Of a stretch of 64,000 nucleotides of DNA, positions 1 to 64,000 are shown one piece after another. The DNA is from Alicyclobacillus acidocaldarius subsp. acidocaldarius Tc-4-1. Its GTDB lineage: Bacteria > Bacillota > Bacilli > Alicyclobacillales > Alicyclobacillaceae. The position numbers and the translations under genes are program-made. Under the pieces are notes generated by a model. It made no database searches. It saw only the letters and a list, made by a program, of their open reading frames with translations, and had not been told where the DNA came from. The stretch covers positions 2,195,572 to 2,259,571 of the forward strand of contig NC_017167.1 of NCBI RefSeq assembly GCF_000219875.1, read 5' to 3'. The first letter of the stretch is position 1. Every line of letters begins with the position of its first letter.

Positions 1-139
1 GAACCCCGTTCACGCGGGCGACGACGGCTTCCTTGCCGAGCCGAGGACTGATGGACTGCGCGAGTTCCGCATAGGTCGATCCGGCCGGCACCTGCCGCTC
101 GGATCCATCTTTCAACCGCACGGTGATCGCTTGTGACAC
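1..139 (-). CDS. thrS: Threonyl-tRNA synthetase, N-terminal fragment (runs off the window)
   Basis: Only the first 46 codons are present, because the gene continues past position 1. They read VSQAITVRLKDGSERQVPAG and onward, a ubiquitin-like TGS domain as found at the N-terminus of ThrRS. The enzyme charges tRNA-Thr in the cytoplasm. The start is GTG at 139, with GGAGGGG about 10 bases upstream. The T-box leader directly upstream, with a Thr specifier codon, and ytxC as upstream neighbour (the Bacillus order is ytxC-thrS) support the identity. The catalytic and anticodon-binding domains cannot be seen. Confidence 0.88.
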   Translation of the reverse strand, partial: MSQAITVRLKDGSERQVPAGSTYAELAQSISPRLGKEAVVARVNGV

Positions 140-164
140 GGAACATCCCCTCCACATCGTGGTT

Positions 165-467
165 CTTGGGCATACAAAAACGCCACCGCCCCAATGGGAC
201 GACGGCGCTCGCCTCGTGGTTCCACCCATCTTCCCCGCGCTCCATCAGCGACCAAGCGCGGGCTCAACGCCTTAACGCGGCGGACACGGTTCGCGTTGTG
301 ACCCGCGAACGGCTTGGGAAGTGGTGTCTTTTGCGCCATCGCGGAGGTGCTTTCAGCCACGGCATCCTCTCTCTGGGCACGACGTGACCGCAAAAGCGCG
401 TCTTCCCGCATCGCCTGAGCTTTGTTCCATGTGACGGGCCCGCCGACGCCGGCGCGCCTTCCCTTAT
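165..467 (-). promoter_or_regulatory. T-box riboswitch leader of thrS
   Basis: Read on the minus strand, the leader carries the conserved T-box sequence GGGTGGAACCACGAG (RC of about 213-227). It is followed by an intrinsic terminator at 176-208: GCGCCGTCGTCCC, loop ATTG, GGGCGGTGGCG, then TTTTT. A Stem I-like region contains AAGACACCAC (RC of 321-330), where ACC at 323-325 can be the Thr specifier codon. Known T-box logic: uncharged tRNA-Thr stabilises the antiterminator and permits thrS transcription. The motif and terminator are seen directly; the exact Stem I borders are approximate. Confidence 0.87.
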
Positions 468-474
468 GTATGAA

Positions 475-502
475 ACTACACAACGATTCGGGACGATGTC
501 AA
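475..502 (-). promoter_or_regulatory. Candidate promoter of thrS
   Basis: TTGACA (RC of 497-502), 16-base spacer, TGTAGT (RC of 475-480). The -35 box overlaps the ytxC stop codon, so thrS can be transcribed independently of ytxC. The -10 box is imperfect. Confidence 0.5.
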
Positions 503-1488
503 GCGAGCGAACCACCCTGACCTTCTCCCAGTTCGTTCTCCACCGGGGCGTCCGAAGTCCGCTCCGCTTCGGGCGTCAGGCGTCGCCGCACGGCGCGCGG
601 CGACCCAAGGTCGGACGCAAATCCTTCGCAACACGCGGCAGGTGACCAATTCGGGCGACAGGTGGGGCAACCGGGGCACGGGACTGCGCGATGGCCGAAG
701 ACGCGGGTCACCGTTTCGGAGAAGCTCGGCCACGGCGCCTCGGGATACGCGTCGTGCACGACAATCCGCCACGGCGACTTGGTGATGAGAAGGGTCATCG
801 CGAGATCTTCGCTCGTCACATCGTCATCCTGCAGCGCCACCAGTTCAATCTGTTCATCCGTGACGATCCCGCCCTCCGCATCGGTAATCCAAACGCCGTC
901 CGGCGTGACGTACACATGCATCTCGGCTTCGCAGAGCGGATGTTCGTCCAGCATGTACCGCAGCATGGAGAGCGACTCCTCATACTCGTCCTCGAGCGCA
1001 GAGGCCATCATGCGATCCCGCACGCGATGCGCCAGGTCCACAACCACCCGATGCAGGCGGAAGCGGACAAACGGTTCCAATGCAATGCAGACGGATCGCC
1101 GGAAATGGCTCACGAGCGCACGAGCGAGACTCGCCTGCCACTCGTCAAGCGTATGACCCGCCACCGGGCGGCTCTTCAGGCGCGACTCGCAGATCTCAAC
1201 GAGCGCATGAAACTGGACTTCTTCCGCGGGCCAAAGCGGCTCCATGCGGCACACGCGCTCGACCACGCGCGCCTGAAGCCACTCGCGAGTCAGGACACCC
1301 GCGACGAGCTGCGCCACGCGCGAATGAAGCGCGGGCCCGCACTCGCAGACGACGCTCGGGCCAGGGCTCGACACCACGTAGCTTGCCGCACCGCATTCGG
1401 TCAAGCGCCCCGCGAGACCCAGACTGTCCATATCGGCTGTCAGTTCGAAGATGAGCAACGCTCCCGCCCCCGGACAACAGATTCCCAT
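499..1488 (-). CDS. ytxC: Putative sporulation protein YtxC
   Basis: A protein of up to 329 residues in the position ytxC takes in Bacillus, just upstream of thrS on the same strand. The family is named for sporulation but its biochemical role is unknown. The middle contains acidic and aromatic stretches (for example EDEYEESLSMLRYMLDEHP) matching the general character of the family. A CPGCPTC cysteine cluster lies near residue 270, followed by a polar tail that may be lineage-specific. The start is uncertain: ATG at 1488 gives a Cys/Gly-rich beginning, and TTG at 1458 (LIFELTADMDS) looks more natural. Identity rests mainly on synteny and size. Confidence 0.6.
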   Translation of the reverse strand: MGICCPGAGALLIFELTADMDSLGLAGRLTECGAASYVVSSPGPSVVCECGPALHSRVAQLVAGVLTREWLQARVVERVCRMEPLWPAEEVQFHALVEICESRLKSRPVAGHTLDEWQASLARALVSHFRRSVCIALEPFVRFRLHRVVVDLAHRVRDRMMASALEDEYEESLSMLRYMLDEHPLCEAEMHVYVTPDGVWITDAEGGIVTDEQIELVALQDDDVTSEDLAMTLLITKSPWRIVVHDAYPEAPWPSFSETVTRVFGHRAVPCPGCPTCRPNWSPAACCEGFASDLGSPRAVRRRLTPEAERTSDAPVENELGEGQGGSLA

Positions 1489-1542
1489 TTACATCCATTG
1501 TTCCTTCGGGTCGGGAGCTCTATACGCCGGGTACGTCTCCGG

Positions 1543-3360
1543 TCAGGAGAACGCGCGCTCCAACTCGTCGACGATTTCGCCCACTTTGCGAATGGCTTCG
1601 CGGTACGGCTCGGGTTGTCCCATATCGAGGCCGACGTGCGCGAACAGCTCAAGCGGCGTCTTGCCGCCTCCCACGCGCAACACCTCGATCCAGCGCGCCA
1701 GGACCTCGCCGTCCCCCGCGAGGATTCGATCGGCGAGGAGGGTGGACGCCGCGAGCCCCACCGCGTACGTATACGAATATAAACCCATGTAGTAGTGTGG
1801 CTGGCGCATCCAGTAGAGATCCGCCCCTTCGTCGAGATCGACCGCGTCCTGCCAGAAGTCGGTCAGCACCTCGCGCGAGACGCGGCGAAAGACGTCGGTC
1901 GACAGCGGCTCCCCTCGATCCGCGATGGTGTAGAGCCGCCGCAGAATCTCGGCCTCCGTCTGGTGCGTGACGAAGTCGTGGTGGAACGTGAACATCTGCA
2001 TCATGCGCACCTTGGCGCGGGCGGCGTCGTCCTCCGCACGCCGGATAAGCGCGTTGGCCACCATGTGCTCCATGAGCGTGGACGGCGTCTCGATGAACAG
2101 GTTCGAGAACGACAGGTTGGAGGGGCGCGCGTTCTGACACGCGAGGCGGAGGTGAACGGCGTGGCCGAGCTCGTGCGCCATCACGAAGACGCCATACATG
2201 CCGCCTTCAAACGGCGAAAACACGTACGGATGGACGCTCGACTCCCCGCAAAACGCGCCGTTCCAGTTGCCGCGGTTGCGCGCCCAGTAAATCCACCGTT
2301 CCTCAAACGCGCGCCGCAGAATGTCGCTGTATGTGTCCCCAAGCGGGAGGGATGCCTCCAAGATCAACGACCGCGCGTCGTCAAACGTGAGTTCTGCGTC
2401 CGTCAGGCGCACGAACGGAGCCTTCGTGTCGCACAACCTCACCTTCTCGAGGCCCATCACCCTTTTGCGAAGGTGCGCCAGGCGGCGCATGTGAGGGGCG
2501 AGTTCCTTCATCATGACGTCCTGGACCATGAAGTAGTGCTCCGGAGGCACCTGATTAGCCGCCATCGTGCCGCCGAGCCTCGTGCTCTGCAACATCTCGA
2601 ACACACTCGAGAAGCCGCGCAATCGCGCCGCCACCACGTCGTTTCGGATTTTCGCCCCAAGCGACCGCGCGAGCGTATGCTGATACGGCCGGAGCCCATT
2701 CACCACGCTGTCGTAGGCTCGATGGCGGAGCACCGTATCGTGAGACGTCTCGATGTGCATGAGAAGCGCGGATGGCGTCACCCCCACTTCCCGCCCGTCG
2801 CTGTCCAGGACCGGCTCAAACCGCATATCCCCGCCCGTCGCCGCTTCGTAAATGCCGGAAGGCAGCGAAAAGGCCGACGAATTGGCGGCAAGCACCTTCT
2901 CTGCTTCATCGGCGAGCCGATGTCTGCGCTCGCGGTCGATCTCGCCAAAATACGGGGCATACGGCCGCAAGGCTTCGTCCTCCCGCCAAGCGGCGAGGCG
3001 GTCCTCAGGAACTCGGCATAGCGCTGCCACCAGCGATTCCGCCGCTTCCCCTGCGCGATCCAGTGCGAGCTGGGCCATCGACATCAGCCGCTGCGCCCCC
3101 TGGTCGGTGGCGTCCTCCGCGAACTTGCTCATGGCGTACCGTTCCACGTCGGTGCCGATGCGCAGCATGTCGTCGTGCAGCGCCAACGCGTGAGCCACGT
3201 CCGCCGGGCCACCGAATGACTTCGAGGCCACTTCGACAAGATCATCCGCCAACTGGCGCACGCGCCGGACCGCCGCTTCCCACGCCTCCACGCTGGCGAA
3301 AAGGGGCGTCAAATCCCACGTCTCATAATCCGGAACTTCACTTCGCGACCTCAGCGCCAT
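1543..3360 (-). CDS. M3-family oligoendopeptidase (PepF-like)
   Basis: A 605-residue cytosolic zinc metallopeptidase that degrades short peptides. The zinc site is clear: HELGHAVH at residues 396-403 and the third ligand Glu in FIETPSTLMEH at about 424. The N-terminal 120 residues resemble the helical PepF N-lobe, and the length fits the 600-residue PepF group. No signal peptide is seen. The ATG lies 18 bases after the aldose epimerase stop, so the two are probably co-transcribed. A peptidase in a xylose locus may be positional only. Substrate preference cannot be read from the sequence. Confidence 0.9.
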   Translation of the reverse strand: MALRSRSEVPDYETWDLTPLFASVEAWEAAVRRVRQLADDLVEVASKSFGGPADVAHALALHDDMLRIGTDVERYAMSKFAEDATDQGAQRLMSMAQLALDRAGEAAESLVAALCRVPEDRLAAWREDEALRPYAPYFGEIDRERRHRLADEAEKVLAANSSAFSLPSGIYEAATGGDMRFEPVLDSDGREVGVTPSALLMHIETSHDTVLRHRAYDSVVNGLRPYQHTLARSLGAKIRNDVVAARLRGFSSVFEMLQSTRLGGTMAANQVPPEHYFMVQDVMMKELAPHMRRLAHLRKRVMGLEKVRLCDTKAPFVRLTDAELTFDDARSLILEASLPLGDTYSDILRRAFEERWIYWARNRGNWNGAFCGESSVHPYVFSPFEGGMYGVFVMAHELGHAVHLRLACQNARPSNLSFSNLFIETPSTLMEHMVANALIRRAEDDAARAKVRMMQMFTFHHDFVTHQTEAEILRRLYTIADRGEPLSTDVFRRVSREVLTDFWQDAVDLDEGADLYWMRQPHYYMGLYSYTYAVGLAASTLLADRILAGDGEVLARWIEVLRVGGGKTPLELFAHVGLDMGQPEPYREAIRKVGEIVDELERAFS

Positions 3361-3378
3361 ATTCGCTTTGCGCTCCCT

Positions 3379-4368
3379 TCAGTGGCTGACCTCTTCCACG
3401 TACATGCGGCTTCGCGCCGAGAACGATTCCCCCGGCGCAAGGACAATAAGGCCGGTCACATCCTGTGGCAGATCCATGTTCGGCGCGTTCACCATGTTCG
3501 TCTGCGGCTCCGGGCAGAAAAACGTGCCGCAGCAGTTGTTGTTCCACACCATCCAGTGCCGGTACTTCAGATCCACGTCGTACACGAACGCGAGCCCGAG
3601 ACGCGCGTCCGTCAGGACCATGCGGTTGTGCCCGTCTCGCGGGCGCGCGGTGTAATGGTTGTCCATCGGCTCATAGAACGGATCTGCGCCGCCTGTCGGC
3701 ATCTTTTGTTCGTTCTCGTTCAGTGGCTGAAACCGCCCCGTCGGCAGCTTGCGCTCGTCGAGTTCCCAGCGCTCGCCGATAGTCAGCTGAATGGAGCAGG
3801 CGTCGGCCGACGACGCTGCGGAGAACGGCACATTCACCGCGGTGTGGAAGCCAAGCATCACCGGCATCGGCTCGCCGCCGCGGTTGTCAATGTGGACGCG
3901 CTGCACGAGGCCCGCGCCCGACAGCTCGTAGCGGATGGCGAACCGGAACGTGTGCGGCCAGTGCGCGTACACTGGATGGCCTTCTCCCACCTCGTGGGCC
4001 ATCTCGACGTACGCGCCCCCTTCGTCTTCGCCCATGTCGACGACAGGCCATTCAATCCGCATGAAGAAGCCGTGCAGGTGATTGTGCGTGGCCTCCTCAT
4101 TCACCGGGAGGTGATACGCCCTGCCTGCGATGGTGAATTTGCCGTCCCGATATCGGTTTGGCGGGTACAGCACAGGAATGCCATATCGGCCAGGTGCCTT
4201 GCGAAACTCGTCCATCTCCGCCTCCGGCTCGCGCAGAAACCGAAAGCCGCGCGCGGTGTCGCGCAGCGCCACGAGATTGCCCCACCCCGGCAACAGGTAG
4301 GCCTCATATGGGCCGTGCGTCAGGCGGATTGCGCGCTCACCGCCGTACGTCGTCTCGACTGCGGGCAT
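3379..4368 (-). CDS. Aldose 1-epimerase family protein
   Basis: About 330 residues with the galactose-mutarotase beta-sandwich pattern. Substrate-binding and catalytic histidines are expected in NHLHGF (near residue 98) and GFHTAVN (near 178). The enzyme interconverts alpha and beta anomers of aldoses and would feed the cyclic sugar form to xylose isomerase. It lies downstream of xylB and upstream of the peptidase on the same strand. ATG at 4368 follows AAAGGG at good spacing and is preferred to GTG at 4377. The true sugar could be xylose, glucose or another hexose. Confidence 0.85.
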   Translation of the reverse strand: MPAVETTYGGERAIRLTHGPYEAYLLPGWGNLVALRDTARGFRFLREPEAEMDEFRKAPGRYGIPVLYPPNRYRDGKFTIAGRAYHLPVNEEATHNHLHGFFMRIEWPVVDMGEDEGGAYVEMAHEVGEGHPVYAHWPHTFRFAIRYELSGAGLVQRVHIDNRGGEPMPVMLGFHTAVNVPFSAASSADACSIQLTIGERWELDERKLPTGRFQPLNENEQKMPTGGADPFYEPMDNHYTARPRDGHNRMVLTDARLGLAFVYDVDLKYRHWMVWNNNCCGTFFCPEPQTNMVNAPNMDLPQDVTGLIVLAPGESFSARSRMYVEEVSH

Positions 4369-4474
4369 GTTCGCCACCCTTTCTCATGATGTTCCCTTCG
4401 TAGCTATACGCTTTCAAGTCGCGAGATCCTTCTTCTCCGCGTGCCATCTTGCCCGCTCATGCGCGCCCGCTAGA

Positions 4475-4526
4475 ACAAAGACGACGCCCACGCGAACCCC
4501 GGAGGGCCGGGGCGCCATGGGCGTGA
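4475..4526 (-). terminator. Probable terminator after xylB
   Basis: A long hairpin on the minus strand with outer arms TGGGCGT and ACGCCCA and inner arms CCGG around a short loop, followed by TCTTTGTTC. It lies in the 204-base gap between xylB and the epimerase, so readthrough or a separate promoter would be needed for the downstream genes. Confidence 0.55.
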
Positions 4527-4572
4527 TCGCCAAACCCTATTCTGCTCCGAATCCATCAATCGGCGTCATCGT

Positions 4573-6105
4573 TCAGGCCCGGTACAGGGACCATACAGCC
4601 GGATACAACGCCTGGTACAGCCGATATGCACGCTGGTAGGCGGCCTCGTCCTCGACGACCGGGGGCGTGGTGGACTCGACGCGCACCCACGCGTCCACCG
4701 CGGTCACCACGTCGTCGAAAAAGCCCGCGGCGACGCTCGCCAGGATGGCCGCGCCAAAGGCGGGCCCCTCGTTCGCCTCGATCACGGCGACGGGACGTCC
4801 GAACACGCCCGCCTGAATCTCGCGCCAAACCTCGCTCTTGGCGCCCCCGCCGGAGACCCGGATTTCTTCCACCGGGAGCCGAAGATCCTGCATGAGCGAG
4901 AGCCCGTCAAGCAGGCTGAAGGCCACCCCCTCCATGATGGCGCGGACGAAGTGCGCGCGCGTGTGGCGCGGCGTGATGCCAAAAAAGACGCCTTTCGCCT
5001 GAGGGTCGAGGTGCGGCGTGCGCTCGCCCATCAGGTACGGGAGAAACACGAGCCCCTCGCTGCCGGCTGGAACTCGCCGAGCCTCCTCGCTCATGAGGTC
5101 ATACACATCTCTCCCGGTTTGTGCCGCCACCGCGCGTTCCGCGTCCGCAAACTGGTTGCGGAACCACTGGAGCGAGCCCCCGGCAGACTGCGTCACGGCC
5201 ATCACGTGCCACTTGCCGGGCACGGCGTGGCAAAACGTGTGCAACCGCCCCTTCTCATCGCGGACGATCTCGTCCGCATGTGCGAACACCACGCCCGACG
5301 TGCCGATGGTGCTCGACACAACGCCTTTGCGCACAATGCCGTTGCCGACCGCGCCCGCGGCTTGATCGCCGCCGCCTGCCGCGACAGGCGTACCTGGGCG
5401 GAGTCCCGTCCGCGCCGCGGCCCCCTCGCTCACCCGCCCCGAAACCTCGGGCGACTCATACACCTCGGGCAGCCAGGACCGCGGCACTTCGAGCGCCGCC
5501 AACATCTCGTCGGACCATCCGCGCCGCTTGACGTCAAACCACAGCGTTCCAGACGCGTCCGACACATCCGACGCAAATTCGCCCGTGAGCCGGTATCGGA
5601 TGTAGTCCTTCGGGAGAAGCACGTGGCGAATGCGCGCGTAGTGCTCGGGCTCACGTTTCCGGACCCACAGGAGCTTCGTGGCCGTGAAATTCGTGAGTGC
5701 CGGATTCGCCACCCACTCGATGGTCTGCTCGAATCCGACAGTCTGATGAATCTCCTCGCACTCCTCCTCCGTGCGCTGGTCCGACCAGAGAATCGCCGGC
5801 CGGATGACCTGCCCCGCCTCGTCGAGCAGGACCAGGCTGTGCATCTGGCCCGTGAGGCCGATGCCCGCGATGTCCTCGCCGCGCCGGTTGCTTCGCGCGA
5901 GCGCGAGCTGGATGGCCGCGCACGTCGCCTCCCACCAATCCTCCGGGTTCTGCTCCGCCCAGAGCGGCTGCGGCTGTGACAACTCGTAGCCCACGGTGGC
6001 CTGGCCGAGCGTACGGCCCTCGCGGTCAATCACGACCACCTTCACGCCGGACGTCCCGACATCGATGCCAAGGAGCGCGTTGCGGTCTGTCGCCATCGCC
6101 ATCAT
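4573..6105 (-). CDS. xylB: Xylulokinase
   Basis: A 510-residue FGGY-family sugar kinase that phosphorylates D-xylulose with ATP to xylulose 5-phosphate, the entry point to the pentose phosphate pathway. The N-terminal phosphate-binding loop reads [15 protein letters not shown] (residues 11-25). The ATP-binding [13 protein letters not shown] stretch is near residue 245, and the second half contains the conserved SGGGAKS loop. The start overlaps the xylA stop by four bases, showing tight co-translation. Length is normal for XylB. Confidence 0.95.
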
Positions 6106-7427
6106 TCCGTTTCCAGCAGATACTGATTCAATTTCGCCAAAAGGACCTCCTGGCGGCCGGATCGCGTCGCCGTCACGCGCTTATCCAGCACGTAAGACTC
6201 AAGGGTTTGCAGGGTCGCGCGCCCTTCCACAATGTCTTTCCCGATGCCGGCCCGATAGCTCTCGTATCGCTCCTCAATTTCCCGCTCGAACACGCGGTCC
6301 TCAAGCAGTTTAGCCGCCACCTTGAGCCCGCGCGCGAAGCTGTCCATTCCGGCGATGTGGCCATAGAACAAATCGATGGGCGTCATCGACGCGCGGCGAA
6401 CCTTGGCGTCAAAGTTGAGGCCGCCCGGCGCCAGTCCGCCATTCAGGAGGATCTCGTACATCGCGAGCGTCGTCTCGTACAGGTTGGTCGGAAACTCGTC
6501 CGTGTCCCAGCCGAGCAGCGGATCGCCCTGGTTCGCGTCGACAGACCCAAGAAGGCCGTTGATCCGGGCGAAGCGAAGTTCGTGTTGGAACGTGTGGCCC
6601 GCGAGCGTGGCGTGATTCGCCTCGATGTTGAACTTGAAGCGGTCCTTGAGCCCGTAATGATAGAGGAACGCGAGCCCCGACTGAACGTCGAAGTCATACT
6701 GGTGCTTCGTGGGCTCCTTCGGCTTCGGCTCAATCAGGAATTGCCCGGTGAAGCCGATCTCGTCCGCGTAGTCCACCGCCATCTGCAGAAGGCGCGCGTA
6801 ATTGTCGAGCTCAAGCTTGAGATCCGTGTTGAGGAGCGTCTCGTAGCCCTCGCGGCCGCCCCAGAACACGTAGTTTTCCGCCCCGAGCTCCTTCGCAATT
6901 TCCAGGCTCTTCTTCACCTGCGCGGCAGCGTACGCGAATACGTCCGCGTCCGGAGCCGTCGCGGCGCCATGCGCAAACCTTGGATTCGAGAACAGGTTCT
7001 GCGTATTCCACAGGAGCTTGATGCCCGTCGACTGCATGTATTCCTTGATGAGCGCGACGATCTCGTCCAGATTGCGATTGGTCTCGCGCAAGGTGTCACC
7101 CTCGGGCGCAATGTCGCGATCGTGGAAACAGAAGTACTCGACGCCGAGCTTGGTCATGAACTCGAACGCCGCCTCCACGCGGCGCTTGGCCAGATCCATC
7201 CCCGTCGCCCCGTCCCACGGCCGGATCATGTTCGGCAATCCGAACGGATCCGCGCCGGACAGCGTGAACGTGTGCCAGTAGGCCACCGAGAAGCGGAGAT
7301 GTTCCTTCATCGGCTTTCCCAACACTGTCTCTTCGGGGTTGTAGTACTTGAAGCAGAGCGGATTGTCGGATCCCTTGCCTTCGTATGCGATGCGCGTCAC
7401 TTCGGGAAAATACGTCGCCACGTCCAT
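6102..7427 (-). CDS. xylA: Xylose isomerase
   Basis: A 441-residue TIM-barrel enzyme converting D-xylose to D-xylulose with two divalent metals. Family signatures are present: [12 protein letters not shown] at the N-terminus, the catalytic-His region [22 protein letters not shown], and the metal-binding [19 protein letters not shown] at 7427 is chosen over the longer frame at 7529 because the family starts with the YFPE segment and GAAGGTG lies just upstream. The longer frame would also run through the promoter and operator. First gene of the xyl operon. Confidence 0.95.
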
Positions 7428-7441
7428 CACCTTCGCCTCAA

Positions 7442-7460
7442 GTTCGTTTGCCCAACAAAC
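7442..7460 (-). promoter_or_regulatory. XylR-type operator
   Basis: Minus-strand GTTTGTTGGGCAAACGAAC is an inverted repeat closely resembling the Bacillus XylR operator (GTTTGTTT around a GGGC-like centre). It sits between the -10 box and the xylA start, as expected for xylose-relieved repression. No xylR gene is in this window. Confidence 0.8.
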
Positions 7461-7468
7461 ATATTCTG

Positions 7469-7497
7469 ATCCTAGCAGAGCCCTGTTGGCTTTGCAA
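7469..7497 (-). promoter_or_regulatory. Promoter of the xylAB operon
   Basis: TTGCAA (RC of 7492-7497), 17-base spacer, and an extended -10 TGCTAGGAT (core RC of 7469-7474). A good SigA promoter directly upstream of the XylR-like operator. Confidence 0.8.
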
Positions 7498-7543
7498 GGG
7501 GTTTCAATACACCCTCGCATGGCGAGCACAAAGCCCGAGAATG

Positions 7544-7569
7544 AAGAAAAGGCGCGGAACGACCGCGCC
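7544..7569 (-). terminator. Terminator after the MFS transporter gene
   Basis: GGCGCGG, loop TCGTT, CCGCGCC, then TTTTCTTC on the minus strand, 19 bases after the MFS stop. It separates the MFS gene from the xyl promoter. Confidence 0.85.
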
Positions 7570-7587
7570 TGGCACGGACTAGCTTAC

Positions 7588-9000
7588 TCAGTGACGCGAC
7601 AGCCTGGGCCGAACCCGTTTGAGTGGCAGGACGCTCGAGGCGTATTCCAACTGCAATTGGGCGGTCTCTCGCCCAAACGCCACAAACGGAGCCGTGAACG
7701 CGAGCAGCACAACCGCAATCCCCAGAAACACGACGCGATCGCCCCCCACGGAGATTACGAACGGGATGAAATAGGTGGTGACGATGCCGCTCATCCCGCG
7801 CGCGATCATCTCGGCCAGATACACGCCTCGTCCACGCACCTCGGTCGGATACTGTTCCGCGACGGACAGCTTGGACACGGGGAAAATCCCAAGCCCAAAG
7901 AAGGCGGTGAGGAATCCAGCCACGAGCGTCGCCTCTCGCGTCTGCACCCACGCGAAGAGTAGGCAACCGAGCGTGGCGAGCGCAGCGTAGGCGGCGAGCA
8001 CCCGCTTGCGCCCAAATCGATCCGACAGATACCCCTGGCACACCGAGCCGAACCCCGCGAGGAGCATCATGAGGCCGGTGTCCAGAATGGAATTGGACAC
8101 GCCGAGTCCCCGCTTCGCCAAGAGCGCTGGTCCAAACACCTGTAGGATGTAGAACAGGATGAGGGCAGCCGTCAGATGCAGAATGACCATGGCACTGCGA
8201 GCCAAAAGTGGCGGCCGAAAGATGGCTCTAAGCGTCCGAAGCATGTCGTGTGGCGTCTCGTCCAGCGTCTCCGCAATCACTTCGTCATACAGCGATTCGT
8301 CGTGCGGCAACGCCGCCTCTTGCTCCAGGGCCTCCACGAGGCGAGCCACCGGGCCTTGACGCCCCTTGTCGAGCAGATATCGCGGTGACTCCGGGAGCCA
8401 AAGGGCAATCGGAACGAGCATGAGGAGGGGCACCCCGCCGAGCAGGAATGGGACACGCCACGCCACGTCCTGTGCATAGTGGTGAAGGGCCCAGACGGAC
8501 ACGAGACTGGGTACGACGTACGCGGCCGTCAGGATCCCGTTGGCGTACCCCACGCTGACGGCGCGCCGACGGTGATTGGTGAATTCGGACAGGATGAGAT
8601 ACGGCATCGGCAACACGGCGCCCTCCCCGATGCCCGCCACCAGCCGCACGAGAAAGAGATCCGCCACGTTCCGCGTGAGCGCACCGAGCATCGTGACCAC
8701 CGAAAACCACGCGATGCCCATCAGGATGACGCGCCGTCTCCCAAAGCGGTCCGCCATCATGCCGGCGGGGATCATCCCAATCACAATCCCGATGGTCGAG
8801 GCGATGGCCAAAAGCCCCGTCTGCCACGTGGCAAGGTGCCACGCCTTTTCGAGCGTCGTTAACACAGGCCCCACAATGCCGATATCAAACGCCTCCGCAA
8901 GCCACACGAGCGAGAGGAGCGCGATGATTCCCACCACGCGCGGCGTGATCGGCAAGCGATCCAGCCTGGTCAGGAGATTCACGTCACGAAAATTCGCCAT
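7588..9000 (-). CDS. MFS transporter, sugar/organic-acid porter type
   Basis: A 470-residue integral membrane protein with about 12 hydrophobic segments in two halves. Major facilitator signatures are visible: DRFGRRR after segment 2, its repeat DRFGRKR in the second half, and LPESPRYLLDKG before the central loop, typical of sugar and aromatic-acid porters. It probably moves a small solute by proton symport. The ATG follows GAGGAGGGACAAGC and lies 27 bases after the phosphoesterase gene, so the two may share a message. It lies outside the xyl operon terminator, so xylose is possible but unproven. Confidence 0.85.
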   Translation of the reverse strand: MANFRDVNLLTRLDRLPITPRVVGIIALLSLVWLAEAFDIGIVGPVLTTLEKAWHLATWQTGLLAIASTIGIVIGMIPAGMMADRFGRRRVILMGIAWFSVVTMLGALTRNVADLFLVRLVAGIGEGAVLPMPYLILSEFTNHRRRAVSVGYANGILTAAYVVPSLVSVWALHHYAQDVAWRVPFLLGGVPLLMLVPIALWLPESPRYLLDKGRQGPVARLVEALEQEAALPHDESLYDEVIAETLDETPHDMLRTLRAIFRPPLLARSAMVILHLTAALILFYILQVFGPALLAKRGLGVSNSILDTGLMMLLAGFGSVCQGYLSDRFGRKRVLAAYAALATLGCLLFAWVQTREATLVAGFLTAFFGLGIFPVSKLSVAEQYPTEVRGRGVYLAEMIARGMSGIVTTYFIPFVISVGGDRVVFLGIAVVLLAFTAPFVAFGRETAQLQLEYASSVLPLKRVRPRLSRH

Positions 9001-9027
9001 GCTTGTCCCTCCTCGGCAGCGCCGTCA

Positions 9028-9801
9028 TCAGAACCGGTGGACCGTCACTTCGCTCCGCACGAAAAAGCGCAGATTGATGCCTGACTGACCTACACCTTTC
9101 GAGATATAATAAGGCCCGGCCTCCGCACGATGCATCCCGGCGTAAATGCCGCGTTTGGCCAGCGGTCCCATCGGTTTCAGATAGTAGAAAAATGGGAGTT
9201 GAAACTGTTTGCCGTGCAGATGCCCAGCCATCAGAGCGTCGAACCGCCGCTTGGCCGTCAAGACAAAGGTCGGATCGTGCGTCATCACGATGACGGGCAG
9301 ATCCTTCTTCACACGCCGGTACGCCGCCCGTTCATCGCTGTTTCGCGTCTGATAGTCGTCGATGCCAACCAGGTTAAACCCGTCGAGCACCACCGATTCA
9401 TTGCGCAACACCACTACGCCGTGCGCCTGAAGACAGTCGATCAGGGCACCAATCCGGTTGCGGAGCTTGTAATCGTGGTTGCCAAGCACAGCGTACATGG
9501 GCACCCCCGCCGTCTGCAGAGCACAGAGAAACGGCAAGAGACGCGCGATAGCCCGCTCCGAATCGACGTAGTCTCCGGTCAGGCAGATATAGTCCGGTCG
9601 CTCGGAACGGCAAAGGGCAGCCAATCGCTGCGGCGAGACGCGGTTCCGTTCCACGTGAAGGTCACTCACCTGGAGAATGGTGCGCTGCAGCCCGAGCTGC
9701 CAGTTCACCCGCTCCACCTTGAGCCACTGCGTCGGAAGCACGGTGCACGCATAACCCAAGCCGCCAAGTACCGCAAGACCTGCGGCCGCCCACGTCCACA
9801 T
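9028..9801 (-). CDS. Membrane-anchored metallophosphoesterase (calcineurin-like)
   Basis: About 257 residues. An N-terminal membrane anchor (MWTWAAAGLAVLGGLGYAC) is followed by all calcineurin-like metal motifs: SDLHVERN, GDYVDS, GNHDYK, THDP and GHLHGK. The protein resembles the YkuE/YaeI group, some of which act on lipid-linked phosphates such as UDP-diacylglucosamine. ATG at 9801 is preferred to a longer frame because it gives a clean membrane start after GGAGGG. Its link to the downstream MFS gene is unclear. Substrate not predictable. Confidence 0.85.
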   Translation of the reverse strand: MWTWAAAGLAVLGGLGYACTVLPTQWLKVERVNWQLGLQRTILQVSDLHVERNRVSPQRLAALCRSERPDYICLTGDYVDSERAIARLLPFLCALQTAGVPMYAVLGNHDYKLRNRIGALIDCLQAHGVVVLRNESVVLDGFNLVGIDDYQTRNSDERAAYRRVKKDLPVIVMTHDPTFVLTAKRRFDALMAGHLHGKQFQLPFFYYLKPMGPLAKRGIYAGMHRAEAGPYYISKGVGQSGINLRFFVRSEVTVHRF

Positions 9802-10019
9802 CGGAAGCGTCCCTCCAGCACGAGGAAAAGTCTGTCTTTGCCCAGTGTATACGCCTCCGATGCCAAGCGCTACTCGCGCTCCAGCGGATGGCGCCGCTGT
9901 GTTCCGCTTCACGCCTCCACCGAATTCGACGCGCGCTGCCGCTCTCCCTCTATGGATCTCAAAGAAAGTTCAAAAACCGCTTGAATTCTGCCAACAAGGG
10001 TCATGGAGATGCGCAGATA
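9802..10019. other. Intergenic stretch, no supported gene
   Basis: The region between the phosphoesterase start and the tRNA-Val terminator holds the upstream region of the phosphoesterase gene. I see no convincing ORF, RNA structure or strong promoter here. Confidence 0.6.
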
Positions 10020-10051
10020 GCAAAAGCCGCCAGACCCAACGCCCGGCGGCT
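10020..10051 (-). terminator. Terminator after tRNA-Val
   Basis: AGCCGCC, an inner GGGCG/CTGG region, GGCGGCT, then TTTTG on the minus strand, about 10 bases after the tRNA 3' end. Confidence 0.8.
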
Positions 10052-10060
10052 TCCAACGAA

Positions 10061-10132
<72 letters not shown>

Positions 10133-10145
10133 GCACAGCGCTCCC

Positions 10146-10174
10146 ATTGTAACAATCGGAAGATCGGGTGTCAA
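10146..10174 (-). promoter_or_regulatory. Promoter of tRNA-Val
   Basis: TTGACA (RC of 10169-10174), 17-base spacer, TACAAT (RC of 10146-10151). Near-consensus SigA promoter a few bases upstream of the tRNA. Confidence 0.88.
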
Positions 10175-10284
10175 TTCAAAAAGACGTTGATCGCCTTTGC
10201 GGGATTCTCGTATGCTATCGACGCGACTCGGATGCTGCCATGAGGCTGGCACATCGGACCGCGACAGCGCAAAGGAGGATCCTT

Positions 10285-11010
10285 GTGACGACACGCCACA
10301 GCTTTTCTTGTTACGCCGACGTGGAGCAGGCGATGCTCGAACTCGTTCAGCGTCATTTCTTTGAGGGGCACTTTCTCCAGACCCTTTGCAGCGGCGGATA
10401 CAGGGAACCGCAAATTCGATATTTCGCGCTCCAATACGGGTACTACAGCCGCCATTTTCCGCGCGTACTGGGCGCTGCCGTCGCAGCGATGCCGCCCATT
10501 GACACGTGGTGGGTTCCCATCGCCGACAACTTGTGGGACGAGGCCGGCCGAGGTCAGCCGGGCCGAGCACACGAGAAGCTTTACCTCACTTTTCTGCGCA
10601 CCGTCGCCCCGGACGCACGACTGGATGAGCACGGCATTCCCGACGTTCCTATGTCGAGAGCCGTGGAAACCGCCATTGATACATTCATTCAATTTTTCCG
10701 GCAAGCCACGCCGCTCCAGGCCATGGCCGCGGTTGGTCTCGGATCCGAGCTGTTCGCCGGTCAGGTGATGGCGCGAATCGGCGAAGGTTTTCGCCATCCC
10801 CAGTATCAGCGGTGCGGCCCGGTCAACACCTTGTTCTGGGATGTCCATGCGGACGAGCACGAGCCACGCCATTATCAACTTTGCAAGCAGATCCTGGAGA
10901 CCTTCACTTCGCCGCGCGATCTCGACGACATGTACGAGACCGGTCGATACATCGCGCTCTCCGAAGCCCGAATGTATGAAGAACTGCACGAGGAAATGAT
11001 GTCCCTGTAA
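10285..11010 (+). CDS. Heme-oxygenase-like di-iron/iron redox enzyme (TenA/PqqC/CADD-like fold)
   Basis: A 241-residue all-helical protein. Start is GTG at 10285 behind a perfect AAGGAGG six bases upstream. It has the spaced acidic and histidine residues of heme-oxygenase-like metal oxidases: DNLWDEAGRG, then AHEKLY, then GLGSELFAG, then a dense DVHADEHEPRH. In characterised members (CADD, UndA, BesC, SznF) such residues bind iron for O2-dependent chemistry. It stands alone, convergent with a thioesterase gene. No thiamine or PQQ gene is nearby, so TenA-type annotation would be weak. Substrate unknown. Confidence 0.75.
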   Translation: MTTRHSFSCYADVEQAMLELVQRHFFEGHFLQTLCSGGYREPQIRYFALQYGYYSRHFPRVLGAAVAAMPPIDTWWVPIADNLWDEAGRGQPGRAHEKLYLTFLRTVAPDARLDEHGIPDVPMSRAVETAIDTFIQFFRQATPLQAMAAVGLGSELFAGQVMARIGEGFRHPQYQRCGPVNTLFWDVHADEHEPRHYQLCKQILETFTSPRDLDDMYETGRYIALSEARMYEELHEEMMSL

Positions 11011-11026
11011 GAAAACCTTCGCAAAG

Positions 11027-11064
11027 AAGGGGTGCGCGAATCCGCTCACGGATGCCGCGCCCCT
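11027..11064. terminator. Bidirectional terminator between convergent genes
   Basis: Arms AAGGGG...GCG...ATCCG and CGGAT...CGC...CCCCTT with loop CTCA. T-rich tracts are modest on both sides. Serves the iron-enzyme gene (+) and the thioesterase gene (-). Confidence 0.65.
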
Positions 11065-11074
11065 TGTCTTGGGA

Positions 11075-11518
11075 TCACGCCGTCGAATCCCCTGACGTGA
11101 CCGGCAGGTCCGCTACGCGACCCCAGAGTTCCGGCGCAAACTTCGCGAGATTCACCGGACGCAACGTGTCTCGATCGACAAACGCGTGCCGAGTCTCTCC
11201 CCACGCGCACAAGTCGCCCGCCCCATCTGTGACCTCGTAGCGGAAAGCGAGCCGCGCTCGGCTCATCTCCACAAGCCTCGCGGTCACGTGCGCTGTATCC
11301 TCAGCGCGCAACGCCTTTTGATAGTGGCACGCGACATCCGTCACGACGACCGTGACCCCGCGATCGTGAAAGTCGTTCATGTAGTGGATGCCGTTTTCCT
11401 TTAAAAAGTGCATGCGAGCGATGGAGAACCAGTCAATGTACGACGGGTGATACACGATCCCAGCCGGATCGCACTCTCCCCAGCGGACTTCTAGGGTGGT
11501 GACGACGCGCTCTGGCAT
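11075..11518 (-). CDS. Acyl-CoA thioesterase, 4HBT (hot-dog) family
   Basis: A 147-residue single hot-dog domain. The signature VRWGECDPAGIVYHPSYIDW (residues 11-30) contains the catalytic Asp of the 4-hydroxybenzoyl-CoA thioesterase/YbgC group. It hydrolyses an acyl-CoA in the cytosol; chain or aromatic preference cannot be told. The gene is monocistronic, faces the iron enzyme gene and shares its terminator. Length is normal. Confidence 0.88.
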   Translation of the reverse strand: MPERVVTTLEVRWGECDPAGIVYHPSYIDWFSIARMHFLKENGIHYMNDFHDRGVTVVVTDVACHYQKALRAEDTAHVTARLVEMSRARLAFRYEVTDGAGDLCAWGETRHAFVDRDTLRPVNLAKFAPELWGRVADLPVTSGDSTA

Positions 11519-11582
11519 TACGCATTCCTCCAGGCCTATCGATGCCCTTCGATTCTACCAGACGCGCGTCGCAGGCTCTACG

Positions 11583-11945
11583 TCACGCCCCCGGAGGACG
11601 CGCGAACCCATCGGACGCCTGTTGCGGCGACTGGACAGGACTGGAGCCCTCCGTCCCGGCTCCCGCCACCGAACCGGCCGACGAAGCTCCGGATCCACCC
11701 CCGGCTGCGCTGCCGCTCGACGGCGAGGCAGGTGGCCCAGACGTCGCTTTATTGTGCGTCATGAAGATCGCGATCACGGTGACGACCGATGCCACCGCGT
11801 TGGCGATGGCGTTGATCTCAGGATCCGTGATGAAAGGAAGGCCGAGTGCGTCCGTGATGAGCTTGGCCGACGCCAATAAGCCGATGATGAGCGTGCTCAG
11901 CCGTTTGGTCTGAGCCAGTTGGACCAACGTGTTCCAAACTCTCAT
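11583..11945 (-). CDS. Holin-like small membrane protein with low-complexity tail
   Basis: 120 residues. An N-terminal part with two hydrophobic stretches (LSTLIIGLLASAKLITDALG and INAIANAVASVVTVIAIFMT) resembles small phage-type holins. A Ser/Gly/Ala/Pro-rich disordered tail of about 50 residues follows. Holins form membrane lesions or act as channels; the tail would be cytosolic or external depending on topology. No endolysin or other phage gene is nearby, so this may be a domesticated membrane protein. Family assignment rests on pattern only. Confidence 0.55.
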   Translation of the reverse strand: MRVWNTLVQLAQTKRLSTLIIGLLASAKLITDALGLPFITDPEINAIANAVASVVTVIAIFMTHNKATSGPPASPSSGSAAGGGSGASSAGSVAGAGTEGSSPVQSPQQASDGFARPPGA

Positions 11946-12042
11946 CGCGCTTCACCCCCTTTGCCATGTTCTCGTGTATGTCACATGCGCTTTCGGGGTG
12001 CAGGCGTTGACACGAGGCGCCGGCACATCTTGCGCTCTCTTT

Positions 12043-12071
12043 TTGAAAGTGGCTTACGCATCTTCTATAAT
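12043..12071 (+). promoter_or_regulatory. Promoter of the short-chain dehydrogenase gene
   Basis: TTGAAA (12043-12048), 17-base spacer, perfect TATAAT (12066-12071), 38 bases before the ATG. Confidence 0.85.
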
Positions 12072-12108
12072 GAGGTCGCGCCGAGATATACAGGGGAGGG
12101 AATCAGAC

Positions 12109-12834
12109 ATGGCACAATCGCTCAAGGGATGGAGCGCCATCGTCACGGGCGCTGGCAAAGGCATTGGCAAGGCCATCGCGGAGCACCTCGCGAAAGAGGG
12201 CGTGCACCTCGGGCTTATCGCCCGAACAGAAAGCGACTTGAACCGCGTGGCGGATGCCATTCGCAGCGCCTATGGGGTTTCCGTCTACACGCAAGCCGCC
12301 GACATCGCTGACCGCGTATCCATCGAATCGGCCATCGGCCGCCTCAAAGAACAATTGGGATCGGTCGACGTCCTGGTCAACAACGCGGGTACAGCGAGCT
12401 TTGGCACTGTCGTGGACATGCCCGTGGAGGAATGGGAGCGCATCATTCGCGTCAACCTGCTGGGGACGTATTACGCGACGCGCGCCGTGTTGCCGCACAT
12501 GATGGAGCGCAATCGCGGCCACATCGTCAACATCAGCTCGACGGCAGGCGAAAAGGGCTCTGCCACGACGTCGGCGTACTCGGCATCCAAATTTGGCCTG
12601 CTTGGTTTCACGGAATCGCTGATGTATGAGGTGCGAAAGCACAACATTCGCGTCATCGCCCTGTTGCCGAGCACCGTGAACACGGATTTGGCCCGCAATG
12701 TGGGTCTCAAACTGGGGGACGAAGATCATCAGATGCAACCGGAGGATGTCGCCGAACTCGTGGTCGACGCGCTCCGCTTGCCGAACCGCGTGCTGCTGAA
12801 ATCGGCGACGCTCATCATGACCAACCCACAGTAA
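12109..12834 (+). CDS. Short-chain dehydrogenase/reductase (classical SDR)
   Basis: A 241-residue NAD(P)-dependent oxidoreductase. The cofactor motif TGAGKGIG is near residue 13, NNAG near residue 87, and the catalytic set Ser (NISSTAGEK), Tyr and Lys (YSASK) are all present. The RTESDL segment after beta-2 suggests NADP(H) preference. Similar to the FabG/YwfD-like group; 3-ketoacyl reductase activity is one possibility, but the gene is alone. ATG at 12109 follows GGGGAGGG; the longer upstream frame runs through the promoter and is rejected. Confidence 0.9.
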   Translation: MAQSLKGWSAIVTGAGKGIGKAIAEHLAKEGVHLGLIARTESDLNRVADAIRSAYGVSVYTQAADIADRVSIESAIGRLKEQLGSVDVLVNNAGTASFGTVVDMPVEEWERIIRVNLLGTYYATRAVLPHMMERNRGHIVNISSTAGEKGSATTSAYSASKFGLLGFTESLMYEVRKHNIRVIALLPSTVNTDLARNVGLKLGDEDHQMQPEDVAELVVDALRLPNRVLLKSATLIMTNPQ

Positions 12835-12840
12835 AGCGAC

Positions 12841-12887
12841 CCCCCGCCTCAAACCTGAGCGTTTGAGCGGGGGCTCTGCGTCTTTTT
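12841..12887 (+). terminator. Terminator after the SDR gene
   Basis: CCCCCGCCTCAAAC, loop CTGAGC, GTTTGAGCGGGGG, then CTCTGCGTCTTTTT. A strong hairpin with a slightly distant T-run. Confidence 0.85.
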
Positions 12888-12890
12888 AGC

Positions 12891-13145
12891 CTAACCGCGC
12901 GACGTGCCGCTATCGCTTGTAGGTTGATGCTGACTTCCTCCCAGCGCGTTGCCTGTCTCTGCACTGTTACTTCCCAATGCCCGATTGCCGAGATCGGTCC
13001 GATTGGTGCCGGAAGCGGCCTCGGAACCGTTCACGGATTGGTTGGTGCTCTCGCCAATGAAGTTCCCGCCGTGCTCGCTGACGGTGTCACACCCGGCGAG
13101 GGCGACGGCCACAAGCAACGATAGCCCCGCAACTCCCCAGCGCAC
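12891..13145 (-). CDS. Small secreted lipoprotein of unknown function
   Basis: 84 residues. A short signal sequence ends in the lipobox LAGC (Cys about residue 19), so the mature part is lipid-anchored on the outer face of the membrane. The mature part is polar and Asn/Ser/Gly-rich without a recognisable domain, and looks disordered. GTG start at 13145 behind AAAGGAG. Transcribed divergently from the uracil/xanthine permease gene. Confidence 0.72.
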   Translation of the reverse strand: MRWGVAGLSLLVAVALAGCDTVSEHGGNFIGESTNQSVNGSEAASGTNRTDLGNRALGSNSAETGNALGGSQHQPTSDSGTSRG

Positions 13146-13159
13146 GCCATCACACTCCT

Positions 13160-13188
13160 TTGAGTTTTAGCGAGATCGTGGTTATACT
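13160..13188 (+). promoter_or_regulatory. Promoter of the nucleobase permease gene
   Basis: TTGAGT (13160-13165), 17-base spacer, TATACT (13183-13188). The leader to the start codon is about 55 bases; I see no PyrR- or purine-type attenuator in it. Confidence 0.75.
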
Positions 13189-13249
13189 TGCCACGGATTG
13201 CTCCGCACATGCGGATTCCGCGCCATTCATCACACAGGAGGTCATCCCA

Positions 13250-14413
13250 TTGAGCGCTGTCCTGCGAAAGCTTCCGCTGTCTCTGCAGCACGTCTTCGCC
13301 ATGTTTGGCGCAACGGTGCTCGTGCCGATTTTGACGGGATTGAGCCCTGGTGCAACTCTCGTGGCGAGCGGCCTGGGGACGCTCGTGTTCCACGCCATCA
13401 CACGCGGCAAGGTGCCTGCGTACCTGGGATCTTCCTTCGCCTTCATTGCGCCTCTCACGCTTTACGTCACGCGGCACCACGCACCTGGGCAGGCGGTCAC
13501 TGGACTTGTGAGCGTGTCCGTCGTGTACTTCCTCTTTGCCCTCATCGTTCGCCTGGTGGGTTTCGATCGCGTCCGCCGCGCCATCCCGTCCGTCGTCGTG
13601 GGCCCTGTCGTGTCGATTATCGGCCTGTCGCTGGCGACGACAGCCGTCACAGTGGATGCGTCGACCCACTGGGACGTCGCCATCGTGACGCTGGCCGCGG
13701 CCGTGGCGTGCGCCATTGCGGGGCCGCGCGCCTTGCGCATCATTCCCATTCTCGTCGGCATCGTCATCGGATACCTGTACGCCCTGGCCCGCGGATTGGT
13801 TCACCTCGGACAAGCCGCCGCGCAAACGAAGTGGATTGAGTTCCCCACCTTCCACGTCCCAGAGTGGAGCCTGGCCGCGATTGCCAGCATGGCGCCCATC
13901 GCGCTTGTGACCATGGTGGAGGATCTCGGCCACATGTTCGTCCTGAACGAGATCATTGAGCGAGACGTCACGCGCGATCCGGGGTTCGGCTCCATCTTGT
14001 TTGGCAACGGACTCGCGACCCTGATTTCCGCGCTTCTCGGCGGACCTGCCGAGACGACATACGCGGAGAATCTGGGCGTCCTGGCCATGACAAGGAACTT
14101 CTCAAGCCGCATCATTCAGGGCGCAGCCGTGATCGCCATCCTTCTCGGCCTTGTCGGCAAGGTAAGCGCGGTGATTCAGTCCATCCCGCCAGCGGTTGTC
14201 GGAGGTGTCGGTATCCTGCTGTACGGCATGATCGCGGCGATGGGCATCCGGCACATGATTGAGGCCAAGGTAGACTTGACGAAGACCAAGAACCTCATCG
14301 TGGTGGCGGTCATCTTCATCATCGGAATTGGCGCACCTCAAAACGGAATTGCGATGGCAACGGTCGCCGGCCTGTTGATCTACTGGCTGCTGCCCGACCG
14401 CACAGCATCCTAA
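13250..14413 (+). CDS. Uracil/xanthine permease (NCS2 family)
   Basis: 387 residues, about 12-14 membrane segments. The family signature GGPAETTYAENLGVLAMTR (near residue 265) matches UraA/PyrP-type proton:nucleobase symporters, where the ENxG segment contacts the base. Start is TTG at 13250 behind CAGGAGG; the longer frame runs through the promoter. Uracil is more likely than xanthine from the TTYAEN motif, but no pyrimidine genes are adjacent to confirm it. Confidence 0.88.
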   Translation: MSAVLRKLPLSLQHVFAMFGATVLVPILTGLSPGATLVASGLGTLVFHAITRGKVPAYLGSSFAFIAPLTLYVTRHHAPGQAVTGLVSVSVVYFLFALIVRLVGFDRVRRAIPSVVVGPVVSIIGLSLATTAVTVDASTHWDVAIVTLAAAVACAIAGPRALRIIPILVGIVIGYLYALARGLVHLGQAAAQTKWIEFPTFHVPEWSLAAIASMAPIALVTMVEDLGHMFVLNEIIERDVTRDPGFGSILFGNGLATLISALLGGPAETTYAENLGVLAMTRNFSSRIIQGAAVIAILLGLVGKVSAVIQSIPPAVVGGVGILLYGMIAAMGIRHMIEAKVDLTKTKNLIVVAVIFIIGIGAPQNGIAMATVAGLLIYWLLPDRTAS

Positions 14414-14444
14414 GAAAAGAAAAACCGCCGTATTGCCACGGCGG
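14414..14444 (-). terminator. Minus-strand terminator with no obvious gene upstream
   Basis: CCGCCGT, loop GGCAAT, ACGGCGG, then TTTTTCTTTTC, reading on the minus strand. On the plus strand the hairpin has no T-run, so it would be a poor terminator for the permease gene. It implies a minus-strand transcript from about 14450-14610. Confidence 0.75.
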
Positions 14445-14581
14445 CCACAATGAAACCCAGGGGGAATGGAAGGGTTCAATATGTAGCATACGCATTTTCG
14501 CTTGAAAGTCCATTGAAATTTTGTGACGTCGCACGACAGGGCAGGACAAGTACGCACGAATGCGCCAGGCATATTGGGAAA

Positions 14582-14606
14582 AAGTTGCCACCGCGTGTGC
14601 GGTGGC
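14582..14606 (-). terminator. Terminator after the 44-codon ORF
   Basis: GCCACCGC, loop ACAC, GCGGTGGC, then AACTTTTT on the minus strand. Perfect 8-bp stem, nine bases after the stop codon of the small ORF at 14615-14749. Confidence 0.75.
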
Positions 14607-14614
14607 CAAGATCT

Positions 14615-14749
14615 TCAGGGGGTTTCAGGGGGGTTCCGCACTTTGACGATATCACCTTCAGCTTGAAGAACGCTCGAAATCCGATTGGGTATCCCGAGAT
14701 GGTTGCAGCCAACGCCAATCGCCACGCAGACACCCTTCACCTTTTGCAC
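14615..14749 (-). CDS. Candidate small protein (44 aa), unknown
   Basis: Minus-strand ORF starting with GTG at 14749 (or GTG at 14740), ending in NPPETP. The body reads VCVAIGVGCNHLGIPNRISS and then VLQAEGDIVKV, which has the look of a folded small beta protein rather than random translation. A strong intrinsic terminator follows immediately, which supports a real transcription unit. The ribosome binding site (GTAGGG) is weak and I could not find a clear promoter. I do not recognise the family. Confidence 0.4.
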   Translation of the reverse strand: MQKVKGVCVAIGVGCNHLGIPNRISSVLQAEGDIVKVRNPPETP

Positions 14750-14843
14750 GCATACCCTACAACAAAGTTTTGCCTTGAGGAAACGAAGTGTCCTCCAGGA
14801 AACTCATGGACATCACGGGCATCTCAGCGAGGGGGTCCTAGCG

Positions 14844-14975
14844 ATGAAATGGATCTTAGGCGCAGCTGCCGTCGGTGCCGTACTCGCAGCCCGCTCCGCA
14901 ATCCTGCATGCCACAGGGCCTAGAGTCCGCGTCAGCGGCCGTCGTCGAGAATCCATGCGCCACAAAGGCCTGTGA
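14844..14975 (+). CDS. Candidate small membrane peptide (43 aa)
   Basis: ATG at 14844 after GAGGGGGTCC. The first 20 residues (MKWILGAAAVGAVLAARSAI) form one hydrophobic helix; the rest is strongly basic (RVRVSGRRRESMRHKG), giving a positive-inside anchor. An inverted repeat follows. The upstream 400 bases contain no plus-strand gene. Function unknown. Confidence 0.42.
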   Translation: MKWILGAAAVGAVLAARSAILHATGPRVRVSGRRRESMRHKGL

Positions 14976-14983
14976 AATACAAG

Positions 14984-15025
14984 AGGCCTGCTTCCCACAC
15001 CCACGCGAGTTGGAGAAGCAGGCCT
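14984..15025. terminator. Inverted repeat between convergent small genes
   Basis: AGGCCTGCTTC and GAAGCAGGCCT separated by 20 bases. T-runs are poor on both sides. It lies between the plus-strand 43-aa ORF and the minus-strand Mg2+ transporter unit and may end both. Confidence 0.5.
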
Positions 15026-15080
15026 ATGAACTGTGAGGCTGCATTCGTGGCTTCACTCCCTCGATGGATCCAGCGACGCC

Positions 15081-15260
15081 TCAGAAGCTTCCTTTCACCA
15101 GACCGATGACGACCAGGACAAGCATGATGGCGATGTACACCCGGAGTCCCCAGAACACCGCCTTCACCCACCCTTTCACCTGAGCGCGCGCCAGTGGCTC
15201 TGTGGGCGAGATCGGCGCTCGAGAGGTGAAATCCATCATCACGTTTTCCTTCCGGTTCAT
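15081..15260 (-). CDS. Small membrane protein (59 aa) linked to the NRAMP-like transporter
   Basis: ATG at 15260 behind a strong AGGGGG, 13 bases after the transporter stop codon, on the same strand. The N-terminal half is polar with prolines (SRAPISPTEPLARAQ). The C-terminal half has one amphipathic turn (VKGWVKAVFWGLR) and then a clear transmembrane helix (VYIAIMLVLVVIGLV) ending in KGSF. It is the last gene of the M-box-controlled unit. Too short for any family I recognise. Position and size suggest an accessory or regulatory subunit, but this is inference. Confidence 0.7.
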   Translation of the reverse strand: MNRKENVMMDFTSRAPISPTEPLARAQVKGWVKAVFWGLRVYIAIMLVLVVIGLVKGSF

Positions 15261-15273
15261 GATTCACACCCCC

Positions 15274-16620
15274 TCAGAATAAGTGCGGAAAGATCACCGT
15301 CAGGCCATACAGACCGTTCAACACGACCAGAAGGCCAATGATGACGAAGCCAGAGACGTTCTGCCACGTGCGGTTGACGTGTTGGCCCATCACCTCGCGG
15401 TCATTCAGCAGAAGCATCAGGAACATGAGCGCCGCCGGCATGAAGATGGACGCGATGACCTGCACAATCATGTTCAAGAAGCCAAGGGGCGCGTGTGGAA
15501 TGAGGACAATCGCGGCCGCAATCACAGCGCTCGCGATGCCGGGCACATAAAATTTCCAGGCCAGGCGCGCCGGCATATTGATGCTCTTCGGCCAGTGGAA
15601 GGCCTCTCCCATTGCCCAAGACGTGCTTGCCGTCAATGCGATGGCGGCGATGAGCCCCGCTTCGACCAGCCCGAGCGCGAACAGGCGTTCTCCGACTGGG
15701 CCAATCTTGGCGCCAAGCAGATTCAAAATGCCGGTGATGTCCAAGTTCATGCCGTGCGAGCCGTGCATGACCGTGCCAGTGAGGACCATGATGGCGCAGG
15801 CCACCACAATCATCGCCAGTGTGCCGAGCGCCGTGTCCAGCTGACCGTGCCGAATGTCCCGCTCGGTGAGCCCTTTGTCGACCACGGACGACTGCTGGAA
15901 GAACAGCATCCACGGCGCAATGGTGGTGCCGAAGTTAGCCAACACAATGAACAAAAACGAAGCCGTGAACCCACCGGGTATGTTCCAATTGACAAAAGCA
16001 TCAGCCACAGCCGACCAGTGCGGCTTTGCCATAAACATGAGCGGGATAAAGATGAGGTTCCCCGCCGCAATCCACAGCGCGATGCGCTCCCACGTGTAGT
16101 ACCGCAAGACGAGGAGCGCGAACACATCGATAGCGAGCGCAATGGATTCGCTGAGCCAGCCCGGTACACCAAACACGCCCATCCCGATTTTAATCCCGAT
16201 GAACTCGGTCACGAGCGTGAGCACGTTCGCCACGACGAGATCGATCAGGGAAAACCAGCCCCAGAAGGCCCCGTACCGCCCCCAGATCATCTCCGCATGG
16301 CCGCGGCGCGTCACGGCGCCCAACCGGACCGTCATTTCCTGAACAACGTAGGCGATAAACCCTGCGATGATCAGCGACGGGATGAAGAAGCCAATGCCGT
16401 ACGTGGCCCCTGTCTGCGCGTAGGTAATGACGCCGCCAGCGTCGTTATCGGCTATCATCGTCAACACGCCCGGGCCTATCAGCACCAACAAAAGACGAAG
16501 GCGCGCCCAAAAGCCGCGCTTGCTGTAGAGGCGGGCCACTCTGGCCATATCCTTTGCCCGGAGCTCGCGCTCCAGTTCATGCAAATCCTGAGTTGCGTAC
16601 ACATTTGCGTTGCGAGCCAT
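15274..16620 (-). CDS. NRAMP-related divalent cation transporter, probably Mg2+
   Basis: 448 residues, about 11 membrane segments. SLC11/NRAMP family, but the helix-1 DPGN motif is replaced by DNDAGG (residues 58-63). In helix 6 the metal-selective Met of the usual MPH motif is replaced in IAPWM (residues 234-238). Loss of that Met is a mark of the NRAMP-related magnesium transporter clade. The M-box riboswitch upstream independently points to Mg2+. ATG at 16620 is preferred, with AGGGGGG eight bases upstream; longer frames run into the leader. A 59-aa membrane protein follows. Confidence 0.88.
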   Translation of the reverse strand: MARNANVYATQDLHELERELRAKDMARVARLYSKRGFWARLRLLLVLIGPGVLTMIADNDAGGVITYAQTGATYGIGFFIPSLIIAGFIAYVVQEMTVRLGAVTRRGHAEMIWGRYGAFWGWFSLIDLVVANVLTLVTEFIGIKIGMGVFGVPGWLSESIALAIDVFALLVLRYYTWERIALWIAAGNLIFIPLMFMAKPHWSAVADAFVNWNIPGGFTASFLFIVLANFGTTIAPWMLFFQQSSVVDKGLTERDIRHGQLDTALGTLAMIVVACAIMVLTGTVMHGSHGMNLDITGILNLLGAKIGPVGERLFALGLVEAGLIAAIALTASTSWAMGEAFHWPKSINMPARLAWKFYVPGIASAVIAAAIVLIPHAPLGFLNMIVQVIASIFMPAALMFLMLLLNDREVMGQHVNRTWQNVSGFVIIGLLVVLNGLYGLTVIFPHLF

Positions 16621-16750
16621 GACAATCCCCCCTGGACGGGCGATGGGCAGGAAGTCCCCACGCCCCAATATGATGCAATCCATAGAAAACCACACAACCA
16701 CCTGTTTCCAGCACTGCGAACATGGGGCGACTACTCGACGGACTGTCCAT
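16577..16750 (-). CDS. Candidate upstream ORF overlapping the Mg2+ transporter start
   Basis: A 57-codon ORF beginning ATG at 16750 with an excellent ribosome binding site (AAGGAGGAGG, eight bases upstream) inside the M-box leader, downstream of the terminator. It starts MDSPSSSRPMFAVLETGG and ends 44 bases inside the transporter gene in another frame. Such an arrangement could couple or compete with translation of the transporter, as leader peptides do in other Mg2+ genes. The peptide has no recognisable domain, so it may be regulatory only, or the RBS may be fortuitous. Confidence 0.4.
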   Translation of the reverse strand: MDSPSSSRPMFAVLETGGCVVFYGLHHIGAWGLPAHRPSRGDCHGSQRKCVRNSGFA

Positions 16751-16789
16751 ACCCATCACCTCCTCCAAGGTTTTGATCATGGCCCAATG

Positions 16790-16845
16790 AAAAACCCCCT
16801 GGCGAACCAGGGGGCACACGCAGCCGTATGCACATCCCCCTGGTT
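16790..16845 (-). terminator. M-box expression platform: terminator and antiterminator
   Basis: The terminator is CCCCCTGG, loop TTCG, CCAGGGGG, TTTTT (RC of 16790-16814). An upstream CCAGGGGG (RC of 16836-16843) can pair with the same CCCCCTGG (RC of 16807-16814), giving a mutually exclusive antiterminator enclosing ATGTGCATACGGCTGCGT. This is a classic ligand-off/ligand-on switch. Confidence 0.85.
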
Positions 16846-16874
16846 GAGCTTTGGCACTATACGACGTAGGGATC

Positions 16875-16995
16875 ACCCAGCCACGTTAGGTAAAGCCTTA
16901 AGCCGGCCATACCTGTTCTACCCATTGGCGTGTCTCCACGTTTCCGGGCAGTGGCTTGTGTTCGTATAGTAGCCTCGCCTAACGAGGAACGCATC
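16875..16995 (-). promoter_or_regulatory. M-box (ykoK) magnesium riboswitch aptamer
   Basis: Minus-strand sequence follows the M-box consensus step by step: CGTTAGGCGAGGCT, ACAAGCCACTGCCCGGAAAC, GTGGAGACACGCCAATGGGT, AGAACAGGTATGGCCGGCTT, and closing CCTAACG that pairs with the initial CGTTAGG. Known behaviour: high Mg2+ folds the aptamer and favours the downstream terminator. It controls the NRAMP-related transporter and the 59-aa protein. Confidence 0.93.
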
Positions 16996-17072
16996 TTCAC
17001 GATTTAGCGTATGTTTCACGCGGTGCGCTGTCTGGACGAACGTCCATCACCGACAACCGCAATTCCTCTGCT

Positions 17073-17101
17073 TTTGTATCATTCGCCGTCCCATCTGTCA
17101 A
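17073..17101 (-). promoter_or_regulatory. Promoter of the M-box leader
   Basis: TTGACA (RC of 17096-17101), 17-base spacer, TACAAA (RC of 17073-17078). Starts a leader of about 445 bases before the transporter ATG. The first 70 bases before the aptamer hold no clear feature. Confidence 0.75.
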
Positions 17102-17195
17102 GATTTCAGCGTGTCAAGAAAGCGTTCTCCCGAAAAAATTCTTTAGGAAACGCTTCAGTAGCACGAACCGAGTCCGTGAAGACAAGACGACGCCA

Positions 17196-18524
17196 TCACG
17201 CCTGAAGAGCCGTCTGAACGAGCGTGGCCAGCGTGAGTGCGACGAGCAACCCTACCATCGCCCATCCCCAGATGCGCCCCCACCATTTCGTGCGATACGG
17301 CCCCATCAGATCCCTATCACTGGTCATCAGGACCAGAAAGATGAGGAGCGGCGTCATCAGCACACCACCCATGACCTGCGTGACGATGGAAATCAGATTG
17401 AGGGGCAGGTGCGGAACCAAAATGGCTAGTGCGGCGATCACCAAACTTCCTGCGTAGATGGCATAGAATTTGGGCGCTTGCCGTACTTTGTCATTGAGGC
17501 TCTTGGACCAGCCAAACAGTTCCGCGATGCTCCAGGACGACGAGAGCGACACCGTGATCGAAGCTAAAAATCCCGCGTCAAACAATCCAATTCCAAAGAG
17601 CGTTGCACCCACACGCCCCACCGTATGCGTCAGACCGCCGATAATGTCCGAAGGTCCAAGGCTCGTGACATGCTGCAGATGGCCGTACAGAGACGCACCA
17701 CAGACAATGATGGCAGCGGCAATCACGGCCTGCATGATACAACCGAACGCCGTGTCGATCCGGCCCAACCTGAGCTCGCGGGCGCTGACCCCTTTGTCGA
17801 TAGCCCCGCTGCCCTGGAAGAAAATCATCCAAGGCGCGATGGCGTTCCCCACCGTCGCAATCACAAACCAGGTCACATCCCCCCTGAGGGAACCAGGGAC
17901 GTTCCAAGTCGCAAACGCCCTCCCTATCGCCTCAAGACTTGGATGCGTCATCCCCGCTACCACAAGAAAGACGACGTTCAACGCGCCAATGACGAGGGCG
18001 ATGCGCTCTTTCGTGAAGTAGCCGGTGAACACCACGAACGAGATCACAAAGATCAAGCACAGGAGGTCGGCAATCCACATGGGAATTCCAAGCATCTCAA
18101 GCCCCGCGGACATGCCGATGAATTCAGTGATGAGCGTCAACAAATTTTCCAACGCGAGGGTCGTCACGTGATAGTATCCCCAAAACTTTCCATACCTTCG
18201 TTGTGCGAGTCGCGAGATGCCTTCCTGGGTCACCGCGCTGAGGCGCATACTCATCTCCTGAACGGTGAACGTGAGGACCGCAAGACACAACACCAGGGGC
18301 ACAAACAGCCCGATGCCAAACTGGACACCTGTGGCCGTGTAGGAGATGACGCCACCTGCGTCGTTGTCCGCCAATGCGGCTAGAAATCCAGGGCCCAAAA
18401 GGATCCAGAACGACCACAGATACCGCCGTACCCCCTTTTTCGGACTCGCTAAGGACATCTGCTGGCCTCTGGACGCGGCATCCGATCGCGCCTCGGCACG
18501 CGATGTTGCAGAGCTTATCTCCAT
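17196..18524 (-). CDS. Second NRAMP-related divalent cation transporter
   Basis: 442 residues, paralogous to the M-box-controlled gene downstream. It shares the altered helix-1 motif DNDAGG (residues 53-58) and helix-6 IAPWM, so it also lacks the transition-metal-selective Met of classical NRAMPs. Mg2+ or another hard cation is a reasonable substrate, but no M-box is visible here. ATG at 18524 follows AGGGGG; the longer frame to 18815 crosses the divergent promoter region and is rejected. Divergent to an XRE-DUF1232 gene that could regulate it. Confidence 0.8.
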   Translation of the reverse strand: MEISSATSRAEARSDAASRGQQMSLASPKKGVRRYLWSFWILLGPGFLAALADNDAGGVISYTATGVQFGIGLFVPLVLCLAVLTFTVQEMSMRLSAVTQEGISRLAQRRYGKFWGYYHVTTLALENLLTLITEFIGMSAGLEMLGIPMWIADLLCLIFVISFVVFTGYFTKERIALVIGALNVVFLVVAGMTHPSLEAIGRAFATWNVPGSLRGDVTWFVIATVGNAIAPWMIFFQGSGAIDKGVSARELRLGRIDTAFGCIMQAVIAAAIIVCGASLYGHLQHVTSLGPSDIIGGLTHTVGRVGATLFGIGLFDAGFLASITVSLSSSWSIAELFGWSKSLNDKVRQAPKFYAIYAGSLVIAALAILVPHLPLNLISIVTQVMGGVLMTPLLIFLVLMTSDRDLMGPYRTKWWGRIWGWAMVGLLVALTLATLVQTALQA

Positions 18525-18634
18525 ACTTGCCAACCCCCTGCTGTTCGCTCCACGTCCACTGGATTGCGTGGTCCATTGAACGGTCTGCCGACGTATCCTA
18601 TGCACAGGAGAAACATCGCGTGATCCTTCCGTTG

Positions 18635-18659
18635 CGAAATTCGAAACAAGCGAAACAAG
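18635..18659. repeat. Tandem 9-bp repeats in the divergent promoter region
   Basis: CGAAATT followed directly by two copies of CGAAACAAG (18642-18650 and 18651-18659). They lie between the second NRAMP-like gene (-) and the XRE-DUF1232 gene (+). A plausible binding site for the XRE protein; no binding evidence. Confidence 0.5.
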
Positions 18660-18699
18660 AAGGACCCATCTTCTCTGACATGGTGGATGAAGGTGAAGC

Positions 18700-19356
18700 A
18701 TGATGACATCCCTGGAAGAGGCCGTGAAGACCTTGCTGAGACGCCGCTCGATGTCCATGCGCCAGTTGGCCGCCGCTACGGGGATCAGCGTCAGCACGAT
18801 TTCGAAGATGATCACCGGGAAACAGAGAGTGAACTTGGACTACCTGCGGCGCATCGCAGAGGCACTCGGCGTGCCACCGCTCTCCCTGGCGGAAGCCGCT
18901 GGGCTCCCCCTCATCACGGAGCCAATGGCGCCAGCCGATGGCGATGGCCAGGCCTTGATGAACGCGCTTCTCGAGTACCTAGGTCTTGGGAATCTGAATG
19001 TTCTACGGACAGAAATCGAACGGGAGCTTGAAAAATATGAAGCATACGCGCAGACGGAGGAGGGGCAACAATTCATTGCAGAAAAATACGATGCCAAACG
19101 AGGTCAAATTCAAGGCATCGGGCACTTTCTCCGCGATCTCGACGACATCTACGATCGATTTTCTCGGCCGGACACACCTGAGGATGAAAGGCGAATCTTG
19201 GCGAGCGGCATTCTATACTTCTTGCTCGCCACAGACGCCATTCCGGATTATCTGTTTCCTGCGGGATATTTAGATGACGCGATCGCCATACAAATGGTGC
19301 GCGAACGACTTGTGCGCCGCCGGGAAATGAAGAGCCAGGGCTCAGACGGATCCTGA
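18700..19356 (+). CDS. XRE-family HTH protein fused to a DUF1232 (YkvA-like) domain
   Basis: 218 residues. Residues 10-65 form a Cro/CI-type helix-turn-helix (MRQLAAATGISVSTISKMIT). A helical, charged linker follows. The C-terminal region contains the DUF1232 core ILYFLLATDAIPDYLFP with the conserved DAIPD motif and a downstream YLDDA. DUF1232 is a small hydrophobic module of unknown role in YkvA-like proteins, possibly membrane-associated. The fusion could link DNA binding to a membrane signal. Divergent to an NRAMP-like transporter gene. Confidence 0.85.
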   Translation: MMTSLEEAVKTLLRRRSMSMRQLAAATGISVSTISKMITGKQRVNLDYLRRIAEALGVPPLSLAEAAGLPLITEPMAPADGDGQALMNALLEYLGLGNLNVLRTEIERELEKYEAYAQTEEGQQFIAEKYDAKRGQIQGIGHFLRDLDDIYDRFSRPDTPEDERRILASGILYFLLATDAIPDYLFPAGYLDDAIAIQMVRERLVRRREMKSQGSDGS

Positions 19357-19457
19357 AGAGGTTGTCACGAAATGAAAGAAGTTTGAAAGAAAGCCGGCGC
19401 TTCACAGAAGCAAACGCGAGTTCCCAGACAGCGTGGAAACCCGCGCCACACAAGGAA

Positions 19458-19541
19458 TGCCGGGAGCGGGACTCGAACCCGCACGGGGATACCCCCAGCA
19501 GATTTTAAGTCTGCTGCGTCTGCCTGTTCCGCCATCCCGAC
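19458..19541 (-). tRNA. tRNA-Leu (TAA)
   Basis: 84-base class II tRNA: acceptor GTCGGGA/TCCCGGC (one G-U pair), D-arm GGCGGAACAGGCAGACGC, anticodon loop ACTTAAAAT with TAA, variable arm GGGGGTATCCCCG, T-arm GGGTTCGAGTCCC, discriminator A. CCA not encoded. No clear terminator was found downstream. Confidence 0.96.
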
Positions 19542-19560
19542 AGCTATCGAATGTGTCTCC

Positions 19561-19589
19561 ATTATCCGACGCTCGGGCGAAATGCGCAA
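19561..19589 (-). promoter_or_regulatory. Promoter of tRNA-Leu
   Basis: TTGCGC (RC of 19584-19589), 17-base spacer, GATAAT (RC of 19561-19566), 20 bases before the tRNA. Confidence 0.75.
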
Positions 19590-19596
19590 GTCCTGG

Positions 19597-20139
19597 TCAA
19601 CCTCTGGGTCGCCCGTTGAAACTCCGAAGGCCGGAGCATTCGTCTTGCTTCTCCAACAGCGCGTGGAGGCGTTCGGCATGGAGCAGGAGTTCTTCCGCAG
19701 CTTCCATCTCCTGCTCGCTCTGGTCCCGCAGGGCCCGAAGCCCGTCCTCCAATTGTCCAACCGTTTGTTGCACTTTCGCCAACAGACTTGCCATAGAACG
19801 CGCCGATTCGGCCATCCGCTCCGACCATGTCCACAGATCGCGAGCCACCGTTCCCACCAAATTCTCATCGAGGCGATGGCGGCTGATCTCCACGCTCAAC
19901 GTGACCGCCATCTTCCGCAAAGCGTTTGACGCGCTCGCAATCGCCTGACTGCTTTCCCGAACGGAGGCGGAGAGCGGAGAGAGACGCTCCCACAAGCCCC
20001 ACAGATCTTGCAAAGCGGCTTCAGTCGTTCGGCGGCGCTCAAGCAGAGGCTCCAGGGCCAAAACGAAATCCCAGACGGCCGCGTCGAACGCCCGACAATC
20101 CATGGAGGGTTCCATGCCCATCCCGCCCTTTGGGCTCAA
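19597..20139 (-). CDS. Alpha-helical coiled-coil protein of unknown function
   Basis: 180 residues, no signal or membrane segment. Almost the whole chain is predicted helical, with heptad-like stretches (MAESARSMASLLAKVQQTVG and EQEMEAAEELLLHAERLHAL). It resembles the helical signalling region of methyl-accepting proteins in composition only. TTG start at 20139 overlaps the stop of the DUF1003 gene by four bases (TTGA), so translation is coupled; ATG at 20121 or 20115 are alternatives. Third gene of the operon with the CAAX-protease/GrpB fusion. Confidence 0.7.
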   Translation of the reverse strand: MSPKGGMGMEPSMDCRAFDAAVWDFVLALEPLLERRRTTEAALQDLWGLWERLSPLSASVRESSQAIASASNALRKMAVTLSVEISRHRLDENLVGTVARDLWTWSERMAESARSMASLLAKVQQTVGQLEDGLRALRDQSEQEMEAAEELLLHAERLHALLEKQDECSGLRSFNGRPRG

Positions 20140-20792
20140 GTGTTTTCCTGTTCCGAATTCTTCACCTCGTTTTGACTTCCTTCTTCAACCCTTTGTCCGC
20201 TTCCAACCACTGCACGTTTCGCATTCGATCGTTCCTCCTGTTGTTGGAGCACCACGGCATCCAAACGCTTCAGCAGGCGCTCCAACTGCAGCAACTTACC
20301 TTCAATTCGGTGCAAATGGCTCTGCATATCATCAATTTCTTGTTCAGCCTTATAGTTAATCGCGAAGTCGATGATGGCTTCGTGTTTGTCACGAGCAGCC
20401 TGTCGATTCTGACTCATCATGATGATGGGCGCTTGAAAGGCGGCCAAGAACGACAGGCAAAGGTTCAGGAGAATAAACGGAGGCGGATCGAAGTGAAATC
20501 TCCGCGTGCCCGGTACCGCGTTCCACACCATCCACGAAACGAGCAGTGTCGCAAAGATGATGATAAATGTCCAACTTCCTCCAAATGCCGCGATGCGATC
20601 CGCCAACTTGTCAGACCACTTCGTCTTGCGCTGATACTCCTCGTCCAACATGGACAGGATGTTTTCTTCGTATAAGTTGACCAGCCGCGCGATGCGCTTG
20701 GCGTCGCCCTCATTAATCGGGATGTCGAAACCTTCCAAGTTGGCGTTGTCGTCATCGTGATCCGTGTATACGTAGTAATACCGCTTGGCCAT
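20136..20792 (-). CDS. DUF1003 membrane protein
   Basis: 218 residues. Two membrane helices lie in the middle (WTFIIIFATLLVSWMVWNAV and FILLNLCLSFLAAFQAPIIM), followed by the DUF1003 hallmark APIIMMSQNRQAARDKHEA. The C-terminus forms a coiled coil (SHLHRIEGKLLQLERLLKRL) ending in a polar tail. The family is widespread and of unknown function. ATG at 20792 is used with GGAGGTGAGG upstream; that RBS overlaps the end of the preceding gene. Confidence 0.86.
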   Translation of the reverse strand: MAKRYYYVYTDHDDDNANLEGFDIPINEGDAKRIARLVNLYEENILSMLDEEYQRKTKWSDKLADRIAAFGGSWTFIIIFATLLVSWMVWNAVPGTRRFHFDPPPFILLNLCLSFLAAFQAPIIMMSQNRQAARDKHEAIIDFAINYKAEQEIDDMQSHLHRIEGKLLQLERLLKRLDAVVLQQQEERSNAKRAVVGSGQRVEEGSQNEVKNSEQENT

Positions 20793-20797
20793 CCACC

Positions 20798-22156
20798 TCA
20801 CCTCCATCGTTGAGAGCGGTTCATACGCTTCCAGAGCGCATAAACCGTCCGTTTGCCTTCCATATATTGATCAAGCTGCACGCGGTGGTACTGGTGGACC
20901 CATCGCTCCTTATGAGATTCCCAATGCCGCAAAGCATCCGGCTGTGCCTGCAGGCGCCTCGTCCACGCGATGGCGGCTCGGCTATATCGATTTCCCGACT
21001 TCGCAATCTGCAAATGCACCGCAGGCCACGAATCCTCCGCCTCGCGCACCCAAAGCAAACGCCCTTTGACCCCGGCATTTCCGCAGAATTGATAGCCGCA
21101 TTGCTCGAGCGCTTGCCACTCTTCCCTGTGCAAGACGGGTCTGCGTAGCAAGACCAAGACATCGATGGCGTCGTTCGCCATGGCGCCCTCGATCGCGGTC
21201 GTGCCGATGTGCCGGATCGAACAATACACGCGCCGATGAAACACGCGGGAGATCAACTCCCGCTCCCGTTCGAACGCCAAAAGGTGCCTCGTGCTGACTA
21301 CCGTGAGCTCAACGGGCACGCGAACAGCGCCCGGCGCGCGAAACCCGAATTGACGACGGACGAGCGCAACGCCGAGCCACGATAGAAATGCGACAAACGA
21401 AGCCGTGATGAACGCCGCGGAGACCGTCTCGTTCTGCGTCGACAGCCACGTGACCCAGGCGTCGTACACGCTGTGCACGACCATGATCAGAAGAATGCGG
21501 CCCGTGAGAATGGCCATGAGCGCCAAGATCAAGCCCAAACTGCTAAACATGTACCACGCTTGAAGGCGTTCTTGGGTAAACTCGAGGATGTGGCCGCTTC
21601 CGAACGCCAGAGCACTCAGCAATAACGCGGTCACCAGCGCTGACATTCGGACGCTTGGCGTGTCCCACCACCGCCTTAACACAGCGCGGAAGAGCGCGAT
21701 CACGGCAATCACGCAACTCCAACGCCACATCTCCTCGAGGCCAGCCACCACGCTCACCGCGTAGTCCACCCATGTCACATGGGACGTCACGTTGCTTTGA
21801 TTGAACCTTAGCGCTGCGCTCGCAGCATCTGCGGTTAGCTCCAAACACCCCATGAATGCAAGGGGAGTCAAACCGTACAAGTAACACCGCGTGATCATGC
21901 GCGCAAGGGGGCGCCTGAGTAAAATGCGAGATCGCAGCGGATCCCATGTGCGGAACAGAGCGCGCCGAAGGGAGGGGAGCAAGATCAACAAGCTCAGCAC
22001 GCTGAGCCCGAGATACACCTCAGCAATCCACAGCACCTGGCCGCCGTCAAACAGATTGGCGAACGTTGCGAACGACGCAAAGAGGATGGCGTAACCCACC
22101 TGCCACCCACGCATCTCCGCGACCAAACGTTCGCACAACTCATATAGGCGAGTCAC
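20798..22156 (-). CDS. CPBP (CAAX protease-like) membrane domain fused to a GrpB nucleotidyltransferase-like domain
   Basis: 452 residues if started at GTG 22156, which has GGAGGAT six bases upstream. The first 280 residues contain about eight membrane helices with CPBP intramembrane-protease motifs: GLEEMWRW (Glu-Glu and Arg, about 141-145), FGSGHILEF (His about 189) and VVHSVYDAW (His about 228). From about residue 285 a soluble GrpB-like domain starts, with the core HIGTTAIEGAMANDAIDVLV. GrpB is a nucleotidyltransferase-fold family of unclear role. The fusion is unusual. First gene of a three-gene operon. Confidence 0.78.
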   Translation of the reverse strand: MTRLYELCERLVAEMRGWQVGYAILFASFATFANLFDGGQVLWIAEVYLGLSVLSLLILLPSLRRALFRTWDPLRSRILLRRPLARMITRCYLYGLTPLAFMGCLELTADAASAALRFNQSNVTSHVTWVDYAVSVVAGLEEMWRWSCVIAVIALFRAVLRRWWDTPSVRMSALVTALLLSALAFGSGHILEFTQERLQAWYMFSSLGLILALMAILTGRILLIMVVHSVYDAWVTWLSTQNETVSAAFITASFVAFLSWLGVALVRRQFGFRAPGAVRVPVELTVVSTRHLLAFERERELISRVFHRRVYCSIRHIGTTAIEGAMANDAIDVLVLLRRPVLHREEWQALEQCGYQFCGNAGVKGRLLWVREAEDSWPAVHLQIAKSGNRYSRAAIAWTRRLQAQPDALRHWESHKERWVHQYHRVQLDQYMEGKRTVYALWKRMNRSQRWR

Positions 22157-22249
22157 CCAGTCATCCTCCAGCCTCCCCCGCACCCGCGAGGGAGGTTCAA
22201 CCAGTCTCCGCAACCCATTATACAAGAGCACGCCCTTGCATGTCGCCTG

Positions 22250-22474
22250 TCACGAGTTCCACTGATGCCTCGGTTTGAACGTCTCGCAACACGTTTCCCT
22301 GGACGATCGCGCGTAACTCTCACGCTCCATAACGGCGAAATCGCGGCCGAATTCCTCCCGGAATGATGCGTCGCCGCGCCGACCCACGGACACCATGATG
22401 GATGGAGCCGCGCATTCGTCCCCTTCGTGCCAAAAGAGACAGTTCGCAACCGTACACTTTACATCGACCTTCAT
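22250..22474 (-). CDS. DUF1540 cysteine-rich small protein
   Basis: 74 residues. Starts MKVDVKCTVANCLFWHEGDECAA with the Cys spacing of DUF1540, which probably binds a metal such as zinc; further cysteines (ETCCETF) lie near the C-terminus. DUF1540 proteins are common in spore-formers and of unknown function. ATG behind AAGGAGGGAACGCAAG. Monocistronic. Confidence 0.82.
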   Translation of the reverse strand: MKVDVKCTVANCLFWHEGDECAAPSIMVSVGRRGDASFREEFGRDFAVMERESYARSSRETCCETFKPRHQWNS

Positions 22475-22623
22475 CTTGCGTTCCCTCCTTCAATTCACTT
22501 TCACGCTTAGTCTGGCGCGCATCCCGGCCCCATCATCCGCACAGTGATTGACAAGCGATCCACAAGAAGCGATGCTTGACAGGCATGACGTGGAGACGTC
22601 TGCAACCTTTCTCCTCAGAACGC

Positions 22624-22651
22624 TTGACATCCCGAGTGAAGGGTGTATAAT
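22624..22651 (+). promoter_or_regulatory. Promoter of the cold-shock gene
   Basis: TTGACA (22624-22629), 16-base spacer, TATAAT (22646-22651). Both boxes are perfect. Gives a leader of about 150 bases before the csp start. Confidence 0.9.
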
Positions 22652-22694
22652 AACCTCAACACCGAACTCCATACGATGGAAGTCTGGATCTTTG

Positions 22695-22737
22695 AAGCCG
22701 GTCGTTCGGCCTCAACGGGTCGGGCGGCTGGCTTTTT
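22695..22737 (+). terminator. Leader terminator (candidate attenuator) upstream of csp
   Basis: AAGCCGGTCGTTCGGCC, loop, then GGTCGGGCGGCTGGCTT forms a 17-bp helix counting G-U pairs, directly followed by TTTTT. It lies between the csp promoter and the csp start, about 40-80 bases into the transcript. A smaller hairpin (ACTCCAT, ACG, ATGGAAGT) precedes it. Confidence 0.65.
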
Positions 22738-22810
22738 CGTTCAGCGTCAGCGCACGGGAGTTCGGAATCTAAAGCAAGTGCTTCTGGTAAGCACCATGGA
22801 GGAATTTCGG

Positions 22811-23011
22811 ATGTACGAAGGTACGGTCAAGTGGTTCAACTCGGAGAAGGGCTACGGTTTCATTCAGGTGGAGAACGGGGACGACGTGTTCGTTCATTAC
22901 AGCGCCATCCAAGGCCATGGCTTCAAGACGCTGGACGAAGGGCAACGCGTGACGTTCGACATCGTTGAAGGGCCCAAGGGTCCGCAGGCAGCGAATGTCG
23001 TGAAATATTAA
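22811..23011 (+). CDS. Cold-shock protein (CspA/CspB family)
   Basis: 66 residues, a single OB-fold. RNP1 KGYGFIQV and RNP2 VFVHYSAI are intact, as is the opening [11 protein letters not shown]. It binds single-stranded RNA and DNA and acts as an RNA chaperone and antiterminator. ATG at 22811 follows GGAGGAATTTCGG; a hairpin (GTGCTT, loop, AAGCAC at 22778-22794) ends four bases before that RBS. The frame is open upstream but the extra residues do not belong to the family. Confidence 0.95.
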
Positions 23012-23024
23012 TCGGTCACTCAAA

Positions 23025-23052
23025 AGCCCATGTTGCGACATGGGCTTTTTTT
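23025..23052 (+). terminator. Terminator after csp
   Basis: AGCCCATGT, loop TGCG, ACATGGGCT, then TTTTTTT. Strong. Confidence 0.93.
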
Positions 23053-23120
23053 GTGCCATCATTTAGGCGTTGGACAGCTGAATCGTCCCTCAAGGGACGA
23101 GAAGTGGGGAGAATGAGCCG

Positions 23121-23432
23121 ATGATCACGATGTTGCTCGGCATTGTGGCCGGCATGATCGGCGTGTTAGAAACGTTGCTCGACGTGGTTTCCCAGCAGGG
23201 CTATACGCCAACTGCCGACTGGCATGCGTACGGCGCCATCGCGGTGTCCGCGGTGGGCATCGTGGTTTCGCTGTTCGCTCGTCGTCACCCCAGGATCGCG
23301 GGTGTGCTCCTGTACACGTGCGGGGTTCTTGGGTTTATCTTTGCGAAGTGGTCCTATATTCCACCGGGCATCGTGTTTTTCATCGCCGCTACCATCGCGC
23401 TCTTTTTTGATATGCGCGAACAGCCGTCGTGA
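23121..23432 (+). CDS. Small four-helix membrane protein
   Basis: 103 residues with four hydrophobic segments (MITMLLGIVAGMIGVLETLL, AIAVSAVGIVVSLFA, IAGVLLYTCGVLGFIFA and PPGIVFFIAATIALFF). The layout resembles DUF4064-type small membrane proteins. ATG behind GGGGAGAATG. No domain with a known activity. It is transcribed in the same direction as csp but after a strong terminator. Confidence 0.72.
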   Translation: MITMLLGIVAGMIGVLETLLDVVSQQGYTPTADWHAYGAIAVSAVGIVVSLFARRHPRIAGVLLYTCGVLGFIFAKWSYIPPGIVFFIAATIALFFDMREQPS

Positions 23433-23450
23433 CATCAACTCTGATGTAAA

Positions 23451-23476
23451 ACGGGCGGCTTCACCCAGCCGCCCGT
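23451..23476. terminator. Bidirectional terminator between convergent genes
   Basis: ACGGGCGGCT, loop TCACCC, AGCCGCCCGT. T-run is good on the minus strand (TTTTAC), weaker on the plus strand. Confidence 0.85.
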
Positions 23477-23479
23477 TCC

Positions 23480-24586
23480 TTACCATATCCAGGAAAACTG
23501 AACCTCGAGGCTGGATCCGTTCCCCATCGGGATGTCGATGGCCCATTGGTGATGGCCCTTTGGCCAAATCCACTGCGTCCAACCGGAAGTGTCGCCAGGA
23601 ATCGAAATGGACCACGTAGTTTGGTTTTGCCACCCACTTCCGTTCCCCAAACCCCAGTTCTGGTCCGTTGGAAAGGGGAAACCTGATGCCCCTGGCCACG
23701 CACTGGATGGACCCGTGGAATTCGACCATCCGCCACTCGATCCCGGCCACGACGGAGACTCTCCTCCGGAATACGTGGTCGTTGTGAACGACTCGCCGTC
23801 TGACCCGATGGAAGATGGTGCGATGCGGACATTCCCGAAGGCGTCCACCATCGCGACCGGCTGAACCTGATTCGAAGACGCATCCAAAGGTTGCCCGTTC
23901 ACGGTAGCGTCCGTGAATTGAACCGTGCCCGAATCTGCAAGAGGGTACAACCCGCCCCGCACCGTTGACGGATCCTCGCTGATCCATTCCGCGGATGTCC
24001 CTATCTTTTGCGCATATACGCTCGAGAGATTCACCGAGATACGCTTGGACAACGTTTGACCCGACGGCGTCACAGCCTGTAGGGTCAGCAGCCACATGGA
24101 ACCGGTTTGCTGCTGAATGGCTGCCGAGATCTTCGATCCCACAGGGACCGTCATGACCGTGTTGGCCGCAGCAGGGAGCTTCTCCCAAAAAACTTGCACC
24201 TGTGTCTGGCCATTTTCGATTTGTTCCAGCGTCCCAATCTGCAACAGGTCTTCCGTCTGGACACCGCCCAAGCCTATCCACTGCGCCGCCATCGAGCCAT
24301 CGCGGCCTGTGAGGCTGGGCACCGTCCATGCGCCCGTGATGCTCGTGTACAGTTGCGATCCGGCCGGCGTATCGATGTAACCGCCCCAATTCTCCGATGT
24401 CTGCGTTCCTGCCGGCATGCTCGTCTCGCTGGTCAAAAACACGTCGCCAGCCTTTTCAGATGCGCCGTCGACCGCATGAACGTGTGTCCAAGCCGCGCCG
24501 ACGCCCCCCAACAACACGAGGGCTGCCATCCAGCGCCCACGGCGCGGCCGCCGAAAAGCGCGTTTTCTTGCCCCCATGGTACTCAC
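23480..24586 (-). CDS. Secreted peptidase of family G1 (eqolisin-like acid protease)
   Basis: 368 residues with an N-terminal signal or anchor helix (MAALVLLGGVGAAWTHVHA, residues 20-38). The core has eqolisin features: SENWGGYI, catalytic Gln in AAQWIGLGG (Q102) and catalytic Glu in SAEWISEDPS (E200). Family members cut proteins at low pH outside the cell, which fits an acidophile. The last 100 residues are a Ser/Gly/Trp/Pro-rich extension not needed by the core. GTG at 24586 or ATG at 24577 may be the start. Fungal members are better known; bacterial ones are fewer. Confidence 0.85.
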   Translation of the reverse strand: MSTMGARKRAFRRPRRGRWMAALVLLGGVGAAWTHVHAVDGASEKAGDVFLTSETSMPAGTQTSENWGGYIDTPAGSQLYTSITGAWTVPSLTGRDGSMAAQWIGLGGVQTEDLLQIGTLEQIENGQTQVQVFWEKLPAAANTVMTVPVGSKISAAIQQQTGSMWLLTLQAVTPSGQTLSKRISVNLSSVYAQKIGTSAEWISEDPSTVRGGLYPLADSGTVQFTDATVNGQPLDASSNQVQPVAMVDAFGNVRIAPSSIGSDGESFTTTTYSGGESPSWPGSSGGWSNSTGPSSAWPGASGFPFPTDQNWGLGNGSGWQNQTTWSISIPGDTSGWTQWIWPKGHHQWAIDIPMGNGSSLEVQFSWIW

Positions 24587-24746
24587 ATCCCCTTCGCGAA
24601 ATCGTTTCTCCTTGGAGCCCTGTCATCTTCAGTCTAAGTCATCTTCCTCGAAAATTGCTAGAAGTGCGAGCCTCTCACCTCGGCGGATCACGAAGGTCTC
24701 CGTTGAACGTTAGAAGCGTTGAAAGAAGGATTCCAACCGTTCTTGT

Positions 24747-24760
24747 TGAAAACGTTTTGA
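24747..24760 (+). promoter_or_regulatory. cre/LacI-type palindrome
   Basis: TGAAAACGTTTTGA, a 14-base near-perfect palindrome with central CG, as bound by CcpA and other LacI-family proteins. It lies 34 bases before the aldo/keto reductase ATG, in the region shared with the divergent G1 peptidase gene. Confidence 0.55.
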
Positions 24761-24794
24761 TGATGTGAGTCCGCGGGAGGAGGAACGGAAGGTC

Positions 24795-25739
24795 ATGAAC
24801 TATCGTCTATTGTCCAATGGTATTCGAGTCTCCGAGATCACGTTTGGCTGCTGGGAACTGGGAGGCGGTCAATGGGAAAAGAAGGATGATCACGTGAATA
24901 TTCGTGTGCTGCAGCGCGCCTATGAACTGGGCATTCAGTCGTTCGACACGGCCGAAGGATATGGACAAGGCCATTCTGAAGAAATCGTGGGTCAAGCACT
25001 CGAAGGCGTTCGCAAGGATTGCGTGATCGCCACGAAAGTTTCACCCGGTCATCTACGAAGGGACGACATCCTTCGTTCAGTCGAGCAAAGCCTGAAGCGC
25101 CTGCGGACGGACTACATCGACATCTATTATGTCCATTGGCCGAATCGCGACATTCCTCTGTCGGAAACGATGACCACCTTTTCCGAACTGCGAGATCAGA
25201 GCGTCATCCGCAGCGTCGCGGTCTCGAATTTCTCGCGGGAACTTCTTGAGGAAGCCATGAGCTACACGCGCGTGGACTGCATTCAGCCCGAATACAGTCT
25301 TTTGGAGCGGAGTATCGAAACCGACGTACTTCCCTACTGCCGCGAACACGGCATTGGCGTTCTCACGTACTCGTCCGTGGCAAAGGGAATCTTGACAGGA
25401 GCCTATCACTTCGGCGGCTTGAAGCTTTCGCCGAACGACTTTCGTCAGGGCCGCCGCCTGTTCAAGCCCGAGCACCTTGAAGCGGAGAAGCCCCTCGTGC
25501 AGTGCGTGAAGAAGATAGCCGATCGCCACGGCGTGAAGCCCGCAGAGGTGGCCATCGCCTGGATCCTCCACCAGCCCGGCATCACGAGCGCAATTGTCGG
25601 AACCCAAAGCATCGCGCACCTAGAGGAAAACGTTCGCGCGGTGGACCTCCACCTGAACGAAGATGATCTCCGCGAACTAGATGAAGTGAGCCGCAGCGTG
25701 TTGGCGCAAATCGACGGGCCGGCCTCTAGCTCACGATAG
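24795..25739 (+). CDS. Aldo/keto reductase
   Basis: 314 residues, TIM barrel. Catalytic Asp and Tyr in FDTAEGYGQGHSE (Asp near 50, Tyr near 55), Lys in ATKVSP, His in YVHWPNRD. The NADPH-binding C-terminal part reads IAWILHQPGITSAIVGTQS. A YajO/IolS-like member that reduces aldehydes or sugar-derived ketones. ATG at 24795 follows CGGAAGG. A cre-like palindrome upstream suggests carbon-source control. The end overlaps the convergent arsB-like gene by nine bases. Confidence 0.9.
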   Translation: MNYRLLSNGIRVSEITFGCWELGGGQWEKKDDHVNIRVLQRAYELGIQSFDTAEGYGQGHSEEIVGQALEGVRKDCVIATKVSPGHLRRDDILRSVEQSLKRLRTDYIDIYYVHWPNRDIPLSETMTTFSELRDQSVIRSVAVSNFSRELLEEAMSYTRVDCIQPEYSLLERSIETDVLPYCREHGIGVLTYSSVAKGILTGAYHFGGLKLSPNDFRQGRRLFKPEHLEAEKPLVQCVKKIADRHGVKPAEVAIAWILHQPGITSAIVGTQSIAHLEENVRAVDLHLNEDDLRELDEVSRSVLAQIDGPASSSR

Positions 25740-27032
25740 GTGGCGGACGAGCCACAGCCAACCATACATGCTTGCCAAGACCGTCAACAGCGTTGGCCAC
25801 GTGAAGGCAAGCCCCGAGCGCATAAACGCGGAGACCGTGATTCGCACGCCGCGGGACTCCAACACATGCAACCATAGCAACGTGGCGAGTGAACCGATGG
25901 GCGTCATCTTCGGGCCGAGATCGCACCCGACCACGTTTGCAAGCGCGAGCGCCACTTGGTCGGAGACGGGCAGTCCAGTATGCTGAATCGCCAAGAGCCC
26001 GAGCATCACGCTCGGGAGATTGTTCATCACGCAAGATAAGCACGCCGAGAGCACGCCCATAGCCATCACGCCCCAGAACAGGTTGGCGTGCGACGTCATC
26101 TGGACGAGGCGGGTCAACCAATCGGTCAGATGAGCGCGTTCCAGCCCATACACCACCAGATACATGCCCACGGAGAACACGACGATCGACCACGGCGCTT
26201 CTCGAAGGACGCGCCGTGGATCGGCCGTCCGCGTGCGCCAACCGGCAATGAGAAACGCAATGGCGATAGCGCCCTCAACGGCGGACACCGGAACATGCGC
26301 AATCTCGCTCGTGACATAACCCACCATCATGAAGCCTAGCATCCACCACGAAAATCGGAACATGGTCCTATCGCGGATGGCGCTAGACGGGGCGGGTAAA
26401 ACCTCGACATCGTAGGACAGGGGAATCTCGCGGCGAAAGTAGAGATAGGTCACGCCGAGACTCGCCCCGAAGGAGATGAGATCCGGCACAAGCATGCGGA
26501 GCGCATACCGCAAGAAACCCAGGTGATAGTAATCCGCGGAGATAATGTTGACGAGATTGCTGATGATGAGGGGAAGAGAAGTCGAATCGGCGATGAAGCC
26601 GCCGGCGAGCAAAAACGGGATCATCTGCCGCGTGGAGAACCGCAACCGTTTCATTTTCTCGAGCACGATGGGGGTGAGAATGAGCGCTGCTCCGTCATTC
26701 GAAAAGAACGCCGAAACCATGAAGCCAAGTGCCAAAATCAAGACGAATGCAAGCCGACCGCGCCCCCCGGCTCGATGCGCGAGGGTCAGTGCTGCCCACT
26801 CAAAGAATCCCGAAGCGTCGAGGACGCTGGATACCACGAGAATACCCACAAATGTGAGCGTGGCATCCCACACGATATTCCAGACAGTCCACACGTCGTG
26901 CAGCCGCACCACCCCGGCGGCAAGAGCCAAGAGCGCGCCGAGAAGCGCGCTCCAGCCCACGGGTAAACCTCGAGGGCGCCACACGACAAGGACCAAAGTG
27001 ACGAGGAAGATCGCCAGCGCCATGAAAGCCAC
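25731..27032 (-). CDS. arsB: ArsB-type arsenite/anion transporter
   Basis: 433 residues, about 12 membrane segments, the usual length of ArsB. Conserved stretches of the ArsB/NhaD superfamily include FFSNDGAALILTPIVLEKM near residue 110 and VMNNLPSVM near 345. It exports arsenite or antimonite using the membrane potential. No arsR, arsC or arsA is in the window, so resistance control is not visible. GTG start behind AAGGA. Other members of the superfamily move citrate or sodium, but the ArsB similarity is the best fit. Confidence 0.8.
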   Translation of the reverse strand: MAFMALAIFLVTLVLVVWRPRGLPVGWSALLGALLALAAGVVRLHDVWTVWNIVWDATLTFVGILVVSSVLDASGFFEWAALTLAHRAGGRGRLAFVLILALGFMVSAFFSNDGAALILTPIVLEKMKRLRFSTRQMIPFLLAGGFIADSTSLPLIISNLVNIISADYYHLGFLRYALRMLVPDLISFGASLGVTYLYFRREIPLSYDVEVLPAPSSAIRDRTMFRFSWWMLGFMMVGYVTSEIAHVPVSAVEGAIAIAFLIAGWRTRTADPRRVLREAPWSIVVFSVGMYLVVYGLERAHLTDWLTRLVQMTSHANLFWGVMAMGVLSACLSCVMNNLPSVMLGLLAIQHTGLPVSDQVALALANVVGCDLGPKMTPIGSLATLLWLHVLESRGVRITVSAFMRSGLAFTWPTLLTVLASMYGWLWLVRHLS

Positions 27033-27049
27033 GTGTGTCCTTCATCTCC

Positions 27050-27772
27050 TCATCGAGCACCCTCGGGGCTTGGCGCGTGACCGTACGCTGGAACAGGGCC
27101 GCGGCTCGGCGCTGCCCACCGGCAAGCGTTCACAATCACCCGCTGGATGTTCGAGTCGTAATACGTGGGATACGTCTCATGTCCGGGTCTGAAGTAGAAG
27201 ATTTTCCCTCGCCCTCTCCGAAATGTGACGCCCGAGCGGAATACATCCCCACCCGAAAACCACGATAAGAAGACGATCTCGTCGGGGACCGGAATGTCGA
27301 AGTGTTCCCCGTACGTTTCCTCCTTCGGGAGCTCGAAATTCGGCGGAAGTCCTTCGGCAATGGGATGTGTGGGATCGATCACAAACAGCCGTTCCTTCTC
27401 ATCTTCTTCACGCCAGCGCAGGTCGCAGGTCGTGCCCATAAGGGTTCGAAACACCTTCGAAAAGTGTCCCGAGTGGAGGACAACGAGCCCCATGCCTGCA
27501 TGAACGCGGCGTATGACGCGATCGACGACGGCGTCCTGCACCTCGTGATGCGCCACGTGGCCCCACCACACGAGCACATCGGTCTCGCTCAGCACAGCCT
27601 CGGTCAACCCATGGTCCTGCTCATCCAACGTCGCGGTGCGCACCTGCATCCCCGCGTCGGACAGTGGTTTCGCGATGGCTGCGTGAATGCCGTCCGGATA
27701 CACCTTGCGAACGGCCTCATCCCGTTGTTCGTGGCGAAATTCGTTCCAGACCGTCACTCGAATGCTGTCCAA
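27050..27772 (-). CDS. ThuA-like domain protein
   Basis: 240 residues with the class I glutamine-amidotransferase-like fold of ThuA: VTVWNEFRHE at the N-terminus, VLVWWGHVAHHEV, GLVVLHSGHFSKVF, and the HETYPTYYD segment near the end. ThuA proteins occur in trehalose and other disaccharide utilisation loci; the reaction is not firmly known. TTG start at 27772 behind GGGAGGG. It lies 17 bases upstream of the ArsB-like gene, probably by chance of operon packing. Confidence 0.85.
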   Translation of the reverse strand: MDSIRVTVWNEFRHEQRDEAVRKVYPDGIHAAIAKPLSDAGMQVRTATLDEQDHGLTEAVLSETDVLVWWGHVAHHEVQDAVVDRVIRRVHAGMGLVVLHSGHFSKVFRTLMGTTCDLRWREEDEKERLFVIDPTHPIAEGLPPNFELPKEETYGEHFDIPVPDEIVFLSWFSGGDVFRSGVTFRRGRGKIFYFRPGHETYPTYYDSNIQRVIVNACRWAAPSRGPVPAYGHAPSPEGAR

Positions 27773-27880
27773 CAGAAAGCCCTCCCTTGACCGATACCCT
27801 CCCCATGATACCGAAACCCTGATCTCGGGACAAAGCCACGAAGTCCCAGAATCCCCGCGAACGGGCCTGAAACCATCGAA

Positions 27881-27908
27881 GGGCAGCTGGGTAGAAACCC
27901 AACTGCCC
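27881..27908. terminator. Terminator between symporter unit and thuA-like gene
   Basis: GGGCAGTTGGGT, loop, ACCCAGCTGCCC on the minus strand (one mismatch). T-tract is better on the plus strand (TTTCATTTTC) than on the minus. Confidence 0.65.
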
Positions 27909-27927
27909 TTTCATTTTCTTCGCGCCG

Positions 27928-28125
27928 TCACTCACTCGGTTTGGCGAACGACGCGATGAGGAACAAGATTCCAAACAAGAGGCACACGCCCCCCCACCAG
28001 AGGTCGATGTTGGTGTGCAAACTCGGCGTGTGTGGATCGGCCACAGCGCCGTAAAGCCCGAGCACGACCCCATACACGATGAACAGGACGCCAATCATGA
28101 ACCGAAGATCCAAAAAGCGATTCAT
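27928..28125 (-). CDS. Small membrane protein (65 aa) linked to the sodium:solute symporter
   Basis: ATG at 28125 behind GGGGAGATGATG, 23 bases after the symporter stop. Two membrane helices (FMIGVLFIVYGVVLGLYGAV and WWGGVCLLFGILFLIASF) separated by a short loop with HTPSLHTNID. Co-transcription with the symporter is very likely. I do not recognise a named family; an accessory role is inference. Confidence 0.72.
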   Translation of the reverse strand: MNRFLDLRFMIGVLFIVYGVVLGLYGAVADPHTPSLHTNIDLWWGGVCLLFGILFLIASFAKPSE

Positions 28126-28148
28126 CTCATCATCTCCCCGGGATGGGA

Positions 28149-29762
28149 TCACCAGAACGCGATATTCAGGCCCACCAGGATCACGAACACGATGGCCGCC
28201 AGGTAACCTGGGCGCTTGTACCACGGATACCCGCTGTAGTCAGGCCGCTTGCTGAGGCCGTACACGAGACCTTCCAGCTCTTCGGGCTGCTTGCCCTTGG
28301 TCACCAGGCTCACCAGGACCGTCACGACGACCGTGATGACCCACGCCCACCATGCGCGCCAGAAGTTCCCTGCATCCGGACTCGAGAACATATGCGCTGG
28401 CAGGAAGAAGTACATGGCGAACGCACCGACGATACCTGCGAGCAAGCCCCAGAAACCACCCCAGGGCGTGGCCTTTTTCCAGAACATCCCCAGCAAGAAC
28501 GTGCCGAACAGCGGCGCGTTGAAGAAGGAGAACAGGGTCTGCATGTAGTCCATGACGCTCGGGAAGCCGGCCGCGAAGTACGCGGTGCCAATACTGATGA
28601 TGACACCGACGATGACCGCCCAGCGCCCCATGTTCACGTAGTGCCTGTCCGGCGCGTCCTTCTTAATGTACGCTTGATAAATGTCATACGTCCAAACGGT
28701 CGTAAACGCGGTGACATTGCCCGCCATGCCGCTCATGAAGCTCGCGAGCATGGCCGTCAATCCAAGCCCGAGCATGCCTGGCGGATAGTACTTGGCGATG
28801 AGCAGAGGCAGCGCCAGGTTGTAGCTCATGTTCGGCGAATGGCCGATCTTCGGAAAGATGGCCAGCGCAATCAGTCCCGGGATGATCACCAAGATGGGAA
28901 CAATCATTTTAAAGAACGCTGCGTAAATCGGCGTCAATTGAGCGGCGCGCAGATCCTTCGCCGCGAGCGTGCGTTGAACGACGAGGAAGTCCGTCGTCCA
29001 GTACCCAAACGAGAGCACGAAGCCAAGGCCGAGGACGACGCCGAGCCAGCCGATTCCCATCGGGTTGTGCGAGGGAGAACCAAGATTTGCCCACAGATGC
29101 CCGAACCCTGCGGGCAACCGGGACATCATGCCTTGCCAACCGCCCAAATTGTGCAGGCCGATGAGCGGGATAGGCAGCAGGCCAGCCCAGATCAGGAAGA
29201 ACTGCACGACCTCATTGAAGATGGAGGACGTCAGGCCGCCGAGGGCGACGTAGATCAGGACCACGAGCGCCGACACGAGAATACTGGTGTCAAACGACCA
29301 GCCAATCAGGATCTGGAAGATCAACGCCATGGAGTACAGGCTGATGCCCGACGTCAACACAGTCATCACGGCGAACGCGATGGCATTGAGCGCGCGGGTC
29401 GCTTCGTTGTACCGCAGTTTCAAGAACTCCGGCACCGAGCGCACCTTCGACACATAGTAAAACGGCATCATGTACAGGCCGAGAAACAGCATAGCCGGGA
29501 TCGCGCCGATCCAGTAAAAGTGAGTCGTGAGCATGCCGTATTCGGCGCCGCTCGCAGTCATGCCGAGAATCTCGAGCGCCCCGAGGTTGGCGGATAGAAA
29601 CGCCAAGCCCGTGATCCAGGCCGGGATGGATCGGCCGGACAAAAAGAAATCCTCTCCAGTGTGAACGCGGTTACGAAGGACGAATCCGACGCCGAGGACG
29701 AAAGCGAAGTAGACCAGGATGATGATGTAGTCCACGGCGTTCGCATGAAATAGCGCGTGCAC
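28149..29762 (-). CDS. Sodium:solute symporter (SSS family), sugar type
   Basis: 537 residues, about 14 membrane segments. SSS features are clear: VDYIIILVYFAFVLGVGF, the GEDFFLSGRSIPAW loop and SANLGALEILGMTASGAEYG in the first helices, and FGYWTTDFLVVQRTLAAKD typical of the SglT/SGLT subgroup. Probably imports a sugar or related solute with Na+. GTG at 29762 has AGGAGGTG six bases upstream. Followed by a 65-aa membrane protein. Substrate not predictable; sugar isomerase and reductase genes upstream suggest a polyol or sugar. Confidence 0.88.
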   Translation of the reverse strand: MHALFHANAVDYIIILVYFAFVLGVGFVLRNRVHTGEDFFLSGRSIPAWITGLAFLSANLGALEILGMTASGAEYGMLTTHFYWIGAIPAMLFLGLYMMPFYYVSKVRSVPEFLKLRYNEATRALNAIAFAVMTVLTSGISLYSMALIFQILIGWSFDTSILVSALVVLIYVALGGLTSSIFNEVVQFFLIWAGLLPIPLIGLHNLGGWQGMMSRLPAGFGHLWANLGSPSHNPMGIGWLGVVLGLGFVLSFGYWTTDFLVVQRTLAAKDLRAAQLTPIYAAFFKMIVPILVIIPGLIALAIFPKIGHSPNMSYNLALPLLIAKYYPPGMLGLGLTAMLASFMSGMAGNVTAFTTVWTYDIYQAYIKKDAPDRHYVNMGRWAVIVGVIISIGTAYFAAGFPSVMDYMQTLFSFFNAPLFGTFLLGMFWKKATPWGGFWGLLAGIVGAFAMYFFLPAHMFSSPDAGNFWRAWWAWVITVVVTVLVSLVTKGKQPEELEGLVYGLSKRPDYSGYPWYKRPGYLAAIVFVILVGLNIAFW

Positions 29763-29957
29763 CCGATGCACCTCCTAGAAATTGGGTTTCGGCCGATAGC
29801 GATTTCAAGCCGTTTACATGCACTCGTGACCACATTCCATCGGCGGGCGTGTACAGGGTCAGTATGCGCCCCGAGGAAGCGGCCCATGTGCGGCGGCGTC
29901 CATCGCCATCAGCATGAAGACGTGTACAGCGCCGTTGCCATCGCACGACCGCCTCCG

Positions 29958-29986
29958 AATATAGCAATTTGGACAAAGAAAGACAA
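29958..29986 (-). promoter_or_regulatory. Promoter of the symporter unit
   Basis: TTGTCT (RC of 29981-29986), 17-base spacer, extended -10 TGCTATATT (core RC of 29958-29963). The resulting leader is about 190 bases; no known riboswitch was recognised in 29763-29950. Confidence 0.7.
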
Positions 29987-30085
29987 GCGACGATGAGATG
30001 TTGACCACGTTTGAAAGGACGTGAAAGTGCGGCGAACCTCGTTTTGGGGCACATGGCGCAAATCAAGATGGTTCACAGCACACAT

Positions 30086-30116
30086 AAAAAGAGGACCGGC
30101 ATTCGAGCCGATCCTC
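30086..30116 (-). terminator. Terminator after the aldo/keto reductase gene
   Basis: GAGGATCGGC, loop TCGAAT, GCCGGTCCTC, then TTTTT on the minus strand. Confidence 0.9.
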
Positions 30117-30135
30117 GTGTACTTGCCGGCCTCGC

Positions 30136-31053
30136 TCAGGGCAACTGGTAGCCTGCCGCGAGGTAGATCTCGTACCACTCCTGCCGCGTGAGCTGAATGT
30201 CCGCCGCTTGGCACGACGCGCGCAGGCGATCCACGTTCATGGTACCGATGATGGGCTGCATCTTCGCCGGATGGCGCAGGAGCCACGCGATGGCGATGGT
30301 CACATTCGACACGCCGTATCGAGACGCGATCTCGTCCAGCTTCCGGTTCAATTCCGGAAACTTCGGATTGTCCAAGAAGACACCTTCGAAGAAGCCGTAG
30401 AGGAACGGGGACCAAGGCTGAATCGTGATATCGTGGATCCTGCAGTAATCGAGTACGCTCTCGTCGCGATCGACCGCCCACTCGTTCCCCATGTTCAGAT
30501 TCATGCCCTGCGCAATCATCGTGGCATTGGTGATGCTGAGCTGCAACTGGTTGGCCACAATAGGTTGGTGGACAAACTTTTTCAGCAGCTCGATTTGCAT
30601 GGGTTTGTGGTTGGAGACGCCGAAGTAACGAACCTTGCCTTTCGTTTGCAGGATTTCAAACGCTTCCGCGACTTCTTCGGGTTCCACCAGCGCATCCGGC
30701 CGGTGCAACAGGAGCACGTCGAGGTAATCCGTGCGGAGGCGGCGGAGGCTGCCGTCGACGGCCTCCAGAATGTGTTCCTTCGAAAAGTCGTACATCCCTT
30801 TGCGGATGCCACACTTCGATTGCAAGATGACGCGCTCGCGCACGTCGTCGTTCATGTGAATGGCGTCGGCGAACCTCGATTCGCACTCGCCTTCCCCATA
30901 GATGTCGGCGTGATCGAAGAAATTTGCGCCGAGTTCAAGCGCTGTCTGGAGATATCGCTCGGCTTCCGCTTGGCTGAGACGATGGATGCGCATACAGCCA
31001 ATGCCGACAACGGGCACCTCCAGATGCGTGCAGCCAAGTTTCATCGTTCGCAT
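30136..31053 (-). CDS. Aldo/keto reductase, YdhF type
   Basis: 305 residues. Catalytic residues lie in NFFDHADIYGEGECE (Asp, Tyr), the Lys in LQSKCGIRKG and His in LLLHRPD. The overall pattern (MKLGCTHLEVPVVGIGCMRI start, YGVSNVTIAIAWLLRHPAK) follows the YdhF group of NADPH-dependent reductases. ATG at 31053 is nine bases after GGAGGAGG. It follows a sugar-isomerase-like gene on the same strand, suggesting a two-gene sugar or inositol-like unit. Confidence 0.9.
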   Translation of the reverse strand: MRTMKLGCTHLEVPVVGIGCMRIHRLSQAEAERYLQTALELGANFFDHADIYGEGECESRFADAIHMNDDVRERVILQSKCGIRKGMYDFSKEHILEAVDGSLRRLRTDYLDVLLLHRPDALVEPEEVAEAFEILQTKGKVRYFGVSNHKPMQIELLKKFVHQPIVANQLQLSITNATMIAQGMNLNMGNEWAVDRDESVLDYCRIHDITIQPWSPFLYGFFEGVFLDNPKFPELNRKLDEIASRYGVSNVTIAIAWLLRHPAKMQPIIGTMNVDRLRASCQAADIQLTRQEWYEIYLAAGYQLP

Positions 31054-31146
31054 GTAAACCATCCTCCTCCGTGACCTTCTCGTCGTGCGCCCTCGAGTTC
31101 ACATCTCGCAGGGGCGTGCCTCCGCGAGGACACCGCCCCAAGCAGC

Positions 31147-31929
31147 CTATCGCCCTGAGCCGCCCGAATAACTGAGCCTGCGAATGGCTTCCCCGGCTTG
31201 CCTCAGTTCGGGGATGGGGTCTTCGAAATTGCACTCGATGGAGATGGGACCCTGATAGCCGATCTCCCGGAGCATCGCAAACCATTCTCGGACGGGAAGC
31301 GAGCCGCTGCCCGGCCATTTCCGCTGCTCGTCCGCCACGTGCACGTAACCAATGCGCTCCTCCGCCTTGGTCAACTCGCTCACGGGCTCGCCATTATGCA
31401 CGAGGTGGTAGAAATCGACGAGTAGGTCGACGCGGTCGTGAGCAAGCTCTTGCACAAACGACAGCGCGTCTTCCACCGTGTTGATGAGATTCGTCTCCGC
31501 ACGATTGAAAAACTCGAAGTGCACCCTCATCCCGTGCGCAGCGGCGAGATCGCCCGCCATCCGCACCACTCGGGCCAACTGCGCGCGCGCCTCGTCCCGC
31601 GGAAATCCGTCCGGCACACGGCGATTCTTGCCTGCCCCGAAGCCGACGTGTTGACCGCCGAGATCGGCCATTCGCGCAAAGGCGATAGCCAAATACTGCG
31701 CGATCTCGTCGATGTCCACGTCCGGGCCCACGATGGGCATGTCCGGCGGAAACAGACGGTTGAACGCGAGTAACGGCACCTGGTTGCGCAGCAATTCGTC
31801 GCGAATCGCCCGCCATTCGGCGTCCGGCATGCTCGGTTTGGTTACCTTCGCGTTCAACTCGGCGTAGTCAAACCCCGCTTCGCGGACAAAACGCAGCTCT
31901 CGAGGCCCCACGCAGCACCCTAGGAGCAC
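31147..31929 (-). CDS. Sugar phosphate isomerase/epimerase (AP-endonuclease-2-like TIM barrel)
   Basis: 260 residues. Xylose-isomerase-like TIM barrel with putative metal ligands in HFEFFNRAETN (Glu), LLVDFYHLVHNGEP (Asp, His), YVHVADEQRKWPGSG (His) and ISIECNF (Glu). Relatives include hydroxypyruvate isomerase and inosose dehydratase. GTG at 31929 follows GGAGGG. Upstream of a reductase gene on the same strand. Exact substrate unknown. Confidence 0.82.
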   Translation of the reverse strand: MLLGCCVGPRELRFVREAGFDYAELNAKVTKPSMPDAEWRAIRDELLRNQVPLLAFNRLFPPDMPIVGPDVDIDEIAQYLAIAFARMADLGGQHVGFGAGKNRRVPDGFPRDEARAQLARVVRMAGDLAAAHGMRVHFEFFNRAETNLINTVEDALSFVQELAHDRVDLLVDFYHLVHNGEPVSELTKAEERIGYVHVADEQRKWPGSGSLPVREWFAMLREIGYQGPISIECNFEDPIPELRQAGEAIRRLSYSGGSGR

Positions 31930-32061
31930 GCCATTCCCTCCTCGCAAGCGCTTGCCTTGGGTCCAAATCCGACCCGGCACGCGCCAGTTTCACTTTGATC
32001 CTTCCACAGGGTACAATGATTTCAGGCGATCTCGCCCGACGGACGAAAGGAGATTCGCGTG

Positions 32062-32256
32062 ATGAGCGACATTCAGTACGTGATCAGCGTCATTGTATAC
32101 GAGGACGGGCACTGCGACGTCATGTGGGATTCCTCGGTGCCCATGGAACACTGCTATGAAGCGCTCAAGCAGGTCACCGATGATATGGCCGCCGCGCTGG
32201 GTCCTAAGCCCCCGGCTCCGCAGAACCAAAGGGCCAAGATCCTGCGTCTGAAATGA
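32062..32256 (+). CDS. Small acidic cytosolic protein of unknown function
   Basis: 64 residues starting MSDIQYVISVIVYEDGHCDV, then MWDSSVPMEHCYEALKQVTD. Alternating hydrophobic residues in the first half suggest beta strands, then one helix; no signal or membrane segment. AAAGGAG precedes GTG 32059 and ATG 32062. Convergent with the PCD gene. I do not recognise it. Confidence 0.65.
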   Translation: MSDIQYVISVIVYEDGHCDVMWDSSVPMEHCYEALKQVTDDMAAALGPKPPAPQNQRAKILRLK

Positions 32257-32276
32257 CGTGACAGCGCCCTGCGCTC

Positions 32277-32570
32277 TCACGTCGCCTCATTCGAGGCGTA
32301 GAGGCTTTCAATCTCCTTGGCCTCATCGAAATCCTCAGAGGTCAGCCCGCCGGCGTGCCACGTCGTGAAACGCAGTGTCACGTACTTGTAGTCAATCGAA
32401 ATGAACGGATGGTGGTTTCTGCGCTCTGCGATCTCCGCCACGCGATTGACGAATGCGATGGCGTCTGGAAAGGACGCAAACCCGAACCGCTTGCGGATGA
32501 ACTGGTCTTCGCGCTGCCACCCCGGCAATTCCGCCAGTCTCTGCTCTATCTCATCATCCGACAACTTCAC
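32277..32570 (-). CDS. Pterin-4a-carbinolamine dehydratase (PCD/DCoH family)
   Basis: 97 residues, normal for the family. The active-site signature NHHPFISIDYKYVTLRFTTW and HAGGLTSEDFDEA are intact. The enzyme dehydrates 4a-hydroxy-tetrahydropterins to regenerate the cofactor after aromatic amino-acid hydroxylation. No phenylalanine hydroxylase is in the window; in such cases PCD may serve molybdopterin or folate-related chemistry. GTG start behind GGGGGTGA, four bases after the Nudix gene, so co-transcribed. Confidence 0.92.
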   Translation of the reverse strand: MKLSDDEIEQRLAELPGWQREDQFIRKRFGFASFPDAIAFVNRVAEIAERRNHHPFISIDYKYVTLRFTTWHAGGLTSEDFDEAKEIESLYASNEAT

Positions 32571-32574
32571 CTTC

Positions 32575-33129
32575 TCACCCCCGTTCCAGCCAATCCTTCT
32601 CCGTCCACAGGAACGCTTTCAGCAGCCCTATCACACTCACGGCATCCGTGATTTCACCGCGCAGGCACATGTGGACGGCATATTCCAATGGGATCCATAC
32701 CATGGTCATTGTCTCCGTTGGCTCGCGATCCGCTTCTCCGATGGACAAATCTTTGGCGAGAAACAAATGGGTCTCCTGTGTCGAGATGCCTGCACTCAGG
32801 TGAGCGACCCCGAGCGGCGTCCACGTACGTGCGACGATGCCGGTTTCTTCGCGAAGTTCCCGAGCCGCGGCGGCCTCCGGACCTTCATCGCGAAACTGGC
32901 CGCTCGGAATCTGCCACAGAAACCTGTCAACCGGAAAAACGAATTCATGGAGCAGTGCGACGCGGGCCTGCTCATCCACCGCCACAACGCCCGCGTTGTG
33001 CCCAGCGTCCATCACGCCATACAGGCCAGGCTGCCCGTCGGGCCGAAGCACGTCGTACTCGATCACCCGGATCCAGGGATTTTGATACGCAATGCGCTCC
33101 GAAAGGATGGTCCACAGGTGTCGCTTCAA
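32575..33129 (-). CDS. Nudix hydrolase (ADP-ribose pyrophosphatase-like)
   Basis: 184 residues. The Nudix box reads EGPEAAAARELREETGI (catalytic REXXEE), preceded by LLHEFVFPVDRFLWQIPSG as in ADP-ribose/NDP-sugar pyrophosphatases. The first part of the box is one residue shorter than the usual Gx5E spacing. It hydrolyses a nucleoside diphosphate linked to another moiety. TTG at 33129 with GAGGGG seven bases upstream. First gene of a two-gene unit with PCD. Confidence 0.86.
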   Translation of the reverse strand: MKRHLWTILSERIAYQNPWIRVIEYDVLRPDGQPGLYGVMDAGHNAGVVAVDEQARVALLHEFVFPVDRFLWQIPSGQFRDEGPEAAAARELREETGIVARTWTPLGVAHLSAGISTQETHLFLAKDLSIGEADREPTETMTMVWIPLEYAVHMCLRGEITDAVSVIGLLKAFLWTEKDWLERG

Positions 33130-33239
33130 CGGCGTGCCCCTCTCCCATGACAGGATCACAAGGATTCGAAAATCACTGAAAAGATTATAGCACACGTTGT
33201 CCCCGCGTGACGCTGAGCCTTCGCCGAAGGATGCGCGCA

Positions 33240-33278
33240 AAAACAAGACGCGGCCGCGAAAACCTCGCGAGCCGCGTC
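33240..33278 (-). terminator. Terminator of the tRNA operon
   Basis: GACGCGGC, inner TCGCG/CGCG arms, GCCGCGTC, then TTGTTTTT on the minus strand, 19 bases after tRNA-Cys. Confidence 0.88.
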
Positions 33279-33296
33279 ACAACAAGCTTTTTCACC

Positions 33297-33370
<74 letters not shown>

Positions 33371-33428
33371 ATGAGGCCGCGCAACCCGGACAGAGACTCG
33401 CCCCGTCCGGGTCTCGCAGCGAATGCCC

Positions 33429-33503
33429 TGGAGCGGAAGACGGGATTCGAACCCGCGGCCCTCGCCTTGGCAAGGCGATGCTCTACCCCTGAGCTACTTC
33501 CGC
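33429..33503 (-). tRNA. tRNA-Gly (GCC)
   Basis: GCGGAAG acceptor, AGCTCAGGGGTAGAGC, anticodon stem CGCCT/GGCG around TGCCAAG (GCC), T-arm GCGGGTTCGAATCCCGT, discriminator T, CCA encoded. Confidence 0.96.
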
Positions 33504-33508
33504 ATGGC

Positions 33509-33584
<76 letters not shown>

Positions 33585-33597
33585 GCCGTGCATCAGA

Positions 33598-33672
33598 TGG
33601 TGGAGCCGATGGGACTCGAACCCACAACCCCTACGCTGCCAGCGTAGTGCTCTCCCCTTGAGCTACGGCCCC
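33598..33672 (-). tRNA. tRNA-Ala (GGC)
   Basis: GGGGCCG acceptor paired with CGGCTCC (one G-U), AGCTCAAGGGGAGAGC, anticodon loop CTGGCAG (GGC) in stem CTACG/CGTAG, T-arm GTGGGTTCGAGTCCCAT, discriminator A, CCA encoded. First gene of the operon. The acceptor has the usual Ala G-U pair near its top. Confidence 0.94.
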
Positions 33673-33688
33673 GCAACGCACGAGACTG

Positions 33689-33717
33689 ATTATACAGCTT
33701 GTCGGGCCATCGCGCAA
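33689..33717 (-). promoter_or_regulatory. Promoter of the tRNA operon
   Basis: TTGCGC (RC of 33712-33717), 17-base spacer, TATAAT (RC of 33689-33694), 16 bases before tRNA-Ala. Confidence 0.8.
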
Positions 33718-33850
33718 GTACAATTTCGCGTTTCCTTGGCACACATCCCAAATCTCTCGCGTTCTCCAGAACAAAAATTCCATAATATGTATTGTTTTGC
33801 TGACATTGGACATCCTAAGGTCGACAAGCCCAAGAAAAGGAGTGAACCCC

Positions 33851-34333
33851 ATGAAACGTTGGTTCCTCACTGCAGCCGCGGCGGCCTGCCTCATATCGAC
33901 CGGTTGGTGGCAAGCGCCCGCGCACGTCCTCGCTGCTCCGGCCGTGGAATCCGCCGAGCCGAACGCACCCGTCAACGGGCCCTCCCACCAATTCGAAATC
34001 CATTCCAGCGTTCAGGTCTCACGCGAGATCCTTCGAGAAGCATACCAGGCCAGCCACGACGCCTATACGAAGAAATTACAGAAATACGCCAAGTGCACCG
34101 AGGCTCAGGCGCGCAAGGCCGTGATGTCTGAACACCCAGGTTGCAAGATCGAGGACATCCAACTCCGCAACATCCGCACAAACTTGGTGTATATGGCCAT
34201 TGCGCGCGATGACGAGGACAAATACCTGGTCATCGTGGACGCGGGCAACGGCAATATCCTGCTAGATCGACGCATTCCGACACACCACGAACGCGTGTTT
34301 GCAGGCGCACCGGTCCCGAGCAGGAACGAATAA
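33851..34333 (+). CDS. Secreted PepSY-domain protein
   Basis: 160 residues. A Sec-type signal peptide covers the first 28 residues (hydrophobic TAAAAACLISTGWW, cleavage expected near VLAAPA). The mature part has a PepSY module: EAQARKAVMSEHPGCKIEDI followed by beta strands LVYMAIARDDEDKYLVIVDA and NGNILLD. PepSY domains often inhibit or modulate extracytoplasmic proteins. ATG at 33851 behind AAGGAG. No partner protease is adjacent. Confidence 0.85.
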   Translation: MKRWFLTAAAAACLISTGWWQAPAHVLAAPAVESAEPNAPVNGPSHQFEIHSSVQVSREILREAYQASHDAYTKKLQKYAKCTEAQARKAVMSEHPGCKIEDIQLRNIRTNLVYMAIARDDEDKYLVIVDAGNGNILLDRRIPTHHERVFAGAPVPSRNE

Positions 34334-34365
34334 ACAGGCCATCTTTCCCGCCTTGCGCATGCGCG

Positions 34366-34389
34366 GGGGCGCCGGCGAGCCGGCGCCCC
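34366..34389. terminator. Bidirectional terminator between PepSY gene and speH
   Basis: GGGGCGCCGGC, loop GA, GCCGGCGCCCC: a perfect 11-bp stem. T-runs are short on both sides (TTGTTGG and GCGCATG), so efficiency is uncertain. Confidence 0.7.
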
Positions 34390-34416
34390 TTGTTGGCCGA
34401 GCGGCACTCCCTTGCG

Positions 34417-34800
34417 TTACAACGCGCGCACCTTCACATCATGCACCTGTATCTGGCCTACGCCGCGAGGAAGCTCTATTGCTTCAAGGCGCTTCGCGCC
34501 CAGGTACTTCGTGATATAGTCGCACGCCACATTTGGATCGATGCGATCCCCGCAGGTGTACACATCGATACTCGCGTAGCCATGCTCGGGGAAACTGTGA
34601 ATGGTGAGATGCGACTCCGAAATGATGACGACGCCGCTGACGCCCTGCGGTGCAAACTTGTGGAACGCAACTTCGCGAACCTCCGCGCCCGCCTCCAAGG
34701 CCGCGGTCACCATGGCGCGCTCGATCCCGTGAACGTCGTTCAGACGCTCCGGATCACACTCCCAAAGCTCTGCAATGACGTGACGCCCCATCGTGTCCAT
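34417..34800 (-). CDS. speH: S-adenosylmethionine decarboxylase proenzyme
   Basis: 127 residues, the usual length of the bacterial class 1B enzyme. Self-cleavage between Glu and Ser in [16 protein letters not shown] generates the pyruvoyl cofactor; the following His, and Cys in VYTCGD, are present. It makes decarboxylated SAM, the aminopropyl donor for spermidine. ATG at 34800 behind AAGGGGG; the longer frame to 34947 lies inside the structured leader. No spermidine synthase is adjacent, so the pathway is split. Confidence 0.95.
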
Positions 34801-34998
34801 GAAAAAGTCCCCCTTTACAAACAAATCGGCCATGCCGTTCTTGAGAAAAAGGCATGTGGAATCGCACTTACACCACGGGGGAAAGTTAGTCCTCAGAGGT
34901 CCTAACCCTTTAAGTGTAAGTCCTCTTCCATTTGCAGTTGACTGCACTCGCCATGGCGCACGTGGACATCATGCGCCGTCCGACAGGTCAACACTACG
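34801..34998 (-). promoter_or_regulatory. Highly structured leader of speH, candidate cis-regulatory RNA
   Basis: About 198 bases with four separate helices in transcription order: GTTGAC/GTCAAC (34987-34992 with 34937-34942) enclosing GGCGCA/TGCGCC (34972-34977 with 34955-34960); a dumbbell closed by CTTACAC/GTGTAAG (34914-34920 with 34867-34873), with inner AAAG/CTTT, TTAG/CTAA and CCTC/GAGG helices; and CATGCC/GGCATG (34851-34856 with 34831-34836) just before the RBS. It matches no riboswitch class I can recall. Confidence 0.5.
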
Positions 34999-35004
34999 AT
35001 GAGT

Positions 35005-35033
35005 AGTATACGGCCTCCCTAGACAATTTGCAA
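35005..35033 (-). promoter_or_regulatory. Promoter of speH
   Basis: TTGCAA (RC of 35028-35033), 17-base spacer, TATACT (RC of 35005-35010). It starts the long speH leader and lies just after the rhomboid gene stop. Confidence 0.78.
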
Positions 35034-35049
35034 TCAGGAATTGAATGCC

Positions 35050-35754
35050 TCACCAGGACAGTGGCAACGGGGTCGCCAGATCCCACACGAGACTGAGGCC
35101 ACAGGCCAAGCTGCATATCCAAGCGAGCACTGTCCAAAACCGCGGATTCCGGAGCCATTTCGCAAATCCGTACGTCAGGGCCATTCCGGTCGCAAGCCCA
35201 CCCAAGTGCGCCATCCACCCGATGGTCCCCAGGTTCATGATGTCGATCACGACATTGACCGCGAGCACCATCAGCAACTGGTTGCGGACATACGGCGGAA
35301 ACATGCCCATCAAGGCGAGCGCGAGCATCGCCCCGAACAGGCCGAAGATGGCCCCCGACGCGCCCGCCGAGACCTGATCCGGTGAGATGGGCAACGTCAG
35401 CAAACTGCCGACCGCCCCTGAGATGACGTACAACGCAATGAATACAGGCGTCGACAGCGCCTGCTCCACCGCAAACAACGTCCACAGCGAGATCATATTC
35501 ACGAGGATGTGCCAGAGGCTCACGTGGACAAACATCGTGCTCAGGACGCGAAACCACTGGCCGTGCTCCACGAGCGGCGGGTAGAGCGCGCCAGCGCGGA
35601 GAAGTCCAAATGTGGATTTGCCCGTGATGGTTTCCACGATGAGGTACCAGAACACAGTGACCAGCAAAAAGGTCCAGCCGGCAGGGGCGGGATCGCCATA
35701 AGGGGTCGGGGGTAAGAAGCGAACGCGCCACACGCGCCGCCGACGCCACATCAT
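35050..35754 (-). CDS. Rhomboid-family intramembrane serine protease
   Basis: 234 residues with seven hydrophobic segments. Catalytic Ser in SAGASGAIFGLFG (GxSG motif) and catalytic His in GWMAHLGGLATG; the HILVNM segment after helix 2 is also conserved. It cleaves membrane-embedded substrates, which are unknown here. ATG at 35754 follows GAGGTGAATGC. The gene overlaps or abuts the glycosyltransferase gene upstream, so they are probably co-transcribed. Confidence 0.9.
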   Translation of the reverse strand: MMWRRRRVWRVRFLPPTPYGDPAPAGWTFLLVTVFWYLIVETITGKSTFGLLRAGALYPPLVEHGQWFRVLSTMFVHVSLWHILVNMISLWTLFAVEQALSTPVFIALYVISGAVGSLLTLPISPDQVSAGASGAIFGLFGAMLALALMGMFPPYVRNQLLMVLAVNVVIDIMNLGTIGWMAHLGGLATGMALTYGFAKWLRNPRFWTVLAWICSLACGLSLVWDLATPLPLSW

Positions 35755-35771
35755 GCATTCACCTCGTCTAT

Positions 35772-36914
35772 TCAAGAGTTCGCCGGAAGCTTCCAGCCGC
35801 TTCGCACCGCATCTTCCTCGAGAACGGTGTAACCCCGCTCGTACGCGACGATCATGCGCTCCGGCGTATACCTCGGCAGCACGAGCCGCTGAAACCGCTC
35901 CACGTAGACATCCCGCGCCTGAGTGTCCATGAGAAGTCGCCGCACCGCATCGGCAAGAGCCTGTACATCGCCAGGCGGCACAAGCACACCAGCCTCTCCA
36001 TCAAGCAGCATGCGCCGAATCCCAGGAACATCCGATCCGATGTTCGCGGCCCCGTAATAGCCGGCCTCCAACACGGAGGTCGGAGCTCCTTCACTCTTCG
36101 AAGGCAACACGTGGATGTCGATGGCGCAATACACGTCGCGCACATCCTGCAGATGACCTAGAAAATGAACTCGGTGGCGGATACCACACGCCTCGGCTGC
36201 CGCTTCTAATCGGGTGCGATCTCGTCCGTCACCAGCGACGAGCAGGTGAACGTCCAAGTCCGAGAGACGCGCCAGGGCGGCGATGGCGACGTGGATCTGT
36301 TTCACAGGATCGAGCCGAGCCACGACGCCGATGAGTCTCGACTCTGGTTTCAGCCCCAACCGATTTCGCCACTCCGCTGCGCACACGTCGCGCGATGCCC
36401 TGGGGGGCCGTGGAAAAAACGCGTTGGGAACCTCGAGGATGGTCCGGCAGGGAAGCACGTCTCCGAGCGCGGGCTGAACCACAAACAGGCCCCGCGCGCG
36501 AGACAGACGCCACAGATGTAGGCTGGGAAACAAAGCGGCTTTGAAGGGGTGCCCCTCGAAGTCGTATCGAGGATGGCTGTGAATCGTAGCGGTCCAGATG
36601 ACCCCCGCAGTCGATGCGGCGAACGATGCCAACATATTCATGCGCGGTCCGTGGGAATGGAGAATCCACGCGCGCTCGCGCCGGAGCACACGAGCCAAAT
36701 CGCGTATGGCGCCAACCGTGCCTGCCACCGCCCCGTGCAACATCCCCAACTGCCGCAGTTCGTTCGCCAGCGGTCCGTCGCCCAGGCTGATCAAGCGGTA
36801 GCGGTAGTCGACCTGCGCGCCCTTGAGCGCCTTCGCCCAAGTCATGAGGTGCGTGGCAGCGCCTCCCACTTCGTTCCCCGCAAAAAATACGATCACGGTG
36901 CGCTCCGAAGCCAA
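35772..36914 (-). CDS. Glycosyltransferase family 4 (GT-B)
   Basis: 380 residues. The C-terminal donor-binding half shows IGVVARLDPVKQIHVAI and the EX7E-like SEGAPTSVLEAGYYG; the N-terminal acceptor half has EVGGAATHLMTWAKAL and ILHSHGPRMN. Likely transfers a sugar from a nucleotide donor onto a lipid or polysaccharide precursor at the inner membrane face. TTG start at 36914 behind GAGGAAC. Neighbours give no clue to the polymer made. Confidence 0.88.
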   Translation of the reverse strand: MASERTVIVFFAGNEVGGAATHLMTWAKALKGAQVDYRYRLISLGDGPLANELRQLGMLHGAVAGTVGAIRDLARVLRRERAWILHSHGPRMNMLASFAASTAGVIWTATIHSHPRYDFEGHPFKAALFPSLHLWRLSRARGLFVVQPALGDVLPCRTILEVPNAFFPRPPRASRDVCAAEWRNRLGLKPESRLIGVVARLDPVKQIHVAIAALARLSDLDVHLLVAGDGRDRTRLEAAAEACGIRHRVHFLGHLQDVRDVYCAIDIHVLPSKSEGAPTSVLEAGYYGAANIGSDVPGIRRMLLDGEAGVLVPPGDVQALADAVRRLLMDTQARDVYVERFQRLVLPRYTPERMIVAYERGYTVLEEDAVRSGWKLPANS

Positions 36915-36933
36915 CCGAGTTCCTCCAAGTCTA

Positions 36934-37248
36934 TCAACAGGGACGGTAACCCTGCATGGTATGTGACTGAATGTATCGGTCCAAATCCTCTTCGTCGAAC
37001 CAGAACGGCCCTCGATACAGAAACACGTAATCGACCGGCGTGTGAACTCGCTCCGCCGTAAACGCGAGGATGTGATTCCTCCGAACCGTCACATCCGGCC
37101 AAACGTCCTCAAAACGCCGATTGATCCGATTGTACTGCTCCGGTGTCATGCACGGCAGAAGGCAAACAAACGCCTCATTTGGAAGTTCTAACACATCATA
37201 ATTTTTCCGTCGTACTCGATGTTCAACCCCAAGCGCATCCGCAACCAT
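36934..37248 (-). CDS. Conserved-looking small protein of unknown function
   Basis: About 104 residues, soluble, no signal. Contains DVLELPNEAFVCLLPCMTPE, QYNRINRRFEDVWPDV and the Tyr/Phe-rich DYVFLYRGPFWFDEEDLDRY. The start is ambiguous (ATG 37248, or TTG 37257/37263, none with ideal RBS spacing). Nineteen bases upstream of the glycosyltransferase start. I do not recognise the family. Confidence 0.6.
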   Translation of the reverse strand: MVADALGVEHRVRRKNYDVLELPNEAFVCLLPCMTPEQYNRINRRFEDVWPDVTVRRNHILAFTAERVHTPVDYVFLYRGPFWFDEEDLDRYIQSHTMQGYRPC

Positions 37249-37339
37249 CCTTATCAAGCACAACCTCGATGTCGCCTATCTTCACACTCTCTGCACTCAG
37301 TATACTGGACAGCCCAGATAGGTACAAACAGTGCGCAAC

Positions 37340-38548
37340 TTATTCGTACCGCAGGGCGTCAATCGGATTGAGATTCGCGGCCTTCACGGCCGGATAGAGT
37401 CCACAGACGACGCCGATGGCGGCCGAGAAGACGAATGCCAACACGCCAATCGGCCAGGGCACGAAAGCCGGAATGCCAGTGAACGCGCGCAGGGCGGTGC
37501 TCACCGCAAGCCCAGTCGCAATGCCGGCGACACCTCCTAACGAGGTGATGGCCATAGACTCCACAAGAAACTGGAGCACGATGTCACGTTTCCTAGCACC
37601 GAGCGAGACGCGAATGCCGATCTCCTGCGTGCGTTCGGTGACCGACACCAGCATGATATTCATGACGCCAACCCCGCCCACGAGGAGCGCGATCCCCGCC
37701 ACAGCGCCGATCACGGCCGTCAAGATGGTCGTCACCTTTGCGATCAAAGCCGCGACGCTCGCGACGAGCCCTGACGAGTCGACGAAGGCCGTCGGATCGC
37801 CCGCATGGATGTTGAGCGCAAGCACGATTCGTTTCGCCAGGCTCTGGACATTGACGCCGGGACTCACCACGACATCCATTTCAGACGCTGTCCAGTTGGG
37901 GAAAATATCTTGGCACGTGGTATCGGGGATGTACAGATTGTCGCTCCCCATCACCAACGAATAGAGGCTTGCCTGCTCCGGCTGCGCCACACCAACGACC
38001 TCGAGCGGCACGCCGGACAGGGTGATGATTGCACCAAGCGGATTTCCGCTCCCAAAAAGCTTATTCGCGAGCGACTCACTGATGACCGCAACGTTACGGT
38101 GAGACAGCACGTCCTCCGCAGTGAACATGTGACCGCGAACGACCATGAAACGGGCAAGGCGGTCCAAGTCCGCTGGACCTGCGAACAGCGTCACATTGTC
38201 CGACTTGTCTCCACTCTGCACCACGGCGGTGCCATAGAAGGTCTCATTCACGCTCTCCACGCCGGAGAAGGACGCGGCGATGGCGAGATCGGAGTCGTCG
38301 ATGGAGAGCACCTGCCCTGGCTGCGGCAGGCCGGGCGCAACGAGTTCCCTCGGCACAATTTGAATGACGTTCTGCTGACTTCCGCTTGAGATGGCCCCAA
38401 TGACCAGCGCTTTGCCTCCGTTGCCGATGGCGACAATGGCGAGGATGGAAGCCACGCCAATCCAGATGCCGAGCATCGTGAGGAATGCTCGCGTCTTATT
38501 GGCGGCAAGCGAAGCCAAGGCCATACGGAGCATCTCATCGAGGCTCAT
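37340..38548 (-). CDS. MacB-like ABC transporter permease
   Basis: 402 residues: one N-terminal helix (RAFLTMLGIWIGVASILAIV), a large extracytoplasmic MacB_PCD domain (about 45-270), then three helices (LTAVIGAVAGIALLVGGVGV and on) with the FtsX signature ERTQEIGIRVSLGARKRDI. It couples ATP hydrolysis to substrate expulsion. ATG at 38548 lies inside the ATPase gene end (14-base overlap) behind GAGGAGG. Third gene of an exporter operon. Substrate (peptide, antibiotic, lipid) unknown. Confidence 0.92.
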   Translation of the reverse strand: MSLDEMLRMALASLAANKTRAFLTMLGIWIGVASILAIVAIGNGGKALVIGAISSGSQQNVIQIVPRELVAPGLPQPGQVLSIDDSDLAIAASFSGVESVNETFYGTAVVQSGDKSDNVTLFAGPADLDRLARFMVVRGHMFTAEDVLSHRNVAVISESLANKLFGSGNPLGAIITLSGVPLEVVGVAQPEQASLYSLVMGSDNLYIPDTTCQDIFPNWTASEMDVVVSPGVNVQSLAKRIVLALNIHAGDPTAFVDSSGLVASVAALIAKVTTILTAVIGAVAGIALLVGGVGVMNIMLVSVTERTQEIGIRVSLGARKRDIVLQFLVESMAITSLGGVAGIATGLAVSTALRAFTGIPAFVPWPIGVLAFVFSAAIGVVCGLYPAVKAANLNPIDALRYE

Positions 38549-39221
38549 CCGGTACCTCCTCTCGGACGATCTCGCCATCGACCATGTGCAGGATGCGCTG
38601 GCCGGCGCGCGCAACGTGGGGATCGTGCGTGATGACCATGACGGTCCGCCCGGCCGCGTGCAAATCCCGGAGAATGCGGAGGATCTCAGCGCCCGTCTGC
38701 TGGTCGAGCGCGCCGGTGGGTTCATCGGCGAGCAGGACGGCCGGGTCGTTGGCGAGCGCGCGGGCAATGGCGACGCGCTGCCGCTGACCTCCCGACAGCT
38801 CATTGGGCAGATGATGGGCTCGATTGGCCATACCCACCATCTCGAGCAGTTCCATGGCGCGCGCTCGCCGCTCGGCGCGAGGAACGCCTGCGTAGACCAT
38901 CGGAAGCTCCACGTTGCGCACCGCAGACATGCGCGGGATGAGGTGAAAATTCTGAAACACAAACCCGATGTTCTGATTGCGCAGGCGGGCGAGATCGTTC
39001 GAAGGCAGGCCAAGCACCGACGCACCGTTCAGCTCATAGTCGCCCGAGCTCGGCCGGTCCAAGAGCCCGAGGATGTGCATGAGCGTGGATTTGCCACTGC
39101 CCGAGGGACCCATGACCGCGACGAACTCGCCCCGCTGAACCTCGAGGTCGATGCCCTTCAGCACGGGAATGACCTGCTCGCCGACAGTGTACGACTTTGT
39201 CACGCCCACGAGGCGAATCAT
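38535..39221 (-). CDS. ABC transporter ATPase (LolD/MacB type)
   Basis: 228 residues. Walker A GPSGSGKS, Q-loop VFQNF, signature LSGGQRQRVAIARAL, Walker B AVLLADEPTGALD and H-loop ITHD are all intact. Drives the MacB-like permease encoded next. ATG at 39221 overlaps the adaptor gene stop (ATGA). The longer upstream frame lies inside the adaptor gene. Confidence 0.95.
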   Translation of the reverse strand: MIRLVGVTKSYTVGEQVIPVLKGIDLEVQRGEFVAVMGPSGSGKSTLMHILGLLDRPSSGDYELNGASVLGLPSNDLARLRNQNIGFVFQNFHLIPRMSAVRNVELPMVYAGVPRAERRARAMELLEMVGMANRAHHLPNELSGGQRQRVAIARALANDPAVLLADEPTGALDQQTGAEILRILRDLHAAGRTVMVITHDPHVARAGQRILHMVDGEIVREEVPDEPR

Positions 39222-40288
39222 GATGTGCGCACTGCCTCTCCGTTCACGAGATTGTCTGGCGGATTGATCACGACCCGATTGCCAGGAGCGACTCCGGACA
39301 GCACCTGCACCGCCGTATCGCTCGTCATGCCGAGCTTCACTGGCACGAGATAGACGTGGCCGTTCCTCCACTCGTACACCGCATAGCCGGTACCGTTCTG
39401 CACGATGGCGCTGTAGGGCACCGTGGGCACGGGCGATGGCGAGCGGCTGAGGATCCGGCAGGTGAGTTGATATCCATATGGAACCGGAAACGATCCGCGC
39501 GGCTGCACAGTCACCTCCACGACCGGCGCCCCGCTTGACGAGAGCTCCGCGTACGGCGCGATGGACGTCACCGAGCCGGTAAACGTCTGATTGGGATATG
39601 CATCCGTTTGCATCGTGGCCGTCATGCCCACCTTGATTTGAGCTGCGTCGACTTCCGACAGATCCATGACGACGTCCTTTGCTGGGCTCGCCACCTCGAC
39701 GACCGGCGTCTGATTCCCGTCCGCGTCCACGCCGTTCGGGTTTGCGATGAGCACGATGCCCGACATCGTCGCCGTGATGGTCAACTGGGCCTCGTTGGCC
39801 TCCGCCTGTGCGAGCTGACTTCTCGCTGACGCCACCGAAGCCTCGGCCGCGTTCAGCTGCGGAAGAAACAGCGCCTTGAGCGCCGTCGGCGCCTGGTTAT
39901 ATTGCGCCAGCACGCGCTGATACGCCGACTCGGCATCGGAGAGCGCCAATTCCGCGGCCTGCACGCTGGCTTCCGCGGAAGCCGTGCTCAACTGAATGAG
40001 CGGTTGCCCCGCTTGCACGCGCTGCCCCACGTGCACCAGCACGCGCTCGACAGGAGCCGACAGGTTGTCCAAATTGACGATCTGGCGGGCCACCGGGCGC
40101 ACCGTGCCTGCCGCCAGGGTCACCCGCTCAATTCGCTGCAGCGACACAGGCGCCGTCTCGACCACAGGCAAGGCGTGTCGAGATTTCCACACGACAAGCG
40201 CCCCCACGAGAAGCGCCAGAAGGGCCAGCACGAAGCCGATCACGGCGCCGACACGTCGGCCTGTCCGCTTTTCCGACGAGATGGCCAA
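39218..40288 (-). CDS. HlyD/MacA-like membrane-fusion (adaptor) protein
   Basis: About 356 residues with an N-terminal membrane helix (VGAVIGFVLALLALLVGALV), a lipoyl half-motif (VERVLVHVGQRVQAGQPLI), a helical hairpin (about 105-165, VQAAELALSDAESAYQRVLA), the second lipoyl half and a beta-barrel/MP domain. In a single-membrane organism it would cap the exporter outside. TTG at 40288 has GGGGAGGGG six bases upstream. First gene of the adaptor-ATPase-permease operon. Confidence 0.9.
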   Translation of the reverse strand: MAISSEKRTGRRVGAVIGFVLALLALLVGALVVWKSRHALPVVETAPVSLQRIERVTLAAGTVRPVARQIVNLDNLSAPVERVLVHVGQRVQAGQPLIQLSTASAEASVQAAELALSDAESAYQRVLAQYNQAPTALKALFLPQLNAAEASVASARSQLAQAEANEAQLTITATMSGIVLIANPNGVDADGNQTPVVEVASPAKDVVMDLSEVDAAQIKVGMTATMQTDAYPNQTFTGSVTSIAPYAELSSSGAPVVEVTVQPRGSFPVPYGYQLTCRILSRSPSPVPTVPYSAIVQNGTGYAVYEWRNGHVYLVPVKLGMTSDTAVQVLSGVAPGNRVVINPPDNLVNGEAVRTS

Positions 40289-40406
40289 CGACAACCCCTC
40301 CCCGACCAAGTCACGTATTAACATACCACACGGGCGCTTGAACGGACATCGAACGACATGGCCGGTTTGGGACTCGCATACACATGGGACAAACAGGTGA
40401 AGTGAG

Positions 40407-40799
40407 GTGCGGTTCTTGAAACCGAGATGGGTTTGTCGAATCGTCGGGTGGCTCTACGCCGCACTTGGCGCGGCAGGCACCTTGAGCCGGGACCTTGGCC
40501 TTTATTTTCGATTCACGCCCGTGGAGGCCTACCTGTACCTTGGGCTTGGCGTCTGGGCCATTTGGGCGGCGCGCCAACGCACTCGCACCAGCGTCCTGGC
40601 GCTTCTGGGCGTCGGGATGGTGTCCTTCGCGTGGGCCCTGTCGCCCTGGATAGGGCTCCCTGCCCCCGTTCTCCGCGCGTTGGGCTCTCAACAACCGCTT
40701 GACCTGCTGATCCGAGAATTGGTCGCTATCTGGGGCATCGGCACCGCGGTCAAGGCCGTGACAGACTGGCGCGCATCCCATCGATCCACTACCTCCTGA
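40407..40799 (+). CDS. Small membrane protein of unknown function
   Basis: 130 residues, three or four hydrophobic segments (VGWLYAALGAAGTLS, VEAYLYLGLGVWAIWAA, SVLALLGVGMVSFAWALSPW, ELVAIWGIGTAVKAV). Start GTG 40407 or TTG 40416; both have a GAGGTG-like RBS nearby. Divergent to the exporter operon and 69 bases upstream of the CBS gene. I do not recognise a family. Confidence 0.68.
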   Translation: MRFLKPRWVCRIVGWLYAALGAAGTLSRDLGLYFRFTPVEAYLYLGLGVWAIWAARQRTRTSVLALLGVGMVSFAWALSPWIGLPAPVLRALGSQQPLDLLIRELVAIWGIGTAVKAVTDWRASHRSTTS

Positions 40800-40868
40800 C
40801 CCTTCGTGCACGTCGCTCATGGGACATACTACGGCGTGTGAACCGATGACACCAAGGAGGGACTGGGC

Positions 40869-41306
40869 ATGAAAGTTCAGCAGATCATGACCACAGACGT
40901 CGCTTGCTGCTCGGCCACCGATTCCATCCAGAAGGCCGCCCAGGCGATGAAACGCGAAAACTGTGGTTCCATCCCTGTGTGCGAAAATCGACGCGTGGTC
41001 GGTATCGTGACGGATCGCGACATCGTGCTGAAGGCCGTGGCGCAGGGCAAATGCGACGCCCGAGTCGAGGACTGCATGACCAAAGCGGTTGTCACCGGGC
41101 GGCCTGACATGGACGCGCACGAAGCTGCCGATCTCATGGCGCAGCACCAGATCCGGCGCCTGCCCATCGTGGACGAGCGCGGCGACCTCTGCGGCATCCT
41201 GTCCATTGGCGATCTCGCCACCGTCGACATCCATGTGAACGAGGCGGGAGCGGCGCTCAGCAAAATTTCCGCACCCACCGAAGCCCAGAACAATATCGTC
41301 CACTGA
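40869..41306 (+). CDS. Tandem CBS-domain protein
   Basis: 145 residues: two CBS motifs, residues 7-60 (VQQIMTTDVACCSATDSIQK to GIVTDRDIVLKAV) and 70-123 (VEDCMTKAVVTGRPDMDAHE to GILSIGDLATV). The pair forms a Bateman module binding adenosyl ligands such as AMP, ATP or SAM. A free-standing sensor with no effector domain. Preceded by AAGGAGG and followed by a terminator. Confidence 0.92.
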   Translation: MKVQQIMTTDVACCSATDSIQKAAQAMKRENCGSIPVCENRRVVGIVTDRDIVLKAVAQGKCDARVEDCMTKAVVTGRPDMDAHEAADLMAQHQIRRLPIVDERGDLCGILSIGDLATVDIHVNEAGAALSKISAPTEAQNNIVH

Positions 41307-41324
41307 CGAACGACATCGGTTCGC

Positions 41325-41350
41325 CAACACCCCGCACCGGCGGGGTGTTG
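41325..41350 (+). terminator. Terminator after the CBS gene
   Basis: CAACACCCCGC, loop ACCG, GCGGGGTGTTG, then TTGTG. A second, T-poor hairpin (GAAGGCTGGGGTC...CAGCCTTC, 41371-41398) lies between this and the spore protein gene on the other strand. Confidence 0.85.
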
Positions 41351-41418
41351 TTGTGTCCCTAGAACATGCGGAAGGCTGGGGTCACGACCCCAGCCTTCGC
41401 TCGCCGCCTTCCCGAGCC

Positions 41419-41637
41419 TCACGGCGAACCCGCGTCTCCCTGCGCCAAACGCTCCTGCGCATAACGGACAAGCCTTTTGGTTATATTGCCACCGATGGAA
41501 CCGTTCTCGTACGATGAGACGAAGCCCCAGTACCCGTCCTCGGGGGGTGTGATGCCGAGTTCTCCGGCTATCTCGTACTTCATGTCCTGAAGCGCCCGCG
41601 ACGCTTGCCCGAGCAACAGGCGATTGCTTTTCGCCAT
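41419..41637 (-). CDS. Small acid-soluble spore protein, alpha/beta type
   Basis: 72 residues with the full SASP pattern: KYEIAGELGI including the GPR protease cleavage region, and GYWGFVSSYENGSIGGNITKRLV with the DNA-binding residues. It coats and protects spore DNA and supplies amino acids on germination. ATG at 41637 behind GGGAGGG. Expression should be under the forespore SigG; I did not resolve its promoter. Confirms a spore-forming host. Confidence 0.95.
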   Translation of the reverse strand: MAKSNRLLLGQASRALQDMKYEIAGELGITPPEDGYWGFVSSYENGSIGGNITKRLVRYAQERLAQGDAGSP

Positions 41638-41826
41638 GATGCATCCCTCCCTGGCGGTAGCATGCCCCGGGAGAGCAGATTGCGCACTGCGAATTCGCGC
41701 CAGCGGGCGAAGGCGCTGGGACTGGTACACGGTCCGATATGGGCGGAATGCTGGCTCGAAAAAGCGTCAAACGGCGCACCCCAAAAAGAGGTGTGCCGCC
41801 GTCCGCCGAAGCCTTGCAACACCTGC

Positions 41827-42960
41827 TCAGCGCTCGCTGAGCGGGACAAACTTGCGATCCGTCGGTCCAACGTACTCGGCCCGCGGGCGGATGAGTCGAT
41901 TGTTCTTATATTGCTCGAGCACGTGTGCCGTCCACCCCGAGATACGGCTGCACGCGAAGATGGGCGTATACAAGTGCGTCGGAATGCCGAGCGAATAGTA
42001 GAGCGACGCCGAATAGAAATCGACGTTCGCGTGCAGGCCCTTTACCTCGAGCATGTGCTTTTCAATGGCCTGGGACATCTCGAACCATTTCGTTTCGCCC
42101 TTCAACTCGCCCGCCTGTTTGCTGAGCTGGCGAAGGTGCGTCGCGCGCGGATCTTCCGTCCGATACACGCGATGGCCAAAGCCCATAATCTTCTTCTTCT
42201 GCGCGAGCGCCTCGTCAATCCAGGCGATGGCCTTGCTGGGTTCGCCAATTTCGAGCAGCATGCGCATCACCTGCTCGTTAGCGCCGCCGTGCAGAGGTCC
42301 CTTGAGCGTCCCAATGGCCGACGTGATAGCGGAATACATGTCCGACAGCGTGCCCGCCGTGACGCGCGCCGAGAACGTCGAAGCGTTCAATTCGTGATCT
42401 GCGTGCAGGATCAGTGCGGTATTGAAGGCCTTCTCCTCGAATTCGGAAGGCTTCGTGCCACGGAGGAGATAGAAGAAGTTCGCAGCGGCGCTCAGCGATG
42501 GATCCGGCTCCACGGGGTCCAGTCCTTGGCGAATGCGCTCGAACGAGGTGACGATGGTCGGAATCTTCGCGACGAGGCGGGCGGCTTTCCGGTAGTTCGC
42601 CTCTAGGCTCTCGTCGCCGTCATCCGGATCGTACAGACCGAGGAAGGAGACTGCCGTGCGAAGAACCGCCATCGCGTTCGCGTCCTTCGGAAGCCGTTTC
42701 AACAGGTCGAGCACGGGTTCAGCCAATGCCCGCTCACGGGCAAGTTCCTCGGTGAACGCTTTCAGTTGCGACTGATTCGGCAGATCGCCGTGCCACAGAA
42801 GGTACACGACTTCTTCAAACGACGCGCCGCCGTCGACGAGATCGTGGATATCATACCCGTAGTACAGAAGGCGACCCTGTTTCCCATCCAAGAAGCAGAT
42901 TTCGGACGTGTTGGAGACCACGTCTTCCAGCCCGGCTTTGAATGTCGTTTCCGCTGCCAT
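41827..42960 (-). CDS. Citrate synthase (or 2-methylcitrate synthase)
   Basis: 377 residues, a type II citrate synthase. Catalytic residues are in HADHELNAST, GPLHGGANEQV (His), MGFGHRVYRTEDPRA (His) and NVDFYSA (Asp). Condenses acetyl-CoA (or propionyl-CoA) with oxaloacetate. The C-terminal GWTAHVLEQYKNNRLIRP is typical of Gram-positive CitZ/MmgD proteins, so citrate and methylcitrate activity cannot be told apart. No icd, mdh or prp genes follow. Own promoter at 43047-43074. Confidence 0.92.
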   Translation of the reverse strand: MAAETTFKAGLEDVVSNTSEICFLDGKQGRLLYYGYDIHDLVDGGASFEEVVYLLWHGDLPNQSQLKAFTEELARERALAEPVLDLLKRLPKDANAMAVLRTAVSFLGLYDPDDGDESLEANYRKAARLVAKIPTIVTSFERIRQGLDPVEPDPSLSAAANFFYLLRGTKPSEFEEKAFNTALILHADHELNASTFSARVTAGTLSDMYSAITSAIGTLKGPLHGGANEQVMRMLLEIGEPSKAIAWIDEALAQKKKIMGFGHRVYRTEDPRATHLRQLSKQAGELKGETKWFEMSQAIEKHMLEVKGLHANVDFYSASLYYSLGIPTHLYTPIFACSRISGWTAHVLEQYKNNRLIRPRAEYVGPTDRKFVPLSER

Positions 42961-43046
42961 GAGCAGAACCTCCTCATCCCTCGCGATCTCGCCCGCATCC
43001 CCTGGGTCTCAGCGAGATCGCCCAATGCCGTATTTTGTACTCGGTC

Positions 43047-43074
43047 ATTATACTACATCCGTCGGTGCGCTCAA
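43047..43074 (-). promoter_or_regulatory. Promoter of the citrate synthase gene
   Basis: TTGAGC (RC of 43069-43074), 16-base spacer, TATAAT (RC of 43047-43052), about 85 bases before the ATG. Confidence 0.75.
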
Positions 43075-43113
43075 AAACCGTCAAGTTTCGGCAAGACAAG
43101 GATACGCGGGCTG

Positions 43114-43659
43114 TCATGCCATGGCGGCCATCCAGCCCGCGACGGCGAGGAGCACGAGGCCCGTCAACCGCTCCGCCGGCAGATGCTCCAACCGTGAGGC
43201 GAGGAAGCGCCCCGCCTCGAGCCCAGCGACGGTGAGAAGAAAACTCACGGTGCCAAACACGACGCCGGCGAAGGCGAGCGGCGCGCGCATCATGCCTAGA
43301 CTGAATCCGACGGTCAGGTTGTCGATGGACAGCGCGATAGCAAGTAGGATGATCTGCAGACCGCGGGCGCGCTCCACGGCGTCCATTTCGTCCTCGTCCT
43401 CCCGCCGCTTGAAGAGGCTGTAGAGACCGAGCAGGGCCAAGAGAGCGATGCCTACGATATGCGCGCTTCGGCCGAGCACGCTCGCCACCTCGCGACCCAC
43501 CCAGATGCCCAGGACAGGCATCCACGCCTCGAAGATGGCAAAGAGGATAGCGACGCGCCACTGCGCGCGGCGGCTGAGCCCGGACGCGCCGAGTCCGACA
43601 GCGGCGAGTCCGTTGTCGAGGCCAATTCCGAGGCCGATAAGAAGCAGCTGAGTCAACAC
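43114..43659 (-). CDS. mntP: Manganese efflux pump MntP-like membrane protein
   Basis: About 181 residues, six membrane helices in two related halves. Each half carries the family metal motif: LGIGLDNGLAAVGLGASG and IALSIDNLTVGFSLGM with conserved Asp. Known MntP proteins export Mn2+. GTG at 43659 or TTG at 43656 overlaps the end of the folC-like gene, indicating co-translation. No yybP-ykoY Mn2+ riboswitch is visible because the gene lies inside the transcription unit of the preceding gene. Confidence 0.8.
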   Translation of the reverse strand: MLTQLLLIGLGIGLDNGLAAVGLGASGLSRRAQWRVAILFAIFEAWMPVLGIWVGREVASVLGRSAHIVGIALLALLGLYSLFKRREDEDEMDAVERARGLQIILLAIALSIDNLTVGFSLGMMRAPLAFAGVVFGTVSFLLTVAGLEAGRFLASRLEHLPAERLTGLVLLAVAGWMAAMA

Positions 43660-45043
43660 GCCGTCCCATCCTCTCCAGACCGCGTCCAGATACATCCCGT
43701 AGGCACATCGAAGTAGCGCAGTGCATCGCCCACGAACGACTGGGTGCCGACGAGGAGGACGAGATCGTCTCGGGACGCATCCGCGAGCGCTAGGCGGATA
43801 GCGTCCTCTGGATTCGCTTCGCGGGACGCGGCATACCCAAGCGCCGCCGCGAGCGATACCAGGTCTCGCGTGAAATGGAGCGCTGGGTTCGTGGTCTCGG
43901 TGAACAGGATGCGATGCGCGATGGGCCCGAGTTCTCGAAGGACGCCCTCAGCGTCCTTGTCGTCGGGCAGGGACAGGACAAGGTGAATGCGGCCCCCTCA
44001 CTTCGCCGCGCGCGCCAGGCTTCGGCGAATCGGCGCACGTACGCCGCGCTCAGGCTGTGGATGGCGCCGTCGATCACGACGTCCGGCTCGCGCCGCACGA
44101 GCTGCAGCCGCCCCGTCAGCACGAGGCCGCGCAGATCTACGGCGATTTCCCTCGCCGACCGGCCGAGATCGCTCAACACCCGATGCGCCGCAGCGGCGGA
44201 AGCGGCAAGGTTGTCTGCGTACGGCACGAGGCGCTCGTCCACCTGGATGTCCGCGGTAAATCCGGGGCCGCGGACCTGCACGCGCAAACGGGCGTCGTCG
44301 AGGGACCACTCGAGGTCGTTGCCGACTTCGTGCACCTCGCCGCCCTTGGCCCGAAACGCCGTCAAAAAGGGCGCCATCACCTTGCGCGACAGCGGCGGCT
44401 GTAGACTCAACGACGCCCAGGCCGTGTGCTCCGTCAGAATGCCCATTTTGGCGATCACGACATCTTCCCAGGTCGGCCCCAGCCTGTCCAGGTGTTCGCC
44501 GAAGATGGGCGCGATGATGGCCCCGCGGTGCACCACCTGGTTGACGTCGTCGTGGCGCGCGCCGCGGCCGAGTTCGTACACGGCGGCCTCGACGCTCTGT
44601 TCCTCATACCATTTGGCGGCCATGACGGCCACGAGTCCAACGGGGCCGATATATTGATCCTCCGGCACGGGAAGCGCCGACGCAGCCGCACGGACCAACT
44701 CGCCGACGCGCACAAAGTCTTCTTCTGGAATCGGCACACCCTGTAGCCGAATTCGCTCGAGAAAGTCAATCAAGTGAGGGCTCGTGAAGAGTCCGACGCG
44801 CACGCCCACCTGCTGCAACATGGCAGCGGTGAGGATGGCGTGTGAGCCCTTTCCCTTGCTCCCGGTCACAGCGACGCTGTACACGCGCTCGTCCGGCCGA
44901 CCCATCGCGTCCAGCAACTGCCTCGTCCACTCGGGATGCCGCACGTCGCGATCGAATCCCTGCCTGCGCTCGCGCGGTACGCGGCTATAGGAGGAAAAGA
45001 TCCAGCGAATCATCTCGGTCACTTGCTCCGCCATTGGCGTCAT
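43653..45043 (-). pseudogene. FolC/Mur-ligase-like gene interrupted by a single-base frameshift
   Basis: The start (ATG 45043) to about 44000 encodes a FolC-like ligase: P-loop VAVTGSKGKGSHA, SPHLIDFLERIR, and YELGRGARHDDVN. From about 43997 the reading continues in another frame: LSLPDDKDAEGVLRELGPIA through LLVGTQSFVGDAL to a stop at 43653, which is the normal C-terminal ADP-binding part of FolC. The break coincides with a run of five C (43993-43997); one more base would restore a single 464-codon frame. It is either a real mutation or a sequencing error. Confidence 0.8.
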
Positions 45044-45097
45044 GACATGAACGTCCCTCGCTCTCCGCGGGTAGTGTATCACAGGGCGAGGCGCGCG

Positions 45098-45133
45098 CAA
45101 ACAGAGGCCGCCGGGCGGCGATACCCGGCGGCC
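45098..45133 (-). terminator. Terminator of the ilv-leu operon
   Basis: GGCCGCCGGG, loop TATCGCCG, CCCGGCGGCC, then TCTGTTTG on the minus strand, just after leuD. Confidence 0.82.
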
Positions 45134-45149
45134 GAGCGCAAGTCCTTTT

Positions 45150-45761
45150 TTACGCGTAGACGAACTGATACGGACGGCGCGAAGCCTCGTACGCGGCGAT
45201 CTCGGCCTCGTATTGAAGCGTGATGCCGATGTCGTCGAGCCCATGGAGCAGCATGTGCCGCTTGTGCGGATCGATCTCGAAGGAAAAGGTCACGCCGTGA
45301 TCGGTCGCGGCCGTCTGCTGCTCGAGATCCACCGTCATCCGCCGCCATTCGCCGCGCGCGTGCGACTCCGAGAGTTGTTTATATAGCTCGCGCGGAATGC
45401 GAATGGGCAGAAGCCCATTCTTGAAGCAGTTGTTGTAGAAGATGTCAGCGAACGACGGGGCGAGGATGACCCGAAACCCGTAGTCGCGCAGCGCCCATAC
45501 CGCGTGTTCGCGAGAAGATCCGCAGCCGAAGTTGTCGTCGACGAGCAGGATGGTCGCGCCTTGGGCTTCCGGCCGATTCAGCTCGAAGTCGGGATTGGGC
45601 GATCCATCCGGCAGGTACCGCCAATCGAAAAACAGGAACTCGCCGAACCCATCGCGCTCGATCCGCTTGAGGAACTGCTTCGGGATAATTTGATCCGTAT
45701 CCACGTTGACGCGGTTCATGCAGACCACGAGGCCTTCGTGCTTGACCAAGGGCTCCATCAC
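45150..45761 (-). CDS. leuD: 3-isopropylmalate dehydratase small subunit
   Basis: 203 residues, swivelling domain. Conserved stretches: [32 protein letters not shown] and [18 protein letters not shown]. With LeuC it isomerises 2-isopropylmalate to 3-isopropylmalate. GTG at 45761 overlaps the leuC stop by four bases. Last gene of the operon, followed by a terminator. Confidence 0.96.
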
Positions 45762-47173
45762 GCCGTCACTCCTTCCGAGGTCAGCTCACGCACGTCGACG
45801 AAGTGCCCAGCGATGGCCGCGGCGGCCGCCATGGCCGGGCTGACAAGATGCGTGCGGGCTCCTTTGCCCTGCCGTCCTTCGAAGTTGCGGTTGGACGTCG
45901 ATGCGCACCGCTCCCCAGCCGGGATGATGTCGGGATTCATGCCGAGGCACGCGCTGCAGCCAGGCTCGCGCCACTCGAAGCCCGCTTCGAGGAAGATCTC
46001 GTGCAACCCCTCGGCCTCCGCCTGCTGCTTCACCTGCTTCGATCCCGGCACCACCACCGCGCGCACGCCGTCCGCGACGCGCCGGCCTTTCACGATGCTC
46101 GCGGCCAAGCGCAGATCCTCGATGCGGGCGTTCGTGCACGAGCCGATGAACACGTGCTGAATGGGGATCTCGGAGATTTTGGTTCCCGGCTTCAGGTCCA
46201 TGTACTCAAGCGCCTGACGGATGGCCAGCGCCTCCTCCTCGGACTTCGCGTCCTTCGGATCCGGCACGACGCCGCTGATGCCAACCCCCTGTCCCGGATT
46301 GGTGCCCCATGTCACCTGCGGCTCGAGGTCATTCACATCGAAGACCACGTCGACATCAAAGGCGGCGTCGGGATCGGACTTCAGTTCACGCCACGCGGCG
46401 ACGCACGCCTCCCAATCCGCGCCCTTCGGCGCGTAGCGCCGGCCCTGGACGTAGGCGATGGTCGTCTCGTCCGGCGCCATCATGCCCGCACGGGCGCCGA
46501 ACTCGATGGACATGTTGCAGATGGTCATCCGCTGCTCCATGCTGAGCTCTGGGATCAGGCCGCCGGCGTACTCCACGACGTGACCCGTGCCGAAATTCAC
46601 ACCGTATTTCGCAATCAGGCCGAGGATCACGTCCTTGGCGGTGACACCCGGTTGTAGCGAGCCATTCAGCTGAATGCGCATGGTCTTCGGTCGGCTCTGC
46701 CAGAGGCACTGCGTGGCGAGCACGTGCTCCACCTCACTCGTGCCGATGCCGAAGGCGAGCGCGCCGAACGCGCCGTGCGTCGACGTGTGGCTGTCGCCGC
46801 AGACAATCGTCTTCCCCGGCATGGTCAGGCCGAGCTCCGGTCCGATGACGTGTACGATGCCCTGGAAGGGACTGTCGAGCCCCGCCAATTGGACGCCGAA
46901 ATCGCGGCAGTTCTGCTCAAGCGTTTCAATCTGCTTGCGCGCAATGGCGTCTCGGACATCTTTCGGATTCACCGTCGGCACGTTGTGATCCATGGTCGCA
47001 AACGTCAGCTCGGGCCGGCGAACCTTGCGCCCCGCGAAACGAAGTCCGGCAAACGCCTGAGGCGACGTCACCTCGTGGACGAGGTGCAGGTCAATGTAGA
47101 GAAGCGTCTGTCCATCCGGCAGTTCCTTGACCACGTGCGCGTCCCAGACTTTTTCGAACAGAGTCCTCCCCAT
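45758..47173 (-). CDS. leuC: 3-isopropylmalate dehydratase large subunit
   Basis: 471 residues, aconitase family. Substrate and cluster regions are visible: [41 protein letters not shown], and the two further [4Fe-4S] cysteines in [33 protein letters not shown] is the C-terminal signature. ATG at 47173 overlaps the leuB stop by one base (TGATG) with AAAGGAGG upstream. Confidence 0.96.
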
Positions 47174-48252
47174 CAACCGAGCCTCCTTTTCACGTCTTCG
47201 CAAACCATCGCACTGACTTCAGCGGTTTTGACAAACGCCTCGCCACTCTGGGCGAGATCGCGCGTTCGGATGCCGCGCTCGATCACGCCATGCACGGCCT
47301 GCTCGATGGCGTCCGCAGCCTCGGGAAAGTGCAGAGAATGGCGCATCATGAGCGCCACAGACAGAAACGTGGCCAGCGGATTGGCGAGGCCCTGACCCGC
47401 GATGTCCGGCGCCGAACCGTGCACGGGCTCGTACAGGCCAGGCCCCCCTTCGCCGAGGCTCGCGGAAGGCAACATGCCGATGGATCCCGTGATGACGGCC
47501 GCCTCGTCGCTCAAGATGTCCCCAAACATGTTCTCGGTCACGATCACGTCAAACGTCTTCGGCCTCGTGATGATCTGCATGGCGGCGTTGTCCACCAGCA
47601 AATGCTCGACCGAAACGCCTGGGTATTCGGGCGCAACCTCTTCCACCACCTCGCGCCACACGCGGCTCGATTCGAGCACATTCGCCTTATCGACCGACGT
47701 CACGCGCCCCCGCCGGCCTTTCGCGAGTTCAAAGGCCACCTTCACCACGCGGCGGATCTCGGCGCGCGTGTAGTGAAGCGTGTCCACCACCGCTTCGCCG
47801 CCATCGAGGCGGGCCTTCGGCTGGCCGAAATAAAGCCCACCCGTTAACTCCCGCACGATGATGAAATCCACGCCTTCGACAAGCTCCGGCTTGAGCGGCG
47901 AGGCCAGCAACAGCCCTGGCCAGGTCCGGATGGGCCGAAGATTCGCGTAGACCTCAAGCGCTTTGCGGATGCCGAGCAGCCCTGCCTCGGGGCGCTTGTC
48001 TCCAGGGAGATGATCCCATTTTGGCCCGCCTACCGCGCCGAGCAGCACAGCGTCTGCCGCGCGACAGAGCCGCACCGTCTCGTCTGGCAACGGCGAGCCG
48101 GTCTGGTCGAACGCAGCGCCGCCAATCAGGCCCTCTTCGAGGTTCCACGTCTCCCCCCGGCTCGCGGCGACGATCTGGATCAGCTTGACCGCCTCCGCCG
48201 TGACTTCTCGGCCGATGCCGTCACCGGGCAAGATTGCAATGTTCTTTGTCAT
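47173..48252 (-). CDS. leuB: 3-isopropylmalate dehydrogenase
   Basis: 359 residues. NAD-dependent oxidative decarboxylation of 3-isopropylmalate. Motifs: [22 protein letters not shown] with substrate Args, [26 protein letters not shown] with metal Asp, and the NAD site [21 protein letters not shown] at 48252 behind AAAGGGACGG. It directly follows ilvC; leuA, normally placed between them in Bacillus, is absent. Confidence 0.96.
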
Positions 48253-48280
48253 GCCATCCGTCCCTTTCAGCTCGCATGTT

Positions 48281-48305
48281 GCAGAATGCGCAGGCGAGCG
48301 CACGC
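48281..48305 (-). repeat. Intercistronic hairpin between ilvC and leuB
   Basis: AGGCGGGCGCA, GCG, TGCGCTCGCCT (one mismatch) in the 84-base gap between ilvC and leuB. No T-run follows, so it is more likely a processing or stability element than a terminator. Confidence 0.55.
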
Positions 48306-48336
48306 TGCGCCCGCCTGGTGTCGAAATGCCGCGCCA

Positions 48337-49404
<1,068 letters not shown>

Positions 49405-49468
49405 TTAGAGAATCCAGGTGGTTACAGGTGCGTCTCGGCGGGGCTTCACATCCCACCCCGCCGCCCAT

Positions 49469-49999
49469 CTAGATGTGGAGGACCTGCGCCTCTCCGGCGC
49501 GCTTCGGGTCGGCCGAGGACGCCGCCTCGCGCGGCAGCGCCGTCAGCCCCGTGCGTGCCAATTCGCGAATGCCATACGGCCGGAGCAGGGCAATAAGCGC
49601 GTCGATTTTCTCCGCATCGCCCGTCACCTGCACCGTCACCGTCTCGCGCCCGACATCGACGATGTTCGCCCGGAACGGCTCGATGAGCGAATGGATAATC
49701 GCGCGCTCGGCGATGGGGCTCGACACCCGGATGAGCGCCAGCTCTCGCGCGACCATCGCCTGATCCGTGAGATCCGTCACCTTCAGCACGTCAATCTGTT
49801 TGTGAAGCTGCTTGATGACCTGCTCCAGCGCAGCCTCGTCCATGTCGCTCATGACAATCGTCATGCGCGAAATCTCCGGGTTTTCCGTGATGCAGACGGT
49901 GAGGCTCTGGATGTTAAATCCCTTGCGCATAAAGAGCGCCGTGATTCGGTTGAGTACGCCGGGTTTGTTGTGCACGAGCACGGACAGGACAGGCGTCAT
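49469..49999 (-). CDS. ilvN: Acetolactate synthase regulatory subunit
   Basis: 176 residues. An ACT domain at 1-75 ([20 protein letters not shown], valine-binding) and the C-terminal ALS_ss_C domain (about 85-155, [20 protein letters not shown]). It activates IlvB and gives valine feedback. ATG overlaps the ilvB stop (ATGA). Confidence 0.95.
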
Positions 50000-51735
50000 G
50001 GCCTCACCCCCACCATCTGGTGGATCCCGGTGCCCGGCGCGACCATCGGGTACACGTTCTCATTCGGATCCACCACGCACTCCAGGAGCCCTGGCCCCGG
50101 TTCGCGGAGAAACGCCTCAAGCGCTGCGGTCAGTTCCTCGTCCCGCTCCACGCGCGCCGAGGGAATGCGGTACGCCTCGCCCAGCTTCACGAAGTCAGGC
50201 TGCCATGGAAGCAGCGATTCCGAATACCGCTCGCCGTGAAACAGCTCCTGCCACTGCCTCACCATGCCGAGCGCGCTGTTGTTGACGATCACGACCTTGA
50301 TGGGAAGCCGGTGCTCGCCAATCACGGCGAGTTCCTGCAGCGTCATCTGGAACCCCGCGTCGCCCAGGATAGCCACTACGAGCTTATCCGGCTGTCCAAA
50401 GTGGGCACCAATGGCCGCCGGCAAACCGAACCCCATGGTACCCAGTCCGCCCGATGTCACCCACCGATCCGGCTGATTCAGCGGGAAGAATTGCGCAGCC
50501 CACATCTGGTGCTGGCCGACGTCCGTCGTGACGACGACGTCCCCTTTCGTGATCCGCGCAATTTCCGCGATCAGCCGCTGCGGCTTGATGTGCTTCCCAT
50601 CTTGCACCCACCAAAACGGAAGTTCCCTTTTCACCCGCAGCAACTCTTCGCGCCACGCCTCCGCGTCCGGCGGTGGAACATCGATGCTGAGCATCATGGA
50701 CAGCGCCTCGCCGACGTCGCCCACCACCGGAATGTCGGTAGGCACGTTTTTGCCAATCTCGGCCGGATCGATGTCGATGTGCGCCACCACCGCGTGCGGC
50801 GCGAAGTGCTCCAACTTGCCGGTCAGGCGGTCATCAAACCGGGCGCCGAGATTGATGAGGAAGTCCGTCTCGTAGAGCGCTTTGTTGGCCGCCGCGCTTC
50901 CGTGCATCCCGCCCATGCCGAGGCACAGCGGATGAGACGCCGGAAAGCTGCCGAGGCCGAGCAGCGTCTGTACCACCGGAAGCTGATACTTTTCGACAAA
51001 CGCCAGGAGCTTCTCGGTCGCCCTCGCATGCAGCACGCCGGCTCCCGCCAGCACCACGGGCCGCTTGGCGTGTTGCAGGCCGTGCATCAACTTCCGAATC
51101 TGCATGTGGTGAGGCACCACGGTCGGCTGATATCCAGGCAGCTGCGGCGGATCATCATACGCGAACCACGCCTCTTCCCCTGACACGTCCTTGGGAATAT
51201 CGATCAGCACAGGCCCTTTACGGCCCGAGTTGGCGATGTGAAACGCCTCTTTGAAGACCTTCGGAATTTCCGACGCGTGCCGGATTTGATAGTTATGCTT
51301 GGTGATGGGCGTCGAGATGCCAATGATGGACGTCTCCTGAAACGCGTCGGTGCCAATCACGGTCTTTGCCACCTGACCCGTAATGGCGACGAGCGGAATG
51401 CTGTCCATCATCGCGTCGGCCAAGCCGGTGACGAGATTGGTGGCGCCTGGCCCACTTGTGGCAATCACGACGCCCGGCTTCCCCGTTACGCGAGCGTAGC
51501 CCTCCGCAGCGTGAATGGCCCCTTGCTCATGGCGCGTCAAGACGTGGCGAATGCCACATTGGTAGAGCGCGTCGTACAGCGGTAGCACCGCCCCACCGGG
51601 ATACCCGAAGATGACCTCGACCTGCTCTCGGCGCAGCGCCTCTACGACCATGTCGGCACCTTTCATCCACATGGCTCCGCCTTCTCCCGAGCGCGTCAGC
51701 GTCTCGTCATCTGCCGGTTTTGACATTCCAGGCAT
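49996..51735 (-). CDS. ilvB: Acetolactate synthase catalytic subunit
   Basis: 579 residues, ThDP enzyme. Motifs: [15 protein letters not shown], catalytic Glu in [29 protein letters not shown], and the ThDP/Mg2+ site [14 protein letters not shown] to [12 protein letters not shown]. It makes acetolactate or acetohydroxybutyrate. ATG at 51735 follows GGAGGAAACGCG. Twenty-seven bases after ilvD. Confidence 0.96.
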
Positions 51736-51762
51736 CGCGTTTCCTCCTCTCCACAAGGGTTC

Positions 51763-53436
51763 TCATGCGTCCACCGTCAGTACTGCACCGGTGTTCGCCG
51801 ACGTGACCAGCTTCTGATAACGAGCGAGGTAGCCCGTGAGCTTCTCTTTCGCGGGCGGCTGATAACGCGCCCTGCGCGCTGCCAGTTCCTCATCCGACAC
51901 CCTCAGGGTGATGGTGCGGTTTGGAATGTCAATCTCAATCTCGTCTCCATCCTCGACGAGCGCAATCGGCCCCCCAACGCCCGCCTCAGGCGAGATATGG
52001 CCGACGCAAATCCCTCGCGTGGCCCCTGAGAATCGGCCATCCGTGATGAGGGCCACCTCGCGGCCGAGGCCCCGTCCCACGATGGACGACGTGGGCGCCA
52101 GCATCTCAGGCATCCCCGGCCCGCCCTTCGGCCCTTCGTAGCGAATGACCACAACGTGACCCGGTTGCACCTTGCCGCTGTTGATGCCCTCCATCGCCTC
52201 GTCCTGCGAATTGAAGCAGATAGCGCGGCCCACAAACCGCTGGATGTCGGGATCGACCGCACCGACTTTCAGCACCGCCCCGTCTGGCGCGAGATTGCCG
52301 AACAGGATGGACAGACCGCCTTCGCGGCTATACGGGTTCGAAGCCGGGCGGATGACGCGCTCGTCAAGGATCTTCGCGTCCTTGACTTGCTCGTACAGCG
52401 TCTTGCCCGTCACCGTGATGCGATCCGGGTGAACCACGTCCGTGTGTTCGCACAACTCCCGGATGATGGCCGAGACGCCGCCAGCGCGGTGCACGTCCTG
52501 GATGCTGTACTCGGACGCAGGGCTGATCTTTGCGAGATACGGAACTTTTTTGGCAATTTCGTTGATATCGCTCAGGGAATAGTCGATGCCCGCCTCGTGT
52601 GCAATGGCCATCAGGTGCAGGACGGTATTCGTCGATCCGCCCATGGCCATATCCAGCGCGAACGCGTCATCAATGGCTTCGCGGGTGATGATGTCGCGCG
52701 GCCGAATGTCCTGCTCCACCATGCGGATGAGGTGTTTGGCGGCCTCATAGATGAGCTCGTGCCGCTCCTTGGACGTGGCGACCAGCGTGCCGTTGCCGGG
52801 GAGTGCGATGCCCAACATCTCCATGATGCAGTTCATAGAGTTGGCGGTGAACATGCCGGAACACGAGCCACACGTGGGACAGGCATTGCGCTCCAGATCC
52901 AGCAGATCGTCTTCGGAAATCTGGCCGCTCATGTACTGGCCCACGCCTTCGAAGACGGAACTGAGGGAAAGCGGACGACCCGTGCGGGATCTGCCCGCTT
53001 CCATCGGACCGCCGGACACGAACACCGCCGGCACGTTGCAGCGCACGGCCGCCATGAGCATGCCAGGCGTGATCTTGTCGCAGTTGGGGATGAAAAAGAC
53101 GCCGTCAAACCAGTGGGCGTTGATCATCGTCTCGGCCGAATCGGCGATGAGCTCACGGCTCGCGAGCGAATACCGCATGCCGATGTGCCCCATCGCAATC
53201 CCGTCGTCCACCCCGATGGTGTTGAACTCAAACGGAACGCCGCCGGCCTGGCGGATGGCATCTTTCACGACCTCCGCGAATTCACGGAGATGAACGTGGC
53301 CCGGAACGATGTCGACGTACGAGTTGCACACACCGATAAACGGTTTGGACAGATCCCTGGGTTTAACGCCCGTGGCATACAGCAAGGCCCTGTGTGGCGC
53401 CCGGTCCACACCCTTCTTGATCATGTCGCTTCTCAT
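51763..53436 (-). CDS. ilvD: Dihydroxy-acid dehydratase
   Basis: 557 residues, IlvD/EDD family. Iron-sulfur Cys in [16 protein letters not shown] and [19 protein letters not shown], plus [16 protein letters not shown]; the C-terminal domain carries [12 protein letters not shown] and [12 protein letters not shown]. It dehydrates dihydroxy-isovalerate to the keto acid. ATG at 53436 behind GGAGTGGCAAATCT. Confidence 0.96.
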
Positions 53437-53583
53437 AGATTTGCCACTCCTCGCAAAACCTTGTCTATCTCTTTTTTCGCGTCTCTACGTCGCTTAGACC
53501 GATCTCGACTCCATCTTCCGTGCCATCGCGTTCAGCGCATCAACCACGTCGCCAAGAGTGAACCTCGCGCGGAAGCGCTGGGT

Positions 53584-54477
53584 TCAGACGTGGGCTGCTT
53601 CAATTCGCACACCGTCCGTGCGTACAATTTCCTGGAACGCCGCATGCACCCGCTTCGTCACCGGCCCCGGAACGCCTTGACCAACGGCGCGGCGGTCCAC
53701 CTCGACCACCGGGACAATCTCCGCCGCTGTCCCTGTGAGAAACACCTCGTCCGCCACGTACACGTCGTGCTGGGTGAACGGCTCTTGCCGCACCTCAAGG
53801 CCGAGTGAAGGGGCCAAATCCATCACCGCTTGGCGCGTGATGCCCTCGAGCGCCCCGAGATAGGCCGGAGGAGTAATGAGAACGCCATCGCGCACGATGA
53901 AGATGTTCTCGCCGGAACCCTCTACCACATAGCCCTCGTTGTTGAGGACAATCGCTTCATTGGCACCCGCATGAATCGCTTCCATTTTAATGAGTATATT
54001 GTTGAGATAGTTGAGTGACTTGATCTTCGGATTGAGCATGTCGCCCCGCGTGCGCCGCGTGGCAGCCGTGATGGCGCGGATGCCCTGCTCGTACAGCGCC
54101 TTCGGAAACATCGAGAGCTGTTCCGCGATGATGAACACGCGGGCCTTCGCGCAGTTGTATGGATTCAGCCCCAGGTCCCCGCTGCCGCGCGTGACCACGA
54201 GACGGATGTACGCCGAAGACAGATGATTGCGCCGAACGGTCTCGCATACGAGCTCTGTCAATTCGTCCTGCGTATACGGAATCTCGAGAAGAATAGACTT
54301 GGCCGAACGATAAAGTCGTTCGATGTGCGGTTTGAGGCGGAATACATTTCCGTCATATGCGCGGATTCCTTCGAAGACGCCATCGCCGTAAAGGAGGCCG
54401 TGATCGAACACCGACACGCTGGCTGCGTCGCTGGAGATAAAATCGCCGTCGAGAAAAACCTGTGATGCCACGTCCAA
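53584..54477 (-). CDS. ilvE: Branched-chain amino-acid aminotransferase
   Basis: 297 residues, class IV PLP enzyme. Lys for PLP in NPKIKSLNYLNNIL, plus FDHGLLYGDGVFEGIRAYDG at the N-terminus and NEGYVVEGSGENIFIV and FLTGTAAEIVPV near the end. Performs the last transamination to Val, Leu and Ile. TTG start at 54477 behind GAGAGGGG. First gene of the operon. After the TGA the same frame stays open for another 28 codons to TAA at 53497. Confidence 0.95.
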   Translation of the reverse strand: MDVASQVFLDGDFISSDAASVSVFDHGLLYGDGVFEGIRAYDGNVFRLKPHIERLYRSAKSILLEIPYTQDELTELVCETVRRNHLSSAYIRLVVTRGSGDLGLNPYNCAKARVFIIAEQLSMFPKALYEQGIRAITAATRRTRGDMLNPKIKSLNYLNNILIKMEAIHAGANEAIVLNNEGYVVEGSGENIFIVRDGVLITPPAYLGALEGITRQAVMDLAPSLGLEVRQEPFTQHDVYVADEVFLTGTAAEIVPVVEVDRRAVGQGVPGPVTKRVHAAFQEIVRTDGVRIEAAHV

Positions 54478-54527
54478 CGCCCCTCTCTCGCCCCATCGGC
54501 GAGTTTCTCTCTCGCGTGTCCTCGTCG

Positions 54528-54595
54528 GTTGGCAAAGATCGATTGACGAAATATTCCGTCAAAATGAGACCGCCAACTCAAGTGCCTGAAGCACT
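54528..54595 (-). promoter_or_regulatory. Structured leader of the ilv-leu operon with a 20-base palindrome
   Basis: In transcription order: hairpin CGAGTGC/GCACTTG around TTCAG (54579-54597), then GTTGGC/GCCAAC (54572-54577 with 54528-54533) enclosing the palindrome TTGACGGAATATTTCGTCAA (54543-54562). No T-box sequence and no intrinsic terminator is present. The palindrome could act as RNA hairpin or as a DNA operator about 60-80 bases downstream of the start site. Confidence 0.5.
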
Positions 54596-54629
54596 CGAAT
54601 TGTCACGCGAATTGGATGACTTGCTCGTC

Positions 54630-54658
54630 ATTGTAGTACGCTCGGCCCCGGCTGTCAA
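54630..54658 (-). promoter_or_regulatory. Promoter of the ilv-leu operon
   Basis: TTGACA (RC of 54653-54658), 17-base spacer, TACAAT (RC of 54630-54635). Near-consensus; leader of about 146 bases to ilvE. Confidence 0.88.
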
Positions 54659-54739
54659 TTGCCGAACGCCTCTCCAAATGAATGAAACCGCTTGCACATC
54701 GATTTTGAAAAGGCTTGATTGTTCCCAGCCCGGTGGAGG

Positions 54740-54764
54740 AAAAAGCGGGTGTCCAAGCACCCGC
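54740..54764 (-). terminator. Terminator after hom
   Basis: GCGGGTG, loop CTTGGA, CACCCGC, then TTTTT on the minus strand, abutting the hom stop codon. It separates hom from the ilv promoter. Confidence 0.9.
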
Positions 54765-56054
54765 TCACTCGTTGACCGGCTCGACCGGCATGACTGCTTC
54801 CACCGCGATATTCGGCATCGAACGAAGCCGTGTGGCCACCTCGTGCGCAAGCTTACCCGGGATCTCGTGGGACACGATGACAATCTCGGCCTGTCCGCCC
54901 GCCACACGCTTCTGCAAGACCGTCTCCATGCTCACCCGCAGTTCCCCAAACAGGTGCGCCACTTGCGCAAAGACGCCGGGCTGATCGGCTGCCATGAGCC
55001 GGAAGTAGAACTTGTAGAGATCGTCCTCGAAGTCGACCACCGGCTTGCGGCTTCCCGCGAGCGCGTACGGCCAACTCGTCACGACGCCCAGTTTGAGGTT
55101 GCGCACGAGCGCGATGATATCGCCGACCACGGCGCTCGCCGTGGGCATTCGACCGGCGCCGCGGCCGAAAAACATGAGATCTCCCGCGGCGTCCCCGCGA
55201 ACGAACAGGGCGTTGAAGGCGTCCGAGACGTGAGCCAGAGGATGGCTCTTGGGAATGAGCGTCGGACGCACGGACAACGACAGCCGTCCATTGCGATCCC
55301 GACCGTCGGCCAGCAGCTTGATGACATATCCGGCCTCATCCGCATATCGCACGTCGCTGGCCGTCACATGTCGAATTCCTTCGACGCGGACGTCCGACAA
55401 ATGCACCTCGGTGTGAAACGCAATGGAAGCCAGAATGACGAGCTTTCGCGCGGCGTCGAGGCCGTCGACGTCGCTCGACGGATCCGCCTCTGCGTAGCCC
55501 AGCTCCTGCGCGAGGGCCAGCGCCTCGTCGAAGTCAAGACCCTCTTCCGTCATCTTGGACAAAATGAAATTGGTGGTTCCATTGATGATGCCTTTGAGAT
55601 CCGTGACCTCGTTTGCGGTGAGGTTCTCCTGCAGCGGCCCCAGGAGGGGTATGGCGCCGCCCACCGACGCCTCAAACAGAATGCTGACCCCATTCGCCGC
55701 GGCTGTCTGGAGAATCTCCGGGCCGTGAAGCGCGATGAGATCCTTGTTCGCCGTGACGACATGCTTTTTGCGCGCCAAAGCCTCAAGAATGTAGGTGCGC
55801 GCAGGCTCAATACCTCCGATGGTCTCCACGACAATTTGGATGTCGGGATCACCCAGGATGTCCTCGGCGGACGTCGTGAGTTGTTCGTGTTCAAAGTGCA
55901 CGCCGCGGTCCTTATGAAGATCGCGCACGAGGATCTTCTGAATCACAGGGCGCAAACCGGTCATGTTGGCGACGCGGTCCGCCCTTCTGCGCACCAGCGA
56001 TACCACGCCTGCGCCTACGGTGCCACATCCCAAGAGGCCGATGGGTATCTGCAT
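54765..56054 (-). CDS. hom: Homoserine dehydrogenase
   Basis: 429 residues. N-terminal Rossmann motif IGLLGCGTVGAGVV, VTANKDLIALHG, catalytic domain with GIINGTTNFILSKM and EADPSSDVDGLDAARKL, and a C-terminal ACT domain (about 350-425, FRLMAADQPGVFAQVAHLFG) for threonine feedback. Reduces aspartate semialdehyde to homoserine. ATG at 56054; the upstream frame crosses the leader. Monocistronic between its own promoter and terminator. Confidence 0.95.
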   Translation of the reverse strand: MQIPIGLLGCGTVGAGVVSLVRRRADRVANMTGLRPVIQKILVRDLHKDRGVHFEHEQLTTSAEDILGDPDIQIVVETIGGIEPARTYILEALARKKHVVTANKDLIALHGPEILQTAAANGVSILFEASVGGAIPLLGPLQENLTANEVTDLKGIINGTTNFILSKMTEEGLDFDEALALAQELGYAEADPSSDVDGLDAARKLVILASIAFHTEVHLSDVRVEGIRHVTASDVRYADEAGYVIKLLADGRDRNGRLSLSVRPTLIPKSHPLAHVSDAFNALFVRGDAAGDLMFFGRGAGRMPTASAVVGDIIALVRNLKLGVVTSWPYALAGSRKPVVDFEDDLYKFYFRLMAADQPGVFAQVAHLFGELRVSMETVLQKRVAGGQAEIVIVSHEIPGKLAHEVATRLRSMPNIAVEAVMPVEPVNE

Positions 56055-56131
56055 CTGCCACGCATCCTCCCTGACTCTGTCGCCGGTGCCCCCAGAGGAG
56101 CCTCGCCTGACGTTTCTGGACATTTTGCTCC

Positions 56132-56161
56132 TTTATACCGTCTCTCTCGACGACGTGTCAA
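56132..56161 (-). promoter_or_regulatory. Promoter of hom
   Basis: TTGACA (RC of 56156-56161), 18-base spacer, TATAAA (RC of 56132-56137). The -35 box contains the stop codon of the PfkB kinase gene. Confidence 0.75.
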
Positions 56162-57120
56162 GCAGGCATATGTTCCAAAATGTCGGAAAGGGTCGGAAGG
56201 GCGTCGATGGCGCCACGGCGAGAGGCCGTCAGTGCGCCCGCGACATTGGCAAAATGAAGCGCGGAAAGCCAGAACGCATCGTCCTGGAGGCGCTTTCGGA
56301 CCGCCTCGGGATCCGCGTCGTTTGTCATTTGGTAGAGGAGAGCACCAAAGAACGCGTCGCCCGCGGCGGTCGTGTCCACGGCCTGGACGGGAATGGAAGG
56401 GATATGGCGGCATTCGCCTTGGATGACCGCGAGGGACCCGGCCCGGCCGAGGGTACCCAAGAACCGCGTTCCGGGAAACGCGTGGGTCAACTCAAGGAGA
56501 GCTTCTTCCGGGTTGTGTCGTCCGGTGAGCAAGCGCAGTTCTTCCTCTGAGCATTTCACCACATCCGCGAGGCCAATGACGCGGAGCGACTGCTCCACCG
56601 CTTCGCGAGGGTCCGGCCACAGGGCAGGACGGTAATTCACATCGAAGGTCACCACGCGATGGGAATGGCGGGCGAGATCGAGCGCATGGTGGGCAGCGGA
56701 ACGGGCAGGTTCGTCAGAAAGCGCGAGCGATCCGAGGTGCACCAATTTCGTCTGCTCGAACCACTCGGACTGCAGATGTTCGGGCCGAAGCTTAGTGTCT
56801 GCGCCTGGATGGCGATCGAACGAAAACGAGCGCTCGCCGTCTGGTGCGATGTGAACAAACGCCAGCGTAGTCCGGGTCCCAACGCGTACCACGCCACTGT
56901 CGTCGATGCCGACGGCCTTGAGCACGCGGCAAACGAAGTCGCCGAACGCATCGTCTCCCACGCCTGCCACCATTCTGCATCGACCACCGAGCTTCGCCAC
57001 GGCCGCGAGCACGTTCGCGGGCGCGCCGCCTGCCGAGCCGAACATCTGCGGTACGTCTGTCGACGTCACCACGCTAAAGTCAATCAACACTTCACCAATG
57101 GCCAATACGTCGTACATCAC
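56158..57120 (-). CDS. PfkB-family sugar kinase, probably fructokinase
   Basis: 320 residues, ribokinase fold. N-terminal GSAGGAPANVLAAVAKLGG and the catalytic signature DTTAAGDAFFGALL with base Asp are clear. Length and pattern fit ScrK-type fructokinases; 2-keto-3-deoxygluconate kinase is the main alternative. Last gene of the LacI-SBP-permease operon, so it likely phosphorylates the imported sugar (or its hydrolysis product). ATG 37 bases or so after the permease stop. Confidence 0.88.
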   Translation of the reverse strand: MMYDVLAIGEVLIDFSVVTSTDVPQMFGSAGGAPANVLAAVAKLGGRCRMVAGVGDDAFGDFVCRVLKAVGIDDSGVVRVGTRTTLAFVHIAPDGERSFSFDRHPGADTKLRPEHLQSEWFEQTKLVHLGSLALSDEPARSAAHHALDLARHSHRVVTFDVNYRPALWPDPREAVEQSLRVIGLADVVKCSEEELRLLTGRHNPEEALLELTHAFPGTRFLGTLGRAGSLAVIQGECRHIPSIPVQAVDTTAAGDAFFGALLYQMTNDADPEAVRKRLQDDAFWLSALHFANVAGALTASRRGAIDALPTLSDILEHMPA

Positions 57121-57159
57121 GGGCCCTCCATCGCCTTCATGGATATAGACAGGGCCAAC

Positions 57160-57991
57160 TTAGCCTTTGACCGCGCCCTGCGTCAACCCCGAGACAATCC
57201 AGCGGCGGAAGATGACCACGAGAATGACGATGGGAACAATCGACACGACGGAACCCGCGAAGATGGTGCCGTACGGAACCGTGTACTGCCCGCTGAATAG
57301 CGCAATCCCAACCGGAATGGTGCGCATAGTGTTGTCAGGGTTGAACACGAGCGCCATGAAAAACTCCGTCCAGCAGGCGACGAACGTGAACACCGCTGCC
57401 GTAAAGAGCCCCGGCGTGGTGAGCGGCAGGAAGATGCGCCAATACGACATGAACACCGATGCTCCGTCCATCTTGGCCGCTTCAAACAAGGCGCCTGGCA
57501 CCTGCAGAAAGTAGTTGCGGAGAATCCAAATGGCGAATGGCAAGTTGAACGCTGTGTAGGGGATGACGAGCGCCTGATAGGAATCGAGCCATCCCACGTC
57601 TCGCAACAACATGTACAGCGGCGTAATGACGACGAGCGGAGGAAATACTGAGATGATGAGCAGAAAGATGAGCATCGGCTGCTTCCCTTTCATGGGAAGC
57701 CGAGCAATGGCAAAGCCCGCCATGGATCCGAACAGAAGCACGAAGAACGTCGATGTGATGGAGACAATCACGCTGTTCAGGATGTACCGTCCAAAGTGAA
57801 ATTGGCCGAATGCCTCTTCATAATGAGCAAGCGTCCAGTGATGCGGGAAGTACGCTGGCGGGTAAGCGCTGATGTCGGAATTGGGGCTCGAACGACGTCA
57901 CAAACATCCAATAGAATGGGAGCAGGATCACCACGAGAAAGAATATGAGCACGACATAGCCGATGACGCGCTGATACAATGGCTTTCTCAT
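57160..57991 (-). pseudogene. MalG-type sugar ABC permease interrupted by a single-base frameshift
   Basis: Starting at ATG 57991 (behind GGAGGAAGCGCA) the frame reads MRKPLYQRVIGYVVLIFFLV and on to TSFEP, the first helix of a MalG-type permease. It then leaves frame at a run of four bases (57883-57886). In the next frame the protein continues SDISAYPPAYFPHHWTLAHY and EEAFGQFHFGRYILNSVIVS to a normal C-terminus at 57160, including the EAA loop EAAKMDGASVFMSYWRIFLP. Removing one base gives an intact gene of about 276 codons. Real mutation or sequencing error. Confidence 0.8.
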
Positions 57992-58935
57992 TGCGCTTCC
58001 TCCCCGACCATCCCACGAAAAGCAGACAGGAAAATTAGACAAGCCCCTAAAATGAGGATTACTGTGCTGACGGCGACAGCTGCTCCCAAGCCAAAGTGCA
58101 GGTTCGTGAATAGCGTTTCCTCACCCAGCATGGCGAGCGACGTGGTCGCCGAACCTGGGCCACCCTGCGTGAGCACGAACGGCAGGTCGAAGATGCCGAA
58201 AGCTTGCAGAATCCGAAACAGCCCTGCAATGGCAATGCTGCCGCGCAATTGGGGAAGCGTTACATTCCAGAAGATTTGCCATCCATTTGCGCCGTCGATG
58301 CGCGCCGCCTCGTAGTAGTCTTTTGGGATCATCTGCAACCCGCTCAATAGGATGATGACGACAAACGGCGTGGTCTTCCAAATATCCGCCGCCATGAGGG
58401 CGATCACAGCCGTCACTGGCTCACCGGTCCAGTTGACAGGGCTGTGGATCACACCGAGACCCTGAAGGATGGCGTTCAGCACACCATAGACGCCGTTGTA
58501 GATGTAACCCCACATCTCGGCGGAAATGACCGTGATGAGCGACCATGGAATGAGCATCACCACGACTGAAACGCTCTTGAGTTTCTCCACGTTCTGGATG
58601 GCAAGCGCAATGAGCAGCCCCAAAAACAGTTCGATGGCCACAGTGACAATGGCGTAATACACAGTGAACCACACACTGTGCCAGAACAGCGGGGCGGAAT
58701 ACACATCCACGTAGTTTTGAATTCCATTGAACGTGAACTGAAATCCGTTCTCCGTCAATTGAATGTTATTGAAGCTCATCCACACGGAATAGAGGATGGG
58801 GAAAATGGTCACGGCCAGGATGACAATGCCGGCAGGGGTCAACATCCCAAAGCCCGCGCGAACGTCGTGGCGAACGACGCTCGCTCGCCTGCCATCGGTT
58901 TGAAACGATGCATGTCCTTCCATCGCCTTTGACAT
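57988..58935 (-). CDS. MalF-type sugar ABC transporter permease
   Basis: 315 residues, six membrane helices. EAA loop EAARIDGANGWQIFWNVTLP contacts the ATPase. Imports a sugar together with the MalG-type partner; no ATPase is encoded in the operon, so a shared MsmK/UgpC-type ATPase elsewhere is expected. ATG at 58935 follows GGAGGCGAGCGCGC; stop overlaps the next ATG (ATGA). Confidence 0.92.
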   Translation of the reverse strand: MSKAMEGHASFQTDGRRASVVRHDVRAGFGMLTPAGIVILAVTIFPILYSVWMSFNNIQLTENGFQFTFNGIQNYVDVYSAPLFWHSVWFTVYYAIVTVAIELFLGLLIALAIQNVEKLKSVSVVVMLIPWSLITVISAEMWGYIYNGVYGVLNAILQGLGVIHSPVNWTGEPVTAVIALMAADIWKTTPFVVIILLSGLQMIPKDYYEAARIDGANGWQIFWNVTLPQLRGSIAIAGLFRILQAFGIFDLPFVLTQGGPGSATTSLAMLGEETLFTNLHFGLGAAVAVSTVILILGACLIFLSAFRGMVGEEAQ

Positions 58936-58994
58936 GCGCGCTCGCCTCCCTTCTCCTTCACTTGCGAGCATCGTAGACACAGAGGTACGAAATG

Positions 58995-59015
58995 GGCGGG
59001 CGGCAACCGCCCGCC
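58995..59015 (-). terminator. Intercistronic hairpin between binding protein and permease genes
   Basis: GGCGGGCGG, TTG, CCGCCCGCC with no T-run. A common arrangement that leaves more message for the binding protein than for the permeases. Confidence 0.6.
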
Positions 59016-59023
59016 TTGTGTCA

Positions 59024-60424
59024 TCAGAGACCGCCCGAACCGCTGCCGCTCAGAGCCTGCTGAATTTGCTGGTTCGCGTTCTTCAGCGCCTGCGCTACAG
59101 ACACACTGCCAGCCAGCGCCGCGTTGACGTTGTCGTAAATGGCCTTGGAGACCGCCGGATAGTTCGGTGTCTGCGCCGGCCGCGAGACGAACTTCACCTG
59201 TGGCAACAGGGCGAACACCGGGCTGTACTTGGCGAGCGACGGGCTGTCCGCCACAGCCTTGATGGTGGGCATCTCCGAGTTGGCCGCCAGAATTTCCTGA
59301 GCCTGCGGGCTCGTCATCCAGTCAATGAACTGAAGGGCGGCTGCCAGATTCTTCGTGTGCGGGTTGAGGTACAGGTCCCAGCCACCGACCGTGCTGTAGC
59401 CGCTCGAGCCGTGTCCAGCAAATGTCGGAAGAGGCGCTACGCCGACCTTGCCCACGACCTTCGAGCTCTGCGGATTCTGGGAATCCGACCACGCGTAGGA
59501 CCAGTTGCGCAGGAACACGGCATTCCCTTGCGTGAACACATTCTCAGACTGGGGCTCCTGGAACGTGTCCACCGATTGGGGCGTGACACCGGACGTGATG
59601 AGCCCTCGCATGAACGAGAGTGCCTGTTTCGCAGCCGCTGTGTTCAGCGTAGCTTTGCCGTTCGTCAGCACGCTGCCGCCTGCATCCGCCAGGTACTCGT
59701 CGAAGTCGCAGGTGAGCCCCTCGTAATCAGCGCCCTGCCAGACGAACCCATACCTCGCTCCACCGTGCTTCACGATGTAAGAAGCCTCCGTTTGCAGTTG
59801 CTGCCACGTCTTCGGCACGGGCAGATGATACTTGGCCAACAGGTCCTTGCGGTAATAAAGGAATGCTGTATCGGCAAACAGCGGCGCCGCGTAGACCTTT
59901 CCGTTATACGTGGCTCCTGCCACCAAGCCGTTCGAAAAGCGCGTCCAGAAGGACGTGGGCAGATAATCCGAGAGCGGCGCCGCCAACTGATTGTGGGCAA
60001 ACTGAGCGGGCCAGATCACGTCGCCCATGTAGACGTCTGGCGTGGAAGATCCGCCGCTGATGGAAGCCGTCAGGTCGGCGCGGTTGGTGTCGGTGTTCGA
60101 GGGCTGAACCTGCAACTTCACTTTGATCTTGGGGTATTTCTTTTCAAACGCCGAGACCAACTCGCTGGCGGTGGGGCCAGTGGTGAATGACTCCGCCCAG
60201 ACAATCGTGCCCGAGGCGTTCTTATAGTTCACAAGGTGGGTCGGCTTCGCGATCCGCACCCCGGCCACGCTCACCGTGCTGGCGGACGACGCCGCAGTGG
60301 ATGCGCTTCCATTCGTGTTGGCCTGGGACGCCGTGTTGTTTGGCTGTCCGCATCCAACGACCAGTGCCGCGGCTGCCGAGCTCGCGAGCGCGACGCTTGT
60401 CCAACGCTTGACCTTGCTCTTCAT
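59024..60424 (-). CDS. Sugar ABC transporter substrate-binding lipoprotein
   Basis: 466 residues, family 1 binding protein. Signal sequence with lipobox VVGC (Cys near 25), a Ser/Thr/Ala-rich linker to about residue 55, then the two-lobe domain with GTIVWAESFTTGPTASELVS and PDVYMGDVIWPAQFA. Captures the sugar outside the cell. ATG at 60424 with GGGGG upstream; GTG 60430 possible. Between lacI and the permease genes. Confidence 0.92.
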   Translation of the reverse strand: MKSKVKRWTSVALASSAAAALVVGCGQPNNTASQANTNGSASTAASSASTVSVAGVRIAKPTHLVNYKNASGTIVWAESFTTGPTASELVSAFEKKYPKIKVKLQVQPSNTDTNRADLTASISGGSSTPDVYMGDVIWPAQFAHNQLAAPLSDYLPTSFWTRFSNGLVAGATYNGKVYAAPLFADTAFLYYRKDLLAKYHLPVPKTWQQLQTEASYIVKHGGARYGFVWQGADYEGLTCDFDEYLADAGGSVLTNGKATLNTAAAKQALSFMRGLITSGVTPQSVDTFQEPQSENVFTQGNAVFLRNWSYAWSDSQNPQSSKVVGKVGVAPLPTFAGHGSSGYSTVGGWDLYLNPHTKNLAAALQFIDWMTSPQAQEILAANSEMPTIKAVADSPSLAKYSPVFALLPQVKFVSRPAQTPNYPAVSKAIYDNVNAALAGSVSVAQALKNANQQIQQALSGSGSGGL

Positions 60425-60460
60425 CTGCACATACCCCCATTGTGTCTTAAAATCGATCCG

Positions 60461-61483
60461 TCAGGAAACGGAACGAACGGACTCGCGTTCTACTAGGCGA
60501 TGCGGCAACAAGTAATCCCCAATCTCAGAAGGTGACGGAGGCTGTGACGCCGCCCGAATCAACCATTTGACAGCTTCCTCACCGATTTCATGAAACGGCT
60601 GAGCGACCGTCGTAAGCCTCGGTGTCACCATGCGCGCGATGGGCAGATCGTCAAATCCCATGACAGAGATGTCATCTGGCACGCGATAGCCGTGATCGTT
60701 CAAACAGCGTATCGCGCCGAGCGCCATTTCATCCGACGCGGTGCACACCGCTGTGAAGGGCACGTCTCGGATCCGCTCCAGCAAGCGCTGCATGGCCTGA
60801 TAGCCGTCATCAAAACGATACTGCCCAAACTCCACGCGCGCCTCGCAATACTCGATTCCGAAATGGCGAAGCCCCTCCCGATACCCTTCCAAGCGCAACT
60901 CGCCAGTCCAGTCATCCCATATCTGTCCAGCGATCATCGCAATCTGCCGATGTCCTCTGGACACCAGGTACGCCACGACGTCGAACATGGCTCGCACTTC
61001 ATCGATGCGAAAGGCGGTGAGCGGCGTCTTCGCGGCGCTCTGCGTCAGCGTGAGGACGACAGGGATGTTGAGCCGCTGAAGAATGGGGTCGTAGTCCTCC
61101 GTCACCAGTTTGCTGGTGAAGATGATGCCCGACACCTGGTAGCCGCTGAGGATGGAGAAGCCCTCAAACGCCCGCTCGCGCGAATGCTCAGAGTCGTACA
61201 GCAAGACCTTCATGCCGTACTGTTGACTGGCACGATCAATGCCCTTGTAGAGCTCGTTGAAAAAGAAATCCGTGATGCCGGGCACGATGAGCCCCAGCGT
61301 GTCGCTTCTTCGCGCGGATAGTCCTCGAGCGATGGCGCTCGGCTGATACGACATCTCTTCCATCACCTTGCGAACGCGTTCGAGGGTCTCGGGATCGACC
61401 AGGTCCGGCCGATTCAGGGCGCGAGACACGGTCGCGGCAGACACCCCCGCCGCCTTGGCGACGTCGCGGATGGTCGCTCGCAA
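60461..61483 (-). CDS. LacI-family transcriptional regulator
   Basis: 340 residues. N-terminal HTH and hinge: TIRDVAKAAGVSAATVSRAL to YQPSAIARGLSARRS; then the periplasmic-binding-like effector domain (LGLIVPGITDFFFNELYKGI, VMGFDDLPIARMVTPRLTTV). First gene of the sugar uptake operon, so probably autoregulated and induced by the imported sugar. TTG start at 61483 behind GGAGGTGACGCAGC. Confidence 0.92.
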   Translation of the reverse strand: MRATIRDVAKAAGVSAATVSRALNRPDLVDPETLERVRKVMEEMSYQPSAIARGLSARRSDTLGLIVPGITDFFFNELYKGIDRASQQYGMKVLLYDSEHSRERAFEGFSILSGYQVSGIIFTSKLVTEDYDPILQRLNIPVVLTLTQSAAKTPLTAFRIDEVRAMFDVVAYLVSRGHRQIAMIAGQIWDDWTGELRLEGYREGLRHFGIEYCEARVEFGQYRFDDGYQAMQRLLERIRDVPFTAVCTASDEMALGAIRCLNDHGYRVPDDISVMGFDDLPIARMVTPRLTTVAQPFHEIGEEAVKWLIRAASQPPSPSEIGDYLLPHRLVERESVRSVS

Positions 61484-61543
61484 GCTGCGTCACCTCCTTG
61501 TGCAACAGTTTCATAAAACGGTTACACAAACTCGAACATCGTC

Positions 61544-61581
61544 ATCATACGAGAACACACGCGTCATGTCAACGCTTTCAA
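61544..61581 (-). promoter_or_regulatory. Promoter of the sugar operon overlapped by a cre/LacI-type site
   Basis: TTGACA (RC of 61567-61572), 17-base spacer, TATGAT (RC of 61544-61549). TTGAAAGCGTTGACA (RC of 61567-61581) fits the cre consensus and covers the -35 box; TGAAAACGATACA lies further upstream and TGTAACCGTTTTA lies downstream of the -10. One may be the operon repressor's operator, another a CcpA site. Confidence 0.72.
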
Positions 61582-61736
61582 TGTTGAAATGTATCGTTTT
61601 CATTCGGTGTCGCTTTGATGCAATCTCCTCGTCTCGAACCGAATGGCGTGGGACACGCGGTGTGGCTTCAAACATACTTTCATTGATGGTCAAAATGAGC
61701 TATCTTGAAATTATCCTTTCAAGGCAGGCGATCCGC
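61582..61736. other. Divergent intergenic region
   Basis: Separates the LacI operon (-) and the molybdate/tungstate genes (+). It holds the upstream LacI-like half of the control region. I could not pick a convincing promoter for the plus-strand genes; the T-rich stretch 61670-61720 is the best place for one. Confidence 0.5.
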
Positions 61737-62801
61737 ATGAAATTCCCGAATGCCGTGAGGCTTCTGCGCGAGATGGCCGGGCTCAGTCGATCCGAACTCG
61801 CCCGACGCGCAGGGATCACGCCACAAGCATTGGGCCTCATTGAACAGGGGAAAGTGAGTCCTTCGACGCACGTCGCCTTACGCCTGGCCAAAGCGCTCGG
61901 CACCACGGTGGAGTCGCTTTTTGATCCGGAACAAAAGGCGGCGCACCACGCTGGCGCGGGTAGCTTGCGCACAGAACGCGTGGCGCTCGCGGAAATTGCG
62001 GGCGTGCGCGTGGCGAGATCGCTCGAGGACTCGGCTCAACCTGTTCCTTCCGACGGCCTACGCGACGAGAGTGGATGCACGGACTGGATCACGACGTTCG
62101 ACGGTTGGATGGCGCGCGTCTTTCTGTCGGGATGTGACCCAGCGCTCTCGCTGCTGGCCGCCTGGGTGAATCGCCGATGCCGCGCGTGCGAAGCGGTCCA
62201 CTTTCTCTCGACCAACGAGGGCGCGATGGCGGAACTTAAGCTAGGGCAGACGCACATTGCGAGCGTCCACGGGACGAGCGACGCCGTCCGCTCGCTCGCG
62301 AAAGGAAAGGATTGGGTCATTGTACCGTTGGCGCAATGGCGCATGGGCTGGATAGTCCCTCGTCACAATCCCAAGCGCTGGATGGTGGAGACTGGGTTTC
62401 GGGAGGCGCGTCCGCGCATCGTCAACCGCCCCCGCGGAGCCGGTGCCCGCGCGCTGGTGGACGAGGCACTTCGTCGAGAGGGCGTTTCTCCGGATGATAT
62501 CTGCGGCTATGACGTGGTGGCGAAGACGCACCATGAGGTAGTGCGGGCGGTGGCGTTTGGCGGCGCAGATGTCGGCATCGCGCACGAGGCCGCCGCGACG
62601 CCCGAAGTCGCCTTTCTGCCCATTCGCGAAGAAATCACCTGGCTCGTCGTTCCGCGCGCCAACCTCCATCATCCTGGCGTGCAGCAGGTGCTCGATGTAC
62701 TGCAGTCGGATCGGTTCCGCCGCGATCTCTCGGCCTTTGGCCCGTACGACGTCTCCGTGACGGGCGCCCGAATGAGTGTACTGTCGAAACGCGGGACCTA
62801 G
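61737..62801 (+). CDS. XRE-family regulator with a C-terminal PBP-like ligand-binding domain
   Basis: 354 residues. HTH at 1-65 (LLREMAGLSRSELARRAGIT, then PQALGLIEQGKVSPSTHVAL). From about residue 100 a periplasmic-binding-protein-like domain: FLSGCDPALSLLAAW, GTSDAV, RPRIVNRPRGAGARALVDEA, GADVGIAHEAAA. This resembles the domain following ModE- or MoeA-type proteins that senses molybdate-related ligands. ATG at 61737; eleven bases before the transporter gene, so the regulator probably senses the imported oxyanion. Confidence 0.82.
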   Translation: MKFPNAVRLLREMAGLSRSELARRAGITPQALGLIEQGKVSPSTHVALRLAKALGTTVESLFDPEQKAAHHAGAGSLRTERVALAEIAGVRVARSLEDSAQPVPSDGLRDESGCTDWITTFDGWMARVFLSGCDPALSLLAAWVNRRCRACEAVHFLSTNEGAMAELKLGQTHIASVHGTSDAVRSLAKGKDWVIVPLAQWRMGWIVPRHNPKRWMVETGFREARPRIVNRPRGAGARALVDEALRREGVSPDDICGYDVVAKTHHEVVRAVAFGGADVGIAHEAAATPEVAFLPIREEITWLVVPRANLHHPGVQQVLDVLQSDRFRRDLSAFGPYDVSVTGARMSVLSKRGT

Positions 62802-62811
62802 GGGGATGGAT

Positions 62812-63837
62812 ATGAGGATGTCGATGCGTTCCACCGTGAGCGGCGCCATGGCCGCTCTGATGCTCCTGGCCACAGGTTGTGGCACGTCCACGACCGCTGA
62901 GAATACCGCCGGCGGAGCCGCCTCCGCAGCGCCATCAAAGCCGGTGCCGTTATCCGTGTTTTACGCGGGCTCCATGACGCACGTGATGGAACAGGTGATT
63001 CGACCGCGGGTGGACCAGGCGCTGCACATTGACTTTCAAGGCGAAGGGGCTGGCTCGGCAGAACTGGCCCATATGATCACGTCCAAACTGGCGAACCCAG
63101 ACGTGTTCATCAGCGCCTCTCCTGCTGTCGACGTGAACGATCTCATGGGCGCGTCCAACGGCAACGCCGCGCGCTGGTACGCGACCCTTGCGACCGACGA
63201 GTTGGTCATTGCGTATTCGCCGAAGAGCAAGGAGGCAGGCGAGTTCAAACTCGCGGCGGAAGGCAAAGTGCCTTGGTACAAGGTGCTGGAGATGCCCGGC
63301 GTTCGCTTTGGGCGCACGGATCCCAAACTGGACCCGAAGGGCGCCAACACCATTCTCATGATGAAGCTGGCGGAGACGTACTACCACCAGCCGAACCTGG
63401 AGAAAACCATTCTCGGCAGCGACGAAAACCCGGCTCAGGTGTTCCCGGAAGAAGATCTCATCGCGCAACTGACCAGCGGACAGATGGACGCCGTGATCGC
63501 GTACAAACACGAGGCCATCGAGTGGCATGTGCCGTACATCACCCTGCCAAGCGCTATCAACTTGGGCGATCCGGCCCTGGCCAAAGACTACGCCAAGGTC
63601 TCGTGGACGCCCGATGGCGGCGGAAAGACGGTGAAAGGTGCGCCCATTCTTTTCACCATCACTGTACTCACCCATGCCCCACACCCCGAGCAGGCAGCCG
63701 CGTTCGTGCGATATATGACGGTGGGACCAGGCCATCAGATCTTGATGCAGGACGGCTTCACCCCAACACCCATCCGGTTCTACGGCGACCTGCGAAGCGT
63801 GCCGGCCAGCCTGCGAGCCATCGAGGAGCACTCGTGA
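62812..63837 (+). CDS. Molybdate/tungstate ABC transporter binding lipoprotein (WtpA/ModA-like)
   Basis: 341 residues. Lipoprotein signal with LLATGCG (Cys near 22), then SVFYAGSMTHVMEQVIRPRV and DFQGEGAGSAELAHMITSKL, PDVFISASPAVDVNDL and FGRTDPKLDPKGANTILMMK, the pattern of WtpA-type tungstate/molybdate binding proteins. It delivers the oxyanion to the permease encoded next. ATG at 62812, with AGGGGG seven bases upstream. Confidence 0.88.
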   Translation: MRMSMRSTVSGAMAALMLLATGCGTSTTAENTAGGAASAAPSKPVPLSVFYAGSMTHVMEQVIRPRVDQALHIDFQGEGAGSAELAHMITSKLANPDVFISASPAVDVNDLMGASNGNAARWYATLATDELVIAYSPKSKEAGEFKLAAEGKVPWYKVLEMPGVRFGRTDPKLDPKGANTILMMKLAETYYHQPNLEKTILGSDENPAQVFPEEDLIAQLTSGQMDAVIAYKHEAIEWHVPYITLPSAINLGDPALAKDYAKVSWTPDGGGKTVKGAPILFTITVLTHAPHPEQAAAFVRYMTVGPGHQILMQDGFTPTPIRFYGDLRSVPASLRAIEEHS

Positions 63838-63841
63838 GCCG

Positions 63842-64000
63842 ATGTTGCGGAGCCTGAGAACGTCTGCGCTGTACGCCGCGGGTGCCGTGTCCGTGGCGTA
63901 CGCGCTCTGGCCCATCATACGGCTCGCCGCCGACGCACCTCCCGACGCTATTGTCCAGGCGTGGCGCCAGCCGGAACTGCTGCAGGCCGCGGCCACGTCC
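63842..64000 (+). CDS. ABC transporter permease, N-terminal fragment (WtpB/ModB-like)
   Basis: 53 codons up to the window end, starting ATG 63842, four bases after the binding-protein stop. One hydrophobic helix (SALYAAGAVSVAYALWPIIR) is seen. Position after a WtpA-like gene makes a molybdate/tungstate permease likely, but the diagnostic EAA loop lies outside the window. Confidence 0.75.
   Translation, partial: MLRSLRTSALYAAGAVSVAYALWPIIRLAADAPPDAIVQAWRQPELLQAAATS

Follow-up and report, generated by a model that had tools for sequence, protein, structure and literature searches.

A probable Mg2+-uptake operon of an Alicyclobacillus combining an M-box, an Nramp-related transporter, a candidate one-helix partner and a recurrent leader ORF

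The locus described here probably serves Mg2+ import under M-box control, with a small membrane protein as functional partner of the transporter. It lies in a 64-kb window (the whole stretch of DNA that was analysed) from the finished 3.12-Mb genome of a thermoacidophilic Alicyclobacillus, and the nearest named relatives, judged by the transporter NRMT1, are A. sendaiensis, A. fructus and A. mali (95-97% identity). The initial annotation had reported an M-box before an NRAMP homologue and read the pair as a Mg2+ importer; the observation is confirmed and the Mg2+-import reading is supported. The pairing of an M-box with an NRMT for Mg2+ is already published, and the importer claim itself is not new. 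Two parts of the locus, the small membrane protein and the M-box leader peptide, turned up no description in the literature search; neither these two nor the tandem paralogue NRMT2 figured in the initial annotation. As we picture it, the locus would be the main Mg2+-uptake operon of this Alicyclobacillus, made up of NRMT1 and a one-helix partner. Its parts are as follows.

15081-15260, minus strand: small single-helix membrane protein, 59 aa (family A1; dN/dS and linkage discussed below)
15274-16620, minus strand: NRMT1, putative Nramp-related Mg2+ transporter, 448 aa (PF01566, E 2e-63)
16577-16750, minus strand: upstream ORF (uORF) MDSPSSSRPM..., 57 aa, with a strong SD, overlapping the NRMT1 start
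16639-16648, minus strand: 3' arm of a putative long-range helix, GCCCAUCGCC, just before the NRMT1 SD (16634-16625)
16751-16760, minus strand: 5' arm of the same helix, GGUGAUGGGU, in the uORF start region, pairing with 16639-16648
16790-16814, minus strand: intrinsic terminator and U run (-16.2 kcal/mol; 9 pairs in the pattern scan)
16805-16845, minus strand: antiterminator hairpin (-25.1 kcal/mol)
16830-16993, minus strand: M-box (Mg2+) aptamer (Rfam RF00380, 156.3 bits, E 8.1e-36)

The riboswitch had been placed at 16875-16995 as a near-complete M-box. The aptamer is real and in fact complete, but that extent misses the 3' strand of P1. On the minus strand the Rfam covariance model, which had been proposed as a check, matches over its full length (model positions 1-169; 156.3 bits against a gathering score of 44, E 8e-36), and this M-box is the only RF00380 match in the whole genome. 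The switchable terminator and antiterminator are also there: both hairpins are present, they are mutually exclusive, and they overlap via CCCCCUGGUU, which is common to both. The terminator is made up of CCCCCUGG-UUCG-CCAGGGGG and U5. The 5' arm of the antiterminator, AACCAGGGGG, doubles as the strand closing P1 in the aptamer, and P1 competes with the antiterminator for it. Read from its sequence, this arrangement is a standard M-box switch that turns expression off at high Mg2+. With plentiful cytosolic Mg2+ the M-box would fold, P1 would take AACCAGGGGG and the terminator would form, leaving the operon off; at low Mg2+ the antiterminator would form and transcription would read through. A sigma-70 promoter scan of the locus found no promoter.

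The NRMT1 ORF spans 15274-16701, with the ATG at 16620, preceded by AGGGGGG, as its likely start. The downstream gene had been called an NRAMP homologue, which the PF01566 match bears out, and the DNDAGG and APWM motifs noted at the time are both present (the latter as TTIAPWM), with the Met replaced by Ala. The canonical Nramp/MntH motifs DPGN and MPH are absent, DAGG and APWM standing in their place, and the protein scores 116 bits against the NCBIfam MntH model, below the cut-off of 430. In the magnesium transporter EleNRMT the metal site is DxxG-TxxA, where classical Nramps carry DxxN-AxxM; Mg2+ transport and structure (PDB 7qia/7qji) have been shown for this protein, which carries Mn2+ as well (PMC8806188). 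The NRMT1 site (DAGG, TTIA/TTIAPW) is exactly that of EleNRMT, whereas MntH has DPGN/MPH, and in an alignment to 7qia and MntH both helix-6b His are replaced, by Trp and Gln. Without the transition-metal Met and both of these His, NRMT1 is probably without proton coupling, as EleNRMT is. It would carry partly hydrated Mg2+ via the DxxG-TxxA site. EleNRMT 7qia is also the closest solved structure by sequence (E 2e-56) and the best fold match of the predicted NRMT1 model (Foldseek E 8.5e-19, target TM-score 0.88). In a maximum-likelihood tree the NRMT-like proteins, NRMT1 included, are separated from MntH by a branch with 100/100 support, so that the phylogeny, another of the proposed checks, places NRMT1 on the NRMT side.

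Genome content bears on the substrate. Profile searches of the whole genome found CorA, MgtE and MgtA all absent. As a hidden importer of the MgtA type, the best TIGR01524 match (433 bits, cut-off 611) was rejected as a SERCA-type Ca ATPase. A canonical MntH with DPGN and MPH is present elsewhere in the same genome (locus L153). The comparison was extended to 41 genomes of the window's own family, where MgtE is above cut-off in none (0/41) and CorA is absent from 16, 14 of which have an M-box. NRMT1 together with the small protein occurs in 10 of the 16 CorA-negative genomes and in 0 of the 25 CorA-positive ones, an exclusion with a Fisher value of 7e-6 when genomes are counted as independent, and one that involves three genera. 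A point against is that in one 97%-complete family genome (G035) none of CorA, MgtE and M-box was found. Because of its site, its place in the tree, the missing CorA, MgtE and MgtA, the separate MntH and the family pattern, NRMT1 is the strongest candidate for main Mg2+ importer of this genome and is perhaps its only one; the upstream paralogue NRMT2 may share Mg2+ uptake with it. The agreement of RNA and protein evidence suggested at the outset holds, in that the M-box, the EleNRMT-like site and the tree all favour Mg2+ import, and together with the genome content they support Mg2+ as the substrate that we infer for NRMT1. In Clostridium acetobutylicum, Mg2+ import by an M-box-controlled NrmT was found by complementation (PMC4072509), and NRMT1 is thus a new case of a known type.

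The small ORF begins 13 bases past the NRMT1 stop codon and encodes one hydrophobic helix. It is under purifying selection (dN/dS 0.06-0.19 among Alicyclobacillus copies), and orthologues lie 10-220 nt 3' of NRMT1 in almost all Bacillota loci as well as in Thiomonas-like Proteobacteria, with an invariant family core of FWGLRxY...M...V. Searches of Pfam, NCBIfam, PHROGs and PDB gave nothing convincing for it, and a literature search that covered few subscription papers found no description. A profile of the small protein matched eight times in 398 Bacillota genomes, and seven of the matches are directly 3' of an NRMT-like gene; the eighth (L148) lies inside an unrelated 511-aa protein and was discarded. 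There is no MgtE_N gene beside NRMT1, just the 59-aa ORF; PRC-MgtE_N-CBS partners are found in loci L132 and L057. Beside NRMT2 no small protein was found.

Relatives of the small protein stand next to NRMTs in at least five phyla. As an example, Planctomycetota, Verrucomicrobiota, Thermodesulfobacteriota and others have the order TxxT-type NRMT, PRC-MgtE_N-CBS gene, small protein, and this TxxT-type form matches the small-protein profile at 96% (E 1.4e-9). An NRMT-like clade with GENDAPSMLSY in helix 1 and a DxxS-AxxT site (L118, L119, L121, L146, L147, L149) has a longer, WGLR-type small protein of its own (profile match 98%, E 7e-14). In the third clade, the M-box-controlled NRMT-B, the C-terminus is about 90 residues longer and adds an extra helix, a loop and a last helix. 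The profile of this tail matches the small protein at 63% (E 7e-5) and the TxxT form at 86% (E 5e-6); 33 other windows along NRMT-B, taken as a control, score at most 1.3%. To judge from these profiles, the small protein is fused to the transporter C-terminus in the sister clade NRMT-B, where the extra helix would return the chain to the side at which a start of the small protein is expected, given the basic residues that precede its helix. The linkage across phyla, together with the fusion, argues for a physical partnership, short of proof. The 59-aa protein is thus a probable second NRMT subunit, and it would bind NRMT1 via its LRxY helix, acting on stability or gating. A fold model of NRMT with the small protein reached a pLDDT of 44 with 8 alignment rows and 82.9 with 57; small-protein rows added alone to the transporter alignment were misplaced. 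By VIA-align, matches of the fold model to NRAMP1, DMT1 and EcoDMT extend across the small helix. The model was set aside as evidence of contacts, since its stop read-through linker biases the place and direction of the helix, and nothing was drawn from it.

Between the terminator and NRMT1 sits the uORF (ATG 16750). It is found at the same place in nearly every Bacillota NRMT1 leader examined, and also in NRMT-B and DUF1003 leaders behind M-boxes. Conservation is confined to roughly nine codons at its start, with the pattern M-D-x-(G/D/E)-P or M-(S/N/T)-x-D-P. The orthologous uORF starts of 46 leaders all have an acidic residue within positions 2-4 (46/46), and 43/46 have a Pro within positions 3-5 (the Pro is lost in loci L020, L022 and L026), against a background for an acid-and-Pro start of 7.9% of 1,138 SD-led starts in the same DNA. 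The codons vary synonymously in these leaders (GAC or GAT for Asp2; CCT, CCA, CCG or CCC for Pro). Across the 41 family genomes the start pattern has 23 matches, all before Mg-related genes, and the reversed pattern has 0; 21 of the 23 are just behind an M-box, and the other 2 are before NRMT-B genes without one. Such a uORF is absent before CorA (L129, L131) and PRC-MgtE_N (L132) in the same family. In the 398 Bacillota genomes the pattern has 11 matches (3 for the reversed pattern), 8 of them behind Rfam M-boxes controlling PRC-MgtE_N genes, CorA and MgtE, with starts such as MDSGPSPE, MDTDPDGR, MDVAPSYF, MDSGPYSH and MDPDPGSS. Matches L158 and L159 are real gene starts and hence chance. The mgtE M-box leader of Bacillus velezensis has MDSPHSSMSEE... 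and the mgtA M-box leader of Listeria has MDHHQGEEVEEPD..., in both cases some 138 nt ahead of the gene; no clear uORF was seen in two Enterococcus M-box leaders that were inspected. By its sequence pattern, then, this type of uORF recurs behind M-boxes of NRMT, DUF1003, MgtE_N, CorA and MgtE genes. No description of a Bacillota M-box uORF turned up in the literature search, which covered few subscription papers.

Most leaders fold well between the SD of the uORF and the start of the main gene (mean z -2.8, n=46; z -3.9 in the window). Among the Alicyclobacillaceae leaders, bases at the uORF start pair with a segment immediately ahead of the main SD; the positions are constant relative to the uORF, and several pair types occur. 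In a trimmed 21-row alignment 71% of the cells are paired, compared with 42-55% in slid versions, and covariation scores 0.245 in register and at most 0.179 when slid; no shuffle reached 0.245. De novo, RNAalifold recovers a 5-pair core only from the same alignment, and on the whole untrimmed region it finds no structure. The predicted long-range helix is supported by these alignments, with 5 pairs predicted de novo. After read-through the mRNA would present the M-D-S-P ORF with its start region paired just before the NRMT1 ribosome-binding site. The uORF shares the trait of the MgtL/MgtQ leaders (SD-led, with acid and Pro in early codons, before a Mg2+ transporter), and by this likeness we infer that there is possibly a second, translational tier of Mg2+ control resembling theirs. 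At low Mg2+ ribosomes would lose their hold on the acidic and Pro-containing uORF start, leading to more NRMT1 translation. A Mg2+-sensing role for the peptide, argued by analogy, has in our judgement a little less than an even chance.

Each part of this reading has a rival. Taken as a whole, the locus might be an ordinary Clostridium-like M-box/NRMT pair, the small ORF and uORF being incidental or lineage-specific and having no Mg2+ role. Such pairs are published (PMC4072509), the structure and transport of a homologue are known (PMC8806188), and the roles given here to the two small ORFs rest on sequence. It is an improbable account all the same, as the small ORF is under purifying selection, tied to NRMT-like genes in several phyla and once fused, and the uORF recurs behind M-boxes of unrelated transporters. 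Even less probable is that NRMT1 serves chiefly for Mn2+ or brings in several divalent ions, and that the M-box merely ties its expression to Mg2+ status. EleNRMT does carry Mn2+ too (PMC8806188), and the NrmT of Acidobacterium capsulatum, which lacks a riboswitch, behaved as a Mn2+ transporter and rescued a Mn2+ mutant (PMC4072509); against this stand the separate canonical MntH, the absence of CorA, MgtE and MgtA, and a site identical to that of EleNRMT.

The two small ORFs leave more room for alternatives. The uORF start could be an RNA element, shaping a hairpin that makes transporter translation follow ribosome traffic and is itself independent of Mg2+, and this is a real, minority possibility: the start region is part of the long-range helix, and most of each uORF past about nine codons is unconserved. 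An RNA element alone fits less well with Asp2 and Pro being kept by synonymous codons in the 46 leaders, and with Asp/Pro being kept in distant Bacillota where the downstream sequence is different. As to the small protein, one-helix proteins often regulate transporters, and MgtS, KdpF and similar one-helix proteins are encoded with, or act on, an ion transporter. MgtS is reportedly a regulator or assembly factor of MgtA, and the 59-aa protein may act in that way and not as a stoichiometric subunit, as might be thought from NRMT2 having no such neighbour. We consider this somewhat unlikely, given that the fused form in NRMT-B, preceded by an additional helix that sets the start back to N-in, implies one small-protein copy per transporter in that clade.

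The reading of a Mg2+ importer with a small partner matters in several ways. As an importer NRMT1 bears out an idea that was already known, and the setting is a useful one: in a bacterium with neither CorA nor MgtE nor MgtA, an NRMT may be the sole Mg2+ importer, and a knockout would test this directly. Should the small protein prove to be a genuine subunit, work on NRMTs from these clades will have to include a partner that so far has no name. Should ribosome stability be the means by which the leader peptide senses Mg2+, a single mRNA would have two unrelated Mg2+ sensors in series, and the textbook M-box leader of Bacillus may then possess a further control step, one for which the literature search gave no description. 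Tentatively, both ideas could be generalised: many Bacillota M-box leaders, those of the Bacillus mgtE type included, would be tandem Mg2+ sensors (riboswitch, then an M-D-x-(D/E/G)-P ribosome-destabilising peptide), and most NRMTs outside the EleNRMT branch would be two-subunit transporters needing an LRxY one-helix protein, separate or fused.

It is worth recording several observations on the neighbourhood and on other loci. Upstream of NRMT1 the window has the following genes.

17196-18524, minus strand: NRMT2, tandem paralogue with DxxG-NxxA (PF01566, E 3e-58; 7qia, E 7e-60)
18700-19356, plus strand: HTH_3 and DUF1232 regulator, divergent from NRMT2
20136-20807, minus strand: DUF1003 membrane protein near the operon (a side observation)

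NRMT2 is without an M-box, forms its own clade in the tree and has Asn in place of the metal-site Thr of NRMTs. The HTH_3 and DUF1232 gene adjoins NRMT2-type genes in other genera too (L011, L100). In relatives (L126, L127, L138) an M-box with the same uORF lies directly before a DUF1003 gene, hinting at a role of DUF1003 in Mg2+ homeostasis; the literature search found no paper linking DUF1003 to magnesium. The same genome has a further Nramp relative (L152, C1:1503148-1504164) with DAGC and AVIMPW, NRMT-like otherwise and with the selectivity Met retained. No M-box was found before the Thiomonas NRMT loci; the Thiomonas-like loci L037-L054 have a different conserved ORF, SD-led and about 65 aa long (MFVFKK.../MLVFKK...), about 200-260 nt before the NRMT. 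Tandem M-boxes (C1:1539093-1539258 and 1539380-1539557) precede one NRMT-B gene in G006 (L128), and the NRMT-B gene of L151 (G029 C22) has an MDSGPS uORF with no recognisable M-box. On Enterococcus plasmids an Rfam M-box (L169) or M-box-like DNA (L171) is found before cell-wall genes (FtsW/RodA family; LCP family).

Several known systems resemble the locus in part. EleNRMT of Eggerthella lenta has the same DxxG-TxxA site and likewise lacks the helix-6 Met and both helix-6b His, but it shares 31% identity with NRMT1 and belongs to a different branch of the NRMT tree; its paper makes no mention of a riboswitch (PMC8806188), whereas NRMT1 has an M-box. The C. acetobutylicum NrmT genes (Ca_c0685, Ca_c3329) have, like NRMT1, an M-box and terminator switch before an Nramp-related gene. 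At the Clostridium loci an MgtE N-domain gene is mostly found alongside (PMC4072509); at NRMT1 it is the 59-aa protein instead, and the locus adds a uORF after the terminator and an upstream NRMT2 without an M-box, in a genome without CorA and MgtE. Partners of the MgtS and KdpF type resemble the 59-aa protein in having one helix and being tied to an ion transporter, a likeness by description only. MgtL and MgtQ of enterobacteria are, like the uORF, short ORFs with acidic and Pro first codons before a Mg2+ transporter. MgtL contains EPDP, and ribosomes are lost on it at low Mg2+ (PMC11282234). The Salmonella mgtQ ORF, a close parallel in function, has Asp2, Pro4 and Glu5 and overlaps alternative stem-loops that sequester the ribosome site of mgtB; the acidic codons of mgtQ lower its own translation and raise that of mgtB (PMC8092293). 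The NRMT1 uORF overlaps a predicted helix that may hide the ribosome site of its transporter. In contrast to both, the NRMT1 uORF follows an M-box terminator, and the likeness carries no claim of common descent. Mycobacterium tuberculosis also has a conserved uORF behind an M-box, uORF2/Rv1805A (PMC12810186). It is SD-led, as here, with its N-terminal part and one Pro conserved; the leader uses a translational platform and Rho, and the peptide is reported as mycobacterial only (PMC12810186), whereas at NRMT1 the uORF comes after an intrinsic terminator and encodes a different peptide.
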